Shown: piece by piece, positions 1-64,000 of the stretch | Layout of the letters: each line of letters starts with the position of its first letter | Position numbering within the stretch: the stretch's first letter is position 1 | Assembly: GCA_016892645.1 (NCBI GenBank) | Contig: JAFEMX010000001.1 | Location: forward strand, 186,001 to 250,000 | Length of the DNA: 64,000 nt | Source: Micrococcaceae bacterium RIT 802 | GTDB taxonomy: Bacteria; Actinomycetota; Actinomycetes; Actinomycetales; Micrococcaceae | Direction: 5' to 3' | Made by a program: the position numbers and the translations under genes | Notes under the pieces: generated by a model | What the model saw: the letters and a program-made list of their open reading frames with translations, nothing else | Databases searched by the model: none | What the model was told of the DNA's origin: nothing

Positions 1-569
1 TCCTCGTACCCGCGTTCGGACACCTGCCCCGGGACCAGCCGATCTGCGCCGGGGACCAGGTCGCGTTCGGGGGAGGGGTCCTCCAGCAGGTCGGCGAGCA
101 GTTGTTCAGCGGCAGCGGCGCTGAGCTCGGCGTCCGGGTCGTCGGTCGTCAGGGTGATCCAGCCGGTATCCCCGGCCCGGCCGACCACCAGCTGCGGGAC
201 GACCAGCCGGGAGGAGTAGGAGCTGGTGGCCGAGAACGCGATCGCGGAAAAGGCGATCGGACCGGTACCGGGCATCCCGACACCGTCATCTACCGTCGCG
301 ACACCGGCGACGCCGGACCACCAGCGGCGCAAGGTGGCGAAGCGGTCCGGTCCCTCGGAGGTGAAGCGCGCCACCTCGCCGAAGCCCACGAGCCCCTCCC
401 CGCGGCGGCCCCAGACGAGGGCGTCGTCGCGCACCAGCAGATCCAGGAATCCGTTGTCCTGCAGGGCGGTGCGGGGAAAGGTGATGCTCCGCAAGGCGGG
501 GACGGGTGAGTCCACCGCCGTCGGCGTGCCGCTTTTCGGCACGGTGGCACCGGGAAAGTCAATGTTCAT
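1..569 (-). CDS. menF: isochorismate synthase MenF, N-terminal part (runs off window)
   Basis: The gene enters from the left edge; only the first 189 codons are present. The ATG at 569 is fixed by an in-frame TAG five codons upstream. The visible region is the divergent N-terminal half of the chorismate-binding family (stretches such as LLVRDDALVWGRRGEGLVGF and FSATSSYSSRLVVP); the catalytic C-terminal half lies outside. MenF converts chorismate to isochorismate, the first committed step of menaquinone synthesis. It is divergent from menG, 71 bases away, so both share a promoter region. The identification relies on this context plus the N-terminal pattern; another chorismate-utilising enzyme is possible. 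Confidence 0.72.
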   Translation of the reverse strand, partial: MNIDFPGATVPKSGTPTAVDSPVPALRSITFPRTALQDNGFLDLLVRDDALVWGRRGEGLVGFGEVARFTSEGPDRFATLRRWWSGVAGVATVDDGVGMPGTGPIAFSAIAFSATSSYSSRLVVPQLVVGRAGDTGWITLTTDDPDAELSAAAAEQLLADLLEDPSPERDLVPGADRLVPGQVSERGYE

Positions 570-640
570 GATGGCACCAGCCTACCCGCGGCCACGGCGC
601 GGTTTTTCGCCCTCGCGTCGAACTTTGAGACACTGGACGG

Positions 641-1417
641 GTGAGCCGTGCATCGCTGGAAAAGCGTCCCGAAGAAGTCCAAGCCATGTTTGACGATGTC
701 GCGCCCCGGTACGACCTGGTCAACGACATCCTCTCGATGGGCCAGACGCGCCTGTGGCGCAAGATCGTGGTGGACGCCGTGGGCGCGGAGCCCGGGCAGC
801 GGGTGCTGGACCTGGCCGCCGGAACCGGCACGTCGTCCGAGCCCTACGCCGACGCCGGCATCGACGTCGTGGCCTGCGACTTCTCGCTGGGCATGCTGCG
901 GGTGGGCAAGCGCCGCCGCCCGGACATCGACTTCGTCGCCGGGGACGCCACGAACCTGCCCTTCGCGGACGAGAGCTTCGATGCGACCACCATCAGCTTC
1001 GGGCTGCGCAACGTGGGTGATCCGCACCGGGCCCTCGCCGAGATGCTGCGCGTGACGAAGCCGGGCGGCACCCTGGTGGTCTGCGAGTTCTCCCACCCCA
1101 CCTTCGCCCCGTGGCGCACCGTCTACACCGAGTACCTGATGCGCGCGCTGCCACCCATTGCCCGCAAGGTCGCCTCCAACCCGGCCGCCTACGTCTACCT
1201 GGCCGAGTCCATCCGCGCCTGGCCGAACCAGGACGGGCTGGCCGGCTGGATCGCGGAAGCCGGCTGGGAATCGTGCCGGTACCGCAACCTCTCCGGCGGC
1301 ATCGTCGCCGTCCACCGGGCCACCAAGCCGCTCGACGGCGATTCCGCCACGGCTGCGGAGCGCCGGGCCAAGGCCTCCGAGTACCTGCGCCACCGGGCTT
1401 CCCGGCCAACGTTCTAG
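641..1417 (+). CDS. menG: demethylmenaquinone methyltransferase
   Basis: 258-residue SAM-dependent methyltransferase of the UbiE/MenG family, which methylates demethylmenaquinone in the last step of menaquinone synthesis. The SAM-binding motif [12 protein letters not shown] lies at about residues 55-66, and the family signatures [11 protein letters not shown] (about 24-34) and FGLRNV (about 120) are intact. The GTG start at 641 gives the normal family length; a weak GACACT -10-like box six bases upstream would suit a leaderless message. It heads a tight cluster with the reductase (21 bases away) and the polyprenyl synthase, so one transcript probably supplies both the head-group methylation and the side chain. 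Confidence 0.95.
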
Positions 1418-1438
1418 CCGCTCCGGACGGGGAAACAC

Positions 1439-2782
1439 GTGTCTGTACTGATCGTTGGGGCCGGTCCCGCCGGCTCGACCGCCGCCAGCTACCTGGCCCG
1501 CGCCGGGGTGGAGGTCACCGTCCTGGAAAAGACTGCCTTTCCGCGTGAGAAGGTCTGCGGCGACGCCTTGACGCCGCGCGCCGTCCGCGAATTGGCGCGG
1601 CTGGGCGTCGACCATGCCGACGCCGGGATCTGGCGTCGCAACCAGGGCCTGCGGCTGGTCGCCGGCGGTCGTTCGATGGAGATCCCCTGGCCCGAACTCG
1701 GCGACTTCCCGGATTACGGGCTGATCCGCACCCGTGAGGGCTTCGACGAATCCCTGGTCCGGCACGCCCAGGCCGACGGTGCCCGGCTGCTCGAACGCCA
1801 TGCGGTCGCCGATGTCGTGCGGGACACCACCGGCCGGGTGGTCGGTGCCGTGGCGAACATCCTGGACGAACGCGGCCGCAAGACCGGGCAGACCCGTGAA
1901 TTCCGCGCCGACATCGTCCTCGCCGCCGACGGGAACTCGACCCGCACCGCCGTCAGCGCCGGGCTGCACAAGCGCGACGACCGGCCGCTCGGCGTGGCCT
2001 ACCGGACCTATTTCACCTCGCCGCGACACGATGACGACTGGATGGAAGGCTGGCTGGAGCTCCCTGACAAGGCCGGCCGGCCGCTGCCCGGCTACGGCTG
2101 GGTGTTCGGCGTCGGCGACGGGACCTCGAACGTCGGACTGGGTATCCTGAACTCCACGCGCGAGTTCGGCAAACTCGACTACCGCCAGGTGCTGCGCGAC
2201 TGGACCGCCGGCATGCCCGGCGAATGGGGCTTCAGCGCGGACAACCAGGTCGGACCCATCCGCGGCGCCGCACTGCCCATGGGATTCAACCGGACCCCGC
2301 ACTACACCCCCGGACTCATGCTGCTGGGTGACTCCGGCGGCATGGTCTCGCCCTTCAACGGCGAGGGCATCAGCTACGCGATGGAGTCCGCACGCATGGC
2401 CGCCGAGCTCATCATCGACGCCCGCTCCGGCCTGCACGGCACGACGCCGGGATCGCGGGAGGCGCTGCTGGCCTCCTACCCGGACGTGGTGCGCCAGGCC
2501 TGGGGCAGCCACTTCACGCTGGGGCGGGTCTTCGCCCGGCTGATCGGCAATCCGCAGGTGATGAAACTCGCCCTGCGCACGGGCATGAGCACCCCGGTCC
2601 TCATGCGATTCGTTGTGCGGATGCTCGCCAACCTCACGGACGACGGCGGGAAGGGGTTTGAGGATAGAGTGATCCATGTGCTGGAACGGCTGGCACCTCC
2701 CACGGACAACCGCCGGCCACCCCGGGCGCGACCCGAGAAACGATCCACCCCGATGACAAGCAGGTCCCAGAACCGTGAATGA
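1439..2782 (+). CDS. geranylgeranyl reductase family FAD-dependent oxidoreductase (MenJ-like)
   Basis: 447-residue flavoprotein of the geranylgeranyl reductase family. The N-terminal dinucleotide fold starts at once with VGAGPAG (about residues 6-12); the second FAD contact, LLGDSGGMVSPFNGEGI, lies near residues 294-310. The mycobacterial relative MenJ saturates an isoprene unit of the menaquinone tail. Its place between menG and a polyprenyl diphosphate synthase supports the same role, giving MK(H2)-type quinones as known in Micrococcaceae. The stop overlaps the GTG of the next gene by eight bases, which implies translational coupling. Reduction of another isoprenoid cannot be excluded from sequence. 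Confidence 0.85.
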   Translation: MSVLIVGAGPAGSTAASYLARAGVEVTVLEKTAFPREKVCGDALTPRAVRELARLGVDHADAGIWRRNQGLRLVAGGRSMEIPWPELGDFPDYGLIRTREGFDESLVRHAQADGARLLERHAVADVVRDTTGRVVGAVANILDERGRKTGQTREFRADIVLAADGNSTRTAVSAGLHKRDDRPLGVAYRTYFTSPRHDDDWMEGWLELPDKAGRPLPGYGWVFGVGDGTSNVGLGILNSTREFGKLDYRQVLRDWTAGMPGEWGFSADNQVGPIRGAALPMGFNRTPHYTPGLMLLGDSGGMVSPFNGEGISYAMESARMAAELIIDARSGLHGTTPGSREALLASYPDVVRQAWGSHFTLGRVFARLIGNPQVMKLALRTGMSTPVLMRFVVRMLANLTDDGGKGFEDRVIHVLERLAPPTDNRRPPRARPEKRSTPMTSRSQNRE

Positions 2783-3872
2783 TTCCCCGACCAACTGGAC
2801 GACCGCCGGCCACGGCGTGCCGGACTCCGTTGACCTGTTCGCGGAAACCTCGGCCCTGGCCGCCGGCATCAACCTGCCTCCCGGTTTCCGTGCCGTGGCC
2901 GAGGACCCCGATTTCGGTCCTGCCATTTCCCAGGGCATGGCCAAGGTCGAGAAGGTGCTGCGCGCCGCCGTCGCCAATTCCGACCCGCTCATCGACGCCA
3001 CCAGCCGCCACCTCGTGGAGGCCGGCGGCAAGCGGGTCCGTCCCCTGCTGGTCATCCTCACCGCGTTGCTGGCCAAGGGCGTCACCCCCGAGGTCATCAA
3101 GGCCGCGGCCGTCGTCGAACTGACGCACTTGGCCACCCTCTACCACGACGACGTCATGGACTCTGCTCCCTACCGTCGTGGTGCACCCACGGCGCATGAG
3201 GTCTGGGGAAACTCCACGGCGATCCTGACCGGCGATTTGATCTTCGCCCGGGCGTCGGTCATCGGCGCCGAACTCGGCGTGGACGCCGTGGAACTTCAGG
3301 CCCGCACATTCGAACGGCTCTGCCTGGGGCAGCTGCACGAGACCGTCGGGCCGCGGGACGGCGAGGACCCCGTGGCGCACTACCTCGATGTGATCGCCGA
3401 CAAGACCGCTTCGCTGATTTCCACCTCGGGTGTCTTCGGCGCGCTGTTCGGGGGATCCCCGGAGCACGTCGGCGTGATGCGCGACTACGGCGAAAAGGTG
3501 GGGGTGGCCTTCCAGTTGGCCGATGATGTCATCGACGTCACCGGTGCCAAGGTGAGCTCTGGCAAGACCCCGGGAACCGATCTGCGCGAGGGCGTCCCGA
3601 CGCTCCCGGTCCTGTTGCTCCGCCAGGCCGCGGTGGCCGGCGACGCCTCGGCCACAGACCTGCTGGCACTGGTGGACGGCGACCTGTCCTCCGACGAGGA
3701 CCTGGCCCGCGCGGTTTCCGCGCTGGCGGCCCACCCGGTGACGCAGCAGTCGTGGGAGGTGGCCCGCCAGTGGTCCGCCGACGCCATCGAAGCCCTGGTT
3801 CCCTTGCCCGAGGGGGCCGTGAAGTCCTCGCTGACGGCATTCGCCCACGCCGTCGTCACCCGCGAGAACTAG
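2775..3872 (+). CDS. polyprenyl diphosphate synthase (menaquinone side chain)
   Basis: 365-residue trans-isoprenyl diphosphate synthase. The first aspartate-rich motif (HDDVMD, near residue 124) and the second (ADDVID, near 248) are both present, as are the GGKRVRP substrate-binding segment and the late GKTPGTDLREG lysine motif. It elongates farnesyl or geranylgeranyl diphosphate with isopentenyl diphosphate to make the long chain attached by MenA. The GTG start overlaps the upstream reductase gene. Chain length (hepta- to nonaprenyl) cannot be set from the sequence by eye; linkage to menG and the reductase makes the quinone role likely. Confidence 0.92.
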   Translation: MNDSPTNWTTAGHGVPDSVDLFAETSALAAGINLPPGFRAVAEDPDFGPAISQGMAKVEKVLRAAVANSDPLIDATSRHLVEAGGKRVRPLLVILTALLAKGVTPEVIKAAAVVELTHLATLYHDDVMDSAPYRRGAPTAHEVWGNSTAILTGDLIFARASVIGAELGVDAVELQARTFERLCLGQLHETVGPRDGEDPVAHYLDVIADKTASLISTSGVFGALFGGSPEHVGVMRDYGEKVGVAFQLADDVIDVTGAKVSSGKTPGTDLREGVPTLPVLLLRQAAVAGDASATDLLALVDGDLSSDEDLARAVSALAAHPVTQQSWEVARQWSADAIEALVPLPEGAVKSSLTAFAHAVVTREN

Positions 3873-3888
3873 CCGGGTCGTCGCCGGA

Positions 3889-4374
3889 TCAGCCCAGCCG
3901 CTCCAAGGCCGCGGCCAGTTCCCGGGCCTTGTGTGCCCGGACCTCGACCGGTACCCGGTGCCGCAGCTGGCGGTAGAGGTCGTCGTCCGCATAGCGTGGG
4001 AAGACGTGCTGGTGGTAGTGCCAGACGTGCTGGTTGCCGGCTGGCTCGTTGTGTTGGCGGGTCGACGTGCCCTCCGGCTCCCAGGCCAGCTTCATGGCCA
4101 GGGCGATCCTGCGGGTCAGGATCATGATCGCCGCGGCAACGCCGTCATCCAGGTCGTAGAGCGACTCCAAATGGGCCGTGGGGATCACCATGGCATGCCC
4201 GCCGTAGTTGCCGAAGCCGTCGCAGGCCATGATGACCGCCGCGGTCTGGTCGCGGTAGACGAGATCCGTCGGTGCACAGAGGTTTCCGGCTGACAACGGC
4301 CCGCCCGCCAGGAGCTCGCAAAAGGGGCACTCGTAGCCCGGTGGCTCATGCGTTGGGTGGGGATGGGCCGGCAT
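3889..4374 (-). CDS. HIT-family protein (histidine-triad hydrolase/transferase)
   Basis: 161 residues from the ATG at 4374. The frame stays open upstream to 4470, but that part overlaps the preceding gene and shows no family pattern, so the start six bases after the neighbour's stop is preferred. The histidine triad is clear as VWHYHQHVFPR (H-x-H-x-H). An early CPFC motif (near residues 16-19), together with His residues, could bind zinc, as in several HIT branches. HIT proteins act on nucleoside phosphoramidates or dinucleotides; the precise substrate is unknown. It is probably cotranscribed with the SUKH-like gene just upstream, and convergent with the polyprenyl synthase 16 bases away. Confidence 0.85.
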   Translation of the reverse strand: MPAHPHPTHEPPGYECPFCELLAGGPLSAGNLCAPTDLVYRDQTAAVIMACDGFGNYGGHAMVIPTAHLESLYDLDDGVAAAIMILTRRIALAMKLAWEPEGTSTRQHNEPAGNQHVWHYHQHVFPRYADDDLYRQLRHRVPVEVRAHKARELAAALERLG

Positions 4375-4379
4375 CCGCG

Positions 4380-4814
4380 CTAGTCCTCCAGTTCGGGTTC
4401 CAGCTCCTCGAAGACCCACTCGAACATGTCGAGCACGTATTCGCTGAACGTCCCCTCTTCGCTCTCCCACGCCCCGCTGTCGTTGAGCCGCCGGTGGACG
4501 ATGGGGTCGGGGATGTTCAGCTGGTCCTCGCGGATGCCCCAGACGTATTGCTCGTCTTCGTCTTCCATGAACAGCAGGTAACCGTCTTCGACTTCGAGTT
4601 CGTCGGGGTCGAAGAAGAAGTAGTAGGCCTCCATGAGGTCATCGCACGCACCAATGGCGAGGTAGAACTCCCCGAGCACCTGCGGGATGTCGACCCGCGC
4701 GTCTTCCAGCTGTTCGCGGAGCTCCTGGGGGGTGAGGCCATCCTCGGAAACCCACTGGTCATCGAGGTATTTGGGAACCAGGGAACGGAACTTCTCCACG
4801 AACATTTCAGCCAT
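4380..4814 (-). CDS. SUKH (SMI1/KNR4)-like small acidic protein
   Basis: 144 residues, strongly acidic (many Asp/Glu, C-terminus EELEPELED). The pattern LGEFYLAIG, then YYFFFDPDEL, then YLLFMEDEDEQYVWGI matches the layout of the SMI1/KNR4 (SUKH) fold, used widely by bacterial immunity proteins and by housekeeping proteins. No toxin gene is adjacent. A TAGTAT -10 box ends exactly six bases before the ATG, so the message is probably leaderless. The assignment rests on pattern only; a plain protein of unknown function is the alternative. Confidence 0.55.
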   Translation of the reverse strand: MAEMFVEKFRSLVPKYLDDQWVSEDGLTPQELREQLEDARVDIPQVLGEFYLAIGACDDLMEAYYFFFDPDELEVEDGYLLFMEDEDEQYVWGIREDQLNIPDPIVHRRLNDSGAWESEEGTFSEYVLDMFEWVFEELEPELED

Positions 4815-4820
4815 GCCTAA

Positions 4821-4826
4821 ATACTA
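4821..4826 (-). promoter_or_regulatory. -10 box of leaderless promoter (SUKH-like gene)
   Basis: TAGTAT on the minus strand, followed by six bases and then the ATG at 4814. The spacing places the transcription start at the start codon. No convincing -35 was seen. Confidence 0.5.
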
Positions 4827-4838
4827 TCCGTCCCCGCG

Positions 4839-6248
4839 TCAGTAAACGTCCCGCGCCGCCAGGGCCAGCCACAATTGGACCCGGTCCGGGGTGTTCGAGG
4901 GGTCGAACCCGCTCAGATCGGCGATCTGCTGCAGCCTGTAGCGCACCGTATTGCGATGAAGACCCAGATCCTCCGCCACCGTGCCCACACTGCCGTTGAG
5001 CTCCAGGAAGCGACGCAGGGTCACCATGAGCTCGGCGCCGTGCGCCGCATCGAAATCCGCGAGCGGCTCCAGGGCCTCGGCGGCCAGAGCCTGCAACGGC
5101 ACGTCGTGCGCGGCCAACAACAATGACGTCAGCGAGATCCGCGAGGGGTGGTTGACCAGCCCACCATGGCGCAATGCCTCCACCGCCTCGAAATAGCTCC
5201 AACGCAGTCCCGTGACCTGGGCGTAGGAACCCCCGTAGGAGACCCGCGCGGGTACCCCGGCTCCCGAGAGGTACGCCGCGAATTCGGCGGCGGCGGCTTC
5301 CCCGTCCCCGGCATCCAGGACCACGGCAAGCCGGTCCTCGACCATGGCCGAGACGCATTTCTCCCGGCCCGGCGGCAGCGGCAGCGTGGGGATGGACCTG
5401 GACGTGGGCCCGACCGGATCGACCAACAGGATCGTATGGGCGGCATTCGGGGAGATCCCCACCGATTGCAGGCGCAATGCCGCGTCCTGGCCCTCGATGA
5501 CCCCGCGGGTGAGATCCGTCAGGACCTGGCCGCTGACCGTCCTCCGCGATTCGCGCAGCCGGGCGCGGTTGGCCAATTCGACGCTGATCAGCGATTGGGC
5601 ATATTCGACCAACCCGCCGCCCGCATCCGTCCCCTCCACAAAGAGGGTGCAGCGGTCCTGCAGGCCGGTGGGGATGGGTACGGTCAACCATCCCTCGGCG
5701 GCCGGGGCCGGGCCGTGGATCCGCGCCCCGTACTGGCTCAGCGACACCGGGCGCTGCAACTGGGCGCCCAATTCGCGCAGCAACCCATGCAGCCCTCCGC
5801 CACCGAGCAGGGCAGAAGCGAGCCGCTGGTGTCCCTTGAGCAGGCGCTCCATCCGGGCCACATTGTCCGCGGCCAGCTCCTCTGCCACGATCCGGGTGAT
5901 GGCCACGAATGGCGTCTCATAGGGCACCTCGAACAGGGGGAGCCCGACCTCTCCGGCACGGCGGACGACGGCGGCGGGCACTTTCGCATGCGTCAGCCCG
6001 GTCCCATAGCCCAAGGCCAGCACGCCGGCCCGGATGGCATGGTCAACGAACCCGGTCTGGGTGGCCACGGTCTTCTGCCGTACCCCCGTGGTCAACAACA
6101 CCTCTCCGCCGGCCAGGAAAGGGGTGGGGTCGGCCAGTTCCGTGACCGCCGCCCAGGAGATGGGTGCATCCCCTGCATCATCGGGATCGGTCAACGCGGT
6201 GAGCCGCAGGGAAGGAGTAGCCAGGAGTCCGGAAAGGGTCATCGCCAT
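4839..6248 (-). CDS. PucR-family transcriptional regulator
   Basis: About 469 residues. The N-terminal part (LTALTDPDDAGDAPISWAAV, then GGEVLLTTG) is the PucR sensory domain. A middle GGDEF-like region follows, and the C-terminus holds the helix-turn-helix with the family signature DLGLHRNTVRYRLQQI. Three ATGs lie close together (6257, 6248, 6242). The one at 6248 is chosen because a TAGGAT -10 box lies seven bases before it, which would make the 6257 ATG untranscribed. It is divergent from the NSS transporter, 122 bases away. PucR proteins often activate amino-acid, GABA or purine catabolic genes, and the neighbouring NSS-gabT genes are the natural target. Confidence 0.88.
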   Translation of the reverse strand: MAMTLSGLLATPSLRLTALTDPDDAGDAPISWAAVTELADPTPFLAGGEVLLTTGVRQKTVATQTGFVDHAIRAGVLALGYGTGLTHAKVPAAVVRRAGEVGLPLFEVPYETPFVAITRIVAEELAADNVARMERLLKGHQRLASALLGGGGLHGLLRELGAQLQRPVSLSQYGARIHGPAPAAEGWLTVPIPTGLQDRCTLFVEGTDAGGGLVEYAQSLISVELANRARLRESRRTVSGQVLTDLTRGVIEGQDAALRLQSVGISPNAAHTILLVDPVGPTSRSIPTLPLPPGREKCVSAMVEDRLAVVLDAGDGEAAAAEFAAYLSGAGVPARVSYGGSYAQVTGLRWSYFEAVEALRHGGLVNHPSRISLTSLLLAAHDVPLQALAAEALEPLADFDAAHGAELMVTLRRFLELNGSVGTVAEDLGLHRNTVRYRLQQIADLSGFDPSNTPDRVQLWLALAARDVY

Positions 6249-6255
6249 GGAAGGC

Positions 6256-6261
6256 ATCCTA
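6256..6261 (-). promoter_or_regulatory. -10 box of leaderless promoter (pucR-type gene)
   Basis: TAGGAT on the minus strand, seven bases before the ATG at 6248; it decides the start of the PucR-family gene. No clear -35 was seen. Confidence 0.45.
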
Positions 6262-6334
6262 CCCGGCGGCTGTGCATCGGCCCCATGGACGTCGCCATGA
6301 TTGGATGAAGTGACGAACGCGCCGCTCGTGGTCT

Positions 6335-6363
6335 TTGTGACGTGTCCAACACCCGTCTACGGT
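6335..6363 (+). promoter_or_regulatory. promoter of NSS transporter (leaderless)
   Basis: TTGTGA (6335-6340) and TACGGT (6358-6363) are separated by 17 bases, and the ATG follows seven bases later. This fits a sigma-A-type promoter with transcription starting at or next to the start codon. Confidence 0.45.
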
Positions 6364-6370
6364 ATAGGGC

Positions 6371-7957
6371 ATGACCACTCCACCGCAGGGCGGGGCCGCG
6401 ACAGCCCCGACCCTTAAACGGGAAACCTTCTCATCCCGCAAACTGTTCATCCTCTCCGCGATCGGATCAGCCGTCGGGCTGGGAAACATCTGGCGTTTCC
6501 CCTACGTGGCCTATGACAATGGCGGCGGCGCGTTCCTGATCCCCTACCTCTGTGCCCTGCTGACAGCCGGCATCCCGCTGCTGTTCCTGGATTACTCGAT
6601 CGGACACAAGTTCCGTGGTTCGGCGCCGTTGGCCTACCGCCGCATGCACCGCGCCGCCGAGCCTTTGGGCTGGTGGCAGGTCCTGGTCTGTTTCATCATC
6701 GCCATCTACTACGCGGTGATCATCGCCTGGGCCGCCATGTACACCTACTTCTCCTTCACGAAGGCCTGGGGCGACAAGCCCGGGGACTTCCTGATGAAGG
6801 ACTTCCTGAAGGTGGCCGAGGCGCCGACCCTGGGCTTCGACTACGTCTCGGGTGTCTTCTGGCCCCTGCTGGTGACATGGGTCGTCGTCATCGCCATCAT
6901 GGTCGCCGGAGTGAACAAGGGCATCTCCCGGGCGAACGCGGTGTTCCTGCCGCTGCTCGTCGTCATGTTCATCCTGCTGGTCGTGGCCTCGCTCTTCCTG
7001 CCGGGCGCCGCCGAAGGGCTGAACGCCTTCTTCACGCCGAACTGGGAAGCCCTCGGCGACCCGGGGGTCTGGGCCGCCGCCTATGGGCACATCTTCTTCT
7101 CGCTCTCCGTGGCGTTCGGCATCATGATCACCTACTCCTCCTACCTCAAGCGCAAGACCGACCTGACCGGTTCCGGCATGGTCGTCGGCTTCGCGAACTC
7201 GGCTTTTGAGATCCTCGCGGGCATCGGCGTCTTCGCCGCCCTGGGCTTCATGGCCCAGGCCTCCGGCGGGGACATCACCGAGGTGGTCGATGCCGGCATC
7301 GGCCTGGCCTTCGTGGCCTTCCCGACCATCGTGTCCGAGGCCCCCGTCGGCGCATTGCTCGGCGTGTTGTTCTTCGGCTCGCTGGTCTTCGCCGGCATCA
7401 CCTCGCTGATCTCCATCCTCGAGGTCATCGTCGCGGCCATCCAGGACAAGATGGGCTGGCCCCGGGTGAAGTCGGCCCTGGCCGTCTCGGTCCCCGTGGG
7501 CCTGATCTCCATCGTGCTCTTCCCGACCACCACCGGGCTGTACCTTCTCGATACCTTCGATGCCTTCGTGAACAGCTTCGGCATCATGCTCGGCGCACTG
7601 GTCGCCGTCATCGTCGTGGCGTGGTTCCTGCGCAAGCTTCCGCTGCTCTCGCGGCACCTGAACCGGTTCGCGAGCATCAAGATGAAGAACGTCTGGATGG
7701 TCCTGGTCGCCGTGGTCGCCCCGCTGGCCCTGGGATACATGCTGATCAACGAGTTCATCACCAAGATCACGACCCCGTACGAGGACTACCCCGTGTGGTT
7801 CCTGGGCGTCTTTGGTTGGGGCATGGCCGGCGCCCTGGTGGTGGTCGCCGTCATCCTCACGTTCATCCCCTGGAGCCGCAACTCCAAGGCCAACCACGAT
7901 CCCGAGTACGACGCCGTCAAATCGGCGGAAGACGCAGAAGAAGGGGCACTCCGATGA
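6371..7957 (+). CDS. sodium:neurotransmitter symporter (NSS) family transporter
   Basis: 528-residue polytopic membrane protein. The first helix carries the NSS hallmark SAVGLGNIWRFPYVAYDNGG (sodium and substrate site), and about 12 membrane segments follow. NSS proteins import amino acids or related compounds with sodium. The stop overlaps the start of a 46-residue membrane peptide (ATGA), the arrangement known for the corynebacterial methionine/alanine system MetP-MetS. gabT downstream and the divergent PucR regulator suggest that the substrate here is GABA or another omega-amino acid, which is inference only. Confidence 0.92.
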   Translation: MTTPPQGGAATAPTLKRETFSSRKLFILSAIGSAVGLGNIWRFPYVAYDNGGGAFLIPYLCALLTAGIPLLFLDYSIGHKFRGSAPLAYRRMHRAAEPLGWWQVLVCFIIAIYYAVIIAWAAMYTYFSFTKAWGDKPGDFLMKDFLKVAEAPTLGFDYVSGVFWPLLVTWVVVIAIMVAGVNKGISRANAVFLPLLVVMFILLVVASLFLPGAAEGLNAFFTPNWEALGDPGVWAAAYGHIFFSLSVAFGIMITYSSYLKRKTDLTGSGMVVGFANSAFEILAGIGVFAALGFMAQASGGDITEVVDAGIGLAFVAFPTIVSEAPVGALLGVLFFGSLVFAGITSLISILEVIVAAIQDKMGWPRVKSALAVSVPVGLISIVLFPTTTGLYLLDTFDAFVNSFGIMLGALVAVIVVAWFLRKLPLLSRHLNRFASIKMKNVWMVLVAVVAPLALGYMLINEFITKITTPYEDYPVWFLGVFGWGMAGALVVVAVILTFIPWSRNSKANHDPEYDAVKSAEDAEEGALR

Positions 7958-8094
7958 CACCCATCGCGATCACCATGATGATCATTGCCATCCTCACCGT
8001 CTGGGGCGGCCTGGCCCTGGCCCTGATCAACCTGTCCCGGCACCCGGAGGAGCCGGAGGACGAGCTGCCCGAGGTCGTCACCCAGGACGCCTAG
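7954..8094 (+). CDS. small NSS-associated membrane peptide (MetS-like)
   Basis: 46 residues. The first 27 or so form one hydrophobic helix (MMIIAILTVWGGLALALINL), followed by a short acidic tail (PEEPEDELPE). It overlaps the transporter stop by four bases, so it is translationally coupled. Small one-helix partners of this size (MetS in Corynebacterium) are required by some NSS transporters. A strong terminator hairpin follows 22 bases after the stop, closing the two-gene operon. Confidence 0.8.
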   Translation: MTPIAITMMIIAILTVWGGLALALINLSRHPEEPEDELPEVVTQDA

Positions 8095-8116
8095 TCCCGA
8101 CCGGCATCCAGCGCTG

Positions 8117-8146
8117 CGGCGGCCCCACCTGCGGGTGGGGCCGCCG
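8117..8146 (+). terminator. hairpin terminator after NSS operon
   Basis: A perfect 13-bp stem (CGGCGGCCCCACC / GGTGGGGCCGCCG) with a 4-base loop, followed by a weak T-rich stretch (TTGTG). It separates the transporter pair from gabT. Confidence 0.75.
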
Positions 8147-8290
8147 TTGTGCTGTGCGGATGCATAGCGCCCGGGACGGGACGCTGTGCCAAGCACCCTA
8201 GCGTCCGCGGCGAGGCGAACCGTAGGCTCGAAGGCAACGCATGGCGTCCGGTTGAGCGGCGCCAGGACAGCAACCAGGAAGGAATCCGCC

Positions 8291-9631
8291 GTGGAGATCC
8301 AGTACCGGCTCGAACAGAAGCGCAACATTATCGGGGCGTTCCCCGGCCCCCACTCCCAGGCCCTGGCCGAACGCCGCTCCGCCGCGGTGGCCGCAGGCGT
8401 CGCCTCATCCGTACCCGTCTTCGCAGCCGACGCCGACGGAGGCGTCATCGTGGACGTCGACGGCAACACGTTCACCGACCTGGGCTCCGGCATCGCCGTC
8501 ACCACGGTGGGCGCCTCCAACGCGAAGGTGGCCGCCGCGGTCAGCGAGCAGACCGCACGTTTCAACCACACCTGCTTCATGATCACCCCCTACGAGGGCT
8601 ACGTGGAGCTGGCCGAGAAGTTGGCCGACCTCACCCCCGGCGAGCACGCCAAGAAGAGCGTGTTCTTCAACTCCGGCGCCGAGGCCGTCGAGAACGCGGT
8701 CAAGGTGGCTCGGGTTGCGACCGGGCGGACGGCCGTCGTCGCGTTCGACCACGCTTACCATGGGCGCACTAACCTCACCATGGGCCTCACCGCTAAGGCC
8801 GCCCCCTACAAGCGCGGTTTCGGTCCGTTGGCATCGGAGATCTACCGGATGCCGATGAGCTACCCGTTCCGTGAGGAGACCCCGAACATCTCCGGCAAGG
8901 AAGCGGCCGAGCGCGCGATCCTCTCCATGGAGAAGCAGATCGGTGGCGACCAGATCGCCGCGATCATCATCGAGCCCATCCAGGGCGAGGGCGGATTCAT
9001 CGTCCCCGCGGAGGGGTTCCTGCCCCGCATCGCCGAATGGGCGAAGGAACAGGGCATCGTCTTCATCGCCGACGAGGTGCAGTCCGGGTTCTGCCGGACC
9101 GGGGCCTGGTTCGCCGTGGACCACGAAGGCGTGGTTCCCGACATCATCACCCTGGCCAAGGGGATTGCCGGCGGCCTGCCCCTGTCCGGGATCGTCGGGC
9201 GGGCCGAACTGCTCGACGCCGTCCACCCCGGGGGTCTGGGTGGGACGTACGGCGGCAACCCGGTAGCCGTCGCCGCCGGATTGGCCGCCGTGGACTACAT
9301 GGCCGAAGCCGACCTCAACGCCCGCGCCCGGGTCATCGAGGAGGCGTTCTATGCGCGCCTGCGGCCACTGCAGCAGGAACTGCCGGCCATCGGCGACTTG
9401 CGGGGCCGCGGTGCCATGCTGGCCATCGAGTTCGTCAAGGCCGGAGGCAAGGAACCGGACGCCGAGCTGACCAAGAAGATCGCCGCGGACTGCCTGGCGT
9501 CCGGGGTCATCATCCTCACCTGCGGAACCTACGGCAACGTGGTGCGGCTCTTGCCACCGCTGGTCATCTCCGATGAACTCCTGGCCGACGCGTTTGACGT
9601 CCTCGAGGAAGCCATCCGCACGAACGCCTGA
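8291..9631 (+). CDS. gabT: 4-aminobutyrate aminotransferase
   Basis: 446-residue class III PLP aminotransferase. NSGAEAVENAVKVAR (near residue 125), ADEVQSGFCRTG (near 255) and the PLP lysine in LAKGIAGGLPLSG (near 290) are all intact. It transfers the amino group of GABA to 2-oxoglutarate, giving succinic semialdehyde. The GTG at 8291 has a strong ribosome site (AGGAAGGAA) seven bases upstream; the longer open frame from 8186 has no such site. The gabD partner is not in the window. Related 5-aminovalerate or beta-alanine transaminases cannot be excluded. Confidence 0.9.
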   Translation: MEIQYRLEQKRNIIGAFPGPHSQALAERRSAAVAAGVASSVPVFAADADGGVIVDVDGNTFTDLGSGIAVTTVGASNAKVAAAVSEQTARFNHTCFMITPYEGYVELAEKLADLTPGEHAKKSVFFNSGAEAVENAVKVARVATGRTAVVAFDHAYHGRTNLTMGLTAKAAPYKRGFGPLASEIYRMPMSYPFREETPNISGKEAAERAILSMEKQIGGDQIAAIIIEPIQGEGGFIVPAEGFLPRIAEWAKEQGIVFIADEVQSGFCRTGAWFAVDHEGVVPDIITLAKGIAGGLPLSGIVGRAELLDAVHPGGLGGTYGGNPVAVAAGLAAVDYMAEADLNARARVIEEAFYARLRPLQQELPAIGDLRGRGAMLAIEFVKAGGKEPDAELTKKIAADCLASGVIILTCGTYGNVVRLLPPLVISDELLADAFDVLEEAIRTNA

Positions 9632-9645
9632 TCACCGGCATCCGT

Positions 9646-9688
9646 GACGGCGGTGCCCCGGCCCTGCCCGGGTCGGGGCACCGCCGTC
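9646..9688. terminator. bidirectional terminator gabT / rarD
   Basis: A perfect 15-bp stem (GACGGCGGTGCCCCG and its complement) with a 13-base loop, between the converging gabT and rarD genes. Confidence 0.75.
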
Positions 9689-9713
9689 GTCGCATCCAGG
9701 CGCGGACCGGACC

Positions 9714-10724
9714 CTAGCTGTTTGGCTCCGAGGCGGCCTTCGCGTAGCTGGTGGCGGATTTCGCGGCGGGTACGGTGGCCTGCGTGCGGGGCCGCCGACG
9801 CAGCATATCGACGGCCAGCAGGATGATCGCGACCCACACGAAGGCGAAACCGGCCAGGCGCTCGGGTGGCATGGCCTCATGGAAGACGGCCACCGCGATG
9901 ATGAATTGCATGACCGGGGTCAGGAACTGCAGGGTTCCGACGGTGCTCAACGGCAACCGTCGGGCGGCGGCCCCGAAGAGCAACAGCGGGACCGCGGTGA
10001 CGATGCCGCTGGCTGCCATGAGCCAGAAGTGACCCGCACCGTGGGTGAGCACCGTGGCCTGGCCGTGGGACATCAGCCAGCCCATGTAGACGAGGGCCGG
10101 AACCGTCAGGAAGGCAGTTTCCACGGTCAGGCTGGTCACCGCGGTCGCGGTGCGCCCCACCCGGTTCTTCACGAACCCGTACAGGCCGAACGAGAAGGCC
10201 AGCGTCAGCGCGATCACCGGCACCGAACCGTAGGCAAACGTCAACACCAGCACCGCGGCCAGGCCGAATCCCAGCGCGGTCCATTGGAGCCGGGAGAGCT
10301 TCTCCTTCAGGAAGACCACGCCCAGCGCAGCAGACACCAGCGGGTTGATGAAGTAGCCCAGGGATGCCTCCACGGTGTGGCCGTGGAGCACAGCGTACGC
10401 GTAGGTGACCCAGTTGACGGTGATGAGCACCGCCGCAAGCGCCAGGCGCAACATGGCGGCGCGATCACGGATCAGTGTCCGCAGGTCGCCCCACGCCCGG
10501 GTGACGCCGATGAGGATGATGCAGAAAACCAGGCTGAACACGATGCGGTTCGCCACGATCTCGGTCGCCGAAGCGACCGAGATGGTCATGAAGTACAACG
10601 GCAGGATCCCCCACAGGCCGTAGGCGCCGAGACCCTGCAGCAGGCCGGCACGGCTGGGGGCCGGGGCTCCGTTCACGTGGCGTGTCGTGACAGGGGAGGT
10701 GGGGGTATCGCGGGGCATACCCAT
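9714..10724 (-). CDS. rarD: EamA/RarD family membrane transporter
   Basis: 336 residues with about ten membrane helices. The first is GLGAYGLWGILPLYF, typical of the RarD branch of the drug/metabolite transporter superfamily, and RLQWTALGFGLAAVLVLTFA and YGFVKNRVG further support RarD. The substrate is not established. Two Met codons (1 and 3) could serve as the start. It ends in the shared terminator with gabT; 22 bases separate its start from the stop of eccC, so it may be the last gene of the secretion operon transcript, although its function seems unrelated. Confidence 0.85.
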   Translation of the reverse strand: MGMPRDTPTSPVTTRHVNGAPAPSRAGLLQGLGAYGLWGILPLYFMTISVASATEIVANRIVFSLVFCIILIGVTRAWGDLRTLIRDRAAMLRLALAAVLITVNWVTYAYAVLHGHTVEASLGYFINPLVSAALGVVFLKEKLSRLQWTALGFGLAAVLVLTFAYGSVPVIALTLAFSFGLYGFVKNRVGRTATAVTSLTVETAFLTVPALVYMGWLMSHGQATVLTHGAGHFWLMAASGIVTAVPLLLFGAAARRLPLSTVGTLQFLTPVMQFIIAVAVFHEAMPPERLAGFAFVWVAIILLAVDMLRRRPRTQATVPAAKSATSYAKAASEPNS

Positions 10725-10746
10725 GCCAACCCGGCGTGGGGCCCGC

Positions 10747-13700
10747 CTATTCCGTTCCGGGGTTCAGGTACGTCTGGATCGTCTGCACCGGTCGACCGGT
10801 CTGCACCAGCTGGCCCCGGCCCGGAGGCAGCGGCCGGGCACGGATGTTGTTGATCAGCCCGCCCTCGGAGCGGTCCCCGCTCATGATCAGTGCGGCGGTG
10901 CCGGCGTCGCGGAGCGTGGAGAAGAACGACTCGTACATGCCGCGGCTGGCACTGCGGACCTTTCGGGTGAGGATGACGTGCAAGTCCAGCTCGTCGGCCA
11001 TGGGCAGGTAGTTCGTGAGCCGGCCCAGGGGGGAGGAACCGCTGGCCGTGAGCACGTCGTAGTCATCGGCCAGGATGACCAGCTTCGCCTTGCTGGGCTG
11101 GTGCTCGTCGTCGCCGCCGGTGGTGCGCAGCTGCAACTCGGCCGCCATGGCCGCCGAAAGCTGTTCGCCGACGATGGCGCTGCCGGCATATCCGCCCAGG
11201 TAGTCATCGGGAACGACGTCGTCGAGTCCCTTGCGCGGGTCGTACACCCCGAAGAGCAGCTCATCGGGGGTGTGCTGCGATACCAGGGTGGCGATGATGT
11301 TGCGGAGGATGTTCGACTTGCCGGTCTCCTCGTCGCCCAGCAGGATCAGGTGCCGGTCCTTGGACTGCAGATCCAGCACGTGGTCGCCCAGGTCCGCTTC
11401 GCGCAGGCCCAGCGCGAAGTGCCCGGGGCGACGCGGCACCGGCGCCTGGTCCCAACCGACGCTGGCGGGCAGGACGCGGACCTTCATGGCCTTTTCGCTG
11501 GTGTGCCCGGCGACCTGGGCGACCAGGTCGCGGAGTCCGTCGGACATGTCCTCGACATCGTCGCTGCCATCGATCCGGGGGAGGGCGACATGGCCGATCA
11601 GCTTGCGGTCCGACAGGGCGCGGCCCGGGGCCTCCGGGTTCACGCCGGGAGCGACCTTCCGGTCGATCTGCGAGTCAGTGGGTTCGGCCAGGGCCGTCTC
11701 GATCTTGTTGCCGAAGAAGCCCTGTTGCGCCATGCGCAGCTCGGCGTTGCGGTTCAGCGTGGTGACGACGTGGATGCCGTAGCCGCCGCCGCGCATGATC
11801 AGTGCGTTGACGCTTTCGCGGATCTCCTCGAAGTCGTCGGCGATCTGCCCGTAGCCGTCGATCACCAGGAAGATGTCGGCGCTGGGCAGCTCGGACAACC
11901 GCCCTTCGGCGTGCATGCGCCGCATGGTGGATTGCGAATCGATCTGATGGTTTTCGAACACCCGTTCCCGCACGAGCAGCATGCCCATCAGCTCCTCGAC
12001 GGTGCGTCGGACGACTTCGCGGTTGGTGCGGATGGCGATGCCGCCTACATGGGGCAGGCCGTTGAGCGGAAGCAGGGCCGAACCGAGAAGGTCGATGCAG
12101 TAGATGCCGACCTCCTTCGGCGAATGGGTCAGGGCCATCGAGGTGACCACGGTGCGCAGCAGGGTGCTCTTTCCCGATTGCGGGCCGCCGGTGATCATGA
12201 GGTTTCCGCCGCCGGCGGTGAAGTCGATTTCCCAGAGGCCCTGCCATTGCTTGGCCGGATCATCGAGCAGGCCGATGGGGATGCGCAGCTTGCCGCCGGC
12301 TCCGAGTTCCAGACCGTGTTCACCGGGGTGCACCCCTCCGGCAGCCGCGTCCAGGGAGATGGCCGCCGGCAGCGGCGGCAACCAGATCTCCTGCACCGAG
12401 CGCGGGAAGGAACGCAGCGTGTCCATCAAGGTGGACATCACGGTCGGGCCCGTCGTGCGCTTCGCGGCTTTGTCCTTCGGGCCGGAGGAGGCACCGTCGT
12501 CGTTCCCCGCAGTTTCCCCGCCGGCGTAGCGGGGGATGGGCACGACGTCGGCCACCTCGAGGGGGGCTTGTTCGTCGGGTTCCTCTTCCTGCACATCCGC
12601 CAGGGGGCCGGAGACATAGCCGGCCTTGAAGCGGGTGTACACGGTGGTGTCGACCTTGAGGTATCCATACCCGGGGACCGGGGGCAGGTGGAACGCGTCG
12701 GGGGTGTCCAGGACCGTGCGGGACTCGGACTCCGAGAGCGTGCGCAGCCCCAGACGGTAGGACAAGTAGGTTTCCAGCCCCTTGAGCTTGCCGGACTCGA
12801 CGCGCTGGCTGCTCAGCAGCAGGTGGACGCCGATCGAGCGGCCGATGCGGCCGATGGACAGGAACAGGTCGATGAAGTCCGGGCGTGCGGTGAGCAGCTC
12901 GCCGAACTCGTCGATGATCACCACCAGGTGGGGCAGCGGTTCCATGTCCTCGCCCCGGGCGAGCCGCTCCTTGCGATGGACCTGGTAGTCGGTGATGTTG
13001 GCGATGTTGCCGGCCGCCTTGAGCACTTCCTGGCGGCGCAGGATCTCGCCGTTGAGGCTGGCGTAGACGCGTTCGACCAGGGAGAGGTCATCGGAGAGGT
13101 TCGTGATGATGCCCGTGACCTGGGGTGCCCCTTCGAACGGGGCAAAGGTGGCACCGCCCTTGAAGTCGACGAGGACCATGGCCAGCATGTCGGGCGAATG
13201 GGTGGCCAGCAGGCCGAAGACGAGGGAGCGCAGCATCTCCGATTTGCCGGAACCGGTTGCCCCCACGCACAGCCCGTGGGGGCCCATGCCGAACTGGGCG
13301 GATTCCTTCAGGTCCAGGACCGCGGGCCGGCCTGCATCGTCGGGTCCCAGGGGGATGCGCAGGAACTCGGCGTCGCCGCGCGGTTTCCACGTGCGCTCGA
13401 TGTCGGCGCGGCTGAGGTCCGGGGTAAGCCCGAGCATTCCGAGGAAACTCTGGGCGCCTTCGCTGGATCCGCCGTGCTCGAGGGAATCGGCGGAGAGGCG
13501 CAACGGGGCCAGTTCGTGCGCCAGGGCGTCTGCCGTCGCCACCGGGAGAGGATCCAACGTACCCGTCGACACCTCGGGGTGCACGGGGTCGAAGCGGTAG
13601 TCCTGGACCTGGAAACCGTCGGCCGTCTGGGTGATGCGGACGGCGACGTCGCTGGGTTCCTCGCTGCGCTCGTGGACCAGATGGAGGACGGTGAGGCCGA

Positions 13701-14730
13701 CATCGGCGGGGGAGAGGAACCGATCGGCCAGCGGAAGGTCCTGGGACTGGGAGCCATGGGAGTCGGAGACCACCACCAGGCGGGCCAGCGGCTGCCCGGC
13801 CTTCGAATCGACCTTCTTGGCCTCGACGGCGATTTTGGCGCGGCGTTGCAGATCGCCTCCCATGGCCTCGGCCAGCGCGTCGAGGTCGGGGGCGATGCGT
13901 CTCGTCAGCTCGACGCCCGAACTCTGGGACTGGTCCGCCAGATGCGGCAGCCATGTGGCCCACTGCCAGTCGTCCCGGAAATGCTCGGGTGTGCCGATGC
14001 CCAGCCCCAGGTCCTCCGGGGAGTGGAACGCGCAGGCGGAAACGAGCAGGTTCCGGGTGGTTGCTAGGACGAAGTCCCGGTCTCCGATGATGCTGACGTT
14101 GCCCACGGAGTCCAGCGGGATCGTCACCGGCATGTCAGGGCTGGTGGCGAAGCGGCGTTTGAGGATCTCTGCCTCCGCGGCCATGAACGTGTCGGTCTGC
14201 TGCGTGGCACCTGACATCTCACTGACGGAGATGTCCCGGCAGGGACGCTCGCCGGATCCGAGCCTGACGTCGAGGAAGTCCTCGTTTCCGCGCCGGCGTT
14301 CCCAGAGGCGCATGGGCGTGCGGACGATGTCGAACAGGGCCTCGGGGGGTGGCGCGCTTTCGCGGGCCACACCGAGGGCCTCGAGTTCATCGGCGCGCAT
14401 CTTCACGCGGGAGCGCTCCAGATAGCGCATGTAGTTGTCACGGGCCTGGGTCCGGGTCCGGACGGCCTTTCCCCGACTGGAGAACATCATGAAGATGCCG
14501 ATCACCACCGTCAGGATCATCATCAGGGCACCGATGGCAGCGAAAGGGGAGTTGCGGAACATCATCATGGCCGTCATCGACACGGCGCCGCCGAGCATCG
14601 GGACGATCGTCATCAGGTTCAGGCCGGGAGCCTCCCCCTCGACCGGCGGCGGTCCATCGAGTTGGAAGGGGCGGAAGGTCCGCAACGGAGCCGAGGTCCG
14701 CGCGGGGCGGTGGATGATTCTCTGGGACAT
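10747..14730 (-). CDS. eccC: type VII secretion FtsK/SpoIIIE-type ATPase EccC
   Basis: 1327 residues, a full-length fused EccCa-EccCb. Two N-terminal membrane helices (about 38-82) are followed by three P-loop ATPase domains: GATGSGKSEM (about 490) with a VVIIDEFGELL Walker B; GGPQSGKSTLL (about 850) with LVIDGYGQI; and GDEETGKSNIL (about 1132) with VILADDYDVL. Only the first domain has the classical DE Walker B; the other two are degenerate in the catalytic position, as is usual for the substrate-binding domains of EccC. It would drive export of WXG100 dimers at the inner membrane. Its start lies four bases after the stop of the MinD-like gene. Confidence 0.96.
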   Translation of the reverse strand: MSQRIIHRPARTSAPLRTFRPFQLDGPPPVEGEAPGLNLMTIVPMLGGAVSMTAMMMFRNSPFAAIGALMMILTVVIGIFMMFSSRGKAVRTRTQARDNYMRYLERSRVKMRADELEALGVARESAPPPEALFDIVRTPMRLWERRRGNEDFLDVRLGSGERPCRDISVSEMSGATQQTDTFMAAEAEILKRRFATSPDMPVTIPLDSVGNVSIIGDRDFVLATTRNLLVSACAFHSPEDLGLGIGTPEHFRDDWQWATWLPHLADQSQSSGVELTRRIAPDLDALAEAMGGDLQRRAKIAVEAKKVDSKAGQPLARLVVVSDSHGSQSQDLPLADRFLSPADVGLTVLHLVHERSEEPSDVAVRITQTADGFQVQDYRFDPVHPEVSTGTLDPLPVATADALAHELAPLRLSADSLEHGGSSEGAQSFLGMLGLTPDLSRADIERTWKPRGDAEFLRIPLGPDDAGRPAVLDLKESAQFGMGPHGLCVGATGSGKSEMLRSLVFGLLATHSPDMLAMVLVDFKGGATFAPFEGAPQVTGIITNLSDDLSLVERVYASLNGEILRRQEVLKAAGNIANITDYQVHRKERLARGEDMEPLPHLVVIIDEFGELLTARPDFIDLFLSIGRIGRSIGVHLLLSSQRVESGKLKGLETYLSYRLGLRTLSESESRTVLDTPDAFHLPPVPGYGYLKVDTTVYTRFKAGYVSGPLADVQEEEPDEQAPLEVADVVPIPRYAGGETAGNDDGASSGPKDKAAKRTTGPTVMSTLMDTLRSFPRSVQEIWLPPLPAAISLDAAAGGVHPGEHGLELGAGGKLRIPIGLLDDPAKQWQGLWEIDFTAGGGNLMITGGPQSGKSTLLRTVVTSMALTHSPKEVGIYCIDLLGSALLPLNGLPHVGGIAIRTNREVVRRTVEELMGMLLVRERVFENHQIDSQSTMRRMHAEGRLSELPSADIFLVIDGYGQIADDFEEIRESVNALIMRGGGYGIHVVTTLNRNAELRMAQQGFFGNKIETALAEPTDSQIDRKVAPGVNPEAPGRALSDRKLIGHVALPRIDGSDDVEDMSDGLRDLVAQVAGHTSEKAMKVRVLPASVGWDQAPVPRRPGHFALGLREADLGDHVLDLQSKDRHLILLGDEETGKSNILRNIIATLVSQHTPDELLFGVYDPRKGLDDVVPDDYLGGYAGSAIVGEQLSAAMAAELQLRTTGGDDEHQPSKAKLVILADDYDVLTASGSSPLGRLTNYLPMADELDLHVILTRKVRSASRGMYESFFSTLRDAGTAALIMSGDRSEGGLINNIRARPLPPGRGQLVQTGRPVQTIQTYLNPGTE

Positions 14731-14733
14731 CGA

Positions 14734-15810
14734 CTACCGGGCCCCGTTCGCCTGGGAGAGGACGTGCGCGGCCAATTCGGTGGCGGCCTCACGGTGGACC
14801 TGCAGCATCAGGGGCAGCGAAATCGCCGCGCCGGCCGCCAAGTGGCGGTCGTATCCGATGGCATGGGCATCGAATCCGAGCCTGGACAGGCGCCCTGCCT
14901 GGTCCAGCGCCTCGAGCGCCGAGGACCGATCCTGCTGCATGACAAGTACCGTCAGGGGAATGGCGGCCACCGGCGACCACGTTCGCCACGTTGCCAGCGC
15001 AGCCAGCGCATTGTCCATGCCGGAAAGGTTCGAGGGTATGACGAAGACGGCACCATGGCAGTTGGCGAGGGCAGCCTGGGTCTCGGCGGCTTCGAACCCG
15101 GTGGGGCAATCGAGCAGGGTCAGCGGGAAGTAGCGCGAGACCGTCGCGGTGGCCTGGTTCAACTCGGCGCCCGTGGATCGTGAGGAGGCTGTCGCGCGGG
15201 GGCCGGTGGCGTAGAGGCCTTCGGAGGCCTGGCCCAGCATGTCGGCCAGATGCGCCGCCCCCGGCTGGGCCCCGCCCGTCAACTCGGGAACGATCGTGTC
15301 GAGGGCGGGCGCGTGGTCGAGGCCCAAGCGCAGGGACAGGCTTCCGTGTCCGGGATCCAGGTCCAGGACGCAGGTGCTGTCCGGCCGTAGGGCTGAATAG
15401 ACGCAGGCCAACAGGGCCGCCGCGGTGCTCTTTCCCGCGCCTCCCCGGGTGGAGACCACGGCAATGCGCCGCCCGGTCGTGACGGCGGCCTGGACCCCGG
15501 ATGCGTGCTGGCTGGCCACAGTCGCCGGGTGCCGGCCCCCGAACAGGGCGCCCAGGGTGCGCGTCAGGCCGCCCCCGGTGGCCCGGACCCGCGACAGCCG
15601 ACGGCGGTCGTGGTCCAGCGGTGATCCGAGGGAGTCGGGAACGGCGCCGGGCGGGGTGGGGGTGCCCGTCTGCGGCACGTGGCCCGACGACGGGTTGCGG
15701 CGATCCCGGCGGGACGACGGGGACGGGGTCCAGGGATCGTTGACGGGCTGGCCCCACGGATCGAGTTGTTGACCCGGGGTGGCTGCGCCGTGGTTCTGGG
15801 GTGCTGTCAT
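14734..15810 (-). CDS. MinD/ParA-like P-loop ATPase of the type VII secretion locus (EspI-like)
   Basis: 358 residues. The first ~95 are a Pro/Arg/Ser-rich, probably disordered tail (DPWGQPVNDPWTPSP and onward). The ATPase follows with a deviant Walker A, STRGGAGKSTAAA (about 115-127), and DLDPGHGSLSL as the switch-I-like segment. The lysine usual in the first position of the MinD motif (KGG) is an arginine here. A disordered tail plus MinD fold resembles mycobacterial EspI, an accessory ATPase of ESX loci that couples secretion to energy state. It sits between eccD and eccC in one tight operon. Confidence 0.82.
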   Translation of the reverse strand: MTAPQNHGAATPGQQLDPWGQPVNDPWTPSPSSRRDRRNPSSGHVPQTGTPTPPGAVPDSLGSPLDHDRRRLSRVRATGGGLTRTLGALFGGRHPATVASQHASGVQAAVTTGRRIAVVSTRGGAGKSTAAALLACVYSALRPDSTCVLDLDPGHGSLSLRLGLDHAPALDTIVPELTGGAQPGAAHLADMLGQASEGLYATGPRATASSRSTGAELNQATATVSRYFPLTLLDCPTGFEAAETQAALANCHGAVFVIPSNLSGMDNALAALATWRTWSPVAAIPLTVLVMQQDRSSALEALDQAGRLSRLGFDAHAIGYDRHLAAGAAISLPLMLQVHREAATELAAHVLSQANGAR

Positions 15811-15825
15811 GAGTGTTCCTCCGTG

Positions 15826-17178
15826 CTAGAACGTGGCCAGCATTTGGGTGTACACGCCGAAGTACCCGACGAGCAGTGGGATGGTGGCGAGGATGGCCAC
15901 CGTTTCAAGGCGTTCGCAGATCTGCCGGATCCGCGCTTCAACGTGGTCCGGCAAATCGACCGCCAGCCCCAACCCGGTCAGGATCGCGACCACGAAAACG
16001 GCCAGACCCACGATCCAGACCGTCTCCGGGTTCAGCCGGGTCAGCGCTCCCGCCCCGGCAGCGACACCGATCGCGGTGGCGGCATACAGTGCGTATCGTT
16101 CGACCGCCAGGGGGAACGCGCGCGAGCGCAGCAGGGTCGCCACGGTCAAGGCCAACAACAGGGGAAGCGTCCACTTCGGGCTCCTGTCGTCGGCGGCGAC
16201 GAGCCATAGCCCGCCAGCCGTGGATGCTGCGGCCGCCACCGTGGCCAGCGTCAAACCGGAGTGCGCCGATCGAATCGCGCCGATGGCGTCGCGTCGCCAG
16301 ATCGAGGAGCCGTTGGCCCGTCGATCGTCCAGGGTCGACAACCCCGATAACGACAGTGCCAGGGTGGGCAGCAGGCCCAGGGCCAGGACGGAGCAGATCG
16401 CGGCGATGGCGCCGACTCCGACGAGGAGGTCGGCGTCCGCGTCGGCGGCGCCCGATGCCCACCGGGCCAGGGGCAGTGAGACGGCCCAGATGCCCGTGAG
16501 GGCCCCGAGCACTCCGGCTCCCAGCAGCACGGCCCGGGGATGGCGCAGGACAGTGGCCAGGCAGGCGACGAAGGCCGCAGTTCCCGCGGCTGCCAGCAGC
16601 AGGCGCAATGGTGCATCCGCCGGCCAATGGGCCAGGCCGATCATGCCGGCGCCCCAACCGGTGCCCATCAGGGCGGAAGCAACCGGGCGGGACGCCGCGG
16701 CGACGGCGGCGCCCAGGGCCAGCAGGCCCGCGCCGACGGCGAGCATGACCCACCACCGGGCATCGGGCAGGTAGCGCCCGAGGACCAGGTCCAGTGCCAG
16801 CCACAGACCCAGTGCGGCGAAGATCCCGGAGGCGGTGACCAGATGATGCCGGTTCCAGGCACCGCTCACCGCGCGTGATTGCTCCACCACGGTGTCCGAG
16901 ATGTCGTAGACGACGGCGGGGGGCGGGGCCTCGTTGTTGCTGGCCAGGGTGAGCCGGGCGCCGTCGTGCACTTGGGCCTGGGTCAGCGAATCCTGGGCCG
17001 CGATGGGTTCGCCCGAAGCCGTCAACAGCACCTTGGTGGAGACCCCATCGCCCGGGGCATCCCCGAGCAGATCAAGGATCTGGGGCATCAACGTGCCCAC
17101 CGCCTCGGAAGCCGGCAGGAGCAGGTCGGCGTTGCGGCGATCGCCCACGAGGGTGACGCGCGTGTAGGGCTGTGCCAT
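15826..17178 (-). CDS. eccD: type VII secretion membrane channel protein EccD
   Basis: 450 residues. Residues 1-85 form the ubiquitin-like cytosolic domain typical of EccD (TRVTLVGDRRNADLLLPASE, then DGARLTLAS). From about 108 onward the chain is a series of about 11 hydrophobic helices ending at the C-terminus. EccD forms the membrane vestibule of ESX systems. The ATG lies six bases after the stop of the upstream 108-residue gene, and the stop is 15 bases from the MinD-like gene, so the four genes appear to form one operon. Confidence 0.92.
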   Translation of the reverse strand: MAQPYTRVTLVGDRRNADLLLPASEAVGTLMPQILDLLGDAPGDGVSTKVLLTASGEPIAAQDSLTQAQVHDGARLTLASNNEAPPPAVVYDISDTVVEQSRAVSGAWNRHHLVTASGIFAALGLWLALDLVLGRYLPDARWWVMLAVGAGLLALGAAVAAASRPVASALMGTGWGAGMIGLAHWPADAPLRLLLAAAGTAAFVACLATVLRHPRAVLLGAGVLGALTGIWAVSLPLARWASGAADADADLLVGVGAIAAICSVLALGLLPTLALSLSGLSTLDDRRANGSSIWRRDAIGAIRSAHSGLTLATVAAAASTAGGLWLVAADDRSPKWTLPLLLALTVATLLRSRAFPLAVERYALYAATAIGVAAGAGALTRLNPETVWIVGLAVFVVAILTGLGLAVDLPDHVEARIRQICERLETVAILATIPLLVGYFGVYTQMLATF

Positions 17179-17184
17179 GGTGGG

Positions 17185-17511
17185 CTAGCTCCCCATCCTT
17201 CCGGGGGTCGGGACGTTCTCCGGCGCCGCGTGGCGGTCCGGAAGCACGAGGGCATGGGCCGAGCGCTGCTGTATCTGTTCCTGCTGTTGCCGCTTTTGCT
17301 CGGCCTGGGTGGCCAGCAGGTTGGAGACGAAGGAGACGCCGATGCACACGGCGGTGATCAGCGCGGCGGCGACGAGGCTGAACAGGAACTGCTTCGTCGT
17401 GGCCTTCCAGCGGCGTTCGGTGGGGTTCTCGCCATAGAGGAGGGCATCCGTCACCCGATTGCGGCGGACGGCGACCGACTCGATGAGTTGGCTGTCGAAT
17501 TCTGTCGCCAC
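17185..17511 (-). CDS. short single-pass membrane protein resembling the N-terminus of EccB
   Basis: 108 residues from a GTG preceded by GAGGA. The pattern is a basic amphipathic stretch (VRRNRVTDALLYGENPTERR), one membrane helix (FLFSLVAAALITAVCIGVSF), then a Gln-rich helix and a Pro-rich tail. The order basic helix, RR motif, membrane helix is that of the EccB N-terminus. The 400-residue extracytoplasmic domain of EccB is absent, only about 45 residues remaining. It is the first gene of the eccD-minD-eccC operon. It may be a reduced EccB or a distinct accessory subunit; I see no frameshift that would restore a longer protein. Confidence 0.6.
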   Translation of the reverse strand: MATEFDSQLIESVAVRRNRVTDALLYGENPTERRWKATTKQFLFSLVAAALITAVCIGVSFVSNLLATQAEQKRQQQEQIQQRSAHALVLPDRHAAPENVPTPGRMGS

Positions 17512-17704
17512 GTGGTCCTCCCAGTCGGCTGCATGGCTGTTGTGAGTCCATCATGTCAGGTGAATGGATGAAAAGTCGTCGAAACCCCCGGGGATGGGGA
17601 GTTCTCCCCATGGCGGACGCTTGACCGTGTTTGTCGCCGTGGCGTTAGCTGGTGATGAGCCACGGGGGTTCGGAACGACTCCCCACCGACGAAGGGAAGA
17701 GGAT

Positions 17705-18049
17705 ATGAGCGGCAGCTTCAAGGGAAAGATGGACGTCAACGCCATCGGGAACGCGGCGGATCAGGCCAGCGGTTCGGGCGACGAACTGGTGCGCCTCGTC
17801 GAGGAACTGGTCGACGGCGTGGAGGACCTGCGCACGACCTTCACCGGTGCAGGTGCCGTCTCCTACCAGAACTTCATGGTCGAATCGCAGCGGGTCCAGA
17901 AGGACCTGATCACGGCGCTGGGCGGTATCTCGCGTGGCCAGGCCCAGTCCGCGAAGGAATACGTCACCATGGACGACGCTTTCGAGGCCGGCGGTAAGGC
18001 GGCCGAGGGGATTGCGGCCGGGGCCAAGACGGCGAATTTCAAGTTCTAG
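17705..18049 (+). CDS. WXG100-type secreted protein (first of pair)
   Basis: 114 residues, predicted as two long helices around a short turn, with no signal peptide. The turn reads FTG (TTFTGAGAVSYQNF) in place of WXG, a tolerated variant. The ATG at 17705 is set by AGGGAAGAGG just upstream; the open frame reaching back to 17564 is not coding by pattern. It is divergent from the eccD operon and followed by a second protein of the same class, so the two probably form the heterodimeric substrate. The C-terminal tail after residue 90 is Ala/Gly-rich and ends in FKF, with no clear YxxxD/E signal. Confidence 0.82.
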   Translation: MSGSFKGKMDVNAIGNAADQASGSGDELVRLVEELVDGVEDLRTTFTGAGAVSYQNFMVESQRVQKDLITALGGISRGQAQSAKEYVTMDDAFEAGGKAAEGIAAGAKTANFKF

Positions 18050-18145
18050 AGGCTTTTCAGGGCGATCCCCACGGCATCGCCGACGGCGCGATGGCGCCCC
18101 ACCACCAAGACCGGCCCGCACGGGCCACCACGGAAGGAATTGACC

Positions 18146-18451
18146 ATGGCAGCAGGTAACGACGACGTCGTCGGATTCGATAGCGACCACAACTCGCGGG
18201 TAGAAGGCGACATCATCCGCATCGCAGGACGCATCGAAACCATCATCGGCGATCGCGAAGGCCAGGTGAAGTTCGTCAAGGACAACTGGGAAGACAGCAA
18301 TGCCGGTGACACCTATTCCAGCGTCGAGAAGGACTGGATCGACGCGGCCAACGAGACGCTGCAGCTCGTGCACAGGGCACGCAAGCTCCTGGGCGACAAC
18401 GCCGTCACCGCCAAGGACGCCAACGGCAAGGTCGTGAGCATCTGGGGCTGA
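18146..18451 (+). CDS. WXG100-type secreted protein (second of pair)
   Basis: 101 residues, helical, about the size of EsxA/EsxB. The turn carries WED (VKDNWEDSNAGDTYSSV), with the Trp conserved but the Gly missing. The ATG at 18146 is preferred: GGAAGG lies eight bases upstream, while the TTG at 18140 would leave only two bases. It is the likely partner of the preceding gene, 96 bases away. A strong terminator follows. Membership in the family is judged by size, helix pattern, the Trp turn and context with eccC/eccD. Confidence 0.8.
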   Translation: MAAGNDDVVGFDSDHNSRVEGDIIRIAGRIETIIGDREGQVKFVKDNWEDSNAGDTYSSVEKDWIDAANETLQLVHRARKLLGDNAVTAKDANGKVVSIWG

Positions 18452-18496
18452 TGCCCCGCACGAAGCCGGTGGTGCGAACCTCCGAATGAACCACCG

Positions 18497-18537
18497 CCAA
18501 CGGGGCGGATGGCCTGGGTGGCCATCCGCCCCGTTGG
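18497..18537 (+). terminator. terminator after WXG100 pair
   Basis: A perfect 18-bp stem (CCAACGGGGCGGATGGCC) with a 5-base loop, followed by TGTGTG. There is no long T run, but the stem is very stable. Confidence 0.75.
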
Positions 18538-18654
18538 TGTGTGCGCGCCCACAGGAATACGCGGCGCGGCCACCGTGCAATTAGACTAGGTGGCTGTGCG
18601 TTAATTCTCGTTCGGGCCGACGCATGCCGTGGAGTACCGCCGAAAGGAATACCA

Positions 18655-20085
18655 GTGTCCAACCCAGCTGCAGACCGACCGCTGCGTGTCGCCATCATCG
18701 GGGCCGGCCCGGCGGGCGTGTACGCCGCGGACATCCTGACGAAAGCCGAACGCGAGTTCGACGTCAGCATCGACCTCTTCGACGGCTATCCGGCGCCCTA
18801 TGGCCTGATCCGCTACGGCGTCGCCCCTGACCACCCGCGCATCAAGGGGATCGTCAAGGCACTGCACAAGGTCCTGGACCGTGGCGACATCCGCTTCCTG
18901 GGCAACGTCACGTACGGCCGGGACATCACCCTGCGCGACATCCGCGACATGTACGATGCGGTCATCTTCGCCACGGGCGCCATCAAGGACGCCGATCTGG
19001 CCATTCCGGGCATGGACCTGGAGGGCTCCCACGGGGCCGCCGACTTCGTCTCCTGGTACGACGGCCACCCCGACGTGCCGCGCGAGTGGCCGCTGGAGGC
19101 GAAGGAGATCGCCGTGATCGGCAACGGCAACGTCGCCCTGGACGTCGCCCGCGTGCTCTCCAAGCACGCCGAGGACCTGCTGGTCACTGAGATCCCCGAC
19201 AACGTCTACGCCGGTCTGGCAGCGTCGCCGGTCACCGACGTGCACATCTTCGGCCGCCGCGGCCCGGCCCAGGTGAAGTTCACCCCGCTGGAGCTGCGCG
19301 AGCTGAGCCATTCGCGCGACGTCGACATCGTCCTCTACCCGGAGGACTTCGAGTTCGACGAAGCCTCCGACGAGGCCATCAAGACCAACAACCAGGCCAA
19401 GACCATGGTCAACACGCTGACCAACTGGCTCGTCGAGCAGGAGGACCGCGAGGAGCAGGAGGAGGCCGGCACCCGCACCCCTGCCTCGCGCCGCCTGCAC
19501 CTGCACTTCCTGCACGCCCCGGTGGAGATCACCGGTGACGACGGGAAGGTGGAGGGGATCCGTTTCGAACGCCAGGAACTCGACGGGACCGGCAACGTGC
19601 GCGGCACCGGCGAGATCGTGGACTACCCGGTCCAGGCCGTCTACCGCGCCATCGGCTATTTCGGCTCCGAGCTGGCGGAGGTCGGATTCGACCCGCGCCG
19701 CGGCGTCGTCCCCAACGATGGCGGGCGCGTGCTGGGAGACGATGGCGAACACGTCCCGGGGCTGTATGCCACCGGGTGGATCAAACGCGGCCCCGTGGGG
19801 CTCATCGGGCACACCAAGGGCGATGCCCTGGAAACGATCGGCAACCTGCTGGAGGACCGTCTGGACCTTCCCGCCGCCGCGCACGCCGACGAGCAGGCCA
19901 TCATCGACCTGCTCGTCGAACGCGGTATCCCGTTCACGACGTGGGAGGGCTGGATCGCGCTGGACGCCCACGAACGCTCCCTCGGCGAGGCCGCGGGCAC
20001 CATCGAGACCGCCGCCGGGCCGATTGCCCGCGAACGCGTCAAGGTCGTGGAACGCGACGAGATGGTGCGCATCTCCCGGCAGTAG
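18655..20085 (+). CDS. fprA: ferredoxin/flavodoxin-NADP reductase (FprA type)
   Basis: 476 residues, adrenodoxin-reductase family. FAD binding is at IIGAGPAGVYAA (about 12-23), the PYGLIRYGVAPDHP signature at about 47-60, and NADPH binding at IGNGNVALDVARVL (about 155). It passes electrons between NADPH and ferredoxins. The GTG at 18655 follows GAAAGGAA; the open frame back to 18541 is non-coding. A TAGACT -10 box at 18582-18587 would give a leader of about 65 bases. The gene stands alone between two strong terminators. Confidence 0.92.
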   Translation: MSNPAADRPLRVAIIGAGPAGVYAADILTKAEREFDVSIDLFDGYPAPYGLIRYGVAPDHPRIKGIVKALHKVLDRGDIRFLGNVTYGRDITLRDIRDMYDAVIFATGAIKDADLAIPGMDLEGSHGAADFVSWYDGHPDVPREWPLEAKEIAVIGNGNVALDVARVLSKHAEDLLVTEIPDNVYAGLAASPVTDVHIFGRRGPAQVKFTPLELRELSHSRDVDIVLYPEDFEFDEASDEAIKTNNQAKTMVNTLTNWLVEQEDREEQEEAGTRTPASRRLHLHFLHAPVEITGDDGKVEGIRFERQELDGTGNVRGTGEIVDYPVQAVYRAIGYFGSELAEVGFDPRRGVVPNDGGRVLGDDGEHVPGLYATGWIKRGPVGLIGHTKGDALETIGNLLEDRLDLPAAAHADEQAIIDLLVERGIPFTTWEGWIALDAHERSLGEAAGTIETAAGPIARERVKVVERDEMVRISRQ

Positions 20086-20094
20086 CGACCGCCA

Positions 20095-20136
20095 ACGCAA
20101 GAGCCCGGCTTCCGAAGGGAAGCCGGGCTCTTGCGT
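20095..20136. terminator. bidirectional terminator fprA / katA
   Basis: A perfect 19-bp stem (ACGCAAGAGCCCGGCTTCC) around a 4-base loop, followed on the plus strand by TTTC. It lies between the convergent fprA and catalase genes. Confidence 0.85.
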
Positions 20137-20166
20137 TTTCACCGGAACATTCCGGCGGTGGTGCGG

Positions 20167-21663
20167 CTAGGCCTTGCCGGCCATTTCCGAAGCGCCGTCG
20201 GTCGTGCCCTGGTTGCCGGCCGCGTAGCCGTCGCGCAGGATGCGGCCGAGGTTTTCGTCGACGTTCGTCCAGTACTGGAAGAAGCGCTCGCGGATGTCCT
20301 CACGGGTGATGCCGCCGACCTGGCCGAGCAGGTTCTCGTGGAAGCGCTCCTTGGATTCGGCGCTGAAGACGTCGCGGTACAACGTTCCGGCCTGGCCGAA
20401 GTCGCTGTCCTCGGAGTGCAGGGTCTGCGCGGCGCGGACCATGGCCCCGTCAGTTTCCCAGCCGCCCTCGGCCCCGCGCACCGGGTCGGCCGCCGGTCCA
20501 CCGTAGGAGTTGGGGGCGTAGACGCGGGCGTCGGCGCCGTTGAAGTGGTACTGCATGTTGCCCTCATGCTGGTAGGTCGTCACGTGCGCCGCGTGCGGCT
20601 GGTTGACCGGCAGGTGGTTGTAGTTGGTGCCGATGCGGTTGCGCTGCGCGTCCGGGTACGAGAACACGCGGGCCATCAGCATCTTGTCGGGGCTGATGTC
20701 GACGCCGGGGACCAGGTTCGACGGCGAGAACGCCGCCTGCTCGATTTCGGCGAAGAAGTTCTGCGGGTTGCGGTTCAGCGTGAAGTGGCCGACCTTGACC
20801 AGCGGGTAATCGGCGTGCGGCCAGACCTTGGTCATGTCGAAGGGGTTGAAGCGGTAGGTCTTGGCATCCTCGTACGGCATGATCTGCACGAAAACGTCCC
20901 ACGTCGGGAAGTTGCCGGCCTCGATGTTCTCGTAGAGGTCGCGGCGGTAGTAGTCGGCGTCGGAGCCGGCGAGGCGCTCGGCTTCCTCGTTGCCCATGTT
21001 GTGGACGCCCTGGCGGGACTCGAAGTGGTACTGCACCCAGAAGCGCTCGCCTTCGGCATTGATCCACTGGTAGGTGTGCGAGCCGTAGCCGTTCATTTCG
21101 CGCCAGGAGGTCGGCAGGCCGCGGTCTCCCATGACGTAGGTGACCTGGTGGGCGGTCTCGGGGGAGAGGGTCCAGAAGTCCCACTGCATGTCGGCGTCGC
21201 GCAGGGCCGAGCCGTTGAGGCGCTTCTGCGAGTGGATGAAGTCGGGGAACTTCATGGCATCGCGCAGGAAGAACACCGGGGTGTTGTTCCCGACGATGTC
21301 GTAGTTGCCCTCGGTGGTGTAGAAGCGCAGGGCGAAGCCGCGGACGTCGCGCCACGTGTCGGGGGAGCCCTGCTCGCCGGCGACGGAGGAGAAACGCGCC
21401 AGCGTCTCGGACGTCGTGCCCTGCTGGAAGACTGCCGCGCGGGTGTACTTCGAGACGTCTTCGGTGATCGTCAGCTCGCCGAAGGCGCCGCCGCCCTTGG
21501 CGTGCGGGTTGCGCTCCGGGACGCGCTCGCGGTTGAACGAGGCGAGCTTCTCGACCAGGTAGCGGTCGTGCAGGGCGGTGATGCCGTCCGGGCCGGACGT
21601 CAGCGAGTGTGCGTCGCTGGCGACGGGGGCGCCGCTTTGCGTGGTGGTGAAGTTCTCGGTCAC
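20167..21663 (-). CDS. katA: monofunctional heme catalase
   Basis: 498 residues, small-subunit (clade 3) catalase. The distal His is in [10 protein letters not shown] (His54), the distal Asn in [11 protein letters not shown] (near 127), and the proximal Tyr in [12 protein letters not shown] (near 334). The start is the GTG at 21663 behind AAGGAG; the open frame reaching 21912 overlaps the regulator gene and is spurious. It removes hydrogen peroxide in the cytoplasm. The Fur-family gene lies 50 bases upstream on the same strand and is the likely peroxide-responsive regulator. Confidence 0.96.
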
Positions 21664-21713
21664 GAGGTTCTCCTTCTGGATGGTGGTTTGCTGGTTCGGT
21701 GGCCGGGTGGGTC

Positions 21714-22178
21714 TCAGGCGACGTGTCCGCGGGCCGGGGCCCGGGATGCGGCGCTCTCGGCGGCCAGCGCCGCCTCGCGGCATGTGGCGCACACCCCCTG
21801 GTAGACCACGTCGGCAACCTGGATGCTCATGCCGTGCGAATCGGAAGGCGAGAGACAGGGTGCGTGGCCAACCGCGCACTCCACATCCTCGATCCGGCCG
21901 CACGTCATGCACACCGCGTGGTGATGGTTGTCGTCCACGCGCGTCTCGTGCAGAGCCGCGGAACCGGGCGGGGTGAACCGCCGCAGCATCCCCAACGCCG
22001 TGAGGTCGTTGAGCACGTTGTAGACGGATTGCATGGACAGCTCCGGCAACTCATCGCGCACGCCGGACACCACGGTGTCGGCGGAGGAATGCGGATGCGC
22101 CTCCAGGAAGCGCAAGACGCCCAGGCGCTGGCGCGTCACGCGCAGCCCATGGTCGTGCAATTGCTTCGTGTAATCCAT
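21714..22178 (-). CDS. Fur/PerR-family metalloregulator of catalase
   Basis: 154 residues. It has a winged-helix N-terminus ([20 protein letters not shown]), the metal-binding [17 protein letters not shown], and a second Cys pair (GVCATCREA) for structural zinc. The ATG at 22178 is chosen; a TTG at 22190 is possible. The order regulator then catalase on one strand is the usual FurA/PerR-katA layout, so autoregulated peroxide control is expected. A TTGA/TCAA dyad lies 22 bases upstream. PerR versus FurA/CatR type cannot be separated by eye. Confidence 0.88.
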
Positions 22179-22199
22179 ATCCCCATTCAACGCGTTATT

Positions 22200-22212
22200 T
22201 TGATGAAGTCAA
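22200..22212. promoter_or_regulatory. candidate Fur-family operator
   Basis: TTGATGAAGTCAA: inverted TTGA/TCAA arms in a locally AT-rich stretch, just upstream of the Fur-family gene and between it and the divergent MFS gene. The minus-strand reading CTTGACTTCATCAAAAT resembles operators described upstream of actinobacterial furA genes. Confidence 0.4.
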
Positions 22213-22293
22213 GATAGGACAGGCTAAGTTTGCGGCCAGGACGCGGTCGGCCCGGCTGCCGGCCCTTCCCGAAGGCATGCGGCTCGACGCGGC

Positions 22294-22299
22294 TACAAT
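22294..22299 (+). promoter_or_regulatory. -10 box of leaderless promoter (MFS gene)
   Basis: TACAAT, six bases before the GTG at 22306 and a close match to the -10 consensus; the MFS message is probably leaderless. Confidence 0.55.
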
Positions 22300-22305
22300 C
22301 AGTCG

Positions 22306-23589
22306 GTGGCCCGAATCCTCGCCGATCTCACGCCGTTGCGTGTCAGCCCCGCGTTCCGACGACTCTGGCTCGGCAATGCGCTCTCGGCCGTCGGCAGCCA
22401 ACTGACACTGATCGCCGTCAGCCTCGAGGTCTACAAGCTGACCTCATCGAGCTTCCATGTCGGCCTGCTCGGGCTCTTCGCCCTGGTGCCGCTCGTCCTG
22501 ACCGGCCTCTACGGAGGCGCCGTCGCCGATGCATACGACCGGCGCAAGATCGCTCTGGGGTCAGCAGTGGTGTTGTGGTGCGCGACGGCGGCCATCGCCG
22601 CCCAGGCCTGGCTGCACCTGGACAATGTGTGGCTGCTCTACGGGCTGATCGCCGTGCATTCCGGGGCGACCGGCATCAACCAGCCGACCCGCGGTGCCAT
22701 CATCCCCGCGCTGCTGGGGGCCAAGCTGCTTCCCTCGGCCAACTCATTGAACATGGTCACGTTCGGCATCGCGATGATGGTCGGCCCCCTCCTGGGCGGA
22801 GTCCTCGTCGCCCAGGTCGGATATGCCTGGACCTACACGATCGACGTCGTGACCTATCTGGCTGCGGTGGTCTCGGTCTACCTCCTGCCCTCCCTGCCGC
22901 CCCGCGGGGAGGTTTCCCGGGCGGGCTTCAAATCGGTGGTCGAGGGTTTCGGCTTCCTGGCAGGCCAGCCGAACTTGCGCATGACGTTCCTGATCGACCT
23001 GACGGCGATGATCCTCGCCGCTCCCCGTGCGTTGCTGCCGGCCATCGGGGCCGTGTTGATCGGCGGCGGCGCGACCACCGTGGGGATCCTGCTGGGCGCC
23101 ACCGCACTCGGCGCGTTCCTGACGGGGATGTTTTCGGGCCCCCTGGGGTCCATCCACCGCCAGGGGGTCGCCGTCTTCTGGTCCGTCGCCGCGTGGGGGA
23201 TCAGCATCGCGGCGTTCGGGGCCGTCGTCCTCGGGGCCGTGCGGGCGGGGCCGGCCCCCGCCGATGGCAGTTCCTCGGGGTGGCTTTGGGCGGCAGCCGC
23301 CTGCATGGCGGCAGCCGGCATTTCCGACGCGATCAGTTCGGTCTTCCGCACCACGATCCTGCAGACGGCGACACCTGACCACCTTCGAGGCCGCTTGCAA
23401 GGCGTCTTCATCGTCGTCGTCGCCGGCGGGCCGCGCGTCGGTGAACTGTTCTCCGGAACGCTGGCCGGTGGCGTCGGGGAAGGGTGGACGCTCTTGGCCG
23501 GTGGGCTGGCCTGCGTGCTGGTCGCCGCCCTGCTGATGCGGCTGACCCCCGGGTTCCTGCGCTACGACGCGCGGAACCCGGTGCCATAG
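22306..23589 (+). CDS. MFS transporter (EntS-like exporter family)
   Basis: 427 residues, 12 predicted helices. The N-terminus [20 protein letters not shown] and the loop [13 protein letters not shown] are typical of the EntS/MFS_3 branch of exporters, many of which release siderophores or drugs. The GTG start at 22306 has a TACAAT box six bases before it and no ribosome site, which fits leaderless translation. It is divergent from the Fur-family gene, so iron or peroxide control through the shared region is conceivable. The substrate is unknown. Confidence 0.85.
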
Positions 23590-23731
23590 ACTGGGCGGGG
23601 CCGGTGCCCGCCGCATCCCCGGTGCGGGTGTGACCCTCGGCGCAACCGGAACACCGTGCACACGTGAGACGTTGTGCAGGGAACCCACCGTGATCACGGA
23701 TGGGCGGAGTACTACCAAGGAGTGGAACCCG

Positions 23732-24598
23732 GTGCACAACCATTTCAACGGTCTCAAGACGGCTGCCCTGCTCGGGGGCATGTTCGCCCTGCTGCTGGTC
23801 ATCGGATCGCTGATCGCCTCCGGGACGGGCAACTCGGCATTCATCTGGATCTTCGCCGTGATCGGCTTGGCGACGACGGCCTACGGCTACTGGAACAGCG
23901 ACAAGATCGCCATCAGGTCCATGCAGGCCTATCCGGTGTCCGAACAGGAACAACCGGCCATGTACCGCATCGTCGGCCAGCTCTCGCTCAGCGCCGGCCA
24001 GCCGATGCCGCGGCTCTACGTCTCGCCGACCGCCGCCCCGAATGCGTTCGCCACCGGCCGCAATCCGCAGAATGCCGCCGTCTGCTGCACCGAGGGCATC
24101 CTGAACCTGCTGGATGAACGCGAACTGCGCGGGGTCCTCGGCCATGAGCTGATGCACGTCTACAACCGCGACATCCTCACCTCGTCCGTGGCGGCCGCCG
24201 TGGCCGGCGTGGTCACCTCGGTCGCCCAGTTCATGCTCTTCTTCGGCGGTGGCGACCGCCGCAACGCCAACCCGCTGGCCATGATCGCCACCGCGCTGCT
24301 GGCGCCCCTGGCGGCATCGTTGATCCAGATGGCGATCAGCCGGACCCGCGAATACGACGCGGACGAGGACGGGGCCACGCTGACCAACGACCCGCTGGCC
24401 CTGGCTTCCGCCTTGCGCAAGCTCGAGACCGGTGTCCAACGGGCGCCCCTGCCCGAGGACCAGCGCCTGGTCAACACCTCCCACCTGATGATCGCCAACC
24501 CGTTCCTCGGGGGAGCGAAGAAGCTCTTCTCCACGCACCCGCCGATGGCCGATCGCATCGCCCGGTTGGAGAAGATGGCCGGCAGGCCGCTCGGATAG
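23732..24598 (+). CDS. htpX: membrane zinc metalloprotease HtpX
   Basis: 288 residues, M48B family. Two N-terminal helices ([20 protein letters not shown] and the next) are followed by the protease signature [10 protein letters not shown] (first His about 138), two further helices, and the third zinc ligand in [11 protein letters not shown] (near 206). It degrades damaged membrane proteins. The GTG at 23732 follows AAGGAG by nine bases; the open frame from 23630 has no such signal. It appears monocistronic. Confidence 0.95.
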
Positions 24599-24612
24599 CC
24601 GCTCGCGCCCGG

Positions 24613-24666
24613 AACGACGGCGCTCCGCGGACGAAGGGCCCCGGGGGCCGTCCCGTGCCGCCGTCG
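24613..24666 (+). terminator. possible terminator after htpX
   Basis: Outer arms CGACGGC/GCCGTCG enclose an inner GGGCCCC/GGGGCC-type hairpin. The structure is GC-rich without a T run, so this is a moderate call. Confidence 0.4.
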
Positions 24667-24750
24667 CATTCCTGCGGACCTGCGGACGGACCGCCCCTGT
24701 GCGCGCCCGTTCGCGCCATGATGGGAAATACGACGTCCCAGGACATCCAT

Positions 24751-24803
24751 TTGATCATTGCGCAAGACGGGCGTAACCTCAGCAAGCAAGGCAAGCCTTG
24801 CCT
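24751..24803 (+). promoter_or_regulatory. efe promoter with DtxR/IdeR-like iron box
   Basis: TTGATC (24751-24756) and TAACCT (24774-24779) lie 17 bases apart. Nine bases after the -10 comes AGGCAAGCCTTGCCT (24789-24803), a 15-base dyad centred on a C. Aligned with the IdeR/DtxR consensus it keeps the AGG..AGCCT..CCT core, 11 of 19 positions by my count. It overlaps the expected transcription start, a suitable place for iron-dependent repression of the efe genes. Confidence 0.6.
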
Positions 24804-24832
24804 GCACTTGTCGGACCACACGGAAGCCCACC

Positions 24833-26224
24833 ATGATCGCCAATTTCCTGATCGGCCTGCGCGAAGGACTTGAGGCCGTCCTCATCGTGGTCCTCTTGCT
24901 CGCCTACCTCCGCAAGACCGGTCGCCGGCATTTGGTTCCACGGGTCATGCTCGGCGTCGCGGTGGCAGTGGTCGTCTCCCTCGGTTTCGGTGCGCTGCTG
25001 ACCTTCGGGCCGCGGGGCCTGACCTTCGAGGCCCAGGAGGCCATCGGGGGATCGTTGTCGATCATCGCGGTTGCCTTCGTCACCTGGATGATCTTCTGGA
25101 TGGCACGCACCTCCCGGTCCCTGGCCAGCGACCTGCACCATAAGGTCGATGCGGCCGCCGACGGTGCCATCGGTGTCACCAGCACTGCCGATGCCTGCAC
25201 CGTCAGCGCCGACACCGCACCCGGCGGGACCATGAAGTTCTCCGTGAAGAACGACGGCGACCAGGTCACCGAGTTCTACCTGCTCGCCGAGGACGGCCTG
25301 CGCATCATCGGCGAAGTCGAGAACATCGGCCCGGGCCTGAGCCGCGACCTGGTCGCCAGCGTGCCCGAAGGCAAGTACTTCACCTCCTGCAAACCCGGCA
25401 TGGTCGGTGACGGGATCCGGTCTGCCTTCACCGTGACCGCCCCTCCCGCCGGCCAGGAGGTCAGCGCCGACCGTGCCGCACTGCAGAAGACGGCGACGAC
25501 CCAGTACGCCAGCTACGTGAAGGACCAGTCCGAACAGCTCCTGGCCGGAACCCGCAAATTCGCCGCAGCCTACGCTGCGGGGGATGAGGCACAAGCCAAG
25601 GACCTCTACGCGGCAACGCGCACGCACTGGGAACGCATCGAACCCGTCGCGGAATCCTTCGGGGACCTCGACCCCATCCTCGACGCCCGCGAGGCAGACC
25701 TCGAGGACGGCCAGAAGTGGACCGGATGGCACCGTGCCGAGAAGGACCTGTGGCCGCCGAAGACCGGATACGACGCGCTCAGTGCCCGGCAGCGCACCGC
25801 GCTGGCCGACCACCTCGTCGCCAACACCGAGGAGCTGATCAGCCGCACGAAGACCGTGGAGTTCTCGGCCGACAAGCTCGCCAACGGCGCCAAGGCGCTC
25901 CTGGACGAGGTCGCCAGCGGCAAGGTCACCGGCGAGGAGGAGATCTGGTCCCACACCGATCTCTGGGATTTCCAGGCCAACATCGACGGCGCGCGCATCG
26001 CCTACGAGGACCTCCGTCCGTTGCTGGCCGAGAACGACAAGGACCTGGACGCCAGCCTGGAGAAGAACTTCGCCCAGCTGCAGGAGCTGCTCGACCAGTA
26101 CAAGAAGGGCGACGGATTCGTCTCCTATACGGACCTCAGCAAGGCCCAGGTCCGGGAACTCAGTGCCGCGGTGGATGCCCTGGCCGAGCCGTTGTCCCGG
26201 CTGACCGCCGCAGTCGTCAAATAG
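24833..26224 (+). CDS. EfeU-EfeO fusion protein (truncated FTR1 permease joined to EfeO)
   Basis: 463 residues. Residues 1-105 are the start of an FTR1-type iron permease: first iron motif REGLE (10-14), and three helices ending at [14 protein letters not shown]. Near residue 110 (about base 25160) the frame passes directly into EfeO: a cupredoxin-like domain ([10 protein letters not shown] to FTSCKPGM) and an M75/imelysin domain with HRAEKDLW. The second permease REXXE motif, four of seven helices and the EfeO signal peptide are all missing. With the usual topology, the EfeO part would face the cytoplasm. Iron uptake through this protein is therefore doubtful. efeB follows after two bases. 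The ATG at 24833 has GGAAG eight bases upstream. Confidence 0.85.
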
Positions 26225-26226
26225 CC

Positions 26227-27540
26227 ATGGATTCCCAGCACGACGGCGGGACCCCCTCCGCGGAACCGGTTCCACCACGCCGGGGACTGAGCCGGAGGTC
26301 GCTGTTCACCGTGGCGGGCATCGGCGGCGTGGTCGGCGTCGCCGCCGGCGCGGCCGGTGCCGAGGCCCTGGACCGCCGGGCCGCAACGCGGCCGGTCAAC
26401 GACGTCGTGCCCTTCCGCGCGGAGCACCAGGCGGGCATCGACACCGCGGCGCAGGACCGGATGCACACCGCTGCCTTCGACGTCACCGCCTCGGACCGCG
26501 ACGGGCTCATCTCGTTGCTGCAGGACTGGACCGCGGCCATCGAGCAGATGGCCTCCGGCCAACCCGTCGGCGGGCCGGAGGGGGCGACCGGCGGACTGTA
26601 CGAGGCGCCCCCGGAGGACACGGGCGAGGCCCTGGACCTCTCGGCCAGCCACCTGACCGTCACCATCGGTTTCGGCAGGACGCTGTTCAGCCGGGACGGC
26701 AAGGACCGCTTCGGGATCGCCCATCGGATCCCCGAGGCGCTGATCGACCTGCCGCACTTCCCCGGAGACGCGCTGGAGGACGCCCGCAGCGGCGGCGACC
26801 TGGTCGTGCAGGCCTGCGCCGATGACCCGCAGGTCGCCGTGCACGCCATCCGCAACCTGGCCCGGATCGCCTTCGGCCGCGCCACGGTCCGCTGGAGCCA
26901 GATCGGGTTCGGCCGCACCTCGTCGACCTCCCGCAACCAGGCCACCCCGCGGAACCTCTTTGGTTTCAAGGACGGGACGGCGAACATCAAATCGGAAGAC
27001 TCCGAGGTGCTGGCGGAGCATGTCTGGGTCTCCGGTGCCACGGGTGCCGAGTCGTGGATGAATGCGGGCACCTACATGGTCGTGCGTCGCATCCGGATGC
27101 ACATCGAGACCTGGGACCGCACGTCGTTGCGGGAACAGGAGCAGGACATCGGCCGGACCAAACGGGACGGGGCGCCGCTGTCGGGCGGCACCGAATTCAC
27201 CGAGCCCGACCTGGCCATGAGGGGAAACGCGGGGCCGCTGATCCCGGCCGACTCCCACGTGGCGTTGGCCCATCCGAGCCGCAACAAGGGCGTGCAGATG
27301 CTGCGCCGGGGATTCAACTACACCGACGGATCGGACGGGCTGGGCCGGCTGGACGCCGGGCTGTTCTTCATCGCGTTCGTGGTGGACCCCCGGACCCACT
27401 ACGTGCCCATGCAAACCGCCATGGCCAAGCACGACCTGTTGGCCGAATACCTCAGGCATACCGGCTCCGGTCTGTTCGCCGTGCCCCCGGGATTGCCCGG
27501 CTCCGGCGGCTACCTGGGCCAACCGCTGTTCGACGCGTGA
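26227..27540 (+). CDS. efeB: Tat-exported deferrochelatase/DyP-type peroxidase EfeB
   Basis: 437 residues. A twin-arginine signal (LSRRSLFTVAGIGGVVGVAA, about 20-40) precedes a DyP peroxidase fold with the heme-pocket motif GFKDGTAN (near 245) and HYVPMQ near the end. In the EfeUOB system EfeB oxidises ferrous iron or removes iron from heme outside the membrane, feeding the EfeU permease. It starts two bases after the fused efe gene, so it is in the same operon. The protein looks intact, in contrast to its partner. Confidence 0.93.
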   Translation: MDSQHDGGTPSAEPVPPRRGLSRRSLFTVAGIGGVVGVAAGAAGAEALDRRAATRPVNDVVPFRAEHQAGIDTAAQDRMHTAAFDVTASDRDGLISLLQDWTAAIEQMASGQPVGGPEGATGGLYEAPPEDTGEALDLSASHLTVTIGFGRTLFSRDGKDRFGIAHRIPEALIDLPHFPGDALEDARSGGDLVVQACADDPQVAVHAIRNLARIAFGRATVRWSQIGFGRTSSTSRNQATPRNLFGFKDGTANIKSEDSEVLAEHVWVSGATGAESWMNAGTYMVVRRIRMHIETWDRTSLREQEQDIGRTKRDGAPLSGGTEFTEPDLAMRGNAGPLIPADSHVALAHPSRNKGVQMLRRGFNYTDGSDGLGRLDAGLFFIAFVVDPRTHYVPMQTAMAKHDLLAEYLRHTGSGLFAVPPGLPGSGGYLGQPLFDA

Positions 27541-27577
27541 TCCCACCGCTGGTGGGGGCCGGGCCGGGCGTCACGCA

Positions 27578-27612
27578 AGAACGCCGCGCCCCGATCCGGG
27601 GCACGGCGTTCT
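27578..27612. terminator. bidirectional terminator efeB / yajQ
   Basis: AGAACGCCG and GCCCCG arms pair with CGGGGC and CGGCGTTCT around an ATC loop, with one internal mismatch. It lies between the convergent efeB and yajQ-type genes. Confidence 0.75.
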
Positions 27613-27631
27613 GCCAGGGGTGCTGAACGGG

Positions 27632-28120
27632 TCAGCGCATGTTCACGAACTGCAGATCGGCGTCCTCGAACTTCCGCAGCAGCTCCATGGTCGCCTGCAG
27701 GTCGTCGCGGGACTTCGAGGAGACGCGCAGCTCGTCACCCTGGATCGTGGACTTCACGCCCTTGGGCGCCTCGTCACGGATGAGCTTGTTGATCTTCTTC
27801 GCGACATCCTGGGCAATGCCCTCCTTGATGGAGGCCTCGATGCGGTATTCCTTGCCGGAGGCGAACGGCTCGCCGGCATCCAGGGACTTCAACGAGATCT
27901 TGCGCTTGACCAGCTTGGATTGGAAGACATCCAGGACCGCGTTCACGCGCTCCTCCGAGTTGGCCTTCATCAGGATCTTGTCGCCGCTGAAGTCGAGCTC
28001 CGCGCCGACACCCTTGAAGTCGTAACGCTGGGCAATTTCCTTCTGGGCCTGGTTCAGGGCATTCGACACTTCCTGGCTGTCGACCTTGCTCACGACGTCG
28101 AACGTGGATTCGCTGGCCAC
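27632..28120 (-). CDS. YajQ-family nucleotide-binding protein
   Basis: 162 residues, full-length YajQ (UPF0234). Diagnostic segments are STFDVVSKVDSQEV at the start, QRYDFKGVGAELDF in the middle and RKFEDADLQFVNMR at the end. Family members bind nucleic acids or cyclic di-GMP; the role in actinobacteria is not established. The GTG start at 28120 has GAGGAGG just upstream. The gene is monocistronic, ending in the shared terminator with efeB. Confidence 0.93.
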   Translation of the reverse strand: MASESTFDVVSKVDSQEVSNALNQAQKEIAQRYDFKGVGAELDFSGDKILMKANSEERVNAVLDVFQSKLVKRKISLKSLDAGEPFASGKEYRIEASIKEGIAQDVAKKINKLIRDEAPKGVKSTIQGDELRVSSKSRDDLQATMELLRKFEDADLQFVNMR

Positions 28121-28263
28121 GGGTCCTCCTCGGTAGGTTGCTGTTTGTCCAACAGCCTATCCGCACCGCACCATGGCGGCACGTCCAGTCGCTCGACGGC
28201 ACCCTGCGGGGCGGGGGATGCGGTGGTGCGGGCCGCCGATTCGATTCCTGGCCAAAACTTCGG

Positions 28264-28269
28264 TAAAGT
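28264..28269 (+). promoter_or_regulatory. -10 box of tRNA-Tyr promoter
   Basis: TAAAGT within GGTAAAGTTT, 26 bases before the tRNA. The same ten bases occur before the tRNA-Thr gene at 46864-46873. Confidence 0.45.
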
Positions 28270-28295
28270 TTCTACTCGTTCCACGCGGAACGTTC

Positions 28296-28377
28296 GGCAG
28301 ATTACCCGAGCGGCCAAAGGGGGCTGACTGTAAATCAGCTGGCATTGCCTTCACTGGTTCGAATCCAGTATCTGCCA
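28296..28377 (+). tRNA. tRNA-Tyr (GTA)
   Basis: Acceptor arms GGCAGAT/ATCTGCC, anticodon stem GCTGA/TCAGC with loop CTGTAAA (anticodon GTA), a long class II variable arm, and T arm ACTGG TTCGAAT CCAGT. Discriminator A; CCA is not encoded. Confidence 0.97.
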
Positions 28378-28404
28378 CACCCGGTCCCGGCCAGGACCGA
28401 CAAG

Positions 28405-28434
28405 AACCCCGGACCCAACGGTCCGGGGTTTTTG
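28405..28434 (+). terminator. terminator after tRNA-Tyr
   Basis: An 11-bp perfect stem (AACCCCGGACC) with a 4-base loop, directly followed by TTT within GGTTTTTG: a classical intrinsic terminator. Confidence 0.88.
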
Positions 28435-28477
28435 CTTGCCCTCCCGGGGGTGGTCCCCGCCATCGACGCCCGCCGGC

Positions 28478-28891
28478 TCAGGCGGCCAGTTCGTTGCCGA
28501 CCTGCCGGACATAGACGTCCCACAGGATCAGGTGCGCCTCCCGCGAGGCATTCATGACCGCGTCGTAGTGGGCCCACTGCCAGGCCGTTGCCCCGTTCGA
28601 ATCCGGGGGAGCGGGCGGGCAATCACCCGGGGTGCGCCACCCCGCCCCCGTCCAGATCGCCTGGATCTGGCCCGCGCTCGTGGCCGCGGAGGAGACATCG
28701 TCCAAGGGGCGCGGCAGCCGCATGCGCCGTTGGATGCGCGGGGCCTCGCCCACGGCAAACAGCTCGGAAGCCGACACCTCCATCACATTCGGCAGCAGGC
28801 GCTGGTAGGCGTCGGCCAGGTCCAGGCTCATCCGGATGGACTCGCGCAGGAGCTCGCCCTCGATCACGAACAACAACGTGCAGCGCGGCAT
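28478..28891 (-). CDS. hypothetical protein
   Basis: 137 residues from the ATG at 28891, which sits behind a strong GAGGAGGA ribosome site; the longer frame to 28999 is not supported. I do not recognise a family. The protein begins with a hydrophobic strand and helix (CTLLFVIEGELLRESIRMSL), has a Trp-rich second half (AIWTGAGWRTPG, AWQWAHYDAV) and ends LWDVYVRQVGNELAA. There is no signal peptide and no obvious catalytic motif; the single Cys near residue 100 sits in a Pro-rich linker. It is divergent from trxA. The good start signal and codon use argue that it is a real gene. Confidence 0.7.
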   Translation of the reverse strand: MPRCTLLFVIEGELLRESIRMSLDLADAYQRLLPNVMEVSASELFAVGEAPRIQRRMRLPRPLDDVSSAATSAGQIQAIWTGAGWRTPGDCPPAPPDSNGATAWQWAHYDAVMNASREAHLILWDVYVRQVGNELAA

Positions 28892-29042
28892 GATGATCCT
28901 CCTCAGGGGTGCCGAAGGTGCATGTGCCGAGCCTAGGCGGACGTCGTCGTCGCGCGACAGGGGCTCCGGGCACCTGTGGAAAACCGCCTGCGACGGCACG
29001 TGGAAGGAGACAGCCGACGGGCCGGGCGGCTACCGTGGAGGC

Positions 29043-29411
29043 ATGGCTACCATCGACATCACCGAAGACCAGTTCCAGCAGACCATCGAAGGCAACGACA
29101 TCGTCTTCGTCGACTTCTGGGCCTCCTGGTGCGGACCGTGCAAGCAGTTCGCGCCGGTCTTCGCCCAAGCGGCCGAAAAACACGCCGACATCGCCTTCGC
29201 CAAGGTCGACACCGAGGCCGAGCAGGGGCTGGCCGCCGCGGCCGGGATCACGTCCATTCCCACCCTCATGGCCTTCCGGGACCGGGTCCTGGTCTTCTCC
29301 CAGCCCGGCGCCGTCGGCGCGGCGCAGTTCGACGACCTGATCGAGGCCGTCAAGGGGATCGACATGCAGGAAGTGCACGCGCAGCTGGCCGAGCAGTCCC
29401 AGGGCAAGTAG
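29043..29411 (+). CDS. trxA: thioredoxin
   Basis: 122 residues with the active site WASWCGPCKQ (Cys30, Cys33) and the cis-proline loop SIPTLM. It is a soluble disulfide reductase. The C-terminus is about 12 residues longer than E. coli TrxA. The start is ATG 29043 with GTGGAGG five bases upstream; TACCGT also lies six bases before the ATG, but the Shine-Dalgarno makes the leaderless option unnecessary. No thioredoxin reductase is nearby, so this is probably an accessory thioredoxin. Confidence 0.95.
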   Translation: MATIDITEDQFQQTIEGNDIVFVDFWASWCGPCKQFAPVFAQAAEKHADIAFAKVDTEAEQGLAAAAGITSIPTLMAFRDRVLVFSQPGAVGAAQFDDLIEAVKGIDMQEVHAQLAEQSQGK

Positions 29412-29458
29412 CAGCGCCCCCGGACCCGGCGGAGGGGCGGGACGAAGCCCGCACGCCT

Positions 29459-29480
29459 GGTATGTTGTGGATCACATACC
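29459..29480. promoter_or_regulatory. inverted-repeat operator upstream of acyl-CoA ligase
   Basis: GGTATGT, eight bases, ACATACC: a perfect 7-bp dyad about 29 bases before the ATG at 29509. It overlaps a TATGTT -10-like box. It is a good candidate site for a TetR-type fatty-acid regulator, which is not in the window. Confidence 0.5.
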
Positions 29481-29508
29481 TGTTCGAGATCCGTGAAAGG
29501 TGCCGTCC

Positions 29509-31224
29509 ATGCCCCCTGCAGAGAACGCCGCCACTGTTGAGTCCTACACGCACGGGGGCGACGATCCCGGGGTCCTGTCGGAGACCATCGGCGCGAACTT
29601 CCGGGCCACTGCGGCCCGCTTCCCGGACAGCCAGGCGCTGATCGAGGCGGCGACCGGCCGCAGCTGGACCTATGCGGAGCTGGACCGCGTCACGGACGAG
29701 GTCGCCCGGGCGCTGATCGGCGTCGGCATCGCCCCCGGTGAACGCGTGGGGATCTGGAGCCCGAACTGCGCCGAGTGGACCATATTGCAGTACGCCACCG
29801 CCAAGGCCGGGATCATCCTGGTCAACGTGAACCCCGCCTACCGCCTCGAGGAGCTGTCCTTCGTGGCCTCGCAGTGCGGGATGCGAGCCCTCGCCGTGGC
29901 CCCCGCGGATGCGCAGAGCGACTTCACGGGCATGGCGCGTTCCGTCGCGGCCCAGGACAACCCGCTGCGGGAACTGATCCACCTCCCGGCGCCCGCAGGC
30001 CACGCCGCGGGGGAGGCCGCCGCCCCGGGCGGGAACGCCGCCGGGGGCGACGACGTCCGTGAATTCGACTGGGAAGGACTGCTCGAACAGGCCGCAGCGG
30101 TTCCGGCGTCCCGGCTGGAGGAGGTCATGGCCTCCCTGGACGCCCACGACGCCATCAACCTGCAGTACACCTCGGGCACCACCGGCTTCCCCAAGGGCGC
30201 CACCCTGAGCCATCACAACATCCTGAACAACGGCTTCCACATCGCCGAGATGCTTTCCTACACCGAACGGGACCGCGTCGTGCTGCCCGTTCCGTTCTTC
30301 CACTGCTTCGGCATGGTCATCGGGAACCTCGCGGCGCTCTCGCACGGTGCGGCGACCATCCTGCCCGGGCGCTCGTTCAAGCCGGCGGAGACCTTGAAGG
30401 CGGTGCAGGAACACCGTGGGACGAGCCTGTACGGGGTGCCGACGATGTTCATCGCCGAGCTGGCCCTGCCCGATTTCGCCGACTACGACCTCTCCACCCT
30501 GCGCACCGGCGTCATGGCGGGATCGACCTGCCCCGTGGAGGTCATGGAACGGGTCATCTCCGAGATGAACATGGGCGAGGTGGCCATCTGCTACGGCATG
30601 ACCGAAACCTCCCCGGTGTCCACCATGACCCGGACGGACGACTCCCTGGAACGCCGCACCCAGACCGTGGGACGGACCATGCCGCAGCTCGAATCCAAGG
30701 TCGTGGACCCGGTCGGCGGCGGCATCGTCCCGCGCGGTGCGACCGGTGAACTGTGCACGCGCGGCTATGCCGTCATGAAGGGGTACTGGAACGAGCCCGA
30801 GAAGACCACCGCGGCCATCGACTCCGACGGGTGGATGCACACCGGGGATCTGGCCTCGATGGACCAGGACGGCTACGTCCGGGTCGAGGGCCGGATCAAG
30901 GACCTGATCATCCGCGGAGGCGAGAACGTCTCGCCGCGGGAGATCGAGGAGTTCCTCTACCGCCATCCGGACATCCAGGATGTGCAGGTCATCGGCGTCC
31001 CCGACGAGAAGTACGGGGAGGAGATCATGGCGTGCATCATCCTGAACGACGGCGCGGCCGAGATGACGCTGGAGACCGTGCGGGAGTTCTGCACCGGACG
31101 CATCGCCCACTTCAAGATCCCCCGCTATGTCCAGATCCGCAGCAGCTTCCCGATGACGATCTCCGGGAAGATCCGCAAGGTGGAGATGCGCGAGGAAGCC
31201 GTCCGGCTCGTCGCCGGCAGCTGA
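29509..31224 (+). CDS. acyl-CoA synthetase (AMP-forming)
   Basis: 571 residues of the ANL superfamily. The AMP-binding signature YTSGTTGFPKGATLSH is near residue 220, HTGDLASMDQDGY and GRIKDLIIRGGENVSPREIEE near 445-485, and the catalytic lysine is in SGKIRKVEM near the C-terminus. The closest pattern is medium/long-chain fatty-acid CoA ligase (FadD, YngI type). The ATG at 29509 is preferred to the GTG at 29500 because GAAAGG lies eight bases before it. A perfect inverted repeat lies upstream. It is convergent with the glycosylase gene 12 bases away. Confidence 0.9.
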   Translation: MPPAENAATVESYTHGGDDPGVLSETIGANFRATAARFPDSQALIEAATGRSWTYAELDRVTDEVARALIGVGIAPGERVGIWSPNCAEWTILQYATAKAGIILVNVNPAYRLEELSFVASQCGMRALAVAPADAQSDFTGMARSVAAQDNPLRELIHLPAPAGHAAGEAAAPGGNAAGGDDVREFDWEGLLEQAAAVPASRLEEVMASLDAHDAINLQYTSGTTGFPKGATLSHHNILNNGFHIAEMLSYTERDRVVLPVPFFHCFGMVIGNLAALSHGAATILPGRSFKPAETLKAVQEHRGTSLYGVPTMFIAELALPDFADYDLSTLRTGVMAGSTCPVEVMERVISEMNMGEVAICYGMTETSPVSTMTRTDDSLERRTQTVGRTMPQLESKVVDPVGGGIVPRGATGELCTRGYAVMKGYWNEPEKTTAAIDSDGWMHTGDLASMDQDGYVRVEGRIKDLIIRGGENVSPREIEEFLYRHPDIQDVQVIGVPDEKYGEEIMACIILNDGAAEMTLETVREFCTGRIAHFKIPRYVQIRSSFPMTISGKIRKVEMREEAVRLVAGS

Positions 31225-31236
31225 ACCGCGGCCGGC

Positions 31237-32268
31237 TCACCGGCCGCGGTGGTCCAGGGGGGCCAGCCGGGGGCCGAACGAGGGCTTGCGGAATCCGGTG
31301 AGGCCCACGAGCCGCACGACGCGTTGGCGGTGTCCGGCGTAGGGGGCCAGCAGCTCGAGCATCCCGGCGTCGTCGGTGGCCCGGCCGGTGAGGGCATGGC
31401 CGATGTAGGCCGCCAGATGGAAGTCCCCGACCGACACCGCATCCGGGTGCCCGTGCGTGCGCTGCAGCGTTTCGGCGGCGGTCCAGGGACCGATGCCCGG
31501 GACCGACTGCAGTTTCCGGCCCGGGTCCTCCTCCAGCGCCAGGGTGCCGAGCCGGTTGATCCCGGAGGCCGCCTCGGCCGCACGCAACACGGTGCGACGG
31601 CGGGAATCATCGACCCGTGCGGCATGCCAGTCCCAGCCGCCGATGTGCCGTAGCCGGTGCGGTCCCGGGGCGATGGACATCCGGGCCGGTGCCGGACCCG
31701 GGGCCGGCTCACCGAAACGCGCGGCCAGGTACCGCCAGGCGTGGCGGGCCTCGATCGTGGTGACCTTCTGCTCGAGGATGACCGGGACCAGCGCATCGAA
31801 GACCCTCCCGGTGGAGGGCAGACGGATCCCCGGGTTCCGCCGTCGTGCCTCGGAGATCCACCGGGGAAGCCGGGCCTGCGGGCCGGCGTCGAATTCCGAC
31901 CAGTCGTCGCCGGCGCCGAGCATCCCCGGGGCCGAGGCGACCGCCGACGCCGCCCCCGGACCCCAGGCCCGCAACCGCACCACGGGGCCGGCGGACGGGG
32001 GATCCACGGTTGCCGCATCCGCGGCCGGCCCGCGGGTCGCCAGCAGCGTCGCCGGCCCGTCCCCGGTGGCAAAGCACAGCCAGGCCCGGTCCGCCCCGAC
32101 GCGGGTGCACGGGTCATGCGTGCCGCGCTGCAGCACGCCCAACGTCGAGCGCAGGTCGAACCCCCGCGGTGCAGCCCACGCGTCCTCGGCATCCGGTGCG
32201 TCCACGGGCCCGGTGGGCCGCAACAGGTCGGCGGCCGCCAGGGGAGCGCGGCGCGTGGAGGAGGTCAT
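31237..32268 (-). CDS. AlkA-like DNA-3-methyladenine glycosylase II
   Basis: 343 residues from ATG 32268 (GGTGG upstream); the frame open to 32637 overlaps the CBS gene and is spurious. The helix-hairpin-helix GPD motif is LQSVPGIGPWTAAE, with the catalytic Asp in AVSVGDFHLA about 20 residues later. The N-terminal domain resembles the AlkA beta domain. It excises alkylated purines in base-excision repair. The C-terminus (RLAPLDHRGR) has the extra basic stretch seen in actinobacterial members. It is divergent from CBS. Confidence 0.88.
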   Translation of the reverse strand: MTSSTRRAPLAAADLLRPTGPVDAPDAEDAWAAPRGFDLRSTLGVLQRGTHDPCTRVGADRAWLCFATGDGPATLLATRGPAADAATVDPPSAGPVVRLRAWGPGAASAVASAPGMLGAGDDWSEFDAGPQARLPRWISEARRRNPGIRLPSTGRVFDALVPVILEQKVTTIEARHAWRYLAARFGEPAPGPAPARMSIAPGPHRLRHIGGWDWHAARVDDSRRRTVLRAAEAASGINRLGTLALEEDPGRKLQSVPGIGPWTAAETLQRTHGHPDAVSVGDFHLAAYIGHALTGRATDDAGMLELLAPYAGHRQRVVRLVGLTGFRKPSFGPRLAPLDHRGR

Positions 32269-32367
32269 CCACCGATGATCCCACCTGGCACCGACACCGT
32301 GCACACCAGCGGGCCGCGACGATGACCTCCGGTTGCGCCCGACCGGGTCCGCGGCCGGGGGCGGCGG

Positions 32368-32373
32368 TAGAGT
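32368..32373 (+). promoter_or_regulatory. -10 box of leaderless promoter (CBS gene)
   Basis: TAGAGT, seven bases before the ATG at 32381; there is no ribosome site in the gap (CGTCCCC). Confidence 0.5.
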
Positions 32374-32380
32374 CGTCCCC

Positions 32381-33757
32381 ATGAAATACGCTGAATCCGT
32401 CCTTGAACTCATCGGCAACACCCCGCTGGTCAGGCTCTCGAAGGTGACCGAGGGCATCCGCGCCACCGTCCTGGTGAAGCTCGAATACCTGAACCCCGGG
32501 GGGTCCATCAAGGACCGCATCGCGCTGAAGATGATCGAGGAGGCGGAGAAGTCCGGCGAGCTGCTGCCCGGCGGCACCGTCGTCGAGCCGACCTCGGGCA
32601 ACACCGGCGTCGGCCTGGCCCTGGTCGCCCAGGCCAAGGGCTACAAGACCATCTTCGTCACCCCGGACAAGGTCGGGGAGGAAAAGCGCGACGTGCTGCG
32701 CGCCTACGGAGCCGAGGTCGTGGTCACCCCGACCTCGGTGGCCCCCGATTCCCCCGAGTCCTACTACGGGGTCTCCGACCGGCTGGTCCGCGAGATCCCC
32801 GGCGCCTACAAGCCCGACCAGTTCAACAACCCGGCGGCACCCGAGAGCCACTACGGCTCCACCGGCCCCGAGATCTGGAACGACACCGACGGCCGGCTGA
32901 CCCATGTGATCATCGGGGCCGGCACCGGCGGGACGATCACCGGCACCGGCCGCTACCTCAAGGAGGTCTCCGCCGACCGCGCCTCCGGGCCCGTCAAGGT
33001 CATCGGCGCCGACCCGGACGGCTCCGTCTACTCCGGCGGCAGCGGACGTCCCTACTTCGTCGAGGGCGTCGGCGAGGACATGTGGCCGGGCAACTACGAC
33101 CCCGCGGTCCCCGACGAGGTCATCGCCGTCACCGACGCCGACTCGTTCGCCATGACCCGCCGGCTGGCCCGCGAGGAGGGCCTGCTCGTCGGCGGCTCCT
33201 CCGGCATGGCCGTCGTCGCGGCCCTGCGTGCGGCGAAGGACCTGGACGAGGACGACGTCGTGGTGGTCATCCTGCCCGACGGCGGCCGCGGCTACCTGGG
33301 CAAGATCTTCAACGACACCTGGATGAAGTCCTACGGCTTCATCGCCGACGGCGACGAGGGGACCGTCGCCGACGTGGTGGCCGCCAAGGACGGCGGCCTC
33401 CCGGAACTGGTCCACACCCACCCGGGCGAATCGGTGCGCGATGTCATCGACATCATGAACGAGTACGGCGTCTCCGTGCTCCCGGTGCTCTCCGCCGAGC
33501 CGCCGGTGCGCATGGGCGAGGTCGTCGGCGCCGTCGACGAACGCACCCTGACCGCCCGCCTCTTCGCCGGCGAGGCCTCCCTCACGCAGGCCGTCGAGGA
33601 GCACGTGGGCGAGCCCATGCCGCTGATCGGCGCGCAGGAGTCCATCGCCGCGGCCCGGACCAAGCTGCAGGACGCCGACGCCCTGCTGGTCACCGTCGAC
33701 GGCGCCCCCGTCGGCGTGCTGACCCGCCACGACCTGCTGAACCACCTGACCCACTGA
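32381..33757 (+). CDS. cystathionine beta-synthase
   Basis: 458 residues. The PLP domain carries NPGGSIKDR (PLP Lys44) and the phosphate loop TSGNTGVGLA (about 70-80), and two CBS motifs occupy roughly residues 335-458. The heme-binding domain of animal enzymes is absent. It condenses homocysteine and serine to cystathionine. TAGAGT seven bases upstream and the absence of a ribosome site suggest a leaderless message. The next gene follows after 32 bases, so the two steps of reverse transsulfuration appear to be encoded together. Confidence 0.95.
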   Translation: MKYAESVLELIGNTPLVRLSKVTEGIRATVLVKLEYLNPGGSIKDRIALKMIEEAEKSGELLPGGTVVEPTSGNTGVGLALVAQAKGYKTIFVTPDKVGEEKRDVLRAYGAEVVVTPTSVAPDSPESYYGVSDRLVREIPGAYKPDQFNNPAAPESHYGSTGPEIWNDTDGRLTHVIIGAGTGGTITGTGRYLKEVSADRASGPVKVIGADPDGSVYSGGSGRPYFVEGVGEDMWPGNYDPAVPDEVIAVTDADSFAMTRRLAREEGLLVGGSSGMAVVAALRAAKDLDEDDVVVVILPDGGRGYLGKIFNDTWMKSYGFIADGDEGTVADVVAAKDGGLPELVHTHPGESVRDVIDIMNEYGVSVLPVLSAEPPVRMGEVVGAVDERTLTARLFAGEASLTQAVEEHVGEPMPLIGAQESIAAARTKLQDADALLVTVDGAPVGVLTRHDLLNHLTH

Positions 33758-33789
33758 CGCAACCACACCCAGCGAAAGGGAGACCACCC

Positions 33790-34947
33790 ATGAGCACCCA
33801 GGGAACCGGCTTCAACACCCGCGCCATCCACGCCGGACAGGCGTTCGAACCCCGCACCGGCGCCGTCGTGCCGCCCGTGCACTTCTCCACCACCTACGCC
33901 CAGGACGGCATCGGCGGGCTGCGCAACGGCTACGAATACGGCCGCGGCACCAACCCCACCCGCGACTCGCTGCAGGAACAGCTCGCCGCGGTGGAGAACG
34001 GCACCCACGCCTTCACGTTCGCCTCCGGCCTGGCCGCCGAGGACTCGCTGATCCGCGCGCTGATGCGCCCGGGCGACCACATCGTGCTCGGCAACGACGC
34101 CTACGGCGGCACCTACCGGCTCATCTCGCGGATCTTCGGCGACTGGGGCATCGGCAACACCCCGGTCGACATGGCCGACCCGCAGGCCCTGGCCGCCGCG
34201 ATCGCCGCCGCGCAGACGCGCCTGGTCTGGCTCGAGACCCCGTCGAACCCGATGATGAAGATCACCGACATCGCAGCCGTCGCGAAGGCCACGCACGACG
34301 CCGGGGCCCTCCTGGTCGTGGACAACACCTTTGCCACCCCCTACCTCCAGCAGCCGCTGGACCTGGGCGCCGACATCGTGGTCCACTCCACAACCAAGTA
34401 CATCGGCGGGCACTCCGACGTCGTCGGCGGCGCCGTCATCGTCAAGGACGCAGACCTGGCCGAGAAGATCGGGTTCCTGCAGTTCGCCGCCGGTGCCGTC
34501 AACGGCCCCATGGACGCCTTCCTGACCACCCGCGGGCTCAAGACCCTCGGCGTGCGCATGGACCGGCACTCCGAGAACGCCCAAAAGGTGGCCGAATGGC
34601 TGCAGGGCCGCCCGGAGGTCGAAAAGGTCCTCTACCCGGGACTGCCCGACCACCCGGGGCACGAACTGGCCAAGAAGCAGATGAAGCGCTTCGGCGGCAT
34701 GGTCTCCGTCCAGTTCACCGGCGGGGAGGCAGCCGCCCGCACGATCGCCGAATCCACCCGGGTCTTCACCCTGGCCGAATCGCTCGGCGGCATCGAGTCG
34801 CTGATGAACTACCCCTCGGAGATGACCCACGCCTCGGTGAAGGGCACCGAGCTGGCCGTCCCGGAGAACCTGCTGCGCCTCTCCTGCGGCATCGAGGACG
34901 CCGAGGACCTGATCGCCGACCTCGAGCAGGCGTTCACCCGCCTGTAG
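33790..34947 (+). CDS. cystathionine gamma-synthase/gamma-lyase (PLP-dependent)
   Basis: 385 residues of the Cys/Met metabolism PLP family. The PLP lysine lies in HSTTKYIGGHSD (near 203), and YEYGRGTNPTR and SLGGIESLMNYPSEMTH are present. It can make cysteine from cystathionine or, as synthase, join O-acyl-homoserine with cysteine. The CBS neighbour favours the lyase (reverse transsulfuration) role, though the two activities are hard to separate by sequence. Ribosome site GAAAGGGAG is nine bases before ATG 33790. The operon ends at a strong hairpin. Confidence 0.9.
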   Translation: MSTQGTGFNTRAIHAGQAFEPRTGAVVPPVHFSTTYAQDGIGGLRNGYEYGRGTNPTRDSLQEQLAAVENGTHAFTFASGLAAEDSLIRALMRPGDHIVLGNDAYGGTYRLISRIFGDWGIGNTPVDMADPQALAAAIAAAQTRLVWLETPSNPMMKITDIAAVAKATHDAGALLVVDNTFATPYLQQPLDLGADIVVHSTTKYIGGHSDVVGGAVIVKDADLAEKIGFLQFAAGAVNGPMDAFLTTRGLKTLGVRMDRHSENAQKVAEWLQGRPEVEKVLYPGLPDHPGHELAKKQMKRFGGMVSVQFTGGEAAARTIAESTRVFTLAESLGGIESLMNYPSEMTHASVKGTELAVPENLLRLSCGIEDAEDLIADLEQAFTRL

Positions 34948-34981
34948 GCGCACCGCGCGGCGTCCCGGACCCCGCAGACGA

Positions 34982-35028
34982 CGACGGCCCCCGGCCCCGC
35001 CCCCTGGGCGGCAGGCCGGGGGCCGTCG
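34982..35028. terminator. bidirectional terminator
   Basis: A perfect 15-bp stem (CGACGGCCCCCGGCC) with a GC-rich loop, between the converging transsulfuration operon and the carboxyltransferase operon. Confidence 0.75.
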
Positions 35029-35046
35029 GCTGTTCCGGAAGCGGGC

Positions 35047-36549
35047 CTACAGGCCCAGCGTCGCGAACTTGGCGGCCCGGCGCTGCCGCCGCGCCCCGGC
35101 GGGCACGGCGGCAGCGACGGAGAGCTCGTACTCGATCGCCACCGCCAGGTCCGCGCAGAATCCGCGGGGATCCACCGCGGCCTCGCGCTCCTCGGGCACG
35201 ATGTGGTCGACCAGCCCGATACGGTGCAGCGATGCCACGTTGACGCCCTGTTCGGCGGCCAGCTGCGGCGCATGGGCGGCGTCCCGGTACACGATGGCGC
35301 TGGCACCCTCCGGCGGCAGCGGCGACAGCCAGGCATTCTCGGCGGCGACGACCCGGTCGGCGGGCAGCAGTGCCAGCGCCCCACCGCCGGAGCCCTGCCC
35401 GAGCAGGACCGCGACGCTGGGGGCCGCCAACCCGATCAGGCTGTTCAGCGACCGGGCGATCTCCCCGGCCAAGCCGCCTTCCTCGGCCTCGGGGGAGAGG
35501 TCGGCGCCCGCGGTGTCGATGACGGTCAGCAGGGGCAGCTGGAGCTCCTCGGCCAGCTGCATGCCGCGCCGTGCCTCGCGCAGCGACCCCGGCCCCATCT
35601 CGCGGCCGCCATGCCGGGGCCGCTGGTGGCCCAACACGATGCAGGACTGCGTGCCGAAGCGGGCCAGGGCCAGTCCGAGCCCGGGATCGTTCTCGCCCTG
35701 CCCGGTCCCGTTCAGCGGCAACGCGTCATCCGCGCCGGCAGCCAACAGCCACCGCAGGTCCGGGCGGCGGGGCAGGCGCGAGATCTCGATGGACTCCCAG
35801 GCGTCCCGTGCCCCGGGACGCGCGCTCGCGCTGGCCGGGACCGGGAGGTTCCCCGCCGGCTGGGCGGGCAGCAGGATCCGCAGGGCCCGGTCGATGATGG
35901 CGGGGAGGTCCTCCGGCGGGACGACGGCGTCGATGAGCCCGCACCGGTAGAGGTTCTCGGCGGTCTGCACGCCTTCGGGGAACGGCGTGCCATGCAGGGT
36001 CTCGTACACCCGCGGACCCAGGAATCCGAGTAGGGCCCCGGGCTCGGCGACCGTCATGTGCCCCAGCGAACCCCACGAGGCCATCACGCCGCCGGTGGTC
36101 GGATGGCGCAGGTAGACCAGGTACGGCAGGCCCTTCTCCTTGTGGCGGCGCACCGCGTCAGTGATCGCCACCATCGACAGGAACGCGAGGGTCCCCTCCT
36201 GCATGCGGGTCCCGCCGGAGGCCGGTCCGGCCAGCAGGGGCAGCCCCTCGGCGGTGGCGCGTTCGACGGCCTCCGTGATCCGCTGGGCCGCCGCGCGGCC
36301 GATCGAACCGGCGAGGAAGGTGAACTCGGAGACGATCACCGCCACCCGGCGGCCCCGGATCCGGCCCTCCCCGGTGAGCACCGATTCGTCATGGCCGCTC
36401 TTCTCGCGTGCGGCTTCCAGATCGGCGGAGTAATTCTCCCCGGCCCGCGGCTGCTCGGCGGGGGCATCCCAGGAACGGAACGACCCCTCGTCCAGCACGA
36501 TGTTCAACAGGGCGGTCGCCGTCAGCCGCCGCGTGGTCGTCGGTGTCAT
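35047..36549 (-). CDS. fused AccD-AccA-type carboxyltransferase
   Basis: 500 residues. The first half is AccD-like (GRRVAVIVSEFTFLAGSIG, LLAGPASGGTRMQEG, HPTTGGVMASWGSLGH) and the second AccA-like (CIVLGHQ, TVIDTAGADLSPEAEEGG, LLGQGSGGGALALLPADRV). The N-terminal Cys4 zinc ribbon of E. coli AccD is missing. No biotin carboxylase or biotin carrier gene is near. It lies downstream of a CoA transferase and a MatC-like carrier in one operon. It could be the carboxyltransferase of acetyl-CoA carboxylase, or act like the related MdcD/E subunits that decarboxylate malonyl thioesters; context favours the latter as a hypothesis. Confidence 0.8.
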   Translation of the reverse strand: MTPTTTRRLTATALLNIVLDEGSFRSWDAPAEQPRAGENYSADLEAAREKSGHDESVLTGEGRIRGRRVAVIVSEFTFLAGSIGRAAAQRITEAVERATAEGLPLLAGPASGGTRMQEGTLAFLSMVAITDAVRRHKEKGLPYLVYLRHPTTGGVMASWGSLGHMTVAEPGALLGFLGPRVYETLHGTPFPEGVQTAENLYRCGLIDAVVPPEDLPAIIDRALRILLPAQPAGNLPVPASASARPGARDAWESIEISRLPRRPDLRWLLAAGADDALPLNGTGQGENDPGLGLALARFGTQSCIVLGHQRPRHGGREMGPGSLREARRGMQLAEELQLPLLTVIDTAGADLSPEAEEGGLAGEIARSLNSLIGLAAPSVAVLLGQGSGGGALALLPADRVVAAENAWLSPLPPEGASAIVYRDAAHAPQLAAEQGVNVASLHRIGLVDHIVPEEREAAVDPRGFCADLAVAIEYELSVAAAVPAGARRQRRAAKFATLGL

Positions 36550-36551
36550 GG

Positions 36552-37790
36552 CTACTCCCCGGATCCGGTGGTGGCATGGTCCGGGGCGGCCAGCCAGGAC
36601 CGGATGGATGCCGCGTCGGCGTCGAGTCCGGGGGGCGCCGTGTGGGCGGTGCGGGTGCGCTCCTCGGCGGTCTCGGCGTCGAAGAAGCGCAGCGGCGGGC
36701 CGGGCAGCGTGATGTTGCCGAGCACCGGATGCTCCACGTCCAGGAGCAGCCCCTGGGACTTCACCTGGTCCCAGGCGTAGACCTCGTCGAGGGTGCGGAC
36801 CTTGCCGGCGGGTACCCCCGCTTCGTTGAGCTTGTCCAGCAGGGCCGCCGGTTCGTAGGCGCTGAAGGCATCCTCGATGACGCCGATGAGCTTGTCCCGG
36901 TGCGCCACGCGGTCAGCGTTGGTGGCGAAGTCCGGGTCCGCGGCGTCGATGCCGAAGGCGCCGGTCAATGCCTTCCAGAGCTTCTCGCTGCCCACGCTGA
37001 TCTGGACGTTGCCGCCACGGCAGGCGAACAAGCCGTACGGCGCGATCGAGGGGTGGTGGTTGCCCTGGGCCCGGGGGACCTCCCCGGCGACGGTGGCACG
37101 GGTGCCCTGGAACGCGTGGACCCCGACGACGGAGGCCAGCAGCGACGTGCGCACGACCTGGCCCCGTCCGGTCTTCTCGCGCTCGAGCAGGGCCGCCAGC
37201 ACGCCGTACGCCCCGTACATGCCCGAGAGCAGGTCGGAGATGGGCACGCCCACGCGCTGCGGGTCATCGGGCCCGGACCCGGTCAGCGACATCAGGCCGG
37301 CCTCGCCCTGGACGATCTGGTCGTAGCCGCTGCGCTTCGCCTCGGGCCCGTCATGGCCGAAGCCGGTGATGGACAGGATGACCAGCCGCGGGTTGATCCG
37401 CTGCAGCTCCTCCATCGAGAAGCCCAGCCGGTCCAGCACCCCGGTCCGGAAATTCTCCAGCAGTGCATCGGCGCGGCGAACGAGGGAGACGAGCGTTTCG
37501 CGTCCCTCATCGGACTTCAGGTCCAGGGCGATGGATTCCTTGTTGCGGTTGCACGAGAGGTAATAGGTGGCCTGCCGGTCGTCCTCCGGCCCGACGAAGG
37601 GCGGGCCCCAGCTGCGGGTGTCGTCACCGGTGCCGGGGGTCTCCACCTTGATGACGCGGGCGCCGAGGTCCCCGAGCATCATGCCGGCGTGCGGGCCGGC
37701 CAGGGCGCGGGTCAGGTCAAGGACGGTGTAGCCGGTCAGGGGACCGGCGGACGGGGAGGATACCGGGGACGATGCAGTCGTGGGGTTCAC
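36552..37790 (-). CDS. CaiB/BaiF-type (family III) CoA transferase
   Basis: 412 residues from GTG 37790, behind GAAAGGAG; the frame open to 37853 is non-coding. Family segments: LDLTRALAGPHAGMMLGDLG, GYDQIVQGEAGLMSLTG and GVPISDLLSGMYGAYGVLAA. At the position of the usual catalytic aspartate (SMQD in formyl-CoA transferase) this protein reads SLLA (Ala219), so the standard anhydride mechanism looks impaired or relocated. It ends two bases before the carboxyltransferase start, indicating tight coupling. It would activate a carboxylic acid taken up by the neighbouring carrier. Confidence 0.85.
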   Translation of the reverse strand: MNPTTASSPVSSPSAGPLTGYTVLDLTRALAGPHAGMMLGDLGARVIKVETPGTGDDTRSWGPPFVGPEDDRQATYYLSCNRNKESIALDLKSDEGRETLVSLVRRADALLENFRTGVLDRLGFSMEELQRINPRLVILSITGFGHDGPEAKRSGYDQIVQGEAGLMSLTGSGPDDPQRVGVPISDLLSGMYGAYGVLAALLEREKTGRGQVVRTSLLASVVGVHAFQGTRATVAGEVPRAQGNHHPSIAPYGLFACRGGNVQISVGSEKLWKALTGAFGIDAADPDFATNADRVAHRDKLIGVIEDAFSAYEPAALLDKLNEAGVPAGKVRTLDEVYAWDQVKSQGLLLDVEHPVLGNITLPGPPLRFFDAETAEERTRTAHTAPPGLDADAASIRSWLAAPDHATTGSGE

Positions 37791-37829
37791 GAGGGCTCCT
37801 TTCGGGGCGGGGAAGAGCGGGGAAACAGG

Positions 37830-37860
37830 CCCGGGAGGGCCCCTGGTGGGCACTCCCGGG
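37830..37860 (-). terminator. hairpin between carrier and CoA transferase genes
   Basis: CCCGGGAG/CTCCCGGG, an 8-bp stem with a 15-base loop, in the gap between two genes of the same strand. It lacks a T run, so it may attenuate or process the message rather than end it. Confidence 0.4.
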
Positions 37861-37877
37861 CAGCGAATCGCGGGTGG

Positions 37878-39242
37878 TCAGAGCCAGCCGGGCACGACGA
37901 GCGTCAGCCAGGCCAGCACCGGGCCGACCACGACCACGATGCCGCCGTAGCCGAGGATCTGCTTGTAGAACCTGTCGGCATCGATGCCCTCGGGCGCGTT
38001 GGCGAGCACCAGGGCACCGTTGGTGGAGAAAGGCGAGACGTCCACGATGGTCGAGGCGATCGCCAGGGCACACACCACACCGACGGCGCTGACGGCACCC
38101 GAATCCAGGAACGGGATGGCCAGCGGGATGAGGGCCGCCAGGATCGCCGTGGAGGAGGCGAAGGCGGAGACGACGGCACCGATGTAGCAGATCATCAGCG
38201 CGGCCAGCATCGGCATGCCCATCTGGGCGACGCCGTCGGAGACGTAGGTGATGGTGCCCGCTTCCTCCAGCACGCCGACGAAGGTCAGCATGCCGCAGAT
38301 CAGCAGCACGGTGGACCAGCTGATCTTGTTGACGGCGCCCTTCTGCGCCTGCGGGGACACCAGGGCGAGGATGACGGCGATGGTGATGGAAACGAATCCG
38401 ACGTCGACCTTGAAGCCCAGGGCCACGACGGCCAGGGCGATGAGGCCGATGACGGTGGCGACCTGCGGGAAGGTGACACGGTCCGAGGCGGAGCCCGAGG
38501 GGCCGTCGCCGGCGGGGTCGCGGGGCCCGTAGGTGCCGCTGCCGGCACCCTTGAAGTCGACGCCGGCGGCGCGGGAGCCGACCGACGCGCCCATGCGGGC
38601 CTCGGAGACGCTCTCGGCGAAGTGCGCGACCCGGCTGCCTGCCAGGGCCTTGCCGCCCAGGACGAAGAAGAGCACGACGGCGATGACGGTGTTGAAGATG
38701 AAGGAGGAGAGGAACAGCGCGGTGGGGCTGAAATCGAAGCCGGTGTCGGCGATGAGCCCGTTGACGATCACGCCGTAGACGGCGATGGGGGAGAACCCGC
38801 CGGCCTGGGCGCCGTGGACGATGAGCATGCCCATCATCAGCGGGTTGATCTTGTAGCGGGCGGCGAAGCCCAGGCCGATGGGGGCCATGATGGCCACGGC
38901 GGCCGGGCCGAGGGCGCCGACGGCGGTGATGACCGCGGTGATCGTGAACATCACCCAGGGGATCAGGGCGATCCGGTTGTCCACGAGTTTCACGGCCTTG
39001 CGGATCAACAGGTCGATGGTCCCGTTGCCCTGGGCGATGGCGAACAGATACGTCACCCCGACCAGCGTCAGGAACAGCCCGCCGGGGAACTGGGCGAGGA
39101 TGTCCTTGGTGTCCATCCCCAGGAAGAGCGCGCCGAGGACGAAGGCGCCGACGAAGGCGAGCGCGCCCATGTTGATGGGCAGGATCGTGGCCAGCAGGAA
39201 CATCACCGCCAACACGATGATTGAAAGGATCGGGGCAGACAT
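37878..39242 (-). CDS. MatC-like dicarboxylate carrier (SLC13/ion transporter superfamily)
   Basis: 454 residues, about 11-12 helices. The N-terminus FLLATILPINMGALAFVGAF, then FPGGLFLTLVGVTYLFAIAQ and NGTIDLLIRKAV, matches the MatC N-terminal domain known from the rhizobial malonate carrier. A hydrophilic loop near residues 210-255 divides the two halves. Expected substrates are malonate or related C3/C4 dicarboxylates. It is the first gene of the operon with the CoA transferase and carboxyltransferase, and divergent from the GntR regulator 145 bases away. Confidence 0.85.
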   Translation of the reverse strand: MSAPILSIIVLAVMFLLATILPINMGALAFVGAFVLGALFLGMDTKDILAQFPGGLFLTLVGVTYLFAIAQGNGTIDLLIRKAVKLVDNRIALIPWVMFTITAVITAVGALGPAAVAIMAPIGLGFAARYKINPLMMGMLIVHGAQAGGFSPIAVYGVIVNGLIADTGFDFSPTALFLSSFIFNTVIAVVLFFVLGGKALAGSRVAHFAESVSEARMGASVGSRAAGVDFKGAGSGTYGPRDPAGDGPSGSASDRVTFPQVATVIGLIALAVVALGFKVDVGFVSITIAVILALVSPQAQKGAVNKISWSTVLLICGMLTFVGVLEEAGTITYVSDGVAQMGMPMLAALMICYIGAVVSAFASSTAILAALIPLAIPFLDSGAVSAVGVVCALAIASTIVDVSPFSTNGALVLANAPEGIDADRFYKQILGYGGIVVVVGPVLAWLTLVVPGWL

Positions 39243-39387
39243 GGGATGGGCCTCCAGCGGGTCGGGGTGCGGTGCGGTGCGGTGTGTAGTGCGTCACTCT
39301 CAGTGGCCTAGCCTCCTAGACCCTCTGTCACTTTGTCAATAGGATGTCGTGTGTACTGTGAAGGGGAACACCACGAGGAGGTGCACC

Positions 39388-40089
39388 ATGCGGGACCCGG
39401 AGAAGGCAAGGACGTTGGGCAAGGTGGCGCGTCCGCGTCTCTACGAACAGCTCATGGAGCAGATCCTCGGCTACGTCGAATCCGAGCAGCTGGGGCCCGG
39501 GGACCGGCTCCCGGCCGAACGCGACCTGGCCGACCAGCTCGGGGTCTCCCGCGCCACGCTGGCCCAGGCCCTGGTCGCCCTCGAGGTGCTCGGGGTCATC
39601 GATGTCCAGCACGGCACGGGCGCCGTGCTGGTCTACCGTCCGAGCATGGCGGCGCTGTTGCGCAAGCTGAGGGAACACCAGAACCGCCTGCCGGAGATCG
39701 TCGAGGCGCGCAGCACCCTGGAGGTCAAGTTGGCGGCGTTGGCCGCGGAGCGACGCACGCCGGAGGACCTGGCGGCCATCGACGAGGCGTTGGCGGTGAT
39801 GGCCGACGAGATCGCCCGGGGCGACCGCGGGGTCCACGGCGACGAGCTGTTCCACCAGGCCATCACGGCGGCCGCCCATTCGGCGGTGCTGGCCCAGATG
39901 ATGGGCTTCATCGGGGAGATGATCCTGGAGACCCGCATCGAATCACTCGGCCAGCCCGGACGCCCCGAGGTCTCCCTGGCAGCGCACCGGGGCATCACCG
40001 AGGCCATCCGCGCCGGGGATCCGCAAGCCGCCGCCGCGGCCATGGGCGGGCACATCGACGTGGTCTCGGACGTGCCCCTGCTGCACTAG
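39388..40089 (+). CDS. GntR-family (FadR-type) regulator
   Basis: 233 residues. The winged helix carries RLPAERDLADQLGVSRATLAQALVAL in the GntR consensus, and the all-helical FCD ligand domain follows, with metal-site-like residues in DELFHQAI, AAHRGITEAI and MGGHIDVV. The start is ATG 39388 after GAGGAGG. It is divergent from the MatC-like carrier operon, so control of that operon by a carboxylate or CoA ligand is likely, as MatR controls matABC. The stop TAG shares the palindrome CTAG with the stop of the convergent amidohydrolase. Confidence 0.9.
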   Translation: MRDPEKARTLGKVARPRLYEQLMEQILGYVESEQLGPGDRLPAERDLADQLGVSRATLAQALVALEVLGVIDVQHGTGAVLVYRPSMAALLRKLREHQNRLPEIVEARSTLEVKLAALAAERRTPEDLAAIDEALAVMADEIARGDRGVHGDELFHQAITAAAHSAVLAQMMGFIGEMILETRIESLGQPGRPEVSLAAHRGITEAIRAGDPQAAAAAMGGHIDVVSDVPLLH

Positions 40090-41273
40090 GTGCGCGGCAG
40101 CTTGCGGTCCACGACGACCGGAAGGCGGGTGCCGGCGTCGTACTCCATCACCTGGCGGCCGCCGATGAACACGCGCAGGGCCCGCTGCATGACATCCAAC
40201 GGGTCCCCCGACCAGAGCACCAGGTCGGCGTCCTTGCCCGCTTCGATGGAGCCGATGCGGTGATCGAGCCCGAGCACCCGTGCCGGGTTGATGGTGATCG
40301 AGCGCAGGGCGGCCACGGGGTCCAGCCCCTCCTTCACGGCCAGCGTGCACTGGTGGACCAGGAAGTTGATCGGGATGACCGGGTGGTCGGTGATGATGGA
40401 GATCTCCACGCCGGCGTCGTGCAGCTTGCCGGGGTTGGCCAGCGAGCGGCCGCGCAGCTCGACCTTGGACTTGGTGGTGAACAACGGGCCGATGAGGACC
40501 GGGATGTTGCGCTCGGCGATCACGTCGGCGATCACGTGGGCCTCGGTGCCGTGGTCCAGGACCAGGTCGTAGCCGAACTCCTCGGCCAGGCGCAGGGCCG
40601 TGGCGACGTCGTCGGTGCGGTGGCAGTGCTGGCGCCACGGGATCTCGCGGCGCAACACCATCGCCAGGGCCTCCATGCGCGGGTCGATGGCGTCCGGGTC
40701 GGCCTTGGCCATGTAGTTCCGGGCCTCGATGAAGGCCTTGCGGATGACCATCGCGGTGCCCAGCCGGGTGGACGGCGTCTGCTTCTTCTCCCCGTAGATC
40801 CGCTTGGGATTCTCCCCCAGGGCGGACTTCAGGCCGCTGGGCGAGCGCAGGACCATCTCGTCGATGTAGCGCCCGTGCGTGTGGATGGCCACGGCGAGCC
40901 CGCCCACCGGATTTCCCGAACCGGGGTTGACGTTGACCGTCGTCACGCCCCCGGCCAGGGCCTCGTCGAAGCCCGGGTCGAAGGGGTCGACGGCGTCGAT
41001 GGCCCGCACGGCGGCCATGATCGGGTCGGTCATCTCGTTCACGTCCGCCGTCGATCCGGCCTCGCCCTCGGGGTGCATGCCCAGGTGCACGTGGGCGTCG
41101 ACGAAGCCGGGCAGCAGCCAGTGGCCGCCGCCGTCGAGGACCTGCGCGTCGGCGGGTGCCTGCACATCCGGCCCGCAGGCCTCGATCTTGCCGTCGCGGA
41201 CGATGACCGATCCGTCGTAGGGCTCGGACTCGATCGGGACGACGTGGACGTTGGTGATGGCCAGCAGACTCAT
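40086..41273 (-). CDS. amidohydrolase (imidazolonepropionase-like family)
   Basis: 395 residues. A composite beta-sandwich/TIM barrel is indicated by LPGFVDAHVHLG (metal HxH, about 56-60), DHGTEAH, the late metal Asp in ITDHPVIP, and the C-terminal GSIEAGKDADLVLWSGDPLD. These are signatures of metal-dependent amidohydrolases; the substrate is not apparent. The start is ATG 41273 with GAAAGGG nine bases upstream. Its only neighbours are the GntR regulator (convergent) and the aldo/keto reductase upstream on the same strand. Confidence 0.88.
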   Translation of the reverse strand: MSLLAITNVHVVPIESEPYDGSVIVRDGKIEACGPDVQAPADAQVLDGGGHWLLPGFVDAHVHLGMHPEGEAGSTADVNEMTDPIMAAVRAIDAVDPFDPGFDEALAGGVTTVNVNPGSGNPVGGLAVAIHTHGRYIDEMVLRSPSGLKSALGENPKRIYGEKKQTPSTRLGTAMVIRKAFIEARNYMAKADPDAIDPRMEALAMVLRREIPWRQHCHRTDDVATALRLAEEFGYDLVLDHGTEAHVIADVIAERNIPVLIGPLFTTKSKVELRGRSLANPGKLHDAGVEISIITDHPVIPINFLVHQCTLAVKEGLDPVAALRSITINPARVLGLDHRIGSIEAGKDADLVLWSGDPLDVMQRALRVFIGGRQVMEYDAGTRLPVVVDRKLPRT

Positions 41274-41361
41274 GATGGGAGCCCTTTCGGAGGATTTCAG
41301 TGGGTGACCCGAGCCTATCGCTGCGCGGTGACCCATCCCACATCGGCCGAGCCCGTGGGAA

Positions 41362-42186
41362 TCAGCCGTTGAACGTCTCCGGATCCGGGCCGGTGCGCTG
41401 GCCCCGGTCGAGCCCGTCGATCGCCGCGAGCTCGGCCGCCGAGAGGTCGAAATCGAAGACGTCCAGGTTTTCGCGGATGCGGCCCGGGGTGACGGACTTC
41501 GGGATGAGAATGCGTCCCTGCTGGAGGTGCCAGCGCAGCACGACTTGGGCCGGGGTCCGACCATGGGCCGTGGCGAGGCCCGCGATGACCGGGTCCGTGA
41601 GGACGGCGCCCTGGGCCAGGGGGCTCCAGGCCTCGGTGCGGATGCCGTGCTCCTCGTTGTAGGCCCGGATCGGGTGCTGCTGCAGGTAGGGGTGTAGTTC
41701 CACCTGGTTCACTGCCGGGACGATTCCGGATTCCCCGGCCAGGACCTCCAGCTGGGAGCCGGTGAAGTTGGAGACACCGATCGCGCGGACCCTGCCGTCG
41801 GACTGCAGGGCCTCCAGGGCGCGCCAGGTCTCGGCGTACCGTCCTTGCGCCGGGGCCGGCCAATGGATCAGCAGGAGGTCGACGTAGTCCAGGCCCAAGC
41901 GGTCCAGGCTCTGCTGGTAGGCCGGTTCGGCCCGGTCGGCGCCGTGGGCGTCGTTCCAGATCTTGGTCGTGATGAAGAGCTCGTCGCGGTCGATTCCGGA
42001 GGCCGCAACGGCGCGGCCGACGCCCTCCTCATTGCCATAGATGGCTGCCGTGTCGATGCTGCGGTAGCCCGCGACCAGGGCCTCGGCCACCGCGGCGGCA
42101 GCCTGGTCGTCGGGGACCTGGAAGACGCCGAATCCGAGCTGCGGGATGGAGGTTGCCTGGTTCAGGGAGATGTCGGGGATGTTCAT
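41362..42186 (-). CDS. aldo/keto reductase
   Basis: 274 residues, full-length AKR5-like 2,5-didehydrogluconate reductase type. The catalytic tetrad is visible as SIDTAAIYGNE (Asp, Tyr), ITTKIWND (Lys) and LLIHWPAP (His), with the NADPH-binding IPKSVTPGRIRENL near the C-terminus. It is a cytosolic NADPH-dependent carbonyl reductase of unknown substrate. ATG 42186 follows GAAAGGAA. Only 46 bases separate it from the upstream MFS gene on the same strand, so the MarR-controlled promoter may serve both. Confidence 0.93.
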   Translation of the reverse strand: MNIPDISLNQATSIPQLGFGVFQVPDDQAAAAVAEALVAGYRSIDTAAIYGNEEGVGRAVAASGIDRDELFITTKIWNDAHGADRAEPAYQQSLDRLGLDYVDLLLIHWPAPAQGRYAETWRALEALQSDGRVRAIGVSNFTGSQLEVLAGESGIVPAVNQVELHPYLQQHPIRAYNEEHGIRTEAWSPLAQGAVLTDPVIAGLATAHGRTPAQVVLRWHLQQGRILIPKSVTPGRIRENLDVFDFDLSAAELAAIDGLDRGQRTGPDPETFNG

Positions 42187-42232
42187 GGTGTTCCTTTCTG
42201 GGGTGATGCTGGTGGGTGGTCCGGCGCCGCAA

Positions 42233-43423
42233 TCAGGGGAGCGATGGCTCGGCGGCGGGGAGCGTGGTGGTGGAGGTCCGGCGTCGTGCGGTGCGGGTGG
42301 CGACCACCATGACGGCCAGGCCGGCGATGGTGAGGGCGGAACCGACCCAGAGCGGGGAGGTGTAGCCCAGCCCCGCGGTGATCGCCAGGCCCCCGAGCCA
42401 GGCGCCGAGGGCATTGCCGACGTTGAACGCGGCGATGTTCGCGCTGGAGGCCAGGGTTTCCGCGTTCCCTGCGAAGTTCATGATGCGGGTCTGCAGCCCC
42501 GGAACGGTGCCGAAGCCAATGGCCCCCATGGCCACCAGCAGCATGACGGCCGCCACGGCGTTGCCCGCGAACAAGGCGAAGGCGGCCAGGACCACGGCCA
42601 GCAGGGCGAACAGGACCAGCAGGGTGGCGTCCAGCTTCTTGTCTGCCGCCTTGCCGCCGACGATGTTGCCGGCGAAGAGCCCCACACCGAACAACACCAG
42701 CAGCCAGGGCACGGCCGACGTGTCGAAACCGGAGACCGAGGTCAGGGTGAAGGCGATGTAGGTGAAGGCACCGAACATGCCGCCGTAGCCGAGGATGGTG
42801 ACCACCAGCGACAGCCAGACCTGGCCGGAACGGAAGGCACCCAGCTCGGCTCGAAGCGACGTCTCGGAACGGGCGTTGGCCGAGGACGGGACGAGCGTGG
42901 CGATCCCGGCGAAGGCGATGACGCCGATGATCGTGATGAACCAGAACGCTGCCTGCCAGCCGAGGGCCTGGCCGATGAAGGTGCCGAAGGGGACGCCGAG
43001 GACGTTGGCCAGGGTGAGTCCGGTGAACATGATGGCGATGGCACCGGAGCGCTTGGCCGGGGCGACCATCTCCGCGGCGACGACGGACCCGATGCCGAAG
43101 AATGCGCCGTGGCAGAGCGAGGCGACGATGCGCCCGAGGAGCATCACGGTGTAGGTGTCGGCGGTGGCGCAGAGCAGGTTGCCGATGATGAAGAGGATCA
43201 TCAGGCCCAGCAGGACGCGCTTGCGGGGCTGGCGGATGACAGCGGCCGTCAGGGCCAGCGCCCCGACCGCGACGCCGAGGGCATAGCCGGAAATGAGCCA
43301 GCCGGCGGCCGCCTCGTTGACGTGCAGGTCGCTGGCGACCTCTGGCAGCAGGCCCGCTATGACGAATTCGGTCAGTCCGATTCCGAATCCGCCTAGTGCC
43401 AAGGCGATCAATCCGATGGGCAT
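42233..43423 (-). CDS. MFS transporter (AraJ/Cmx-like exporter)
   Basis: 396 residues, 12 helices. The first is LIALALGGFGIGLTEFVIAGLLPEVASD in pattern, with the drug-exporter motif between helices 2 and 3 (AAVIRQPRKRVLLG) and motif C in TLANVLGVPFGTFIG. It belongs with AraJ/chloramphenicol-type exporters. The start is ATG 43423. The divergent MarR gene and the dyads between them point to induction by a small aromatic or toxic compound. Substrate unknown. Confidence 0.9.
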   Translation of the reverse strand: MPIGLIALALGGFGIGLTEFVIAGLLPEVASDLHVNEAAAGWLISGYALGVAVGALALTAAVIRQPRKRVLLGLMILFIIGNLLCATADTYTVMLLGRIVASLCHGAFFGIGSVVAAEMVAPAKRSGAIAIMFTGLTLANVLGVPFGTFIGQALGWQAAFWFITIIGVIAFAGIATLVPSSANARSETSLRAELGAFRSGQVWLSLVVTILGYGGMFGAFTYIAFTLTSVSGFDTSAVPWLLVLFGVGLFAGNIVGGKAADKKLDATLLVLFALLAVVLAAFALFAGNAVAAVMLLVAMGAIGFGTVPGLQTRIMNFAGNAETLASSANIAAFNVGNALGAWLGGLAITAGLGYTSPLWVGSALTIAGLAVMVVATRTARRRTSTTTLPAAEPSLP

Positions 43424-43441
43424 CGCTTTCCCCGTTTCCTT

Positions 43442-43532
43442 CGTATACTGGTATTGAGTGCACACGCCGTTATTTGCAGACGCAAGCATTTGGTTACGGA
43501 AAAATAGTTGCACACGCGCTATATCGACGCAA
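43442..43532. promoter_or_regulatory. AT-rich divergent MFS/MarR promoter with repeated dyads
   Basis: TATACG (minus strand, 43447-43442) may be the -10 of the MFS gene. TTGCAGACGCAA (43474-43485) is a TTGC/GCAA dyad with a 4-base centre. TTGCACACG (from 43508) is answered by GACGCAA (to 43532). TGCACACGC occurs twice (from 43459 and from 43509), each time followed by GACGCAA. The layout suggests paired MarR sites over both promoters. Confidence 0.55.
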
Positions 43533-43573
43533 ACAAAGAAGATCGATTGACCGGCCATTGAGAGGGAAGTCAC

Positions 43574-44038
43574 ATGGGAATCAGGGATGATGCCGTCGAG
43601 ATCCGCGCCCGTGGATGGCGCACCCTGGCGGGACTCCATGCGTTGATCGAGGCCGGGCTGGAGAAGGCGCTGCAGCGCGAGGTCCAGCTCTCGGTGGTCG
43701 AATACACGGTGATGGAGGCGCTGTCGCGCCAGGATGGCTGGCATATGCGCATGCAGCAGCTCGCCCGCGCCGCGGCCCTGAGTTCCAGCGCCGCCACCCG
43801 GCTGGTGAACCGCCTCGAGGACCGCGGCCTGCTCGCGCGCATCCTGTGCCTGGATGACCGTCGGGGCGTCTATACGGAGTTGACCCCCGCGGGGCGCAAG
43901 CTGCTGGACGCCGCCCGCCCCGTGCACGAGGAGGCGCTGGATCGCGCGCTCGATGAGGCGCGGGCTACCCCTGAGTTGGCGCCGGTGGCCGAGGCATTGG
44001 AGTCCATTGCCCTGCCGGAGCACCAGTCGCGGGGTTGA
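43574..44038 (+). CDS. MarR-family transcriptional regulator
   Basis: 154 residues. The winged helix shows QLARAAALSSSAATRLVNRLEDRGLLAR and the wing CLDDRRGVYTELTPAGRKLL. It is the likely repressor of the divergent MFS exporter (and perhaps of the aldo/keto reductase beyond it) and of itself. ATG 43574 has GAGGGAAG eight bases upstream. One Cys lies just before the wing, which could allow oxidation sensing, but ligand binding is equally possible. Confidence 0.92.
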   Translation: MGIRDDAVEIRARGWRTLAGLHALIEAGLEKALQREVQLSVVEYTVMEALSRQDGWHMRMQQLARAAALSSSAATRLVNRLEDRGLLARILCLDDRRGVYTELTPAGRKLLDAARPVHEEALDRALDEARATPELAPVAEALESIALPEHQSRG

Positions 44039-44044
44039 GCGGGC

Positions 44045-44470
44045 CTAACGCCGGGGCAGGCCCTTCGCCGCACGGCGCTCCGCCTGGCGGGTGGCCCGGG
44101 CGGCCCGGGACTGCTCCTTGAAATAGGCCATGCTCTGCGGCAGCCACAACAGCACGACCCCGATGAGCAGGGTCGCGCCCAGGACCCCCAGCCGCGGACC
44201 GCGCAACACCAGCGGGATGCCGCCGATCAGGCCCATCGTCGTCAGCCAGGCCCGGCCGGCGAGCTGGCCGCGCAGCAGCCGCCAGGCGCCGTAGCCCACG
44301 CCGACCGCCAGCAGGGCCAGCAGCAGCGCCAGCGCCACCAGCCCGGACCGGCTGCCGCCGGCCAGCAGCCGGGAGTTGCCCCAGGAGGCGATGCCGAAGC
44401 CCAGCAGGACCAGGGCCAGCACGGCCCACCAGACGACGGCCACGCGCAGGGTGACGGGAAGTTTCTTCAC
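44045..44470 (-). CDS. small integral membrane protein, unknown function
   Basis: 141 residues from GTG 44470; the open frame back to 44641 runs through the deaD leader and is not supported. Four hydrophobic helices (LRVAVVWWAVLALVLLGFGI; LVALALLLALLAVGVGYGAW; WLTTMGLIGGIPLVL; LGVLGATLLIGVVLLWLP) end in a basic tail (RATRQAERRAAKGLPRR). No family was recognised; small proteins of this type are common in Micrococcaceae. It converges with the marR gene, seven bases apart. Confidence 0.75.
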   Translation of the reverse strand: MKKLPVTLRVAVVWWAVLALVLLGFGIASWGNSRLLAGGSRSGLVALALLLALLAVGVGYGAWRLLRGQLAGRAWLTTMGLIGGIPLVLRGPRLGVLGATLLIGVVLLWLPQSMAYFKEQSRAARATRQAERRAAKGLPRR

Positions 44471-44537
44471 GCCAGCCAGCCTACTGGGTGTGCCCAACCG
44501 CACAGGCTGCGCCCCGTCGTCGTGCCCTGTCCTCCTG

Positions 44538-44543
44538 TAGACT
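44538..44543 (+). promoter_or_regulatory. extended -10 of deaD promoter
   Basis: TAGACT preceded by TG (TGTAGACT). Transcription from here would give a leader of about 190 bases before the deaD start. No good -35 was seen. Confidence 0.45.
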
Positions 44544-44575
44544 GGAATCTCACCGATATCCGGCTTCCCTCGCAT

Positions 44576-44732
44576 CCTGCCCAATTCTTGAGGCAGGAGC
44601 TCATCGTGTGTGAGTCCGCAGCGTGCGGGCAGTTTCTTCATAGGGGAGCGGCCGGACTGGTGTTTGAGTCCGAATGTGCCGCGGATCCCGCCTCGAAACG
44701 AGTGCCGGGTTCTCCGCCCCTATGAACGAGGT
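44576..44732 (+). ncRNA. structured 5' leader of deaD
   Basis: Read as RNA: hairpin CCTGCC/GGCAGG (44576-44597); hairpin CCGCA-GCG-TGCGG (44616-44628); then a three-way junction. Its closing stem pairs TTCATAGGGG (44637-44646) with CCCCTATGAA (44717-44726), extended by CGG/CCG. The branches are CGGACT/AGTCCG (44653-44672) and CCCG..CTCG-AAA-CGAG..CGGG (44687-44709). The closing stem ends one base before the GAGGT ribosome site of deaD. The loop of the first hairpin contains AATTCTTGA, which recurs at the deaD start (44733-44741). Cold- or helicase-dependent control of deaD is a reasonable role. Confidence 0.55.
44606..44725 (+). CDS. putative leader ORF upstream of deaD
   Basis: 39 codons from GTG 44606, with AGGAG six bases upstream; the TGA at 44723-44725 lies inside the closing stem of the leader fold, and three bases later comes the deaD ribosome site. 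The peptide (starting MCESAACGQFLHRG) has no recognised family and contains three Cys. A ribosome moving along it would open the three-way junction and finish next to the deaD start, so coupling or reinitiation is plausible. Translation is unproven; the frame could be open by chance in GC-rich DNA. Confidence 0.4.
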   Translation: MCESAACGQFLHRGAAGLVFESECAADPASKRVPGSPPL

Positions 44733-44740
44733 AATTCTTG

Positions 44741-46642
44741 ATGTCTTCCGACATGTCCACCAACGCGCCCGAAACCCCCGCCGCAGAAGATTCCGTGAAG
44801 TTCGCGGACCTCGGCATCGACGCCCGCGTCCTCGCCGCCGTCGAGGACCTCGGCTACGAAACGCCGACCCCGATCCAGTCCGCCACCATTCCGCTGCTGC
44901 TCGAGGGACGCGACGTCGTCGGTCTGGCCCAGACCGGTACCGGCAAGACCGCGGCCTTCGCCATCCCGGCCCTGTCCAGGATGGCCGAACTCGCCGACCA
45001 GAACGGCACCGCCCGCAACACGCAGGTGCTCGTCCTCGCCCCGACCCGCGAGCTCGCGCTCCAGGTCGCCGAGGCCTTCACCTCCTACGCCAAGCACATG
45101 GGCGACTTCACCGTCCTGCCGGTCTACGGCGGCTCCCCCTACGGCCCGCAGCTCTCCGCGATGCGCCGTGGCGCCCAGGTCGTCGTCGGCACCCCGGGCC
45201 GCGTGATCGACCACATCAACAAGGGGTCCCTGGACCTCTCGCATCTGCAGTACGTCGTGCTCGACGAGGCCGACGAGATGCTGCGCATGGGCTTCGCCGA
45301 GGAGGTCGACAAGATCCTCGAGGCCACCCCCGAGGACAAGCAGGTCGCGCTCTTCTCCGCCACGATGCCCGGCTCCATCCGCCGGATCTCCAAGCAGTAC
45401 CTGCGCAACCCGCAGGAGGTGTCGGTCAAGTCCAGCACCACCACCGGCAAGAACACGCGCCAGCGCTACGTCCAGGTCATGGGTGCCCACAAGCTCGACG
45501 CCATGACCCGGATCCTGGAATCCGAGGCCCACGAGGGCGTCATCGCCTTCGTGCGCACCAAGATGGCCACCGAGGACCTCGCCGACAAGCTGAAGGCCCG
45601 TGGGTTCACCACGGCGGCCATCAACGGCGACATCCCGCAGCAGCAGCGCGAACGCACCGTGGAGAACCTGCGCAGCGGCAAGATCGACATCCTGGTCGCC
45701 ACCGATGTCGCCGCCCGCGGCCTCGACGTCGAGCGCATCACCCACGTCATCAACTTCGACATCCCCCACGACACCGAGTCCTACGTGCACCGCATCGGCC
45801 GTACCGGCCGTGCCGGGCGCCAGGGCGACGCCATCTTGTTCATGACCCCGCGCGAGAAGCACATGCTGCGCGCCATCGAGAAGGCCACCCGCCAGCCGGT
45901 CGAGGCCATGACCCTTCCCAGCGTCGACATCGTCAACGACAAGCGCCTCGAGAAGTTCGCCGGCCAGATCTCCGAGACCCTGGCCTCCCAGGAGCTGTCC
46001 GTCTTCCGCAACCTCGTCGAGAAGTTCGAGGCCGAGCACGACATCTCCGCCGTGGAGATCGCCGCGGCCCTGGCCCACATGGCCCAGGGCGGCCGGCCGC
46101 TGCTCATGCAGGAACTCCCCACGCCTCCGGCCAAGCAGGCACGCATGTCCAAGGGCGCCAAGGACGGCTTCGGCTCCCGCGGCCCGACGCGTGCGCTGAC
46201 CGAGGGCAACGCGACCTACCGCATCGCCGTCGGACGCCGCCAGCGCGTCATGCCCGGATCCATCGTCGGCGCCCTGGCCAACGAGGGCGGCTTCAACTCC
46301 GGACAGATCGGCGGCATCGACATCCGCGCCGACCACACCCTGGTGGAGCTCCCCGCGGAACTGTCGCAGGACCAGTGGAACGCGCTGTCGCGCACCCGCA
46401 TCGGCGGCGAGCTGATCCGCCTGGAGCTGGACACCGGCCGGGCCCCGCGCCGGGACCGCGAGGACGGCGACCGCGGCGGTTACCGCAAGGACCGCGGCGG
46501 TTTCGACGGCAACCGGGGGGATCACCATGGCGACCGGGGTGGCAACCGCGGCGACCGTGGTGACCGCGGGGGTTTCGGCGGATCGCGCAAGCCCCGCACC
46601 TCATCGCGTAATTTCGAGGGTGGACGCGGCCGCAGCTACTAG
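44741..46642 (+). CDS. deaD: DEAD-box ATP-dependent RNA helicase
   Basis: 633 residues. Core motifs: AQTGTGKTAA (I), PTRELALQ (Ia), TPGRVIDH, VLDEADEM (II), SATMPGS (III), ATDVAARGLD and HRIGRTGRAGR (VI). A DbpA-type RNA-binding domain follows at about 485-560 (YRIAVGRRQRVMPGSIVGAL), and the tail is RGG-rich (DRGGYRKDRGGF). This is the DeaD/CsdA type, which unwinds RNA during ribosome assembly and mRNA decay in the cold. ATG 44741 is preferred to the TTG at 44738. The long leader described above precedes it. Confidence 0.96.
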   Translation: MSSDMSTNAPETPAAEDSVKFADLGIDARVLAAVEDLGYETPTPIQSATIPLLLEGRDVVGLAQTGTGKTAAFAIPALSRMAELADQNGTARNTQVLVLAPTRELALQVAEAFTSYAKHMGDFTVLPVYGGSPYGPQLSAMRRGAQVVVGTPGRVIDHINKGSLDLSHLQYVVLDEADEMLRMGFAEEVDKILEATPEDKQVALFSATMPGSIRRISKQYLRNPQEVSVKSSTTTGKNTRQRYVQVMGAHKLDAMTRILESEAHEGVIAFVRTKMATEDLADKLKARGFTTAAINGDIPQQQRERTVENLRSGKIDILVATDVAARGLDVERITHVINFDIPHDTESYVHRIGRTGRAGRQGDAILFMTPREKHMLRAIEKATRQPVEAMTLPSVDIVNDKRLEKFAGQISETLASQELSVFRNLVEKFEAEHDISAVEIAAALAHMAQGGRPLLMQELPTPPAKQARMSKGAKDGFGSRGPTRALTEGNATYRIAVGRRQRVMPGSIVGALANEGGFNSGQIGGIDIRADHTLVELPAELSQDQWNALSRTRIGGELIRLELDTGRAPRRDREDGDRGGYRKDRGGFDGNRGDHHGDRGGNRGDRGDRGGFGGSRKPRTSSRNFEGGRGRSY

Positions 46643-46684
46643 CAGCCGCCGGTCCCGTCTCCCGGGACCACCGCCGTGACACCA

Positions 46685-46728
46685 CCGGAAGGCCGGGCAG
46701 TCCCCTCGGGGAACGCCCGGCCTTCCGG
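46685..46728 (+). terminator. terminator after deaD
   Basis: A perfect 14-bp stem (CCGGAAGGCCGGGC and complement) around a 16-base loop that itself holds CCCCTCGGGG; followed by GCGTT. Confidence 0.75.
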
Positions 46729-46865
46729 GCGTTAATGCGCCGCCGTGCGCCGGTGGGAGGGTGCGGGACGCCGTGTCCGACGGGCCCCGCGGCCCGGATC
46801 CACGGCGCCTGTGTGGCATCCGCCACAGGGGGCCACCTCGATTTCATGCGGGCGGAAATTGCTGG

Positions 46866-46871
46866 TAAAGT
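46866..46871 (+). promoter_or_regulatory. -10 box of tRNA-Thr promoter
   Basis: TGGTAAAGT: an extended -10 (TAAAGT), 11 bases before the tRNA; it shares GGTAAAGTTT with the tRNA-Tyr promoter. Confidence 0.5.
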
Positions 46872-46882
46872 TTTTTTCCGTT

Positions 46883-46954
46883 GCCCCCCTAGCTCAGTGG
46901 TAGAGCGCGTTCTTGGTAAGAACGAGGTCACCGGATCGATTCCGGTGGGGGGCT
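46883..46954 (+). tRNA. tRNA-Thr (GGT)
   Basis: Acceptor arms GCCCCCC/GGGGGGC, anticodon stem CGTTC/GAACG with loop TTGGTAA (anticodon GGT), T arm ACCGG ATCGATT CCGGT, discriminator T. CCA is not encoded. Confidence 0.96.
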
Positions 46955-46966
46955 CTGAGTAGGAAA

Positions 46967-47013
46967 GCCCGCGTCCGTGTCGACTCGCGAGAGAAACCGA
47001 CGCAGACGCGGGC
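46967..47013 (+). terminator. hairpin between the two tRNA genes
   Basis: GCCCGCGTC and GACGCGGGC pair perfectly, and the stem extends inward to about 16 bp with one mismatch. It may end or allow processing of the tRNA-Thr transcript; there is no T run. Confidence 0.5.
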
Positions 47014-47025
47014 ATTCCCATTCGT

Positions 47026-47102
47026 GGCGGTGTAGCTCAGCTGGTTAGAGCGCACGACTCATAATCGTGAGGTCCCGGGATCGAGTCCCGGCACCGCTAC
47101 CA
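47026..47102 (+). tRNA. tRNA-Met (CAT), elongator type
   Basis: Acceptor arms GGCGGTG/CACCGCT with a G-T (G-U) first pair, D arm with AGCTCAGCTGGTTAGAGC, anticodon stem ACGAC/ATCGT region with loop CTCATAA (anticodon CAT), T arm CCGGG/CCCGG, and an encoded CCA (47100-47102). The initiator features (unpaired 1:72, three GC pairs in the anticodon stem) are absent. A tRNA-Ile with modified CAT is the alternative. Confidence 0.92.
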
Positions 47103-47171
47103 TCAGGAATCCGTCCCGCATCGCGGGGCGGATTTCGTCGTCTCGGGATCCGTGCCCTCCCGTGGTCCGCC

Positions 47172-47177
47172 TATGCT
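47172..47177 (+). promoter_or_regulatory. -10 box of leaderless promoter (DUF2797 gene)
   Basis: TATGCT, six bases before the ATG at 47184, with no ribosome site between. Confidence 0.5.
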
Positions 47178-47183
47178 TGACGG

Positions 47184-48194
47184 ATGGATCCAGCGGCCGA
47201 CATCGTTCCCTCCCGTCCGGCCGCCGCCGCCAGCGGGACAGCCGTCCTGCTCAGCGCCGGCATCGACTGGCCCGCCGACGGATCGACACCGCGATGGGCC
47301 CTGCGGGCGGTCAACGGGGCACGCGCCGACGTCGTGCTGGAACCCGGGACGCGCTGCTCCTTCGCGGTCGAGCCCGGCCGCTGGTGCCTGGGCCACACCC
47401 GCGTGCGCGATGCCGAGGAGTGGGCCCACGTCGACTGCCCCGACGCGGCACCTGCGGCGCGCGGCACCCAATGCGCGTCCTGCCTGGCCCGGGACGACGC
47501 CCGCCACATGCACGACTTCCACCGCTCCGGCATCGCACCCCCCGGGCTGCGTGCCTACCTCGCCCGCCCGCAATGGCTTTACGTCGCCACGTTCGCCAAC
47601 GGCGCCTCCAAGATCGGCACCGCGGGGCAGGGCAACAAATGGCGTCGGCTCGCCCAGCAGGGGGCCGTCACGGCGTCGTACGTGGCCCTGGCGGCCGACG
47701 GACGCATCGTGCGGGTCCTCGAGGACCTGGTGACCGTCCGGCTCGGACTCGGGCAGGCAGTGCGCGCCTCCGCGAAGACGACGGGGCTCACCGATCCCGG
47801 GCAGGGCGGCCCCTCGCCTTCGGGCGTGTACGACGCCGGATCCCTCGCCACGGTGCACCGCGCCCAGGTGGACCGTGTGCGCGAGCTGCTCGCCCATGAC
47901 CCGGAAGCCACCGGCCTGGACGTCAGGCCGGCCGACGAGGACTTCGAGCCGTCCTCCGTGGCCGGCCCGCTGCTCTCCGCCTGGAATGCCGGGGACCTGC
48001 ACCCATATCCCGGGTGGCTCAGCGCCAGCAGCCACGGCTTCATCGTCGACGCCGTCCTGGGCCAGACACTGGGCGTGAGCTTGGACGGATCCGAACGGTT
48101 GTACGCCGCGGACGCCTCGGTGCTCAAGGGCCGGCGGGTGGTGCCCGGCGAGCACTCCACTGCGGTGCCCGTGGCGCAGGATTCACTGTTCTGA
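47184..48194 (+). CDS. DUF2797 family protein (GIY-YIG-like fold)
   Basis: 336 residues. The Cys/His residues CSFAVEPGRWCLGHTR, HVDCPDAA and QCASCLARDDARHMHDFH look like zinc sites. The block WLYVATFANGASKIGTA, then RRLAQQGAVTASYVALAADG, matches the GIY-YIG-like part of DUF2797. The biochemical role is not known; relatives are thought to bind nucleic acid. The TATGCT box six bases before the ATG indicates a leaderless message. A small membrane-protein gene follows after 18 bases with its own -10 box. Confidence 0.75.
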   Translation: MDPAADIVPSRPAAAASGTAVLLSAGIDWPADGSTPRWALRAVNGARADVVLEPGTRCSFAVEPGRWCLGHTRVRDAEEWAHVDCPDAAPAARGTQCASCLARDDARHMHDFHRSGIAPPGLRAYLARPQWLYVATFANGASKIGTAGQGNKWRRLAQQGAVTASYVALAADGRIVRVLEDLVTVRLGLGQAVRASAKTTGLTDPGQGGPSPSGVYDAGSLATVHRAQVDRVRELLAHDPEATGLDVRPADEDFEPSSVAGPLLSAWNAGDLHPYPGWLSASSHGFIVDAVLGQTLGVSLDGSERLYAADASVLKGRRVVPGEHSTAVPVAQDSLF

Positions 48195-48199
48195 ACCGA

Positions 48200-48205
48200 T
48201 AGACT
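48200..48205 (+). promoter_or_regulatory. -10 box of leaderless promoter (small membrane protein)
   Basis: TAGACT, seven bases before the ATG at 48213. Confidence 0.45.
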
Positions 48206-48212
48206 GGATCCC

Positions 48213-48470
48213 ATGATCAGCACACCCTGGGAATCGGCGTCGGGCCTCTACAAGGTCCTGGTGATCGCTTCCATGGCCATCTCCGGCCTCGGCATCATCC
48301 TGGCGCTGGTCGGTGCCAACACGGGCAACCGGCCGCTGATGTACACGGCCGTCGCGATCATCCTGGTCGGCCTGCTGACCCACGTCGCCGGACTCGTGGT
48401 GCGCGGGCGCGACGTCAAGACGTACCGCAAGCAGCATCCGCCCGTGCCGAAGCAGCGCCAGGGTCGCTAG
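48213..48470 (+). CDS. small membrane protein
   Basis: 85 residues with two hydrophobic helices (VLVIASMAISGLGIILALVG and YTAVAIILVGLLTHVAGLVV) and a basic cytosolic tail (RGRDVKTYRKQHPP). It may belong to the small DUF3188-type membrane proteins, but I cannot confirm this. It starts 18 bases after the DUF2797 gene. Its stop shares the CTAG palindrome with the stop of the convergent SulP gene, so the two genes overlap by four bases. Confidence 0.75.
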   Translation: MISTPWESASGLYKVLVIASMAISGLGIILALVGANTGNRPLMYTAVAIILVGLLTHVAGLVVRGRDVKTYRKQHPPVPKQRQGR

Positions 48471-50137
48471 GGGAGCTGCTTCAACGCATCCGCCGCGCGG
48501 TTTTCCTCGACGTGATGGCGTGCGTGGGCCACGGCAGGCTCCAGCTCCTCGAAGACATGCCGGTAGTGCCGCAGGGCCTCGATGACGCCGACGGTCTCGG
48601 CCATCTTGGCGTGTTCGGGGCGGATGCCCTTGACCAGGACCGTGATCTTGCGTCGCTCCAGGGCTCCGATGATCTCCACCAGGGCGCGGGCGCCGGTCGC
48701 ATCGAGCATCCGTAGGCGCGACAGCCGCAGGATGACGACTTCCACGCCGGTCACCGCCTGGACGTCCGTGAGGATCTTTTCGGCCGCCCCGAAGAACATG
48801 GCGCCGTCCAGGCGGAAGAGGGCAATGCGTTCGTCGTCCGGGTGGGCATCACCGGGCAGTTCCTCGCGCGCTGCACCGGAGGCCTTGGCCACCGAGCGCA
48901 GGGCGAAGAAGGCGGCGACCAACACCCCGATCTGGATAGCCTCGATGAGGTCGAAGGCCACGGTGATGATGGCCGTGACCACGAACAACGTTGCCTCGGA
49001 ACGGCCCGAGCGCAGGATCGATGCAGCCGTATGGCGGGAGACCATGCGGGTGGCCGTCACCAACAGGATGCCGGCCAGTGCGGCCAAGGGGATCCGTCCC
49101 ACCAGCTGCGAACCGGCGTAGACGATGACCAGCAACAGCAGGGCATGGACGACCGAGGCCAGCCGGGTGCGGGCGCCGCTGCGCACATTGACCGCGGTCC
49201 GGGCGATGGCACCGGTGGCCGGCATGCCCCCGAAGAGTCCCGCGGCTATCGATGCCAGGCCCTGCCCGGCGAGTTCTCGGTCCGGGTGGTATTGCCCGGT
49301 GGTCGAACCATGGGGTCCCACCAAACCCGCGGCGACGCGCGCCGAGAGCAGTGACTCAATGGCTGCCAGGGCGGCCACGGCCACTGCCGGGCCGGCCAGC
49401 TCGGCCATTAGGGGCAGCGAGATGGGCGGCAGCGCCGGGGCTCCCAGTGCGGAGGGCAGCTCGCCGATCCGGGGGATGTCCAGGTGCAGCCACTCGGCCA
49501 CCACGGTGACCAGGACGATGGCGATCAGGCTGGCCGGCAGCCCGGCGTGCAGGCGGGGGGCGGTGATCATCAGGGTGGCCACGACGGTGACGATGGCCAG
49601 GGTGATGCCCGCTGTCGGCCACTGCGCACCCGCGGCAGATATCCAGGCGGCGACGACGGTATTCAGGCCCGACGGCGCGTGGGTGCCGGTGGCCAGGGGT
49701 ACCTGTTGGAGGAAGATGATGGTCCCGATTCCCAGCGTGAAACCCTCGACCACCGGCCAGGGAATGTACGCGACGGCCCGTCCGACGCCGGCCAGGCCCA
49801 TGCCCAGCACGATCACGCCGGCCATGATGCTCAAGAGGGCGATCGATCCCACGCCATGGGCTGCGACGATGGGGGCGAGGATGACGACCATCGCCCCGGT
49901 GGGCCCGGAGACCTGTACCGGGGAACCGCCCATCACGGCGGCGACCAGCCCGGCGATGACCGCGGTGACGAGTCCGGCGGCGGCTCCGACCCCGGAAGTC
50001 ACCCCGAAGGCCAGTGCCAGCGGGAGAGCGACGATGCCCACGGTGACGCCGGCCAGGATGTCGACCCGCCAGCTCGAGGGGAGCAGGGCATAGTCGTCGG
50101 CTCCGGGCAGGAACGCGCGCAGGGAGGGGCGTGCCAT
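48467..50137 (-). CDS. SulP-family anion transporter with STAS domain
   Basis: 556 residues. The transmembrane part begins WRVDILAGVTVGIVALPLALAF in pattern (first SulP helices) and continues for about 14 segments. The STAS domain occupies about 430-545 (LFRLDGAMFFGAAEKI, VVILRLSRLRMLDATGARAL, the family nucleotide-loop region). SulP proteins carry sulfate, bicarbonate or dicarboxylates. The ATG overlaps the stop of the ArsR gene (ATGA), so both are translated from one message and the ArsR protein controls its own carrier. Confidence 0.93.
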   Translation of the reverse strand: MARPSLRAFLPGADDYALLPSSWRVDILAGVTVGIVALPLALAFGVTSGVGAAAGLVTAVIAGLVAAVMGGSPVQVSGPTGAMVVILAPIVAAHGVGSIALLSIMAGVIVLGMGLAGVGRAVAYIPWPVVEGFTLGIGTIIFLQQVPLATGTHAPSGLNTVVAAWISAAGAQWPTAGITLAIVTVVATLMITAPRLHAGLPASLIAIVLVTVVAEWLHLDIPRIGELPSALGAPALPPISLPLMAELAGPAVAVAALAAIESLLSARVAAGLVGPHGSTTGQYHPDRELAGQGLASIAAGLFGGMPATGAIARTAVNVRSGARTRLASVVHALLLLVIVYAGSQLVGRIPLAALAGILLVTATRMVSRHTAASILRSGRSEATLFVVTAIITVAFDLIEAIQIGVLVAAFFALRSVAKASGAAREELPGDAHPDDERIALFRLDGAMFFGAAEKILTDVQAVTGVEVVILRLSRLRMLDATGARALVEIIGALERRKITVLVKGIRPEHAKMAETVGVIEALRHYRHVFEELEPAVAHARHHVEENRAADALKQLP

Positions 50138-50499
50138 CAGCGGGTCACCGCTGTCTGGTGTGCCGTGTTCCCGGTGCCGCGGCGGGTCGCCACCCGGTCG
50201 TCGAGGAACCGGCGGGCGATGGCCAGCAGTTCGGCGACCCCGGGGTGGGCCAAGGTGTAGTCGACGTGGCTGGCCCGGCGTCGTGAGGTGACCACGCCGT
50301 GCCGGCGCAGCACCCGCAGGTGCTGGGACAGATGGCTGGCCTCGATGTCCATGGCCGCCAGCAGCTGTGCGACGGTGGCCGACTGCCCTGGCGAGTCGAC
50401 GAGGATCTCCAGCGCACGGATACGGGCCGGGTGGGCCAGCGCCTTGAAGAGGTTCGCCTTGATCTCATACAGGGGCAGCTGCTCGTCGTTCAGGAACAT
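50137..50499 (-). CDS. ArsR-family regulator of the SulP transporter
   Basis: 120 residues from ATG 50499 (AAAGGA upstream); the frame open to 50580 is not supported. The winged helix reads FKALAHPARIRALEILVDSP, then HLSQHLRVLRRHGVVTSRR. There is no cysteine in the protein, so the thiolate metal sites of ArsR/CadC/CmtR types are absent and the ligand is unknown; a few His and Asp near the C-terminus could form a non-thiol site. A perfect inverted repeat over its own promoter is the likely operator. Confidence 0.9.
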   Translation of the reverse strand: MFLNDEQLPLYEIKANLFKALAHPARIRALEILVDSPGQSATVAQLLAAMDIEASHLSQHLRVLRRHGVVTSRRRASHVDYTLAHPGVAELLAIARRFLDDRVATRRGTGNTAHQTAVTR

Positions 50500-50525
50500 G
50501 GCGTCCTTTCTGGCGGTACCACGGA

Positions 50526-50541
50526 ATGATGGTTCCATCAT
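50526..50541. promoter_or_regulatory. operator of the ArsR-SulP operon
   Basis: ATGATGG-TT-CCATCAT: a perfect 7-bp inverted repeat with a 2-base centre, 27 bases before the arsR-type ATG. It overlaps TATGAT (50544-50539), a likely -10 on the minus strand, so binding would block transcription. Confidence 0.7.
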
Positions 50542-50641
50542 ATCGGAGGTGTGGCCCGTCCCGGCACTCGCGGCGGCCACCGTGCCTTAAGCTGGAAGCC
50601 GTGCAAGCGCAGCCACCGACCCGCCCAACAGCGAGGACACC

Positions 50642-51094
50642 ATGAGCATCAACCCGGCCCTGGAAGGGCGCAGCTACCCGGCGGGGGAGGCCTACGTGGT
50701 CTCCCGCGAGAAGATCCGCGAATTCGCCGCGGCGACGAAGGCCTCCCATCGGGCGCACTACGACCAGGAGGCGGCCGCCGGCCTCGGCCACGCCGACCTC
50801 GTCGCCCCTCCCACTTTCGCGATCATCGTCGCCCAGCGGGCCGATGCCCAGCTGATCGGGGACCCGGAATCGGGCATCGACTTCTCCCGGGTCGTCCACG
50901 CCGACCAGCGCTTCACCCTGCACCGCCCCATCGTCGCCGGCGACGAACTCGTGGCCGAGCTGCACGTGGACAAGGTGCGTGGCATGGGCGGCGGAGCCAT
51001 GATCACCACCCGGTCGGAAATCAGCAGCACCGACGGCGCCGCCGTCGCCACCACCATCTCGTCGATCCTCGTCCGCGGGGAGGAGGCAGCATGA
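50642..51094 (+). CDS. MaoC-type dehydratase, HadA/C-like (non-catalytic type)
   Basis: 150 residues of the FAS1-dehydratase-like N-terminal MaoC domain: GRSYPAGEAYVVSREKIREFAAA, DLVAPPTFAIIV, and LHRPIVAGDELVAELHVDKV. It lacks the catalytic Asp-His pair of the next protein, as HadA/HadC subunits do. Together they would form a 3-hydroxyacyl-ACP (or CoA) dehydratase. ATG 50642 has GAGGA six bases upstream. It overlaps the next gene by four bases. The order of two MaoC genes then murB is common in actinobacteria. Confidence 0.88.
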   Translation: MSINPALEGRSYPAGEAYVVSREKIREFAAATKASHRAHYDQEAAAGLGHADLVAPPTFAIIVAQRADAQLIGDPESGIDFSRVVHADQRFTLHRPIVAGDELVAELHVDKVRGMGGGAMITTRSEISSTDGAAVATTISSILVRGEEAA

Positions 51095-51537
51095 CCCCCA
51101 TCGACTTCGCCACGCTCGAAAAGGGCCAGGACATCGGCAGCACCACGCTGCACGTGAACCGGGCCGACCTCATCCGCTACGCCGGGGCCAGCGGCGACTT
51201 CAACCCCATCCACTGGAACGAGCGCTTCGCCACCGAGGTCGGGCTGCCCGGCGTCATCGCCCACGGAATGTTCACCATGGGTGCCGCGGTCACGCTGGTC
51301 GAGGACTGGACCGGTGACCCCGCGGCCATCGTCGACTACCAGACCCGCTTCACCAAGCCCGTCGTCGTGCAGGACCCCGAGGGCACCAACCCCTCCGACG
51401 CGCCGGGGACCGCCCTGGAGGTCTCCGGTGTCATCGGCGCCCTCGACGAGGCGGCCCGCACCGCCCGGGTGGACCTGACCGTGGTCGCCGACGGGCAGAA
51501 GGTCCTGGTCAAGGCGCAGGCCCTGGTCCAGCTCTGA
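51091..51537 (+). CDS. MaoC-type dehydratase, HadB-like (catalytic type)
   Basis: 148 residues with the hydratase-2 motif YAGASGDFNPIHWNERFA (catalytic Asp and His) and GLPGVIAHGMFTMGAAV. It pairs with the preceding subunit for dehydration of 3-hydroxyacyl thioesters in fatty-acid synthesis. ATG 51091 overlaps the upstream stop (ATGA), and its own stop overlaps the murB start (TGATG), so the three are translationally coupled. Confidence 0.9.
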   Translation: MTPIDFATLEKGQDIGSTTLHVNRADLIRYAGASGDFNPIHWNERFATEVGLPGVIAHGMFTMGAAVTLVEDWTGDPAAIVDYQTRFTKPVVVQDPEGTNPSDAPGTALEVSGVIGALDEAARTARVDLTVVADGQKVLVKAQALVQL

Positions 51538-52604
51538 TGCCCCAGCCGCTCTCCGAGCTGACCACCACGGGCGTCGGCGGCCCCGCCGCCGACGTCATCG
51601 AGGCGACCACCGAGGCGGAGGTCCTCTCGGCCGTGCGCGCGGCGGACGACGCCGGCGCCAAGCTGCTGCTCGTCGGCGGAGGCTCCAACCTGGTCATCTC
51701 CGACGACGGGTACGACGGCACCGTCCTGCGCATCGCCACCCGCGGCGTGGACGTCGTCCGCGGTGCAGGCGGAGGGCGCAGCCGCGTCACGGTGGCCGCG
51801 GGACACCCGTGGGACGACGTCGTGAAGGCCACCCTTGACGCCGGGCTTGCCGGGCTCGAGGCGCTCTCCGGCATCCCGGGATCCTCCGGGGCGACCCCCG
51901 TGCAGAACGTGGGGGCCTATGGCGCCGACGTGTCCAAGACGCTCGACTCCGTCAGGGCATGGGACCGCCATGCGTCCCGACTGGTGGACTTCGCCGCCGC
52001 GGATCTGGCCTTCGGCTACCGGGATTCGCTGCTCAAGCGCACCACCGTGGAGGGTTCCCCCCGCTACGTCGTCCTCGAGGTCACCTTTGCCCTGGAGGCC
52101 TCGACGCTCGGTGCGCCCATCGCCTACGCCGAGCTCGCGCGGACCCTGGGCGTCGACGCCGGGGAGCGTGCCGAGGCCGCGGCGGTCCGTGCCACCGTGT
52201 TGCGCCTGCGCGCCGGCAAGGGCATGGTCCTCGATCCGGCGGACCGCGACACCTACAGCACCGGGTCCTTCTTCACGAACCCGATCGTGGACGCCGACAC
52301 GGCGGCGTCCCTGCCCGACGACGCCCCGCGTTTCCCGGCCGCCGGCGGCACCAAGCTCTCCGCCGCCTGGCTGATCGACCGGGCCGGTTTCGCCAAGGGG
52401 TACGGGCTGCCCGGCACGGCCGGCGCCGACCTCGCCGGCGGCCGGGCCTCGCTCTCCAGCAAGCACACGCTGGCGATCACCAACCGCGGCGGCGCCACCG
52501 CCCGGGACATCCTGGCCATCGCCCGGGCGGTCCGCGACGGCGTCCGCGAACGCTTCGGCATCACCTTGCACAACGAACCCCTGCTCATCGGGATCGACCT
52601 CTGA
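51537..52604 (+). CDS. murB: UDP-N-acetylenolpyruvoylglucosamine reductase
   Basis: 355 residues. The FAD-binding motif LLLVGGGSNLVISD, the GIPGSSGATPVQNVGAYG segment and the catalytic Ser region STGSFFTNPIV are all present, and KHTLAITNRGGATARDIL closes domain 3. This is the type I (E. coli-like) layout. It forms UDP-MurNAc for peptidoglycan. The ATG overlaps the HadB-like stop by one base. The next gene starts one base after its stop. Confidence 0.95.
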   Translation: MPQPLSELTTTGVGGPAADVIEATTEAEVLSAVRAADDAGAKLLLVGGGSNLVISDDGYDGTVLRIATRGVDVVRGAGGGRSRVTVAAGHPWDDVVKATLDAGLAGLEALSGIPGSSGATPVQNVGAYGADVSKTLDSVRAWDRHASRLVDFAAADLAFGYRDSLLKRTTVEGSPRYVVLEVTFALEASTLGAPIAYAELARTLGVDAGERAEAAAVRATVLRLRAGKGMVLDPADRDTYSTGSFFTNPIVDADTAASLPDDAPRFPAAGGTKLSAAWLIDRAGFAKGYGLPGTAGADLAGGRASLSSKHTLAITNRGGATARDILAIARAVRDGVRERFGITLHNEPLLIGIDL

Positions 52605-52605
52605 G

Positions 52606-53703
52606 ATGAGTGCCGCGCCCGCACCACGCACCATCGTGGCGCGGGCACGCCTGTCGGCCCAGGGCCTGCTTGCCGCTCCCGGAGCGGGGGCCACCCCGGC
52701 CTCCGTCGTACGGCACCTCGGCCTCGTGCAGGCCCAGGACCTCGCCCAGGCCTTCTGGGCCCTGGGCGTCCGGGCCCCCGGCACCACCGCGTCAACTGTC
52801 AGGGCGGCCTTCGACGCCGGAACCATCGTGCGGACCTGGGCGGCCCGCGGCACGCTGATGCTCGTGGCCCCGGAGCTGCTCGACGACGTGCTGGCCGTGA
52901 CCGGACCCCGCATGCGTGCCCAGACGGCCACCGGGTTCCGCGACGCGGGAATCGATGCGGACTGCATCGCGTCCCTGGTGCCGGTCGCCGTCGGCTGTTG
53001 CGCCGGCGGTGCCACACGCGGGCAGCTCCTGGAAGCCATCCGCGCCGCCGGGCAGGACACCACGGGGCAGCGCGGCTACCACCTGTTGATGGCCCTGTCG
53101 CTGGAACGTGCCATCGTCCAGGGGCCGATGGCCGGCGGCGGGGGAGTCCGCCAGCTCTTCGTCCCCTACCGGTCCTGGATCGGCGGCACCGGGAACGACG
53201 GCGGCGATCCGGGAGCGTCGCTGGCACGCCTGGCGCTGCGGTACTTCACCGGCCACGGCCCGGCCACTGTCGCCGACTTCGCCTGGTGGCTTGGCCTGCC
53301 GCTGGGGCCGGTCCGCGCGGCCCTGGCTGTCCTGGAAACGGCCGGTGGCCTGGTCCAGCGGCGCGTGGGCGGCATCGACTACTGGGTGGCTTCCGCAGCA
53401 GCCACGGACCTCGAGGACGGTACTGCGGGTCCGGGTGCCCGCAGCGTGCTCGTGCTTCCCGGTTTCGACGAGTTCCTCCTCGGGTACCGCGACCGCGGGG
53501 CCAGCCTGCCGGCAGAGCACGCCCGACGGGTCGTCCCCGGCGGAAACGGGGTGTTCCGCCGCACCGTCGTGCACGGCGGTGCCACCATCGGCACCTGGGA
53601 TCCGGCAGGGTCGGCCGAGCCCTTTGGGTCGGCCCTCGGCCCGGGGGCATCGCGAGCGTTCGCTGCCCGGATGCGCGAGTATTCGCACTTTTGGGCACGG
53701 TGA
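52606..53703 (+). CDS. winged-helix AlkZ-like (HTH_42) protein
   Basis: 365 residues. The motif HLGLVQAQDLAQAFWALGVR holds the QxQ pattern (QAQ) of AlkZ/YcaQ-type interstrand-crosslink glycosylases; TWAARGTLMLVAPE and the C-terminal VLPGFDEFLLGYRDR and GGNGVFRRTVVHGG are also family traits. AlkZ enzymes unhook DNA crosslinks. It starts one base after murB, so it rides on a cell-wall operon. A related HTH_42 protein without repair activity is the alternative. Confidence 0.82.
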   Translation: MSAAPAPRTIVARARLSAQGLLAAPGAGATPASVVRHLGLVQAQDLAQAFWALGVRAPGTTASTVRAAFDAGTIVRTWAARGTLMLVAPELLDDVLAVTGPRMRAQTATGFRDAGIDADCIASLVPVAVGCCAGGATRGQLLEAIRAAGQDTTGQRGYHLLMALSLERAIVQGPMAGGGGVRQLFVPYRSWIGGTGNDGGDPGASLARLALRYFTGHGPATVADFAWWLGLPLGPVRAALAVLETAGGLVQRRVGGIDYWVASAAATDLEDGTAGPGARSVLVLPGFDEFLLGYRDRGASLPAEHARRVVPGGNGVFRRTVVHGGATIGTWDPAGSAEPFGSALGPGASRAFAARMREYSHFWAR

Positions 53704-53770
53704 GGTCACAATTGCGTCCCCGTACAGGTCACCGTGGACTTTTGGCTTGGCGCTGACGCACTATGGAGGC

Positions 53771-53962
53771 ATGGAACACGACACAAGCCTGGAACACGCG
53801 ATGGATCTGGCCGAGGGCAACATGAAGGAAGCCAAGCGCCTGCTCGATCGGGGCAAGGCAGCCCACGCCGCTGGGGACATCACCGACGAGCGCCTGGCGG
53901 CCCTGCAGCGCCTCTACGACACGGCCAACGAGGACGTGGGACGCGTCCGGCACGACAACTGA
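53771..53962 (+). CDS. small hypothetical protein
   Basis: 63 residues, acidic and helical (MEHDTSLEHAMDLAEGNMKE, then RLLDRGKAAHAAGDITDERL). It looks like a short helical hairpin with no membrane segment and no Cys. GGAGG lies four bases before ATG 53771, so initiation is credible. No family was recognised. It lies 67 bases after the AlkZ-like gene and just before two large terminator hairpins. Confidence 0.6.
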   Translation: MEHDTSLEHAMDLAEGNMKEAKRLLDRGKAAHAAGDITDERLAALQRLYDTANEDVGRVRHDN

Positions 53963-53968
53963 TCCTCC

Positions 53969-54038
53969 GGCGTCCCGCCGGCGGGACGCCAGAACGCGCC
54001 AGGGGCGCCACCGGTCACCGGTGGCGCCCCTGGCGCGT
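53969..54038. terminator. double hairpin terminator
   Basis: The first hairpin is a 22-base perfect palindrome (53969-53990). The second has a perfect 21-bp stem (53994-54014 with 54018-54038) and a TCA loop. They lie between the converging 63-residue gene and asd. Confidence 0.8.
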
Positions 54039-54058
54039 GGCGTCTTCGCCGGGCCGGC

Positions 54059-55177
54059 CTACAGCCGCCCGAGGGCGATGGCGAGCATGCGTCGCAGCGG
54101 TTCCGCGGCGCCCCAGAGCAGCTGGTCGCCGACGGTGAAGGCCGAGAGGTACTGCGGCCCCATCTCCAGCTTGCGCAGGCGCCCCACCGGGATGTCGAGG
54201 GTGCCGGAGGCGGCGACCGGGGTCAGCTGCTTCATGGTGGCGTCCTTCGAATTGGGCACCACGGTCGCCCATTCGTTGTCGGCGTCGAGCAGCCGCTCGA
54301 TTTCGTCCAGGGGCACGTCCTCGGTCAGCTTCAGGGTCAGCGCCTGGGAGTGCGATCGCATGGCGCCGATCCTCACGCACAGGCCGTCGAGCATGACGTG
54401 GTTGTCCGCGCCGGTACCCAGGATCTTGTTCGTCTCGACCCCAGCCTTCCACTCCTCCTTGGACTGCCCGTTGCCCAGGTCCGCATCGATCCAGGGGATC
54501 AGCGAACCGGCCAGCGGGACGCCGAACTCGGTGGCGTCCAGGCCGCCGCGCTGGGTGGCCAGGACCTTGCGGTCGATCTCCAGGATGGCCGAGGCCGGGT
54601 CAGCCAACTCATCGGCCACCGAGTAGTTGATGTCGCCGAACTGGTTGATCAGTTCGCGCATGTGCCGGGCGCCGCCACCGGAGGCCGCCTGGTAGGTCAT
54701 GGCGGTGCCCCACTCGACCAGGCCGTTGCGGAACAGCCCGCCCAGGCCCATGAGCATGCAGGAGACCGTGCAGTTGCCGCCAACGAAATCCAGGGTCCCC
54801 GCGGCCAGTCCGGCGTCGATGACATTGCGGTTGACCGGGTCCAGCACGATGATCGAGTCGTCGTTCATGCGCAGCGTCGAGGCCGCGTCGATCCACAGGC
54901 CCTTCCAGCCACGGGCGCGCAGCTCGGGGTGGACGCGCTGGGTGTAGTCCCCGCCCTGTGCGGTGACGATGACGGGAAGCTTGGCGAGCTCATCGACGTC
55001 GTAGGCGTCCTGCAGCACGCCGGCACCCGCGGCGAAGGCCGGGACCGGCCCGCCCGGGTTGGACGTCGAGAAGAAGACCGGGTCGATGCCCTCGAAGTCG
55101 CCCTCGTCGAGCATGCGTTGCATGAGCACGGAGCCGACCATGCCTCGGTAACCAATGAATCCAACGGAAGAAGTCAT
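54059..55177 (-). CDS. asd: aspartate-semialdehyde dehydrogenase (E. coli-type)
   Basis: 372 residues. [18 protein letters not shown] binds NADP, the catalytic Cys is in [10 protein letters not shown] (Cys136), and the catalytic His is in MRSHSQALT. The end, [20 protein letters not shown], is nearly that of the E. coli enzyme, so this is the Gram-negative type, not the shorter type common in other Gram-positives. It reduces aspartyl phosphate on the path to lysine, threonine and methionine. No lysC is next to it here. TACGAT lies six bases before the ATG (leaderless, although GGATGA could also act as a weak ribosome site). Confidence 0.96.
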
Positions 55178-55183
55178 TCATCC

Positions 55184-55189
55184 ATCGTA
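55184..55189 (-). promoter_or_regulatory. -10 box of asd promoter
   Basis: TACGAT on the minus strand, six bases before the ATG at 55177. Confidence 0.45.
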
Positions 55190-55286
55190 AGGCGACGACG
55201 GGGTCGAACCCCAGCCGGGTTACGTCTGCCGGGCGCCCATGCCGGGGATCGGGCCGCTGCCGATGCCCGTCGCACCGGGTCCCGGA

Positions 55287-55514
55287 CTAGTCCCCGGAGA
55301 GCAGCTTGGCCCGCCGGCTGATGGCCCAGAACGCGCCGAGTGCGAAGGCCTGCGTGATGGTCAACAGCACGATGATCCCGCCGATCACCGCGCCCGTGAT
55401 GATCATCCACAGACCCAGTGCCGCGCAGATCAGCCCCAGCAGCGGGAAGAGCATGAAACCGAGCGCGAAGAGCGGCTCCGGTGTGGAGGTCAGTTGCCTG
55501 AAGGCTTCCTTCAC
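55287..55514 (-). CDS. small membrane protein downstream of folA
   Basis: 75 residues with two to three hydrophobic helices (LFALGFMLFPLLGLICAALG; LWMIITGAVIGGIIVLLTIT; AFALGAFWAIS) and a basic end (RRAKLLSGD). The ATG at 55514 directly abuts the folA stop, so it is the third gene of the thyA-folA operon. No family was recognised. Confidence 0.75.
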   Translation of the reverse strand: MKEAFRQLTSTPEPLFALGFMLFPLLGLICAALGLWMIITGAVIGGIIVLLTITQAFALGAFWAISRRAKLLSGD

Positions 55515-56105
55515 CTAGCTGCGCTCCCAGAGTTCGTGGCGGTATTCGGTCCCGTCGGCACCCGTCAGCCAGCCATCGGCCGGCTCGCTCAGCGCCAGTT
55601 TCCAGTCCGCAGGCAACCGGGGCGCGCGCGTATCGCCGGCGACGTCGGAATTGATGACGGTGACCAGGGCCGTGTCGGCCAGCGGCTCATACGCCGCATA
55701 GACCTCTCCACCGCCGCAGATCCAGATTTCCTCGGCCCCCTCGGCACCGGCAGCGGCGTCGAGTCCCTCCTGCAGCGAGTGCACGACGGCGGCGCCTGCG
55801 CCGGCTGCCTCGGCTGCGGTGGCGTCATCGGAGGTCAGCACGATGTTGGTGCGCCCGGCGAAGGGCCGGAAGCGCGCGGGGATCGAGGCCCAGGTGCGCC
55901 GGCCCATGATGACCGGGTGGCCCCAGGTGGTGTTCTTGAAATGGGCCATGTCCTCGGGCAGATGCCAGGGCATGGACCCTTCGTGGCCGATGACCCCGTC
56001 CACGGTCTGCGCCCAGATCATGCCGATGCGCGCCGAGACGGGGGAGGGCACGGCCCGGTGCCCCCGGGTTTCGGCGGTTGCCGGCGTGGCGGAGTGGCGG
56101 CTCAT
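55515..56105 (-). CDS. folA: dihydrofolate reductase
   Basis: 196 residues. After a tail of about 25 residues, the enzyme begins [20 protein letters not shown], continues with the catalytic acid region [19 protein letters not shown] and [10 protein letters not shown]: a complete DHFR. It regenerates tetrahydrofolate after thymidylate synthesis. The ATG overlaps the thyA stop (ATGA), the usual coupled pair. The N-terminal extension may reflect a start chosen too early (a GTG lies further in), but coupling to thyA supports 56105. Confidence 0.95.
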
Positions 56106-56905
56106 ACGGCCACCGGTGCCTTGATGGTGGGGTGGTGTTGGTAGCCGACGACCTCGAAGTCCTCGAGGGCGTAGTCCAGGATGCTCTCCGGGGTGCGGGC
56201 CAGGCGCAGCTGCGGGTACTCGTAGGGGGTGCGGCCAAGCTGTTCGTTGACCTGCTCCAGGTGGTTGTCGTAGATGTGCACATCACCGCCGGTCCAGATG
56301 AATTCGCCGACGCCGAGACCGACCTGCTGGGCGACCATGTGGGTGAGCAGTGCGTAGGAGGCGATGTTGAACGGGACGCCGAGGAACATGTCGGCGCTGC
56401 GCTGGTAGAGCTGGCAGGAGAGCTTGCCGTTGGCGACATGGAACTGGAAGAACACGTGGCACGGCGGCAGCGCCATGTTCTCCAGCTCGGAGACGTTCCA
56501 TGCGGAGACGAGGTGCCGGCGGGAATCCGGGTTGGCCTTCAACGCCTCGACCACCTGGGTGATCTGGTCGATGTGTCCGCCATCGGGGGTCGGCCACGAA
56601 CGCCATTGCACCCCGTAGACCGGGCCCAGTTCACCGTTCTCGTCGGCCCACTCGTTCCAGATCCGCACGCCTTGTTCCTGCAGCCAGGACACGTTGGACT
56701 CCCCGCGCAGGAACCACAGCAGCTCGGCGGCCACCGACTTGAAGTGCACGCGCTTGGTGGTGATCAGCGGGAAACCGGCCTCGAGGTCGAAGCGGATCTG
56801 CCGGCCGAACACGCTGCGCGTGCCGGTCCCGGTCCGATCCGATTTGGGCGTGCCGTTCTCCAGCACGTCGCGCAGCAGGTCCTCGTACGGGGTAGCAATA
56901 GTCAC
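56102..56905 (-). CDS. thyA: thymidylate synthase
   Basis: 267 residues, classical Thy[13 protein letters not shown], the catalytic Cys in [10 protein letters not shown] (Cys149), and [15 protein letters not shown] are intact. It methylates dUMP using methylene-tetrahydrofolate and works with the overlapping folA. It starts at a GTG with TAGACT seven bases before, probably leaderless. Confidence 0.97.
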
Positions 56906-56912
56906 GCCCGAC

Positions 56913-56918
56913 AGTCTA
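56913..56918 (-). promoter_or_regulatory. -10 box of leaderless promoter (thyA)
   Basis: TAGACT on the minus strand, seven bases before the GTG at 56905. Confidence 0.5.
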
Positions 56919-56929
56919 CCGGCCGGAGG

Positions 56930-57691
56930 CTACGCCGCACCCAGAGAGATGCCGACCGTCAATCCCACGGGCAAGCCGATGACCACCAGCAGGAAGACCG
57001 CCACCGCCCATTTGCCGAGGGGGTTCCCGACATTCACGGTCAGGCCCATTCCGGTGCCCTCCCGTTTGGGGACCATGACCTGGGGGTCGGCGGGGTTGTT
57101 GTAGAGGATCCCGCCCCAGAGCCAGAGTCGTTCCTCGGCTGCCTCCTCGGCATCCGGCTGGACCCCTGCAACGGCCGCAAGGCGCCGGGCCCAGCGCGAA
57201 CCGCGCCAAAACGCCCAGCCGATGACCACCAGGACGATCCCGGCGAAGAGCAGCGCAAACCAGCCGCCCACGTATTCAGGTCGGAGCCATCCCTCGACCG
57301 CCAGGCTGGAGAACAAGAGCGCCAGCAGGATGGTCGTGGCACCCAGCCCGCCCATGGTTCCGCGGATCATGCCCTCGCGTTGGATCCGGCGGTAGGGGGA
57401 GGGCTCGGCCCGGGCCGGGGACATGGCCGGGACGACGGCGGCCAGGAAGGCCATCAGGACGGTCATCCCCAGACCAACCCACAGCATGCCGAAGACGGTG
57501 CCCGGGGACTTCGCATCGAACGCGTCCGGGGCGCAGGAAGGGCCCCAATGCGTGGGAATGGTTTCGGGGAGGTCCGGGTAGATGGAGAGGCCGTACACCT
57601 GGGTTCCCAGCAGGATGGCCGCTGCCACGGGGTAGGCGAGCCAGAGCGGCCGGCGGCCGCGCGTGAGTTCCTTCTCGGTGGTCGTCCCCAT
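56930..57691 (-). CDS. DUF1648/DUF5808-type membrane protein
   Basis: 253 residues. The first part (IYPDLPETIPTHWGPSCAPD) is the DUF1648 signature, several membrane helices follow, and WGGILYNNPADPQVMVPKRE is the DUF5808 motif. Such proteins often lie next to small GntR regulators, as here (ten bases downstream of one). Function unknown; they are thought to take part in envelope stress. A TAGAAT box seven bases before the ATG, within the end of the GntR gene, gives an own leaderless promoter. Confidence 0.82.
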   Translation of the reverse strand: MGTTTEKELTRGRRPLWLAYPVAAAILLGTQVYGLSIYPDLPETIPTHWGPSCAPDAFDAKSPGTVFGMLWVGLGMTVLMAFLAAVVPAMSPARAEPSPYRRIQREGMIRGTMGGLGATTILLALLFSSLAVEGWLRPEYVGGWFALLFAGIVLVVIGWAFWRGSRWARRLAAVAGVQPDAEEAAEERLWLWGGILYNNPADPQVMVPKREGTGMGLTVNVGNPLGKWAVAVFLLVVIGLPVGLTVGISLGAA

Positions 57692-57698
57692 GCCGCCG

Positions 57699-57704
57699 AT
57701 TCTA
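57699..57704 (-). promoter_or_regulatory. -10 box of leaderless promoter (DUF1648 gene)
   Basis: TAGAAT on the minus strand, seven bases before the ATG at 57691; it overlaps the stop codon of the GntR-type gene. Confidence 0.5.
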
Positions 57705-58115
57705 CGCGGTGCCCGAGGACCGCCTGGACCGCATCAGCCGGCCCCGGACCAGGTCAACGACGGTTTCGTCGTCGAAGGGCGTGTGGCTGGCGGCCGCCAC
57801 TAGGGCCTCGACCGCGGCCTCCAAGTCCGGGTAACCTGCAGGGCCGGGGCCGGCCGCGGACGTCGCCGAACCCCTCGCGTTCGGTGGCTGGCCGGACGCG
57901 ACGATGGTACCCAGGCGGCGCCGCGACTCCAGCACCCCGGAGGCCTCCAACTCCTTGTAGGCCCGACTGACGGTCCCGACGGCGACGCCCAGGTCGGCCG
58001 CCAGGGCGCGGACCGTGGGTAGGCGGTCTCCGGGCCCCAGTTCGCCGATCGCGATGAGCGAGGCGATCTGTCGGCGGATCTGTTCATACGGTGGTACGGC
58101 ATCGTCCAGGTACAG
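57702..58115 (-). CDS. GntR-family (YtrA-type) regulator, non-canonical start
   Basis: About 137 residues. VPPYEQIRRQIASLIAIGEL, then GDRLPTVRALAADLGVAVGT and VSRAYKELEASGVLESRR, is a complete GntR DNA-binding domain with a short C-terminal helix pair, the YtrA layout. The frame opens at a TAG (58164-58166), which is also the stop of the upstream GNAT gene. Between that TAG and the DNA-binding domain there is no ATG, GTG or TTG; the CTG at 58115 is the best candidate, just ahead of LYLDDAVPPYEQ. A coupled start on a rare codon, or a sequencing indel, would explain this. It probably controls the DUF1648 gene. Confidence 0.72.
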   Translation of the reverse strand: MYLDDAVPPYEQIRRQIASLIAIGELGPGDRLPTVRALAADLGVAVGTVSRAYKELEASGVLESRRRLGTIVASGQPPNARGSATSAAGPGPAGYPDLEAAVEALVAAASHTPFDDETVVDLVRGRLMRSRRSSGTA

Positions 58116-58163
58116 CGGTGGAAGGTGTGGACCTGCGGCAGGGGGCCCCGGCGTCGTGCCCTG

Positions 58164-58514
58164 CTACCCGGCGACCATGTCCTGGTATTCGGGGTAGCGG
58201 TCCAGGTAGTCCTGCACGTAGGTGCATTCCGGGATGACGGTGCGGCCCTGGGCGCGCAGTTCGTCCAGCACCATCGTGACCAGGGCGCGGGCATAGCCGC
58301 GGCGGCCATGCGCCTCGTCGATGATGGTGTGCTGCAGCGTCACGATGCCGCTGCCCGGGTCGGTGCTGTAGCCGAGGATCCCGATGAAGACGTCGCGATG
58401 CCACAGCGCGTAGCGTCCCCGGTCGGGGTCGTGCTCCATGCGCAGGCCCTCGTGCACGATCTTCTCCGGGCGTTGGCCCGGGACTGCCGGCTGACCTGGG
58501 TGGTCGGCGTTCAC
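58164..58514 (-). CDS. GNAT-family N-acetyltransferase
   Basis: 116 residues. The acetyl-CoA loop region is TIIDEAHGRRGYARALVTMV (R/QxxGxG/A variant), with VIPECTYVQDYLDRYPEYQD at the end, typical of the small YjdJ-like GNAT group. The GTG at 58514 has a strong GGAGGT site. The substrate is unknown. Its stop opens the frame of the GntR gene downstream. Confidence 0.85.
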   Translation of the reverse strand: MNADHPGQPAVPGQRPEKIVHEGLRMEHDPDRGRYALWHRDVFIGILGYSTDPGSGIVTLQHTIIDEAHGRRGYARALVTMVLDELRAQGRTVIPECTYVQDYLDRYPEYQDMVAG

Positions 58515-58592
58515 GTTACCTCCTGGAGGGGCGGATGCTGTTCCCCCGAGCCTACTCGGCGGCCCGGCGCCGCGACCAGTGATCCGCCGGGA

Positions 58593-59561
58593 TCAGTCCT
58601 CGAAGGTCTCGAAGACCTCCACGGACACCGGTTTGCGCAGCTTCTCGACCGGCAGGTGCACGACCACGAGGGATCCCGGCCGCAGGAAGGGGTCCTTGGC
58701 CGGCAGGAACCTGGCCAGTTCGCCGGGCAGCCGCTCGGCCAGGGCGGCGAAGACGATCGGCAGCACGGGGCGATGGGTGCACACCGCCTGCGGGATGCCC
58801 TTGTTCATCAGCTTCAGGACGGCCTTGCGCGCGGCGTCGGGCTTGCGGAGCGCCTCGTGTTCGGTCAGGGCCGGGACGAGCTTGACGCCCAGGTCGTGGC
58901 GTTTGAGGTAGGGGGAGACCGTTTGGATGCAGCGGGTCCAGGGGCTGCTGGCCACGCGCTGCGGCTTCCAGGCCGAGAGGAGCGCGGCCACCTCCAGGGC
59001 CTGGCGTTTGCCCGTGGCCGCGAGCGGGCGCTTGCCCTCCTCCTGGGTCCAGCTGGCGCGCGGCTTGGCCTTGGCGTGGCGTACGACGATGTACGGAACG
59101 GTGGCCAGCCGGCCGGCGATGTAGGCGGCCTCGAGGGCGTCCAGCGGATCGATGTCCGATGGATTGGCCAGCCAGCGGCGCGCCTCCGCCGGGGACGTCC
59201 AGCGGAACGAATCGACCTCGTGTCCGTCCGGGACCGCTTGTTGGCCCGACGCGTCCGCCGCCCAGTAGTAGACGACCTTCTGGCCCGAAGCCACGGGATA
59301 GCGGATCGCCGGCAACGGGATGCCCAGGGTGATGTCCAACCCGATTTCCTCGCGGACCTCCCGGACGGCGCACTGCGGGATGGTCTCCCCGGTGTCCAGC
59401 TTTCCCTTGGGCCAGGACCAGTCGTCGTACTTGTCGCGGTGGACCATCAGGACCTGGAGTCCGTTGTCACCCACGCGCCACGGAACGGCCCCCGCGGCCA
59501 GCACGTTCACGGTACCCCCGGTGACGACCGGGTCGTCGGGGGATCGAAGGACGAGCGACAT
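58593..59561 (-). CDS. MutT1-like Nudix hydrolase fused to SixA-type histidine phosphatase
   Basis: 322 residues in two domains. Nudix box: GKLDTGETIPQCAVREVREE at about 52-72 (Gx5Ex7REUxEE). Histidine phosphatase: YIVVRHAKAKPRASW near 156-170 (RHG-type). This is the layout of mycobacterial MutT1, which hydrolyses 8-oxo-GTP and diadenosine polyphosphates. Its ATG overlaps the ppk1 stop (ATGA), linking nucleotide clean-up and polyphosphate metabolism in one operon. Confidence 0.93.
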   Translation of the reverse strand: MSLVLRSPDDPVVTGGTVNVLAAGAVPWRVGDNGLQVLMVHRDKYDDWSWPKGKLDTGETIPQCAVREVREEIGLDITLGIPLPAIRYPVASGQKVVYYWAADASGQQAVPDGHEVDSFRWTSPAEARRWLANPSDIDPLDALEAAYIAGRLATVPYIVVRHAKAKPRASWTQEEGKRPLAATGKRQALEVAALLSAWKPQRVASSPWTRCIQTVSPYLKRHDLGVKLVPALTEHEALRKPDAARKAVLKLMNKGIPQAVCTHRPVLPIVFAALAERLPGELARFLPAKDPFLRPGSLVVVHLPVEKLRKPVSVEVFETFED

Positions 59562-61771
59562 CAGCGGTGTGCCGCCCGCCGGTGGCGCGACTCGAGCAGC
59601 CAGGACTGCACATCGGAGAGCGGCTCGCCGTCCGGGCCGATGTGGTGGCGGGTCCAGCCGCCGTCCGCATCCAGATGCCAGCTCGCCGTGCGCTCGTCGA
59701 GGTAGCGGTCCAGGATGCGCTGCAGTTCGACGATGTCGTCCTTGTTGGACAACCGCACCAGCGCCTCCACGCGGCGGTCCAGGTTGCGGTGCATCATGTC
59801 GGCGGATCCGATGTAGATGACCTCTTCGCCGCCGTTGTGGAAGGCGAACACCCGGGAGTGCTCCAGGAAGCGGCCCAGGATGGAGCGGACCCTGATGTTC
59901 TCGCTCAGGCCCGGGACCCCGGGGCGCAGCGAGCAGATGCCACGCACGATCACATCGACCTGGACACCGGCCTGGCTGGCACGGTATAGGGCGTCGATGA
60001 TGGCCTCGTCGACGATGGAGTTGACCTTGATGACCACCCTCGCCTCGCGGCCGGCCGCGCGGTGCTGGATCTCCTGTTCGATCCGCTCGAGCAGGCCCGA
60101 GCGCAGCGAGCGTGGGGCCACCAGCAGGCGCTTGAACGTGGAGCGCGGGGCGTAGCCCGAGAGCTGGTTGAACAACCGGGAGAGGTCCTCGCCGACCTGG
60201 TCGTCGGTGGTCAACAGGCCCAGGTCCTCGTAGTAGCGGGCGGTCCTCGGGTGGTAGTTCCCCGTGCCGATATGGCAGTAGCGGCGCAGCCGGTCGCCTT
60301 CGCGGCGGATGACCAGCGAGAGCTTCGAATGCGTCTTGAGCCCCACGATGCCGTACACCACGTGGACCCCGGCCTCCTCGAGCTTGCGCGCCCAGGAGAT
60401 GTTCGCCTGTTCGTCGAAGCGGGCCTTGATCTCCACCAGGGCCAGCACCTGCTTGCCGGCTTCGGCGGCGTCGATCAGGGCGTCCACGATGGGGGAGTCC
60501 CCGGACGTGCGGTAGAGCGTCTGCTTGATGGCCTGCACCTTCGGATCCGCCGCGGCCTGCTCCAGGAACGCCTGGACCGAGGTGGAGAACGAGTCATAGG
60601 GGTGGTGCAGCAGGATGTCACGCCGGCGCATCGCGGCGAAGACGTTGGCCGCCTTCGAGGTCTCCGACTCGTTGAGGAACCGGCTGGTATGCGCCAGCTG
60701 CTTCGGGTAGTGCAGGTCGGCCCGGTCGATGCCGGCGATGACCGAGAGCCCCCGGAGGTCCAGCGGCGCCGGCAACGAGAAGACCTCGTCTTCCTCCACA
60801 CCGAGTTCGCGCATCAGCAGGTCGCGGATGGTCGGATTGATGTCGCTGGCGACCTCGAGGCGCACCGGCGGGCCGAAGCGGCGGCGCAGCAGCTCCTTCT
60901 CGAGGGCCTGCAGCAGGTTCTCGGCATCGTCTTCCTCGACCTCGAGGTCCTCGTTGCGGGTGACCCGGAACGTGTGGTGCTCGACGACCTCCATGCCCGG
61001 GAAGAGGTACTCCAGGTGCTGGGAGATGACGTCCTCGAGGGAGATGAACCGCGCCAACCGGCCGGCGGAGTTCCCGGCGCGGGGCCCGTCGACCGAGATC
61101 AACCGCGGCAACACGCCGGGGACCTTGAGCCGGGCGAAGAGCTCCTTGCCGCTGACGGGGTTGCGGACGATCACCGCCAGGTTCAACGACAGGCCGGAAA
61201 TGTAGGGGAAGGGGTGTGCCGGGTCGACCGCCAGCGGGGTGAGCACGGGGAAGACCTGGGCGACGAACCAGCGGCTGATCTCCTCCTGGGCGGCCTGGTC
61301 CAGCTGCTGCCACCGGGTGATCTGCAGCTGCTCGGCGGCCAGGGCCGGACGCAGGTCCTCGGCGAACACCCGGGCATGGCGCAGCTGCAGTTCCCTGGCC
61401 CGGACCAGGATCTCCTGGAGCTGGTCGATCGGGCTGACCCCCGCGGGGGACGGCACGGCCAGGCCGGTGGCGATGCGGCGCTTGAGGCCGGCCACGCGGA
61501 CCATGAAGAACTCATCGAGGTTGGAGGCGAAGATCGACAGGAAGTTGATCCGCTCCAGCAGGTAGAGGTCCGGGTCCTCCGCCAGTTCCAGCACGCGGGC
61601 GTTGAAGTCCAGCCAGCTGGTCTCCCGGTCCAGGAAGCGGTCGAGGGTGAAGTCGCCGTCCGGGCCCAGCGGCGGGTCGAACACCGGCAGCTCGATGCGG
61701 TCCTGGGTGGCCCGGGCCGAGGGCATGTCGCTGTCGCCGAAACTCGCTGCGGTAGCGGGGGTCGTGTCCAT
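59561..61771 (-). CDS. ppk1: polyphosphate kinase 1
   Basis: 736 residues from ATG 61771 (GAGGAC upstream); GTG 61828 and ATG 61726 are alternatives. The N-terminal helices hold [19 protein letters not shown] and [20 protein letters not shown]; the phosphohistidine is in [11 protein letters not shown] (near 480), and the second active His is in [11 protein letters not shown] (near 500). It makes polyphosphate from ATP reversibly. It is overlapped by the Nudix-SixA gene downstream, and 95 bases separate it from mshD upstream. Confidence 0.96.
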
Positions 61772-61866
61772 CGGGTCCGTCCTCACGTGCACATCGTCTG
61801 GGGGAGTAGCTGGAAACGTCGTGCCCACACCACCGGCGCGGGCGCGACGATGCGTACGAAAATACC

Positions 61867-62850
61867 TTACCCGGCGGCCGTGCCCCCGTGTGCGTACATC
61901 ACGTCGACGTCCCAGCGGGTGAAACCGAGTTTGCGGTAGAGGCCGACCGCGGCGGTGTTGTCGGCGTCGACGTAGAGCATGACGGCGGTCAGCCCGCGTG
62001 AGCGCAGGTGCTCGATGCCGGCGACGGTCAGCGCCCGGCCGAGCCCGGTTCCCTGGGCGGCCGGGACCACCCCCACGACGTAGACCTCCCCGACCGCCTG
62101 GTGCTTGCCGGTCGTCGGGCTCTTCATGGCCGGGTGGACCTTCGTCCAGTGGAATCCGGCGATGGAACCGTCCTGCGCCTCGGCGATCAGGAAGCCCTCC
62201 GGCTCGAACCAGTCCTCTTCCATGCGGGCGCGCAGGTCGCCGGGGGTCATGGCCCCCTGTTCGGCGTGGTCGGCGAAGGCTGCGGCATTGGCGGCGAGCC
62301 AGGCCTGCTCATCCTGTCCCGGCACGAAGGTGCGCAGCCGGTAACCGGAGGGCATCCCGGCCGGCGGCAGGCCGGCGTCGTGCACCAGGCGCATCCTCCA
62401 GAGCTCGCGCACCGGGGAGAACCCGTGGTGCTGGGCCAACCGGGCGGCGGCCTCGTGGTTGCCGTGGGACCACGCCTGCAGCGACTCCAGGGGCTTCTGC
62501 GTGCCGAGGGCGGCCACCAGGGCGGCGGCGATCCCGTCGTTGCGGTACTCGGGGTGCACGACGATCTCCAGGGTTCCCGGGCCCTCGTCGGGGGAGGCGA
62601 CGGCGACGGCCACGCCGACCAGTTCGCCGGAGGGCCCTCCCTCGTCGTCGGCGAGCCAGGCGGTGACGACCAGCAGGCGGTCGGCGACCTCGCCGGTGCG
62701 CAGGTCCACGAGGGTCTGTTCGCTCAGCGGCGGGTTGCCGTCGGATTCCTCGGCCGCGGAGGCCAGGGAGGTGATCCGGTCCAGCAGATCGTCGTCGGGC
62801 CGGCCGGTGGCGGTGGTGATGGTCCAATCGGTGCTCTGGGTGGCGCTCAT
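61867..62850 (-). CDS. mshD: mycothiol synthase
   Basis: 327 residues with tandem GNAT domains. The first ends with [18 protein letters not shown], and the second carries [19 protein letters not shown] and [20 protein letters not shown], the MshD hallmark. It acetylates Cys-GlcN-Ins to finish mycothiol, the actinobacterial low-molecular thiol. TATGTT lies six bases before the ATG (leaderless). The glnR-type gene precedes it by 19 bases on the same strand, the order known from Mycobacterium. Confidence 0.95.
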
Positions 62851-62856
62851 GGAACC

Positions 62857-62862
62857 AACATA
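62857..62862 (-). promoter_or_regulatory. -10 box of leaderless promoter (mshD)
   Basis: TATGTT on the minus strand, six bases before the ATG at 62850, in the short gap after the glnR-type gene. Confidence 0.5.
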
Positions 62863-62869
62863 GCCGCGC

Positions 62870-63574
62870 TCAGCCCCCTTGTGCAGCCGGGGCCTCGTCC
62901 TCGGCGCGTGCCGGGGCGAACCGGTAGCCGACGTTGCGCACGGTGCCGATCAGCTGTTCGTGGTCGGCGCCGAGCTTGGCGCGCAACCGGCGCACGTGCA
63001 CGTCCACGGTGCGGGTGCCGCCGTAATAGTCGTACCCCCACACCTCGTGCAGCAGCTGGTCGCGGCTGAACACGAGCCCGGGGTGCAGGGCGAGGTGCTT
63101 GAGCAGCTCGAACTCCTTGTAGGTCAGGTTCAGGGGCTGCCCGTGGACCCGGGCCGTGTAGCTGGCCTCGTTGATGACCACGCCGCCGGCCCTGATCTCC
63201 GCCGCCTCCTGGGTCGCCGCCGCGGCCGACAGGGACGTGACCAGCCGCAGCCGGGCCTCGACCTCGGCCGGGCCCGCGGTCTCCAGGACCACGTCGTTGG
63301 CCTGCCACAGCGCGGAGACCGCGGCCATGCCGCCTTCGGTCAGCACCAGGATGATGGGGGTCTCGACGCCGGTGCTGCGGGCCAGCTGGCACAAGGCACG
63401 GGCCGTGGCCAGGTCCTTGCGGGCATCGAGCATGATCGTGTCGACCGGGGGAAGCTGGAGCAGCGACGCCGAGGCCGCCGGCACGATCTTCACCTCGTGG
63501 GAGAGCAGCTCCAGCGCGGGCAGGACGCCCACGGACGAGCCGGGTGCATTCGTCAGCAACAGGATGCTGGCCAT
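62870..63574 (-). CDS. glnR: GlnR-type OmpR-family response regulator
   Basis: 234 residues from ATG 63574, preceded by AAGGAGG; the frame open to 63709 is not supported. The receiver-like part ([20 protein letters not shown], then [11 protein letters not shown]) lacks the full acidic pocket, as in actinobacterial GlnR. The C-terminal winged helix reads [19 protein letters not shown], then [20 protein letters not shown] and [15 protein letters not shown]. GlnR controls nitrogen assimilation. The linkage glnR-mshD is conserved (Rv0818-Rv0819 in M. tuberculosis), which supports the name. Confidence 0.88.
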
Positions 63575-63698
63575 GCGGCGACCTCCTTTTCCACGCCCCT
63601 CGGACCGATGCGCGACGTTGGGACCGGAAGTTGTGGACAGTATATGTGGAGTGTCCCCGCGACCCACAGCCGGCGGCCGATGAGGCAGGATGTATGAC

Positions 63699-64000
63699 GT
63701 GAGAACCAAAACCTTTGCCGCCGCGTCGCTGCTGGCGGTTGCCGCCCTCGTTGCCTCAAGTTACGCCGGCCCGGCAGCCGGAAGCTGGGCCATGTGGGCC
63801 GTGCTGTGCGCCTGCGTGGTCGTCTTCGCCGGGGGCTTTCCCCGGTTGATCGGGTTGCCGGCGCCGCTGCCGTTGGGGATCGTCATCGCGCTCGCCGGCA
63901 TCGGCTCGGCCACCACCGCCGTCGTGGTGCCGATGCCCTCGCCGCTGCAGTGGATGGGGGCCTTCTGCGCCGTGGGGGTGATCCTGGTCTTCCTCACGCA
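63699..64000 (+). CDS. membrane protein, N-terminal part (runs off window)
   Basis: 100 codons from GTG 63699 to the right edge. Three hydrophobic helices are visible ([59 protein letters not shown]), and a fourth begins near the end. AGGA lies nine bases upstream. It is divergent from glnR. No family can be named from this part. Confidence 0.7.

What the first reader, a model, noticed from the sequence alone, without database searches (positions are those of the whole stretch)
10747..18451. Reduced type VII secretion locus without mycosin, EccE or a full EccB
eccC, a MinD-like ATPase, eccD and two WXG100-type genes are complete, but no subtilisin-like mycosin, no EccE and no full EccB are present. 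A 108-residue protein with the EccB-like order basic helix, RR, one membrane helix stands where eccB would be. Either the missing parts lie elsewhere, or this is a compact actinobacterial variant that works without them.
Basis: partly seen in the sequence, partly recalled or inferred. Interest (0 to 1): 0.6.

Follow-up and report, generated by a model that had tools for sequence, protein, structure and literature searches.

The report
EccB-stub type VII secretion locus
This actinobacterium carries a stripped-down version of the protein exporter that tuberculosis bacteria use, in which one large outer part is reduced to its membrane anchor and two others are missing, and the same compact set recurs in at least nine bacterial families, so it looks like a working minimal form rather than a broken one.

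Summary
Window 10747-18451 carries complete eccC, a MinD-like gene, eccD, a 108-residue one-helix membrane protein (p108) and a divergent WXG100 pair. EccB and EccE are undetectable in the whole genome. No mycosin lies nearby; one mycosin-like subtilase lies elsewhere, but relatives carry it whether or not they have this locus. It is not decay: all 40 loci fetched from the same family (Micrococcaceae) keep p108-eccD-minD-eccC, none of 68 carrier genomes has EccB, and the module recurs in eight further actinobacterial families. Its EccC forms a fully supported branch apart from EccB-bearing systems; Streptomyces harbinensis has both. p108 is most likely the N-terminus of EccB without its ectodomain: among 611 membrane proteins its best non-self matches are EccB N-termini. 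In ESX-5 that part couples neighbouring EccD barrels, so p108 probably holds the EccC/EccD pore together without the EccB/MycP chamber. Published notes on the S. scabies ESX system (FNG and FQA Esx motifs, no EccB nearby) fit this type, so it is partly known, though absent from the T7SSa-j scheme. New are the subtype, the EccB stub, the often degenerate MinD-like partner, and toxin-domain-fused stubs in Actinomadura and Nocardiopsis.

The parts
10747..14730 (-). eccC: FtsK/SpoIIIE-type motor ATPase, 1327 aa, no FHA domain
   Evidence: TIGR03924 723 bits and TIGR03925 610 bits, both above cut-off; 40/40 family loci keep it; tree
14734..15810 (-). MinD/ParA-like protein, 358 aa, deviant Walker A RGGAGKST
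   Evidence: PF01656 E 1e-5; same position between eccD and eccC in relatives; P-loop degenerate in many homologues
15826..17178 (-). eccD: N-terminal ubiquitin-like domain plus 11 helices of membrane-spanning length, 450 aa
   Evidence: TIGR03920 106.9 bits; model pLDDT 85; Foldseek best hits are EccD5 and EccD3
17185..17511 (-). p108: EccB-stub candidate, cytoplasmic helix with RR, one TM helix (about residues 42-62), variable tail; GTG start behind GGAGG
   Evidence: 40/40 family loci; best non-self matches are EccB N-termini; hhalign probability 93%
17512..17704 (.). intergenic region between the two divergent transcription units
   Evidence: sequence; no sigma-70-type promoter match in the region
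17705..18049 (+). WXG100-family gene 1 (EsxA-like, hinge FTG; C-terminal NF motif), 114 aa from ATG 17705
   Evidence: PF06013 32.8 bits; start; alignment
18146..18451 (+). WXG100-family gene 2 (EsxB-like, hinge WED instead of WXG), 101 aa from ATG 18146
   Evidence: NF035935 E 2.9e-14; start; alignment

Best explanation
A complete, ancient and compact type VII secretion subtype of actinobacteria. EccC and EccD form the membrane pore and motor. p108 is the N-terminal cytoplasmic segment plus transmembrane helix of EccB without the periplasmic ectodomain; it clamps neighbouring EccD/EccC protomers at the inner membrane. There is no EccB/MycP chamber above the membrane and no EccE. The MinD-like protein is a cytoplasmic accessory (scaffold or regulator rather than an obligatory ATPase). 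The WXG100 pair, and in some relatives WXG-headed toxins, are the exported substrates. Shown: gene content, conservation, absence of EccB and EccE, separate EccC lineage, p108-EccB profile match. Inferred: assembly, clamp role, MinD role, secretion in this organism.
For: 68/295 sampled family genomes carry this EccD; 40/40 fetched loci keep p108-EccD-MinD-EccC, nearly all with divergent WXG100 genes. EccB in 0/68 carriers, EccE none in 66/68 and marginal in 2, mycosin over cut-off in 0/68. 46 named loci from 9 families and 4 orders: p108 in 42 (3 of the 4 exceptions are cut contigs), EccB in 0. EccC of all 41 variant rows is one side of a 100% branch against EccB-bearing systems; S. harbinensis has both. 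p108 profile: top distinct non-self hits among 611 TM proteins are EccB N-termini, collinear from residue 5; hhalign 93%, 0/200 column shuffles come near. In ESX-5 the EccB N-terminal loop and helix couple neighbouring EccD barrels (PMC8131196) and in ESX-3 they contact EccC and EccD (PMC6986878).
Against: No secretion data for this organism. Most of the p108-EccB profile score comes from the TM helix: with only the cytoplasmic columns shuffled the median score stays at 42 of 51 and 2/200 shuffles exceed the real score. Single p108 sequences hit PF05108 only weakly, 2/30 with best E 0.0056, and Foldseek finds no PDB match for the two-helix model. An unlinked mycosin-like protease exists, scoring as high (234.5 bits) as the eccB-adjacent mycosin of relative G001 (233.9). 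One named variant locus (L122) lacks the partner genes within 10 kb.
Confidence: 0.78

Rival explanations
1. A canonical T7SSa whose EccB and mycosin are encoded elsewhere; the unlinked membrane-anchored mycosin-like subtilase supplies the protease.
For: A subtilase with signal peptide, S8 domain and C-terminal TM scores 234.5 bits to the mycosin model, like an eccB-adjacent mycosin of the same family. A distant subtilisin-type protease was suggested for S. scabies (PMC8401907).
Against: EccB, its partner, is absent from all 68 carriers. By my count, strong orthologues (E below 1e-50) occur in 60/68 carriers and 209/227 non-carriers (Fisher p 0.33), and some carriers (G013, G107, G165) have none. 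It sits among housekeeping genes (enolase, Ppx/GppA).
Confidence: 0.08
2. p108 is an unrelated small membrane subunit, functionally like T7SSd TsdH or T7SSb EssA, not an EccB relative.
For: One TM helix; most of the EccB signal comes from that helix; no Pfam membership.
Against: EccB N-termini outrank all other TM proteins, with collinear cytoplasmic residues. An intermediate p108-like group in Aeromicrobium, Mumia and Nocardiopsis matches both p108 (98%) and EccB (92%).
Confidence: 0.15
3. A degenerating T7SS remnant that no longer secretes.
For: Fewer parts than mycobacterial ESX; degenerate P-loop in many MinD-like homologues.
Against: Intact long ORFs, order conserved across 40 family loci, invariant EccC D1 Walker motifs, and candidate toxin substrates beside the locus in relatives.
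Confidence: 0.04

Closest known systems
Actinobacterial ESX / T7SSa (ESX-4-like)
   Same: EccC without FHA domains, EccD with N-terminal ubiquitin-like domain and 11 helices, WXG100 pair
   Different: No EccB ectodomain, linked MycP or EccE; extra MinD-like gene; separate EccC branch
ESX system of Streptomyces scabies 87.22 (Fyans 2013, as cited in PMC8401907)
   Same: EsxA with FNG and EsxB with FQA hinge, no EccB at the cluster; the variant's WXG100 genes in Streptomyces and Actinomadura have the same motifs
   Different: Not described there as a distinct subtype with an EccB stub and MinD-like partner; the S. scabies locus itself was not fetched here, so identity is inferred
T7SSd (Olsenella, Bifidobacterium; PMC11217815)
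   Same: Actinobacterial, compact, a small one-TM protein (TsdH)
   Different: T7SSd has FHA domains on TsdC, a kinase, the large TsdI and no ubiquitin-like protein; none of this fits here
EspI of mycobacterial ESX-1/ESX-2
   Same: As recalled from general knowledge, a MinD/ParA-like protein encoded next to eccD
   Different: EspI was not compared in sequence here; the present family often has a degenerate P-loop

Membership tests
T7SSa (ESX) | EccC motor of the EccCa/EccCb family | tested here: met
T7SSa (ESX) | EccD with ubiquitin-like domain and 11 TM helices | tested here: met
T7SSa (ESX) | WXG100 pair | tested here: met
T7SSa (ESX) | EccB with periplasmic ectodomain | tested here: not met
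   absent genome-wide and in 68/68 carriers; only a TM stub
T7SSa (ESX) | mycosin MycP linked to the system | tested here: not met
   none at the locus; unlinked subtilase does not track the system
T7SSa (ESX) | EccE (all ESX except some ESX-4) | tested here: not met
T7SSd | FHA domains on the ATPase, TsdI Ig-repeat protein, kinase, no ubiquitin-like domain | tested here: not met
   EccC shows no FHA hit and EccD has a YukD domain; neighbours checked
S. scabies-type ESX | FNG/FQA Esx hinges, no EccB at the cluster | tested here: inconclusive
   hinges FTG and WED in the window, FNG and FQA in most Streptomyces variant loci shown; S. scabies locus not fetched
Functional secretion system | EccC-dependent export of WXG100 proteins | not testable with these tools
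   needs experiment

The most novel reading that the evidence does not exclude
The EccB-stub system is the ancestral or intermediate state of actinobacterial type VII secretion: EccC, EccD and a one-helix clamp formed the first complete exporter, and the EccB ectodomain, MycP chamber and EccE were later additions. The tree was rooted only at the midpoint, so gain in canonical systems and loss in this clade are both open.
Probability: 0.3. Interest if true: 0.75.

Novelty: new variant of a known kind. Interest (0 to 1): 0.55.

Why it matters
MycP and the EccB chamber are regarded as essential to the mycobacterial machine. A natural, widespread EccC/EccD system that keeps only the EccB membrane anchor separates the pore-and-motor function from the chamber function and offers a small, non-pathogenic model for how type VII export crosses one membrane. 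It also adds a subtype missing from the T7SSa-j scheme and suggests that EccB has a separable N-terminal module.

Tried and rejected
EccD has no match on plasmids; the plasmid EccC relatives listed are only 36-40% identical, like canonical ones. The EccD alignment was too diverse for a collection scan, so EccC was used. Single p108 sequences against Pfam gave noise; p108 against PDB sequences gave unrelated TM proteins; Foldseek with the p108 model gave nothing. The idea that the long p108 forms of Actinomadura/Nocardiopsis carry an EccB ectodomain was tested and rejected (hhalign 0.2%): the extra domain is TNT. The first permutation run crashed and was repeated. EccE and EccB own-genome searches had silent controls, so they were rerun with genomes known to hold them. 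The unlinked mycosin-like protease was considered as MycP and judged unlikely. Fyans 2013 and San Roman 2010 are not held. Paper searches found no description of this set as a distinct subtype, but the library lacks most subscription journals.

Full report
Observation. The six genes are intact and form two divergent units: p108, eccD, the MinD-like gene and eccC on the minus strand with gaps of 3-15 bases, and two WXG100 genes on the plus strand. Curated models confirm EccC and EccD. The WXG100 reading frames start at 17705 and 18146, each behind a Shine-Dalgarno-like sequence.

Is anything missing elsewhere? The genome (3.87 Mb, 38 contigs, 100% complete) has no EccB and no EccE, and no second EccC-like system was recognised among its FtsK-type matches (the C5 match lies in a stretch with few clean ORFs and a recombinase-like gene, and was not characterised further). 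The EccB model works: it finds 18 of 296 genomes across the phylum. In the same family only 1 of 295 genomes has EccB (G001), and that genome does not carry this EccD. In G001, EccB and a mycosin are adjacent, so the family can carry the fuller set. EccE is found in 10 of 12 control genomes; 66 of 68 carriers have none and two have marginal hits inside ORFs of about 1200 aa.

Mycosin. A subtilase on contig C35 scores 234.5 bits, below the curated cut-off 278.75. The cut-off alone does not settle it, because the eccB-adjacent mycosin of G001 scores 233.9. What counts is that the subtilase sits among housekeeping genes and that strong orthologues occur in 60 of 68 carriers and 209 of 227 non-carriers by my count (Fisher p 0.33), with none in carriers G013, G107 and G165. 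No subtilase motif set lies in any of the 40 family loci. Three of 46 named variant loci have one within 10 kb, at non-conserved places.

Conservation. EccD of this type is in 68 of 295 sampled genomes of the family, in 19 of 32 genera. All 40 loci fetched have p108, EccD, the MinD-like gene and EccC, nearly all with the divergent WXG100 pair. Named relatives place the family as Micrococcaceae (Arthrobacter, Kocuria) and extend the module to Streptomycetaceae, Microbacteriaceae, Nocardiopsidaceae, Thermomonosporaceae, Kribbellaceae, Dermabacteraceae, Dermacoccaceae and Propionibacteriaceae. Of 46 named loci with variant EccC, 42 have p108, 43 EccD, 43 the MinD-like gene and none EccB; exceptions L123, L127 and L144 are cut contigs, L122 is a real exception within 10 kb. 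A p108 profile hits 26 of 296 genomes of the class. The 41 variant EccC rows form one side of a 100% SH-aLRT branch, and the 15 EccB-type rows another. Streptomyces harbinensis carries both types (L150, L165), and G400, G421 and G486 have both p108 and EccB.

What p108 is. The conserved core is about 75 residues, and the model shows helix 2-26 and helix 31-87 (pLDDT 81). hhalign against EccB gives 93%, with the match in the EccB N-terminus only; EccC, MinD and WXG100 profiles give under 1% and EccD 12%. Shuffling columns within segments gives at most 27 against 51 (0 of 200). Shuffling the cytoplasmic part alone leaves a median of 42 with 2 of 200 above the real score, so the TM helix carries most of the signal. 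An independent check: among 611 TM proteins from the fetched loci plus EccB sequences, the five best distinct non-p108 hits are all EccB, and the best ones align collinearly from residue 5 through RRRL..A...G into the membrane helix. I take this as good but not conclusive evidence of homology.

Mechanism. In ESX-5 the EccB N-terminal loop and helix run along the inner face of the membrane and couple neighbouring EccD barrels (PMC8131196); in ESX-3 they contact EccC and EccD (PMC6986878). The ectodomain forms the chamber that MycP caps. A protein that keeps only the N-terminal part, in genomes that also lack EccB, EccE and a linked MycP, is what a pore without a chamber would need. This is inference from anatomy. 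The MinD-like protein keeps a P-loop in the window, in close kin and in most Streptomyces and Actinomadura shown, but 23 of 36 aligned homologues have lost GK[ST], so ATP turnover is unlikely to be its universal role.

Substrates. The window has only the WXG100 pair; the WXG hinge is FTG and WED here, and FNG and FQA in most Streptomyces variant loci shown. In an Arthrobacter-type locus the pair is followed by a DUF6507 protein and a 1052-residue protein with a WXG-like head and a nuclease tail, a plausible exported toxin.

Prior knowledge. PMC8401907 states, citing Fyans 2013, that S. scabies EsxA and EsxB have FNG and FQA motifs and that a distant subtilisin-type protease might stand in for EccB. 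This matches the variant and makes it likely that the S. scabies system is a member; I could not read the original or fetch the locus. T7SSa-j (PMC11217815) and the ESX evolution study (PMC4791881) do not describe this set in the text read here.

Verdict. A real, widespread compact T7SS subtype, partly glimpsed before in Streptomyces; new as a defined subtype with an EccB stub. Function in this organism is untested.

Noticed in passing
L131:5325-6287, L135:5309-6340, L155:7661-8638: p108 homologues of Actinomadura and Nocardiopsis carry a C-terminal TNT (NAD-glycohydrolase-type) domain beyond the TM helix (PF14021, E 4e-24 to 6.5e-16), presumably outside the membrane; p108 frames of similar length occur in about a dozen further genomes.
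   Followed up: partly
L055:3993-7590: Beside the WXG100 pair of an Arthrobacter-type locus: a DUF6507 protein and a 1052-aa protein with WXG-like head and Endonuclea_NS_2 tail, a candidate exported toxin.
   Followed up: partly
L200:17771-18067 (own genome, contig C36): A third WXG100 gene of this genome, with a WHG motif, lies beside csrA- and flhF-like genes, that is in a likely flagellar cluster, not near a T7SS.
   Followed up: no
L158, L168, L179, L194: Aeromicrobium, Mumia and Nocardiopsis have a second, weaker p108-like protein on a different EccC branch without detected EccB in the fetched stretch: possibly a second stub-type subtype between this one and canonical ESX.
   Followed up: partly
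   Followed up: no
L051, L054, L069, L071: Several family genomes carry two copies of the compact system, of different sublineages (for example G020, G048, G133, G242).
   Followed up: no

Follow-up and report, generated by a model that had tools for sequence, protein, structure and literature searches.

When a single reading frame joins the beginning of one iron uptake gene to most of the next, does it encode a working protein, mark the loss of two genes or reflect an error of assembly? The window, by which we mean the whole stretch of 64,000 nucleotides analyzed here, contains such a frame: 463 residues (positions 24833-26224, plus strand) in which the N-terminus of the permease EfeU runs directly into EfeO. 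The initial annotation of this DNA had left four readings side by side, namely a deletion across a short similarity, a pseudogene in the making, an assembly collapse and a new protein architecture; comparison with congeners and the similar codons at the break favor the first two taken together. With a probability of about 0.8, a real and recent deletion of about 0.68 kb fused a stub of efeU to efeO in frame and gave a null allele; its recency, exact size, membrane topology and loss of function are what we infer. The locus shares with the ferrous iron uptake operon EfeUOB (YcdNOB) its gene order, an iron-box-like site, an EfeO with cupredoxin-like and M75 parts and an EfeB of the deferrochelatase/peroxidase family; it differs in that EfeU is cut to helices 1-3 and joined to an EfeO with no export signal.

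The identity of the two halves is supported by translation and by both Pfam and NCBIfam profiles, which bear out the single frame, its coordinates and its composition as first described. The frame begins with an ATG at 24833, and a TTG further upstream, at 24758, would open it too. The three N-terminal helices of EfeU account for residues 1 to about 109, where about 105 had been proposed, and mature EfeO for those from about 103 to 461. The Pfam FTR1 profile matches residues 1-109 over profile positions 1-113 of 284 (score 90.1, above the cut-off of 25.3), and the NCBIfam EfeU model NF041756 matches residues 5-113 over positions 1-110 of 257, its 141.6 bits lying below the cut-off of 255. The EfeO equivalog model NF041757 covers residues 103-461 (profile positions 9-359 of 359) at 481 bits, above its cut-off of 270, and Peptidase_M75 (PF09375) is matched in full at residues 221-457 (profile 1-288 of 288). 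The translation includes GWHRAE, an instance of the M75 motif, which passages in two papers describe as of GxHxxE type (PMC3143127) and as HxxE (PMC3577903). On the DNA, the EfeU/FTR1 remnant, with helices 1-3 and the first REGLE motif (residues 10-14), occupies 24833-25150, and the EfeO part, cupredoxin-like and M75/imelysin with its stop codon, occupies 25166-26224, both on the plus strand.

An EfeU/FTR1 permease carries two REXXE motifs. In the fusion the second REGLE motif is absent, and the profile matches stop at residues 109-113. By one measure of hydropathy there are three hydrophobic segments, as had been claimed, compared with six in a congener's EfeU, and thus fewer than the seven membrane regions that part of one paper gives for Escherichia coli EfeU (PMC9174327). 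The signal starts with a lipobox-like cysteine seen in relatives' EfeO are also missing, and EfeU helices 1-3 precede the EfeO part instead. The losses named in the initial annotation (second REXXE motif, later helices, intergenic region and EfeO signal) are all seen when the fusion is set against its congeners. The possibility that helices 1-3 form one unit of an internal repeat in EfeU found no support: a profile comparison of the two halves, using an alignment of 110 EfeU sequences (69 retained for the first half), matched them only around REGLE, over 13 columns and with a probability of 22.5.

Alignment with the intact genes of close relatives, which had been proposed as a check, supports a deletion. 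In both congeners compared (G001 and G002), efeU is a separate gene (a 292-codon frame scoring above the EfeU cut-off) followed by efeO, and the distance between corresponding codons is longer by 677 bp in G001 and by 679 bp in G002, slightly more than the roughly 0.6 kb that had been expected of intact genes. The excess in G001 comprises 174 EfeU codons and a further 155 bp that start at the efeU stop codon, run up to the corresponding EfeO residue and hold the spacer, the lipoprotein signal and a linker. The switch from EfeU-like to EfeO-like sequence falls within about 15 bases (25151-25165, plus strand), which places the cross-over where it had been put, near 25160 and in the same frame. 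In this junction zone the Ala-Asp-Gly codons are alike in both parents, as judged from congener efeU and from the EfeO of relatives. Congener EfeU reads HKVDGAADG-KAW at the break, the fusion frame has a 20-residue stretch there, and relatives' EfeO near the join shows a 14-residue stretch in one example and ASADGAISVVSTDDAC in another, with DG-AI, ADG-SI or DG-TI at the break. Ala-Asp-Gly-like codons thus stand on both sides of the break in the same phase, which would explain the in-frame product. The two sides are not identical in G001: within 60 bases of its two break points, no exact word longer than 10 bp is shared. The deletion is likely to have run across a short similarity, and the microhomology itself is suggested by the wider set of relatives.

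The same junction appears to be confined to this genome within the family. A search of 395 family genomes, including that of the window, took up to four candidates per genome and listed matches to about E = 3e-51; a match spanning the join would be expected high in that list, and none of those listed for the 394 other genomes spans it. The relatives were the best 80 of 584. Of the other EfeO loci, 124 distinct ones in all, 118 have separate genes (meaning that the EfeU and EfeO matches end in different frames or stops), five show no EfeU in the stretch covered and one, L115, is an in-frame fusion. The EfeU model matches 139 of the 395 genomes, 130 of them above the cut-off. The nine below it are the window; two genomes with internal deletions (G296 and G400); G335; G250, with an EfeU piece at a contig end; G375, with two pieces on two contigs; G010, whose nearly full-length EfeU lies just below the cut-off; and the marginal G141 and G272. 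In G335, a draft that is 79% complete, a stop divides the efeU match (L145, C50:20000-24500) between two frames, one of which contains a TGA. In another locus (L051, from Arthrobacter sp. Hiyo8, AP014719.1), translated efeU and efeO appear to slip out of frame near helix 3 and near the signal, a shift that may be real or a sequencing error.

The genes on either side of the fusion are in place. Downstream, efeB (26227-27540, plus strand) encodes a DyP-type peroxidase and is intact as claimed, scoring 485.7 bits against the curated TIGR01412 cut-off of 428 and containing both Dyp_perox domains; its start, RRGLSRRSLF, is twin-arginine-like when read by eye. Upstream lies an M48 peptidase gene (23732-24598, plus strand, start codon approximate; PF01435, tested from 23735) that is 94.1 and 95.8% identical to its counterparts in the two congeners; it adjoins efeU upstream in G001 and is on the same stretch in G002. 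Between the M48 gene and the fusion, at 24789-24803 on the plus strand, is the 15-base palindrome AGGCAAG-C-CTTGCCT (AGGCAAGCCTTGCCT), the only match to its pattern in the window. Both congeners have AGGTAAGGCTTACCT upstream of efeU, and the distance from palindrome to start codon is 47 bp in G001 and 44 bp here. This iron-box-like palindrome resembles the DtxR/IdeR operator, whose consensus it does not match at the outer positions. A stricter iron-box pattern, requiring A/T two bases ahead of the palindrome as well, finds no match here.

The topology of the product can be predicted from hydropathy and charge. Basic stretches of membrane proteins tend to stay cytoplasmic (the positive-inside rule), and the stub has two, KTGRRH after helix 1 and a stretch of 13 residues after helix 3. 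With these and its three hydrophobic segments, the stub is predicted to have its N-terminus outside and its C-terminus inside, so that the EfeO part would face the cytoplasm; the cytoplasmic placement claimed earlier thus agrees with both patterns, as a prediction. EfeO is periplasmic in E. coli according to part of one paper (PMC9174327), and part of another describes a relative in Staphylococcus aureus as a predicted lipoprotein (PMC3577903). Both permease and EfeO function are probably lost, since the second REGLE motif and later helices are gone and an EfeO placed inside would have no access to iron on the outer side. Expression of EfeB may continue, driven by the promoter that carries the iron-box-like site. 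Under the favored explanation, a deletion of about 0.68 kb in this lineage would have taken all but the first third of efeU, together with the spacer and efeO's lipoprotein signal, and the similar Ala-Asp-Gly codons would be where the two genes came together in frame. The result would be a three-helix EfeU stub bearing a cytoplasm-facing EfeO, neither part working in its role, in an operon that would remain under the iron-box-like site and still encode EfeB.

How old might such an event be? Where conservation across relatives reaches 97% or more (101 EfeU and 108 EfeO sequences, leaving out those below 55% identity, short or identical sequences, the window genome's own loci and L115), the fusion has no changes, either at the 34 positions in the EfeU part or at the 101 in the EfeO part. 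Intact relatives average only 0.30 (EfeU) and 0.74 (EfeO) changes at the same positions, so that a count of zero is nothing unusual. For a gene free to drift since the fusion, the lack of any change across 135 conserved codons caps divergence, by a rough hand estimate at the 95% level, at 3/135 per codon, which corresponds to about 0.01 neutral substitutions per site; at fourfold sites of four genes, divergence from the two congeners is 0.50-1.27 substitutions (Jukes-Cantor). The absence of changes under so low a ceiling suggests that either the branch acquired the fusion very recently or selection still maintains it. The control for decay is weak: when the same test is applied to the other efeU stubs, 3 of 15 positions are changed in G400 and 0 of 15 in G296, and decay is detected in one of the two. 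Nor is the fusion clearly accelerated. Its EfeO identity is 67.8% to a Brevibacterium sequence (congeners, 67.0 and 67.5%) and 71.6% to that of Glutamicibacter soli (70.7 and 70.4%); to Arthrobacter sp. C2 it is 73.9%, a little below the congeners' 75.4 and 77.7%, and to NIO-1057 it is 70.7%, below their 72.7 and 72.1%. A slight acceleration would be compatible with these values.

The lack of decay would also be expected of genes that are intact in the cell, and this is the argument for an artefact of assembly or culture, in which the chromosome would carry complete efeU and efeO and the 0.68 kb was dropped, or a minority deletion was sampled. The assembly is a draft of 38 contigs (3.87 Mb), which adds to this reading, but the join lies inside a contig of 619 kb, of which the window is a part. 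Other observations make an artefact unlikely. A shared word of 10 bp would probably be too short to cause an ordinary collapse in a k-mer assembler, and in the congener the break has no long repeat beside it, which makes the collapse proposed in the initial annotation unlikely. In addition, the missing part of EfeU is not found elsewhere in the assembly. The FTR1 model has one match there, at the fusion and over profile positions 1-113 only; an intact congener EfeU, searched with E values up to 10, is matched only at the fusion, over query positions 1-117; and the fusion protein itself finds a single match, its own locus.

Selection for the fused protein is an alternative to recency, as a clean frame and zero broken positions would be expected of it too, and a working new architecture would accord with the way both halves have kept their conserved positions. 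In such an architecture, a three-helix EfeU anchor would hold EfeO and serve a changed iron role, for instance binding iron at the cytoplasmic face of the membrane. The retained iron-box-like site and efeB fit this idea, and EfeU-EfeO fusions do exist: part of PMC3143127 notes an EfeU domain at the N-terminus of some few EfeO proteins, and in L115 (G042:C5:251500-257000, frame from base 1032) EfeU and an EfeO-like part are likewise in one frame, EfeU first. However, L115 is of the opposite design. Its two REGLE motifs are both present, and directly before the EfeO part comes an extra hydrophobic segment, which would place EfeO outside, whereas the protein here lacks one of the two motifs and is not a full-length fusion of that kind; this truncated architecture is not seen among the matches listed for other family genomes. 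We consider a functional new architecture improbable, and still less probable a half-permease, in which the three-helix unit and EfeO would be under selection as a cytoplasmic-side iron binder or a self-paired, simplified channel. Equally slight is the probability that loss of EfeU was tolerated or advantageous, with EfeO lost as collateral and EfeB continuing to work on its own, for example in handling haem or peroxide, an account that overlaps with the deletion giving a null allele and differs only in its selective reading. Its attraction lies in other genomes of the family. In G296 (L143, C43:113500-118000) and G400 (L144, C105:3500-8000), two different large deletions inside efeU leave efeO and an efeB-like frame, and EfeO is conserved despite the broken permease (in each genome, a single change among the 101 conserved positions). 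Three more genomes, G221 (L146), G079 (L147) and G366 (L148), have EfeO with no EfeU in the 5.0-5.5 kb around it, and the EfeU model, with its matches in 139 genomes, finds nothing in these three. Members of the family have thus repeatedly lost EfeU while retaining EfeO. The stubs in G296 and G400, unlike the present one, keep helix 1 and a C-terminal piece, and efeO there retains its own signal-like start, which has gone here. Six FecCD-type permease matches in the window's own genome may supply other iron routes, which therefore probably remain, though no FeoB scores over the cut-off and ferrous uptake may accordingly matter. Elsewhere in this genome and outside the window (G000:C2:147116-149095), two FecCD matches share one open frame of 705 codons, perhaps a double permease. 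The idea that efeU loss is selected for resistance to excess iron was set aside; the relevant part of PMC8003623 only cites the 2007 EfeUOB paper.

The proposed null allele has precedents. In E. coli K-12 MG1655, according to part of one paper, a frameshift in efeU leaves a non-functional permease gene (PMC2808357). There too the permease gene is naturally inactivated within its operon, by a frameshift rather than by a deletion that, as here, extends into efeO and removes its signal; together with the two other deletions in the family, the frameshift as described there suggests that breakage of efeU recurs. Among the titles and abstract openings listed from an open-licence library, none names a truncated EfeU-EfeO fusion arising by deletion. 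Natural inactivation of efeU and EfeU-EfeO fusions being already known, the present fusion is a further, clean and recent-looking instance, and a neat but fairly ordinary loss event. It also carries a warning for annotation, in that a curated EfeO model scores well over its cut-off for a protein whose orientation in the membrane is probably wrong for an EfeO. For the organism, it apparently means that an iron uptake system has lost two genes at once in nature, and so freshly that decay has not set in. For the family, the efeO and efeB genes that remain in G296 and G400 bear on what role EfeO and EfeB have without the permease.

Follow-up and report, generated by a model that had tools for sequence, protein, structure and literature searches.

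As judged from sequence comparison, a four-gene cassette of Micrococcaceae bacterium RIT 802 (Table 1) is probably a malonate-utilisation operon, in which a CoA transferase would feed a biotin-independent malonyl-CoA decarboxylase. The cassette lies in a 64,000-nucleotide stretch of contig JAFEMX010000001.1 (positions 186,001 to 250,000; hereafter the window). Our argument builds on its gene content, its conserved linkage, a common operator, the exchange of a CaiB-type CoA transferase with the ligase MatB, and the loss of both the zinc ribbon and linked biotin partners from a fused AccD-AccA-like protein (AccDA). All four genes were found where the first-pass annotation had placed them, with a GntR/FCD regulator gene divergent from matC, the CoA transferase gene and the AccDA gene, in that order. 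Two starts were corrected from the ribosome-binding sites: the CoA transferase begins with GTG at 37790, not 37853, and the GntR protein with ATG at 39388, not 39349. The spacing between the CoA transferase and AccDA genes is 2 bp. Promoter and terminator scans found nothing.

Table 1. Features of the proposed malonate cassette (positions in the window)
Feature	Position	Strand	Basis
Fused AccD-AccA-like protein, 500 aa	35047..36549	-	PF01039 + PF03255
CaiB/BaiF (class III) CoA transferase	36552..37790	-	PF02515; GTG start after AAAGGAG
MatC-type malonate/dicarboxylate carrier	37878..39242	-	MatC_N PF07158 full length + CitMHS
Proposed GntR operator TGGCCTAGCCT, consensus TGGCYNAGCCW	39304..39314	+	matC-gntR gap
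GntR/FCD-family regulator	39388..40089	+	PF00392 + PF07729; ATG start after GAGGAGG

The carrier matches MatC_N over all 149 positions of the profile (193 bits, 4e-57), and CitMHS was also matched. The CoA transferase scores 392 bits against PF02515 (CoA_transf_3); the closest solved structures are 4ed9 and succinate-hydroxymethylglutarate CoA-transferase. It falls under the cut-off of all the named equivalogs (succinate-glutarate, oxalate, mesaconate), the best score being 327 against a required 750 bits. The aspartate of its GYDQI motif, which we take to be the catalytic residue, is invariant across 17 homologues. The fused AccDA scores 178 bits against PF01039 and 153 bits against PF03255. 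Its AccD half aligns only from residue 50-60 or so of AccD chains; thus, the N-terminal zinc ribbon is missing, as had been claimed. The protein stays under the cut-offs of the accD model (171 vs 317 bits), the accA models (121-154 vs 300-357 bits), MdcD (TIGR03133, 48 vs 278 bits) and MdcE (TIGR03134, 25 vs 237 bits), so that its likeness to AccD and AccA (171 and 154 bits) is far above that to MdcD and MdcE (48 and 25 bits). A solved-structure search with the AccDA profile gave a weak match to MdcD (E 2.5e-7) and did not return MdcE. The AF2 model predicts a two-domain carboxyltransferase fold (pLDDT 83.7, pTM 0.86), for which transcarboxylase 12S and PccB-type subunits ranked first in a fold search. 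Thus, the fold does not discriminate a carboxylase from a decarboxylase, and the predicted structure by itself can decide neither the reaction direction nor the cofactor.

The regulator and carrier favour a link of the cassette with malonate. A search started from MatC showed that other actinobacteria carry matC, then an AMP-forming ligase gene, then a divergent AccDA gene; the AccDA of these MatB loci is 32-37% identical to that of the window. The ligase beside MatC matches 3nyq, designated 'Malonyl-CoA Ligase', with 981 bits. Three genomes (G280, G356 and G373) have orthologues of GntR (51-53%) and MatC (51-53%) together with MatB and a divergent AccDA, and G204 has the order MatC-MatB-AccDA; the orthologous GntR gene adjoins in three of these four MatB loci. 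Since orthologous GntR and MatC elsewhere accompany MatB and a divergent AccDA, the CaiB-type protein of the window occupies the place of MatB, and AccDA that of MatA. These loci support the earlier suggestion that a CoA transferase stands for MatB and an AccDA-like protein for MatA. MatA of Rhizobium trifolii belongs to the MCD family; a search of the genome with PF05292 gave no match, but a control search was equally silent and the result was not counted. The best MatB-like protein of the window genome reaches 219 bits and 40% identity, and the operon has no MatB. A close CaiB (at least 62%) or MatB (at least 53%) was encoded in all nine checked genomes having a divergent AccDA: CaiB only in six, MatB only in two (G280 and G150) and both in one (G196). 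Thus, CaiB and MatB are apparently interchangeable. In three of the nine genomes MatC-AccDA lacks a neighbouring CaiB, which is encoded elsewhere.

An orthologue of the window AccDA (at least 51% identity) was found in 32 of 149 genomes of the family Micrococcaceae. All 149 have a PccB-type match of about 23-28% identity, and genomes without AccDA give matches of this kind only. The window genome itself encodes two further carboxyltransferases, which score 649 and 523 bits against PF01039; one is PccB-like and the second lies close to a biotinyl-domain protein. Because AccDA is accessory and every family genome has a PccB-type match, AccDA is not the sole acetyl-CoA carboxylase carboxyltransferase; had it been the sole one, this would have spoken against the original proposal. 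About 17 kb was fetched around each of 34 AccDA homologues. GntR divergent from MatC-CaiB-AccDA was observed at 23 of these loci, whose surroundings vary, and ten more have CaiB-AccDA but no MatC. In this second context CaiB-AccDA is accompanied by an amidase, an M20 amidohydrolase and DUF5058/SSF-type membrane proteins. Cassette proteins from the same and neighbouring families are 67-86% identical. The same gene order is seen in dozens of genomes amid varied surroundings; thus, the linkage is far beyond chance. Among the named genomes scanned, the cassette turned up in Arthrobacter, Pseudarthrobacter, Paeniglutamicibacter, Glutamicibacter and Tersicoccus, and also in Cryobacterium, a Microbacteriaceae MAG and one Mycobacterium. 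A reordered form, MatC-AccDA-CaiB, occurs in Nocardiopsidaceae; Nocardioides and Rhodococcus have AccDA by itself.

Fused AccDA proteins fall into two classes. ACCA-domain proteins occur in 135 of 247 sampled actinomycete genomes, the majority being of the divergent class; among the matches listed, scores were either 325-404 bits or 105-181 bits, with none between. BCCP and biotin carboxylase genes lie within 1.5 kb at all of the 29 canonical (high-scoring) loci examined, whereas either gene was found at none of 133 low-class AccDA or MatC loci (about 120 distinct places, three with the carrier only; flanking sequence of about 4-8 kb, as far as the contigs reach). The zinc ribbon is present in 21/21 readable canonical ORFs and in 0/105 divergent ones. 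The AccA loop motif NFGMPxPEGYRKA is retained or slightly varied in canonical AccDA; it is exchanged for a shorter GPxSLREARRGM-type segment in the CaiB/solo group, and the MatB group has a short PAGYRxA segment instead. One protein with 34% identity retains the cysteine pair and has BCCP directly downstream, and thus serves as an internal positive control. The tree has three monophyletic AccDA groups and is compatible both with MatB-linked and CaiB-linked AccDA being sisters and with their being separate. In the window genome, all ten biotinyl/lipoyl domains found map outside the window, in agreement with the earlier remark that no biotin partners lie nearby. The genome has no stand-alone BCCP, the best TIGR00531 match being a domain of a protein of about 1,170 aa (E 7e-7), and no match to the MdcA model TIGR01110. 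No association of stand-alone BCCP with AccDA was found across the 149 family genomes (7/32 vs 18/117, p=0.43).

Mycobacterial AccD3 belongs to the divergent class, as judged by identity and synteny. The genomes G196, G150 and G213 encode AccDA members of 490-493 aa, 57-58% identical to that of the window and without the zinc ribbon. Their genes are divergent from an enoyl-CoA hydratase gene, with response-regulator/kinase or ATPase genes near. Since Rv0904c and Rv0905 (EchA6) are in one cluster (PMC5501465), we infer by synteny that these are accD3 loci. Pull-downs with AccD3 gave no partner, 'raising doubts' over a role as carboxyltransferase subunit (PMC4347857). Furthermore, fatty acid synthesis of M. 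smegmatis proceeds without AccD3, which is dispensable and whose function is listed as awaiting study (PMC5311964). Together with the distribution of biotin genes, the failure of AccD3 to bind a biotin subunit supports the biotin independence suggested earlier.

The gap between the gntR and matC genes contains a putative operator of the GntR protein. The pattern TGGCYNAGCCW, with at most one mismatch, was found in 59 of 60 distinct homologous GntR-matC gaps as opposed to 3.9% of length-matched control stretches, and the perfect palindrome TGGCTNAGCCA is present in MatB-type gaps. The match between gntR and matC is the sole one in the window. On the 64-kb scale 0.55 matches are expected, so that the pattern by itself is not significant and the significance of the window operator rests on its position and conservation. 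The shared operator, and the recurrence of the regulator and carrier pair with true MatB and divergent AccDA elsewhere, lend support to the assignment of the cluster to malonate.

The proposed pathway would run as follows. The GntR protein may repress the operon at TGGCYNAGCCW, and MatC would import malonate, as its family and its partnership with MatB suggest. The CaiB-type enzyme would then transfer CoA from acetyl-CoA or succinyl-CoA to malonate, giving malonyl-CoA without ATP, and AccDA would convert malonyl-CoA to acetyl-CoA and CO2 without biotin, BCCP or biotin carboxylase. The acetyl-CoA formed may in turn donate CoA to the next malonate, a role similar to that of acetyl-ACP in malonate decarboxylase.

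An alternative possibility, which we consider unlikely, is that the logic of the pathway is alike and the substrate is another short diacid, such as methylmalonate, or a malonyl amide or conjugate that undergoes hydrolysis beforehand; AccDA would then decarboxylate the corresponding acyl-CoA. The MatC and MatB families may indeed handle related diacids, e.g. methylmalonate. The closest named CoA transferases use other acids, and the amidase and M20 context of CaiB-AccDA suggests that the input compound varies. However, MatC pairs with MatB, whose solved relative is a malonyl-CoA ligase, and release of malonate would be compatible with the amidase/M20 contexts as well. The malonate reading also has to account for the far greater likeness of AccDA to AccD and AccA than to MdcD and MdcE, and for an unlinked AccA3-type subunit that might be usable. 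These two points count against it. An improbable explanation is that AccDA is a biotin-dependent carboxyltransferase, which borrows an unlinked AccA3-type biotin carboxylase/BCCP and makes malonyl-CoA or transcarboxylates. The carboxyltransferase fold retained in the predicted structure, the unlinked biotinyl-domain proteins of the genome and the annotation of relatives as acetyl-CoA carboxylase would agree with such a role. However, the missing BCCP and biotin carboxylase linkage, the loss of the zinc ribbon and of the long AccA loop, and the AccD3 pull-downs argue against it, and a carboxylase would make little sense inside a malonate-uptake operon. That AccDA is the essential acetyl-CoA carboxylase of the cell, with incidental neighbours, is hardly credible: domain annotation points that way, but this reading was rejected by the accessory distribution of AccDA and the two other carboxyltransferases of the genome, and the linkage with MatC and CaiB is conserved amid varied surroundings.

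Extending the decarboxylase reading to the whole divergent class, which is distributed across much of the Actinomycetes and includes AccD3 and the Streptomyces mat-cluster protein, we lean slightly to the view that these are acyl-CoA decarboxylases that arose from acetyl-CoA carboxylase and need no biotin, as one family or two convergent ones, fed by MatB or by a CaiB-type malonate CoA-transferase, the system forming a parallel to malonate decarboxylase that is CoA-based and requires no ATP. This would give a large family, at present annotated 'acetyl-CoA carboxylase', a function open to testing. If divergent AccDAs decarboxylate malonyl-CoA without biotin, metabolic models have the reaction direction wrong, the unassigned mycobacterial accD3 gene acquires a function that can be tested, and actinobacteria possess a kind of malonate pathway, independent of ATP, that the literature searched does not describe. 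It would also be relevant to the malonyl-CoA supply for polyketide engineering in Streptomyces.

Part of this reading has been put forward before. Some group IV actinobacterial carboxyltransferases have been described as malonyl-CoA decarboxylases of malonate assimilation, and a Saccharopolyspora protein has been called an orthologue of S. coelicolor 'MatA', with the Rhizobium work as sole citation and no assay (PMC6491548, 2019); the Streptomyces homologue has thus been named 'MatA', a malonyl-CoA decarboxylase. In the literature searched, which lacks most subscription journals, neither the CaiB-linked malonate cassette and its operator nor the two-class split by biotin partners and the AccD3 link were found, and no assay of such an AccDA or CoA transferase came up. 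SCO2443 and SCO2445 have been tied to mat genes, the latter also to 'acetyl CoA carboxylase' (PMC5447737, PMC4367926); SCO2443, SCO2444 and SCO2445 are presumably MatC, MatB and AccDA, respectively. In Streptomyces albus, malonate feeding did not raise flavonoid output (PMC5447737), which is ambiguous for the malonate reading.

The cassette resembles matABC/matR of Rhizobium trifolii in its MatC-type carrier and GntR regulator and in the proposed conversion of malonate to malonyl-CoA and acetyl-CoA. However, it has a CaiB-type CoA transferase for the MatB ligase and a carboxyltransferase-type AccDA for MatA. The Streptomyces matC-matB-AccDA cluster (SCO2443-2445 region) shares the regulator and carrier families, the operator and a divergent AccDA in third place, but has the ATP-dependent MatB for CaiB and a distant AccDA. 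AccD3 (Rv0904c family) is like the window AccDA in its class, the missing zinc ribbon and the lack of a biotin partner found, whereas it stands alone beside an echA6-like gene with no MatC or CaiB neighbour. MdcD-MdcE, a carboxyltransferase relative, decarboxylates malonyl-CoA biotin-free (PMC5534430), which shows that the fold is capable of this reaction. Malonate decarboxylase is like the proposed system in its biotin-free decarboxylation, its AccD/AccA-like fold and the recycling of the acetyl thioester by a transferase; it has an ACP thioester, MdcA, and separate MdcD and MdcE, whereas in the cassette free CoA esters would be handled by a class III CoA transferase and a single fused chain.

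A second kind of neighbourhood was found around pairs of the class III (CaiB-type) CoA transferase and the fused AccDA in other actinobacterial genomes (loci L044, L068, L069, L071, L072 and L073; also L070 and L076). In this group, the pair is accompanied either by genes for an amidase (PF01425), an M20 amidohydrolase, a DUF5058 membrane protein with a partner membrane protein, and a double-HTH Lrp-like regulator, or by an amidase and an SSF symporter. These neighbours suggest an amide or conjugate as the compound from which the acid, malonate or one related to it, is freed there. At a further locus (L075:2903-10611), the pair is surrounded by genes for a fumarylacetoacetate hydrolase-like protein, an FAD monooxygenase, DUF3500 and a bicupin, a set reminiscent of gene clusters for the breakdown of aromatic compounds or flavonoids.

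The genes next to the cassette in the window are listed in the table below. The amidohydrolase-family gene lies outside the conserved cassette, and cystathionine genes like those of the window also occur as neighbours at L049, L052 and L053.

Genes adjoining the cassette in the window
Feature	Position	Strand	Arrangement
Amidohydrolase-family gene	40086-41372	-	Convergent with the GntR gene; 4 bp overlap at the end of the GntR gene
Cystathionine beta-synthase and cystathionine gamma-synthase/lyase-like genes	32333-34947	+	Flanking the cassette

AccDA of the divergent class also occurs without MatC or CaiB alongside (L118-L162, many Nocardioides and Rhodococcus loci), often in housekeeping-like surroundings; in this context, both of the mycobacterial-type genomes checked (2/2) encode MatB. 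The accD3-type genes at the mycobacterial loci L243, L244 and L245 belong to the divergent class, each with a divergently oriented echA6-like gene, and their label as an acetyl-CoA carboxylase subunit is doubtful. At L213-L241 in other actinobacteria, BCCP and biotin carboxylase are encoded within 1.5 kb of canonical fused AccDA genes; together these constitute a compact acetyl-CoA carboxylase.
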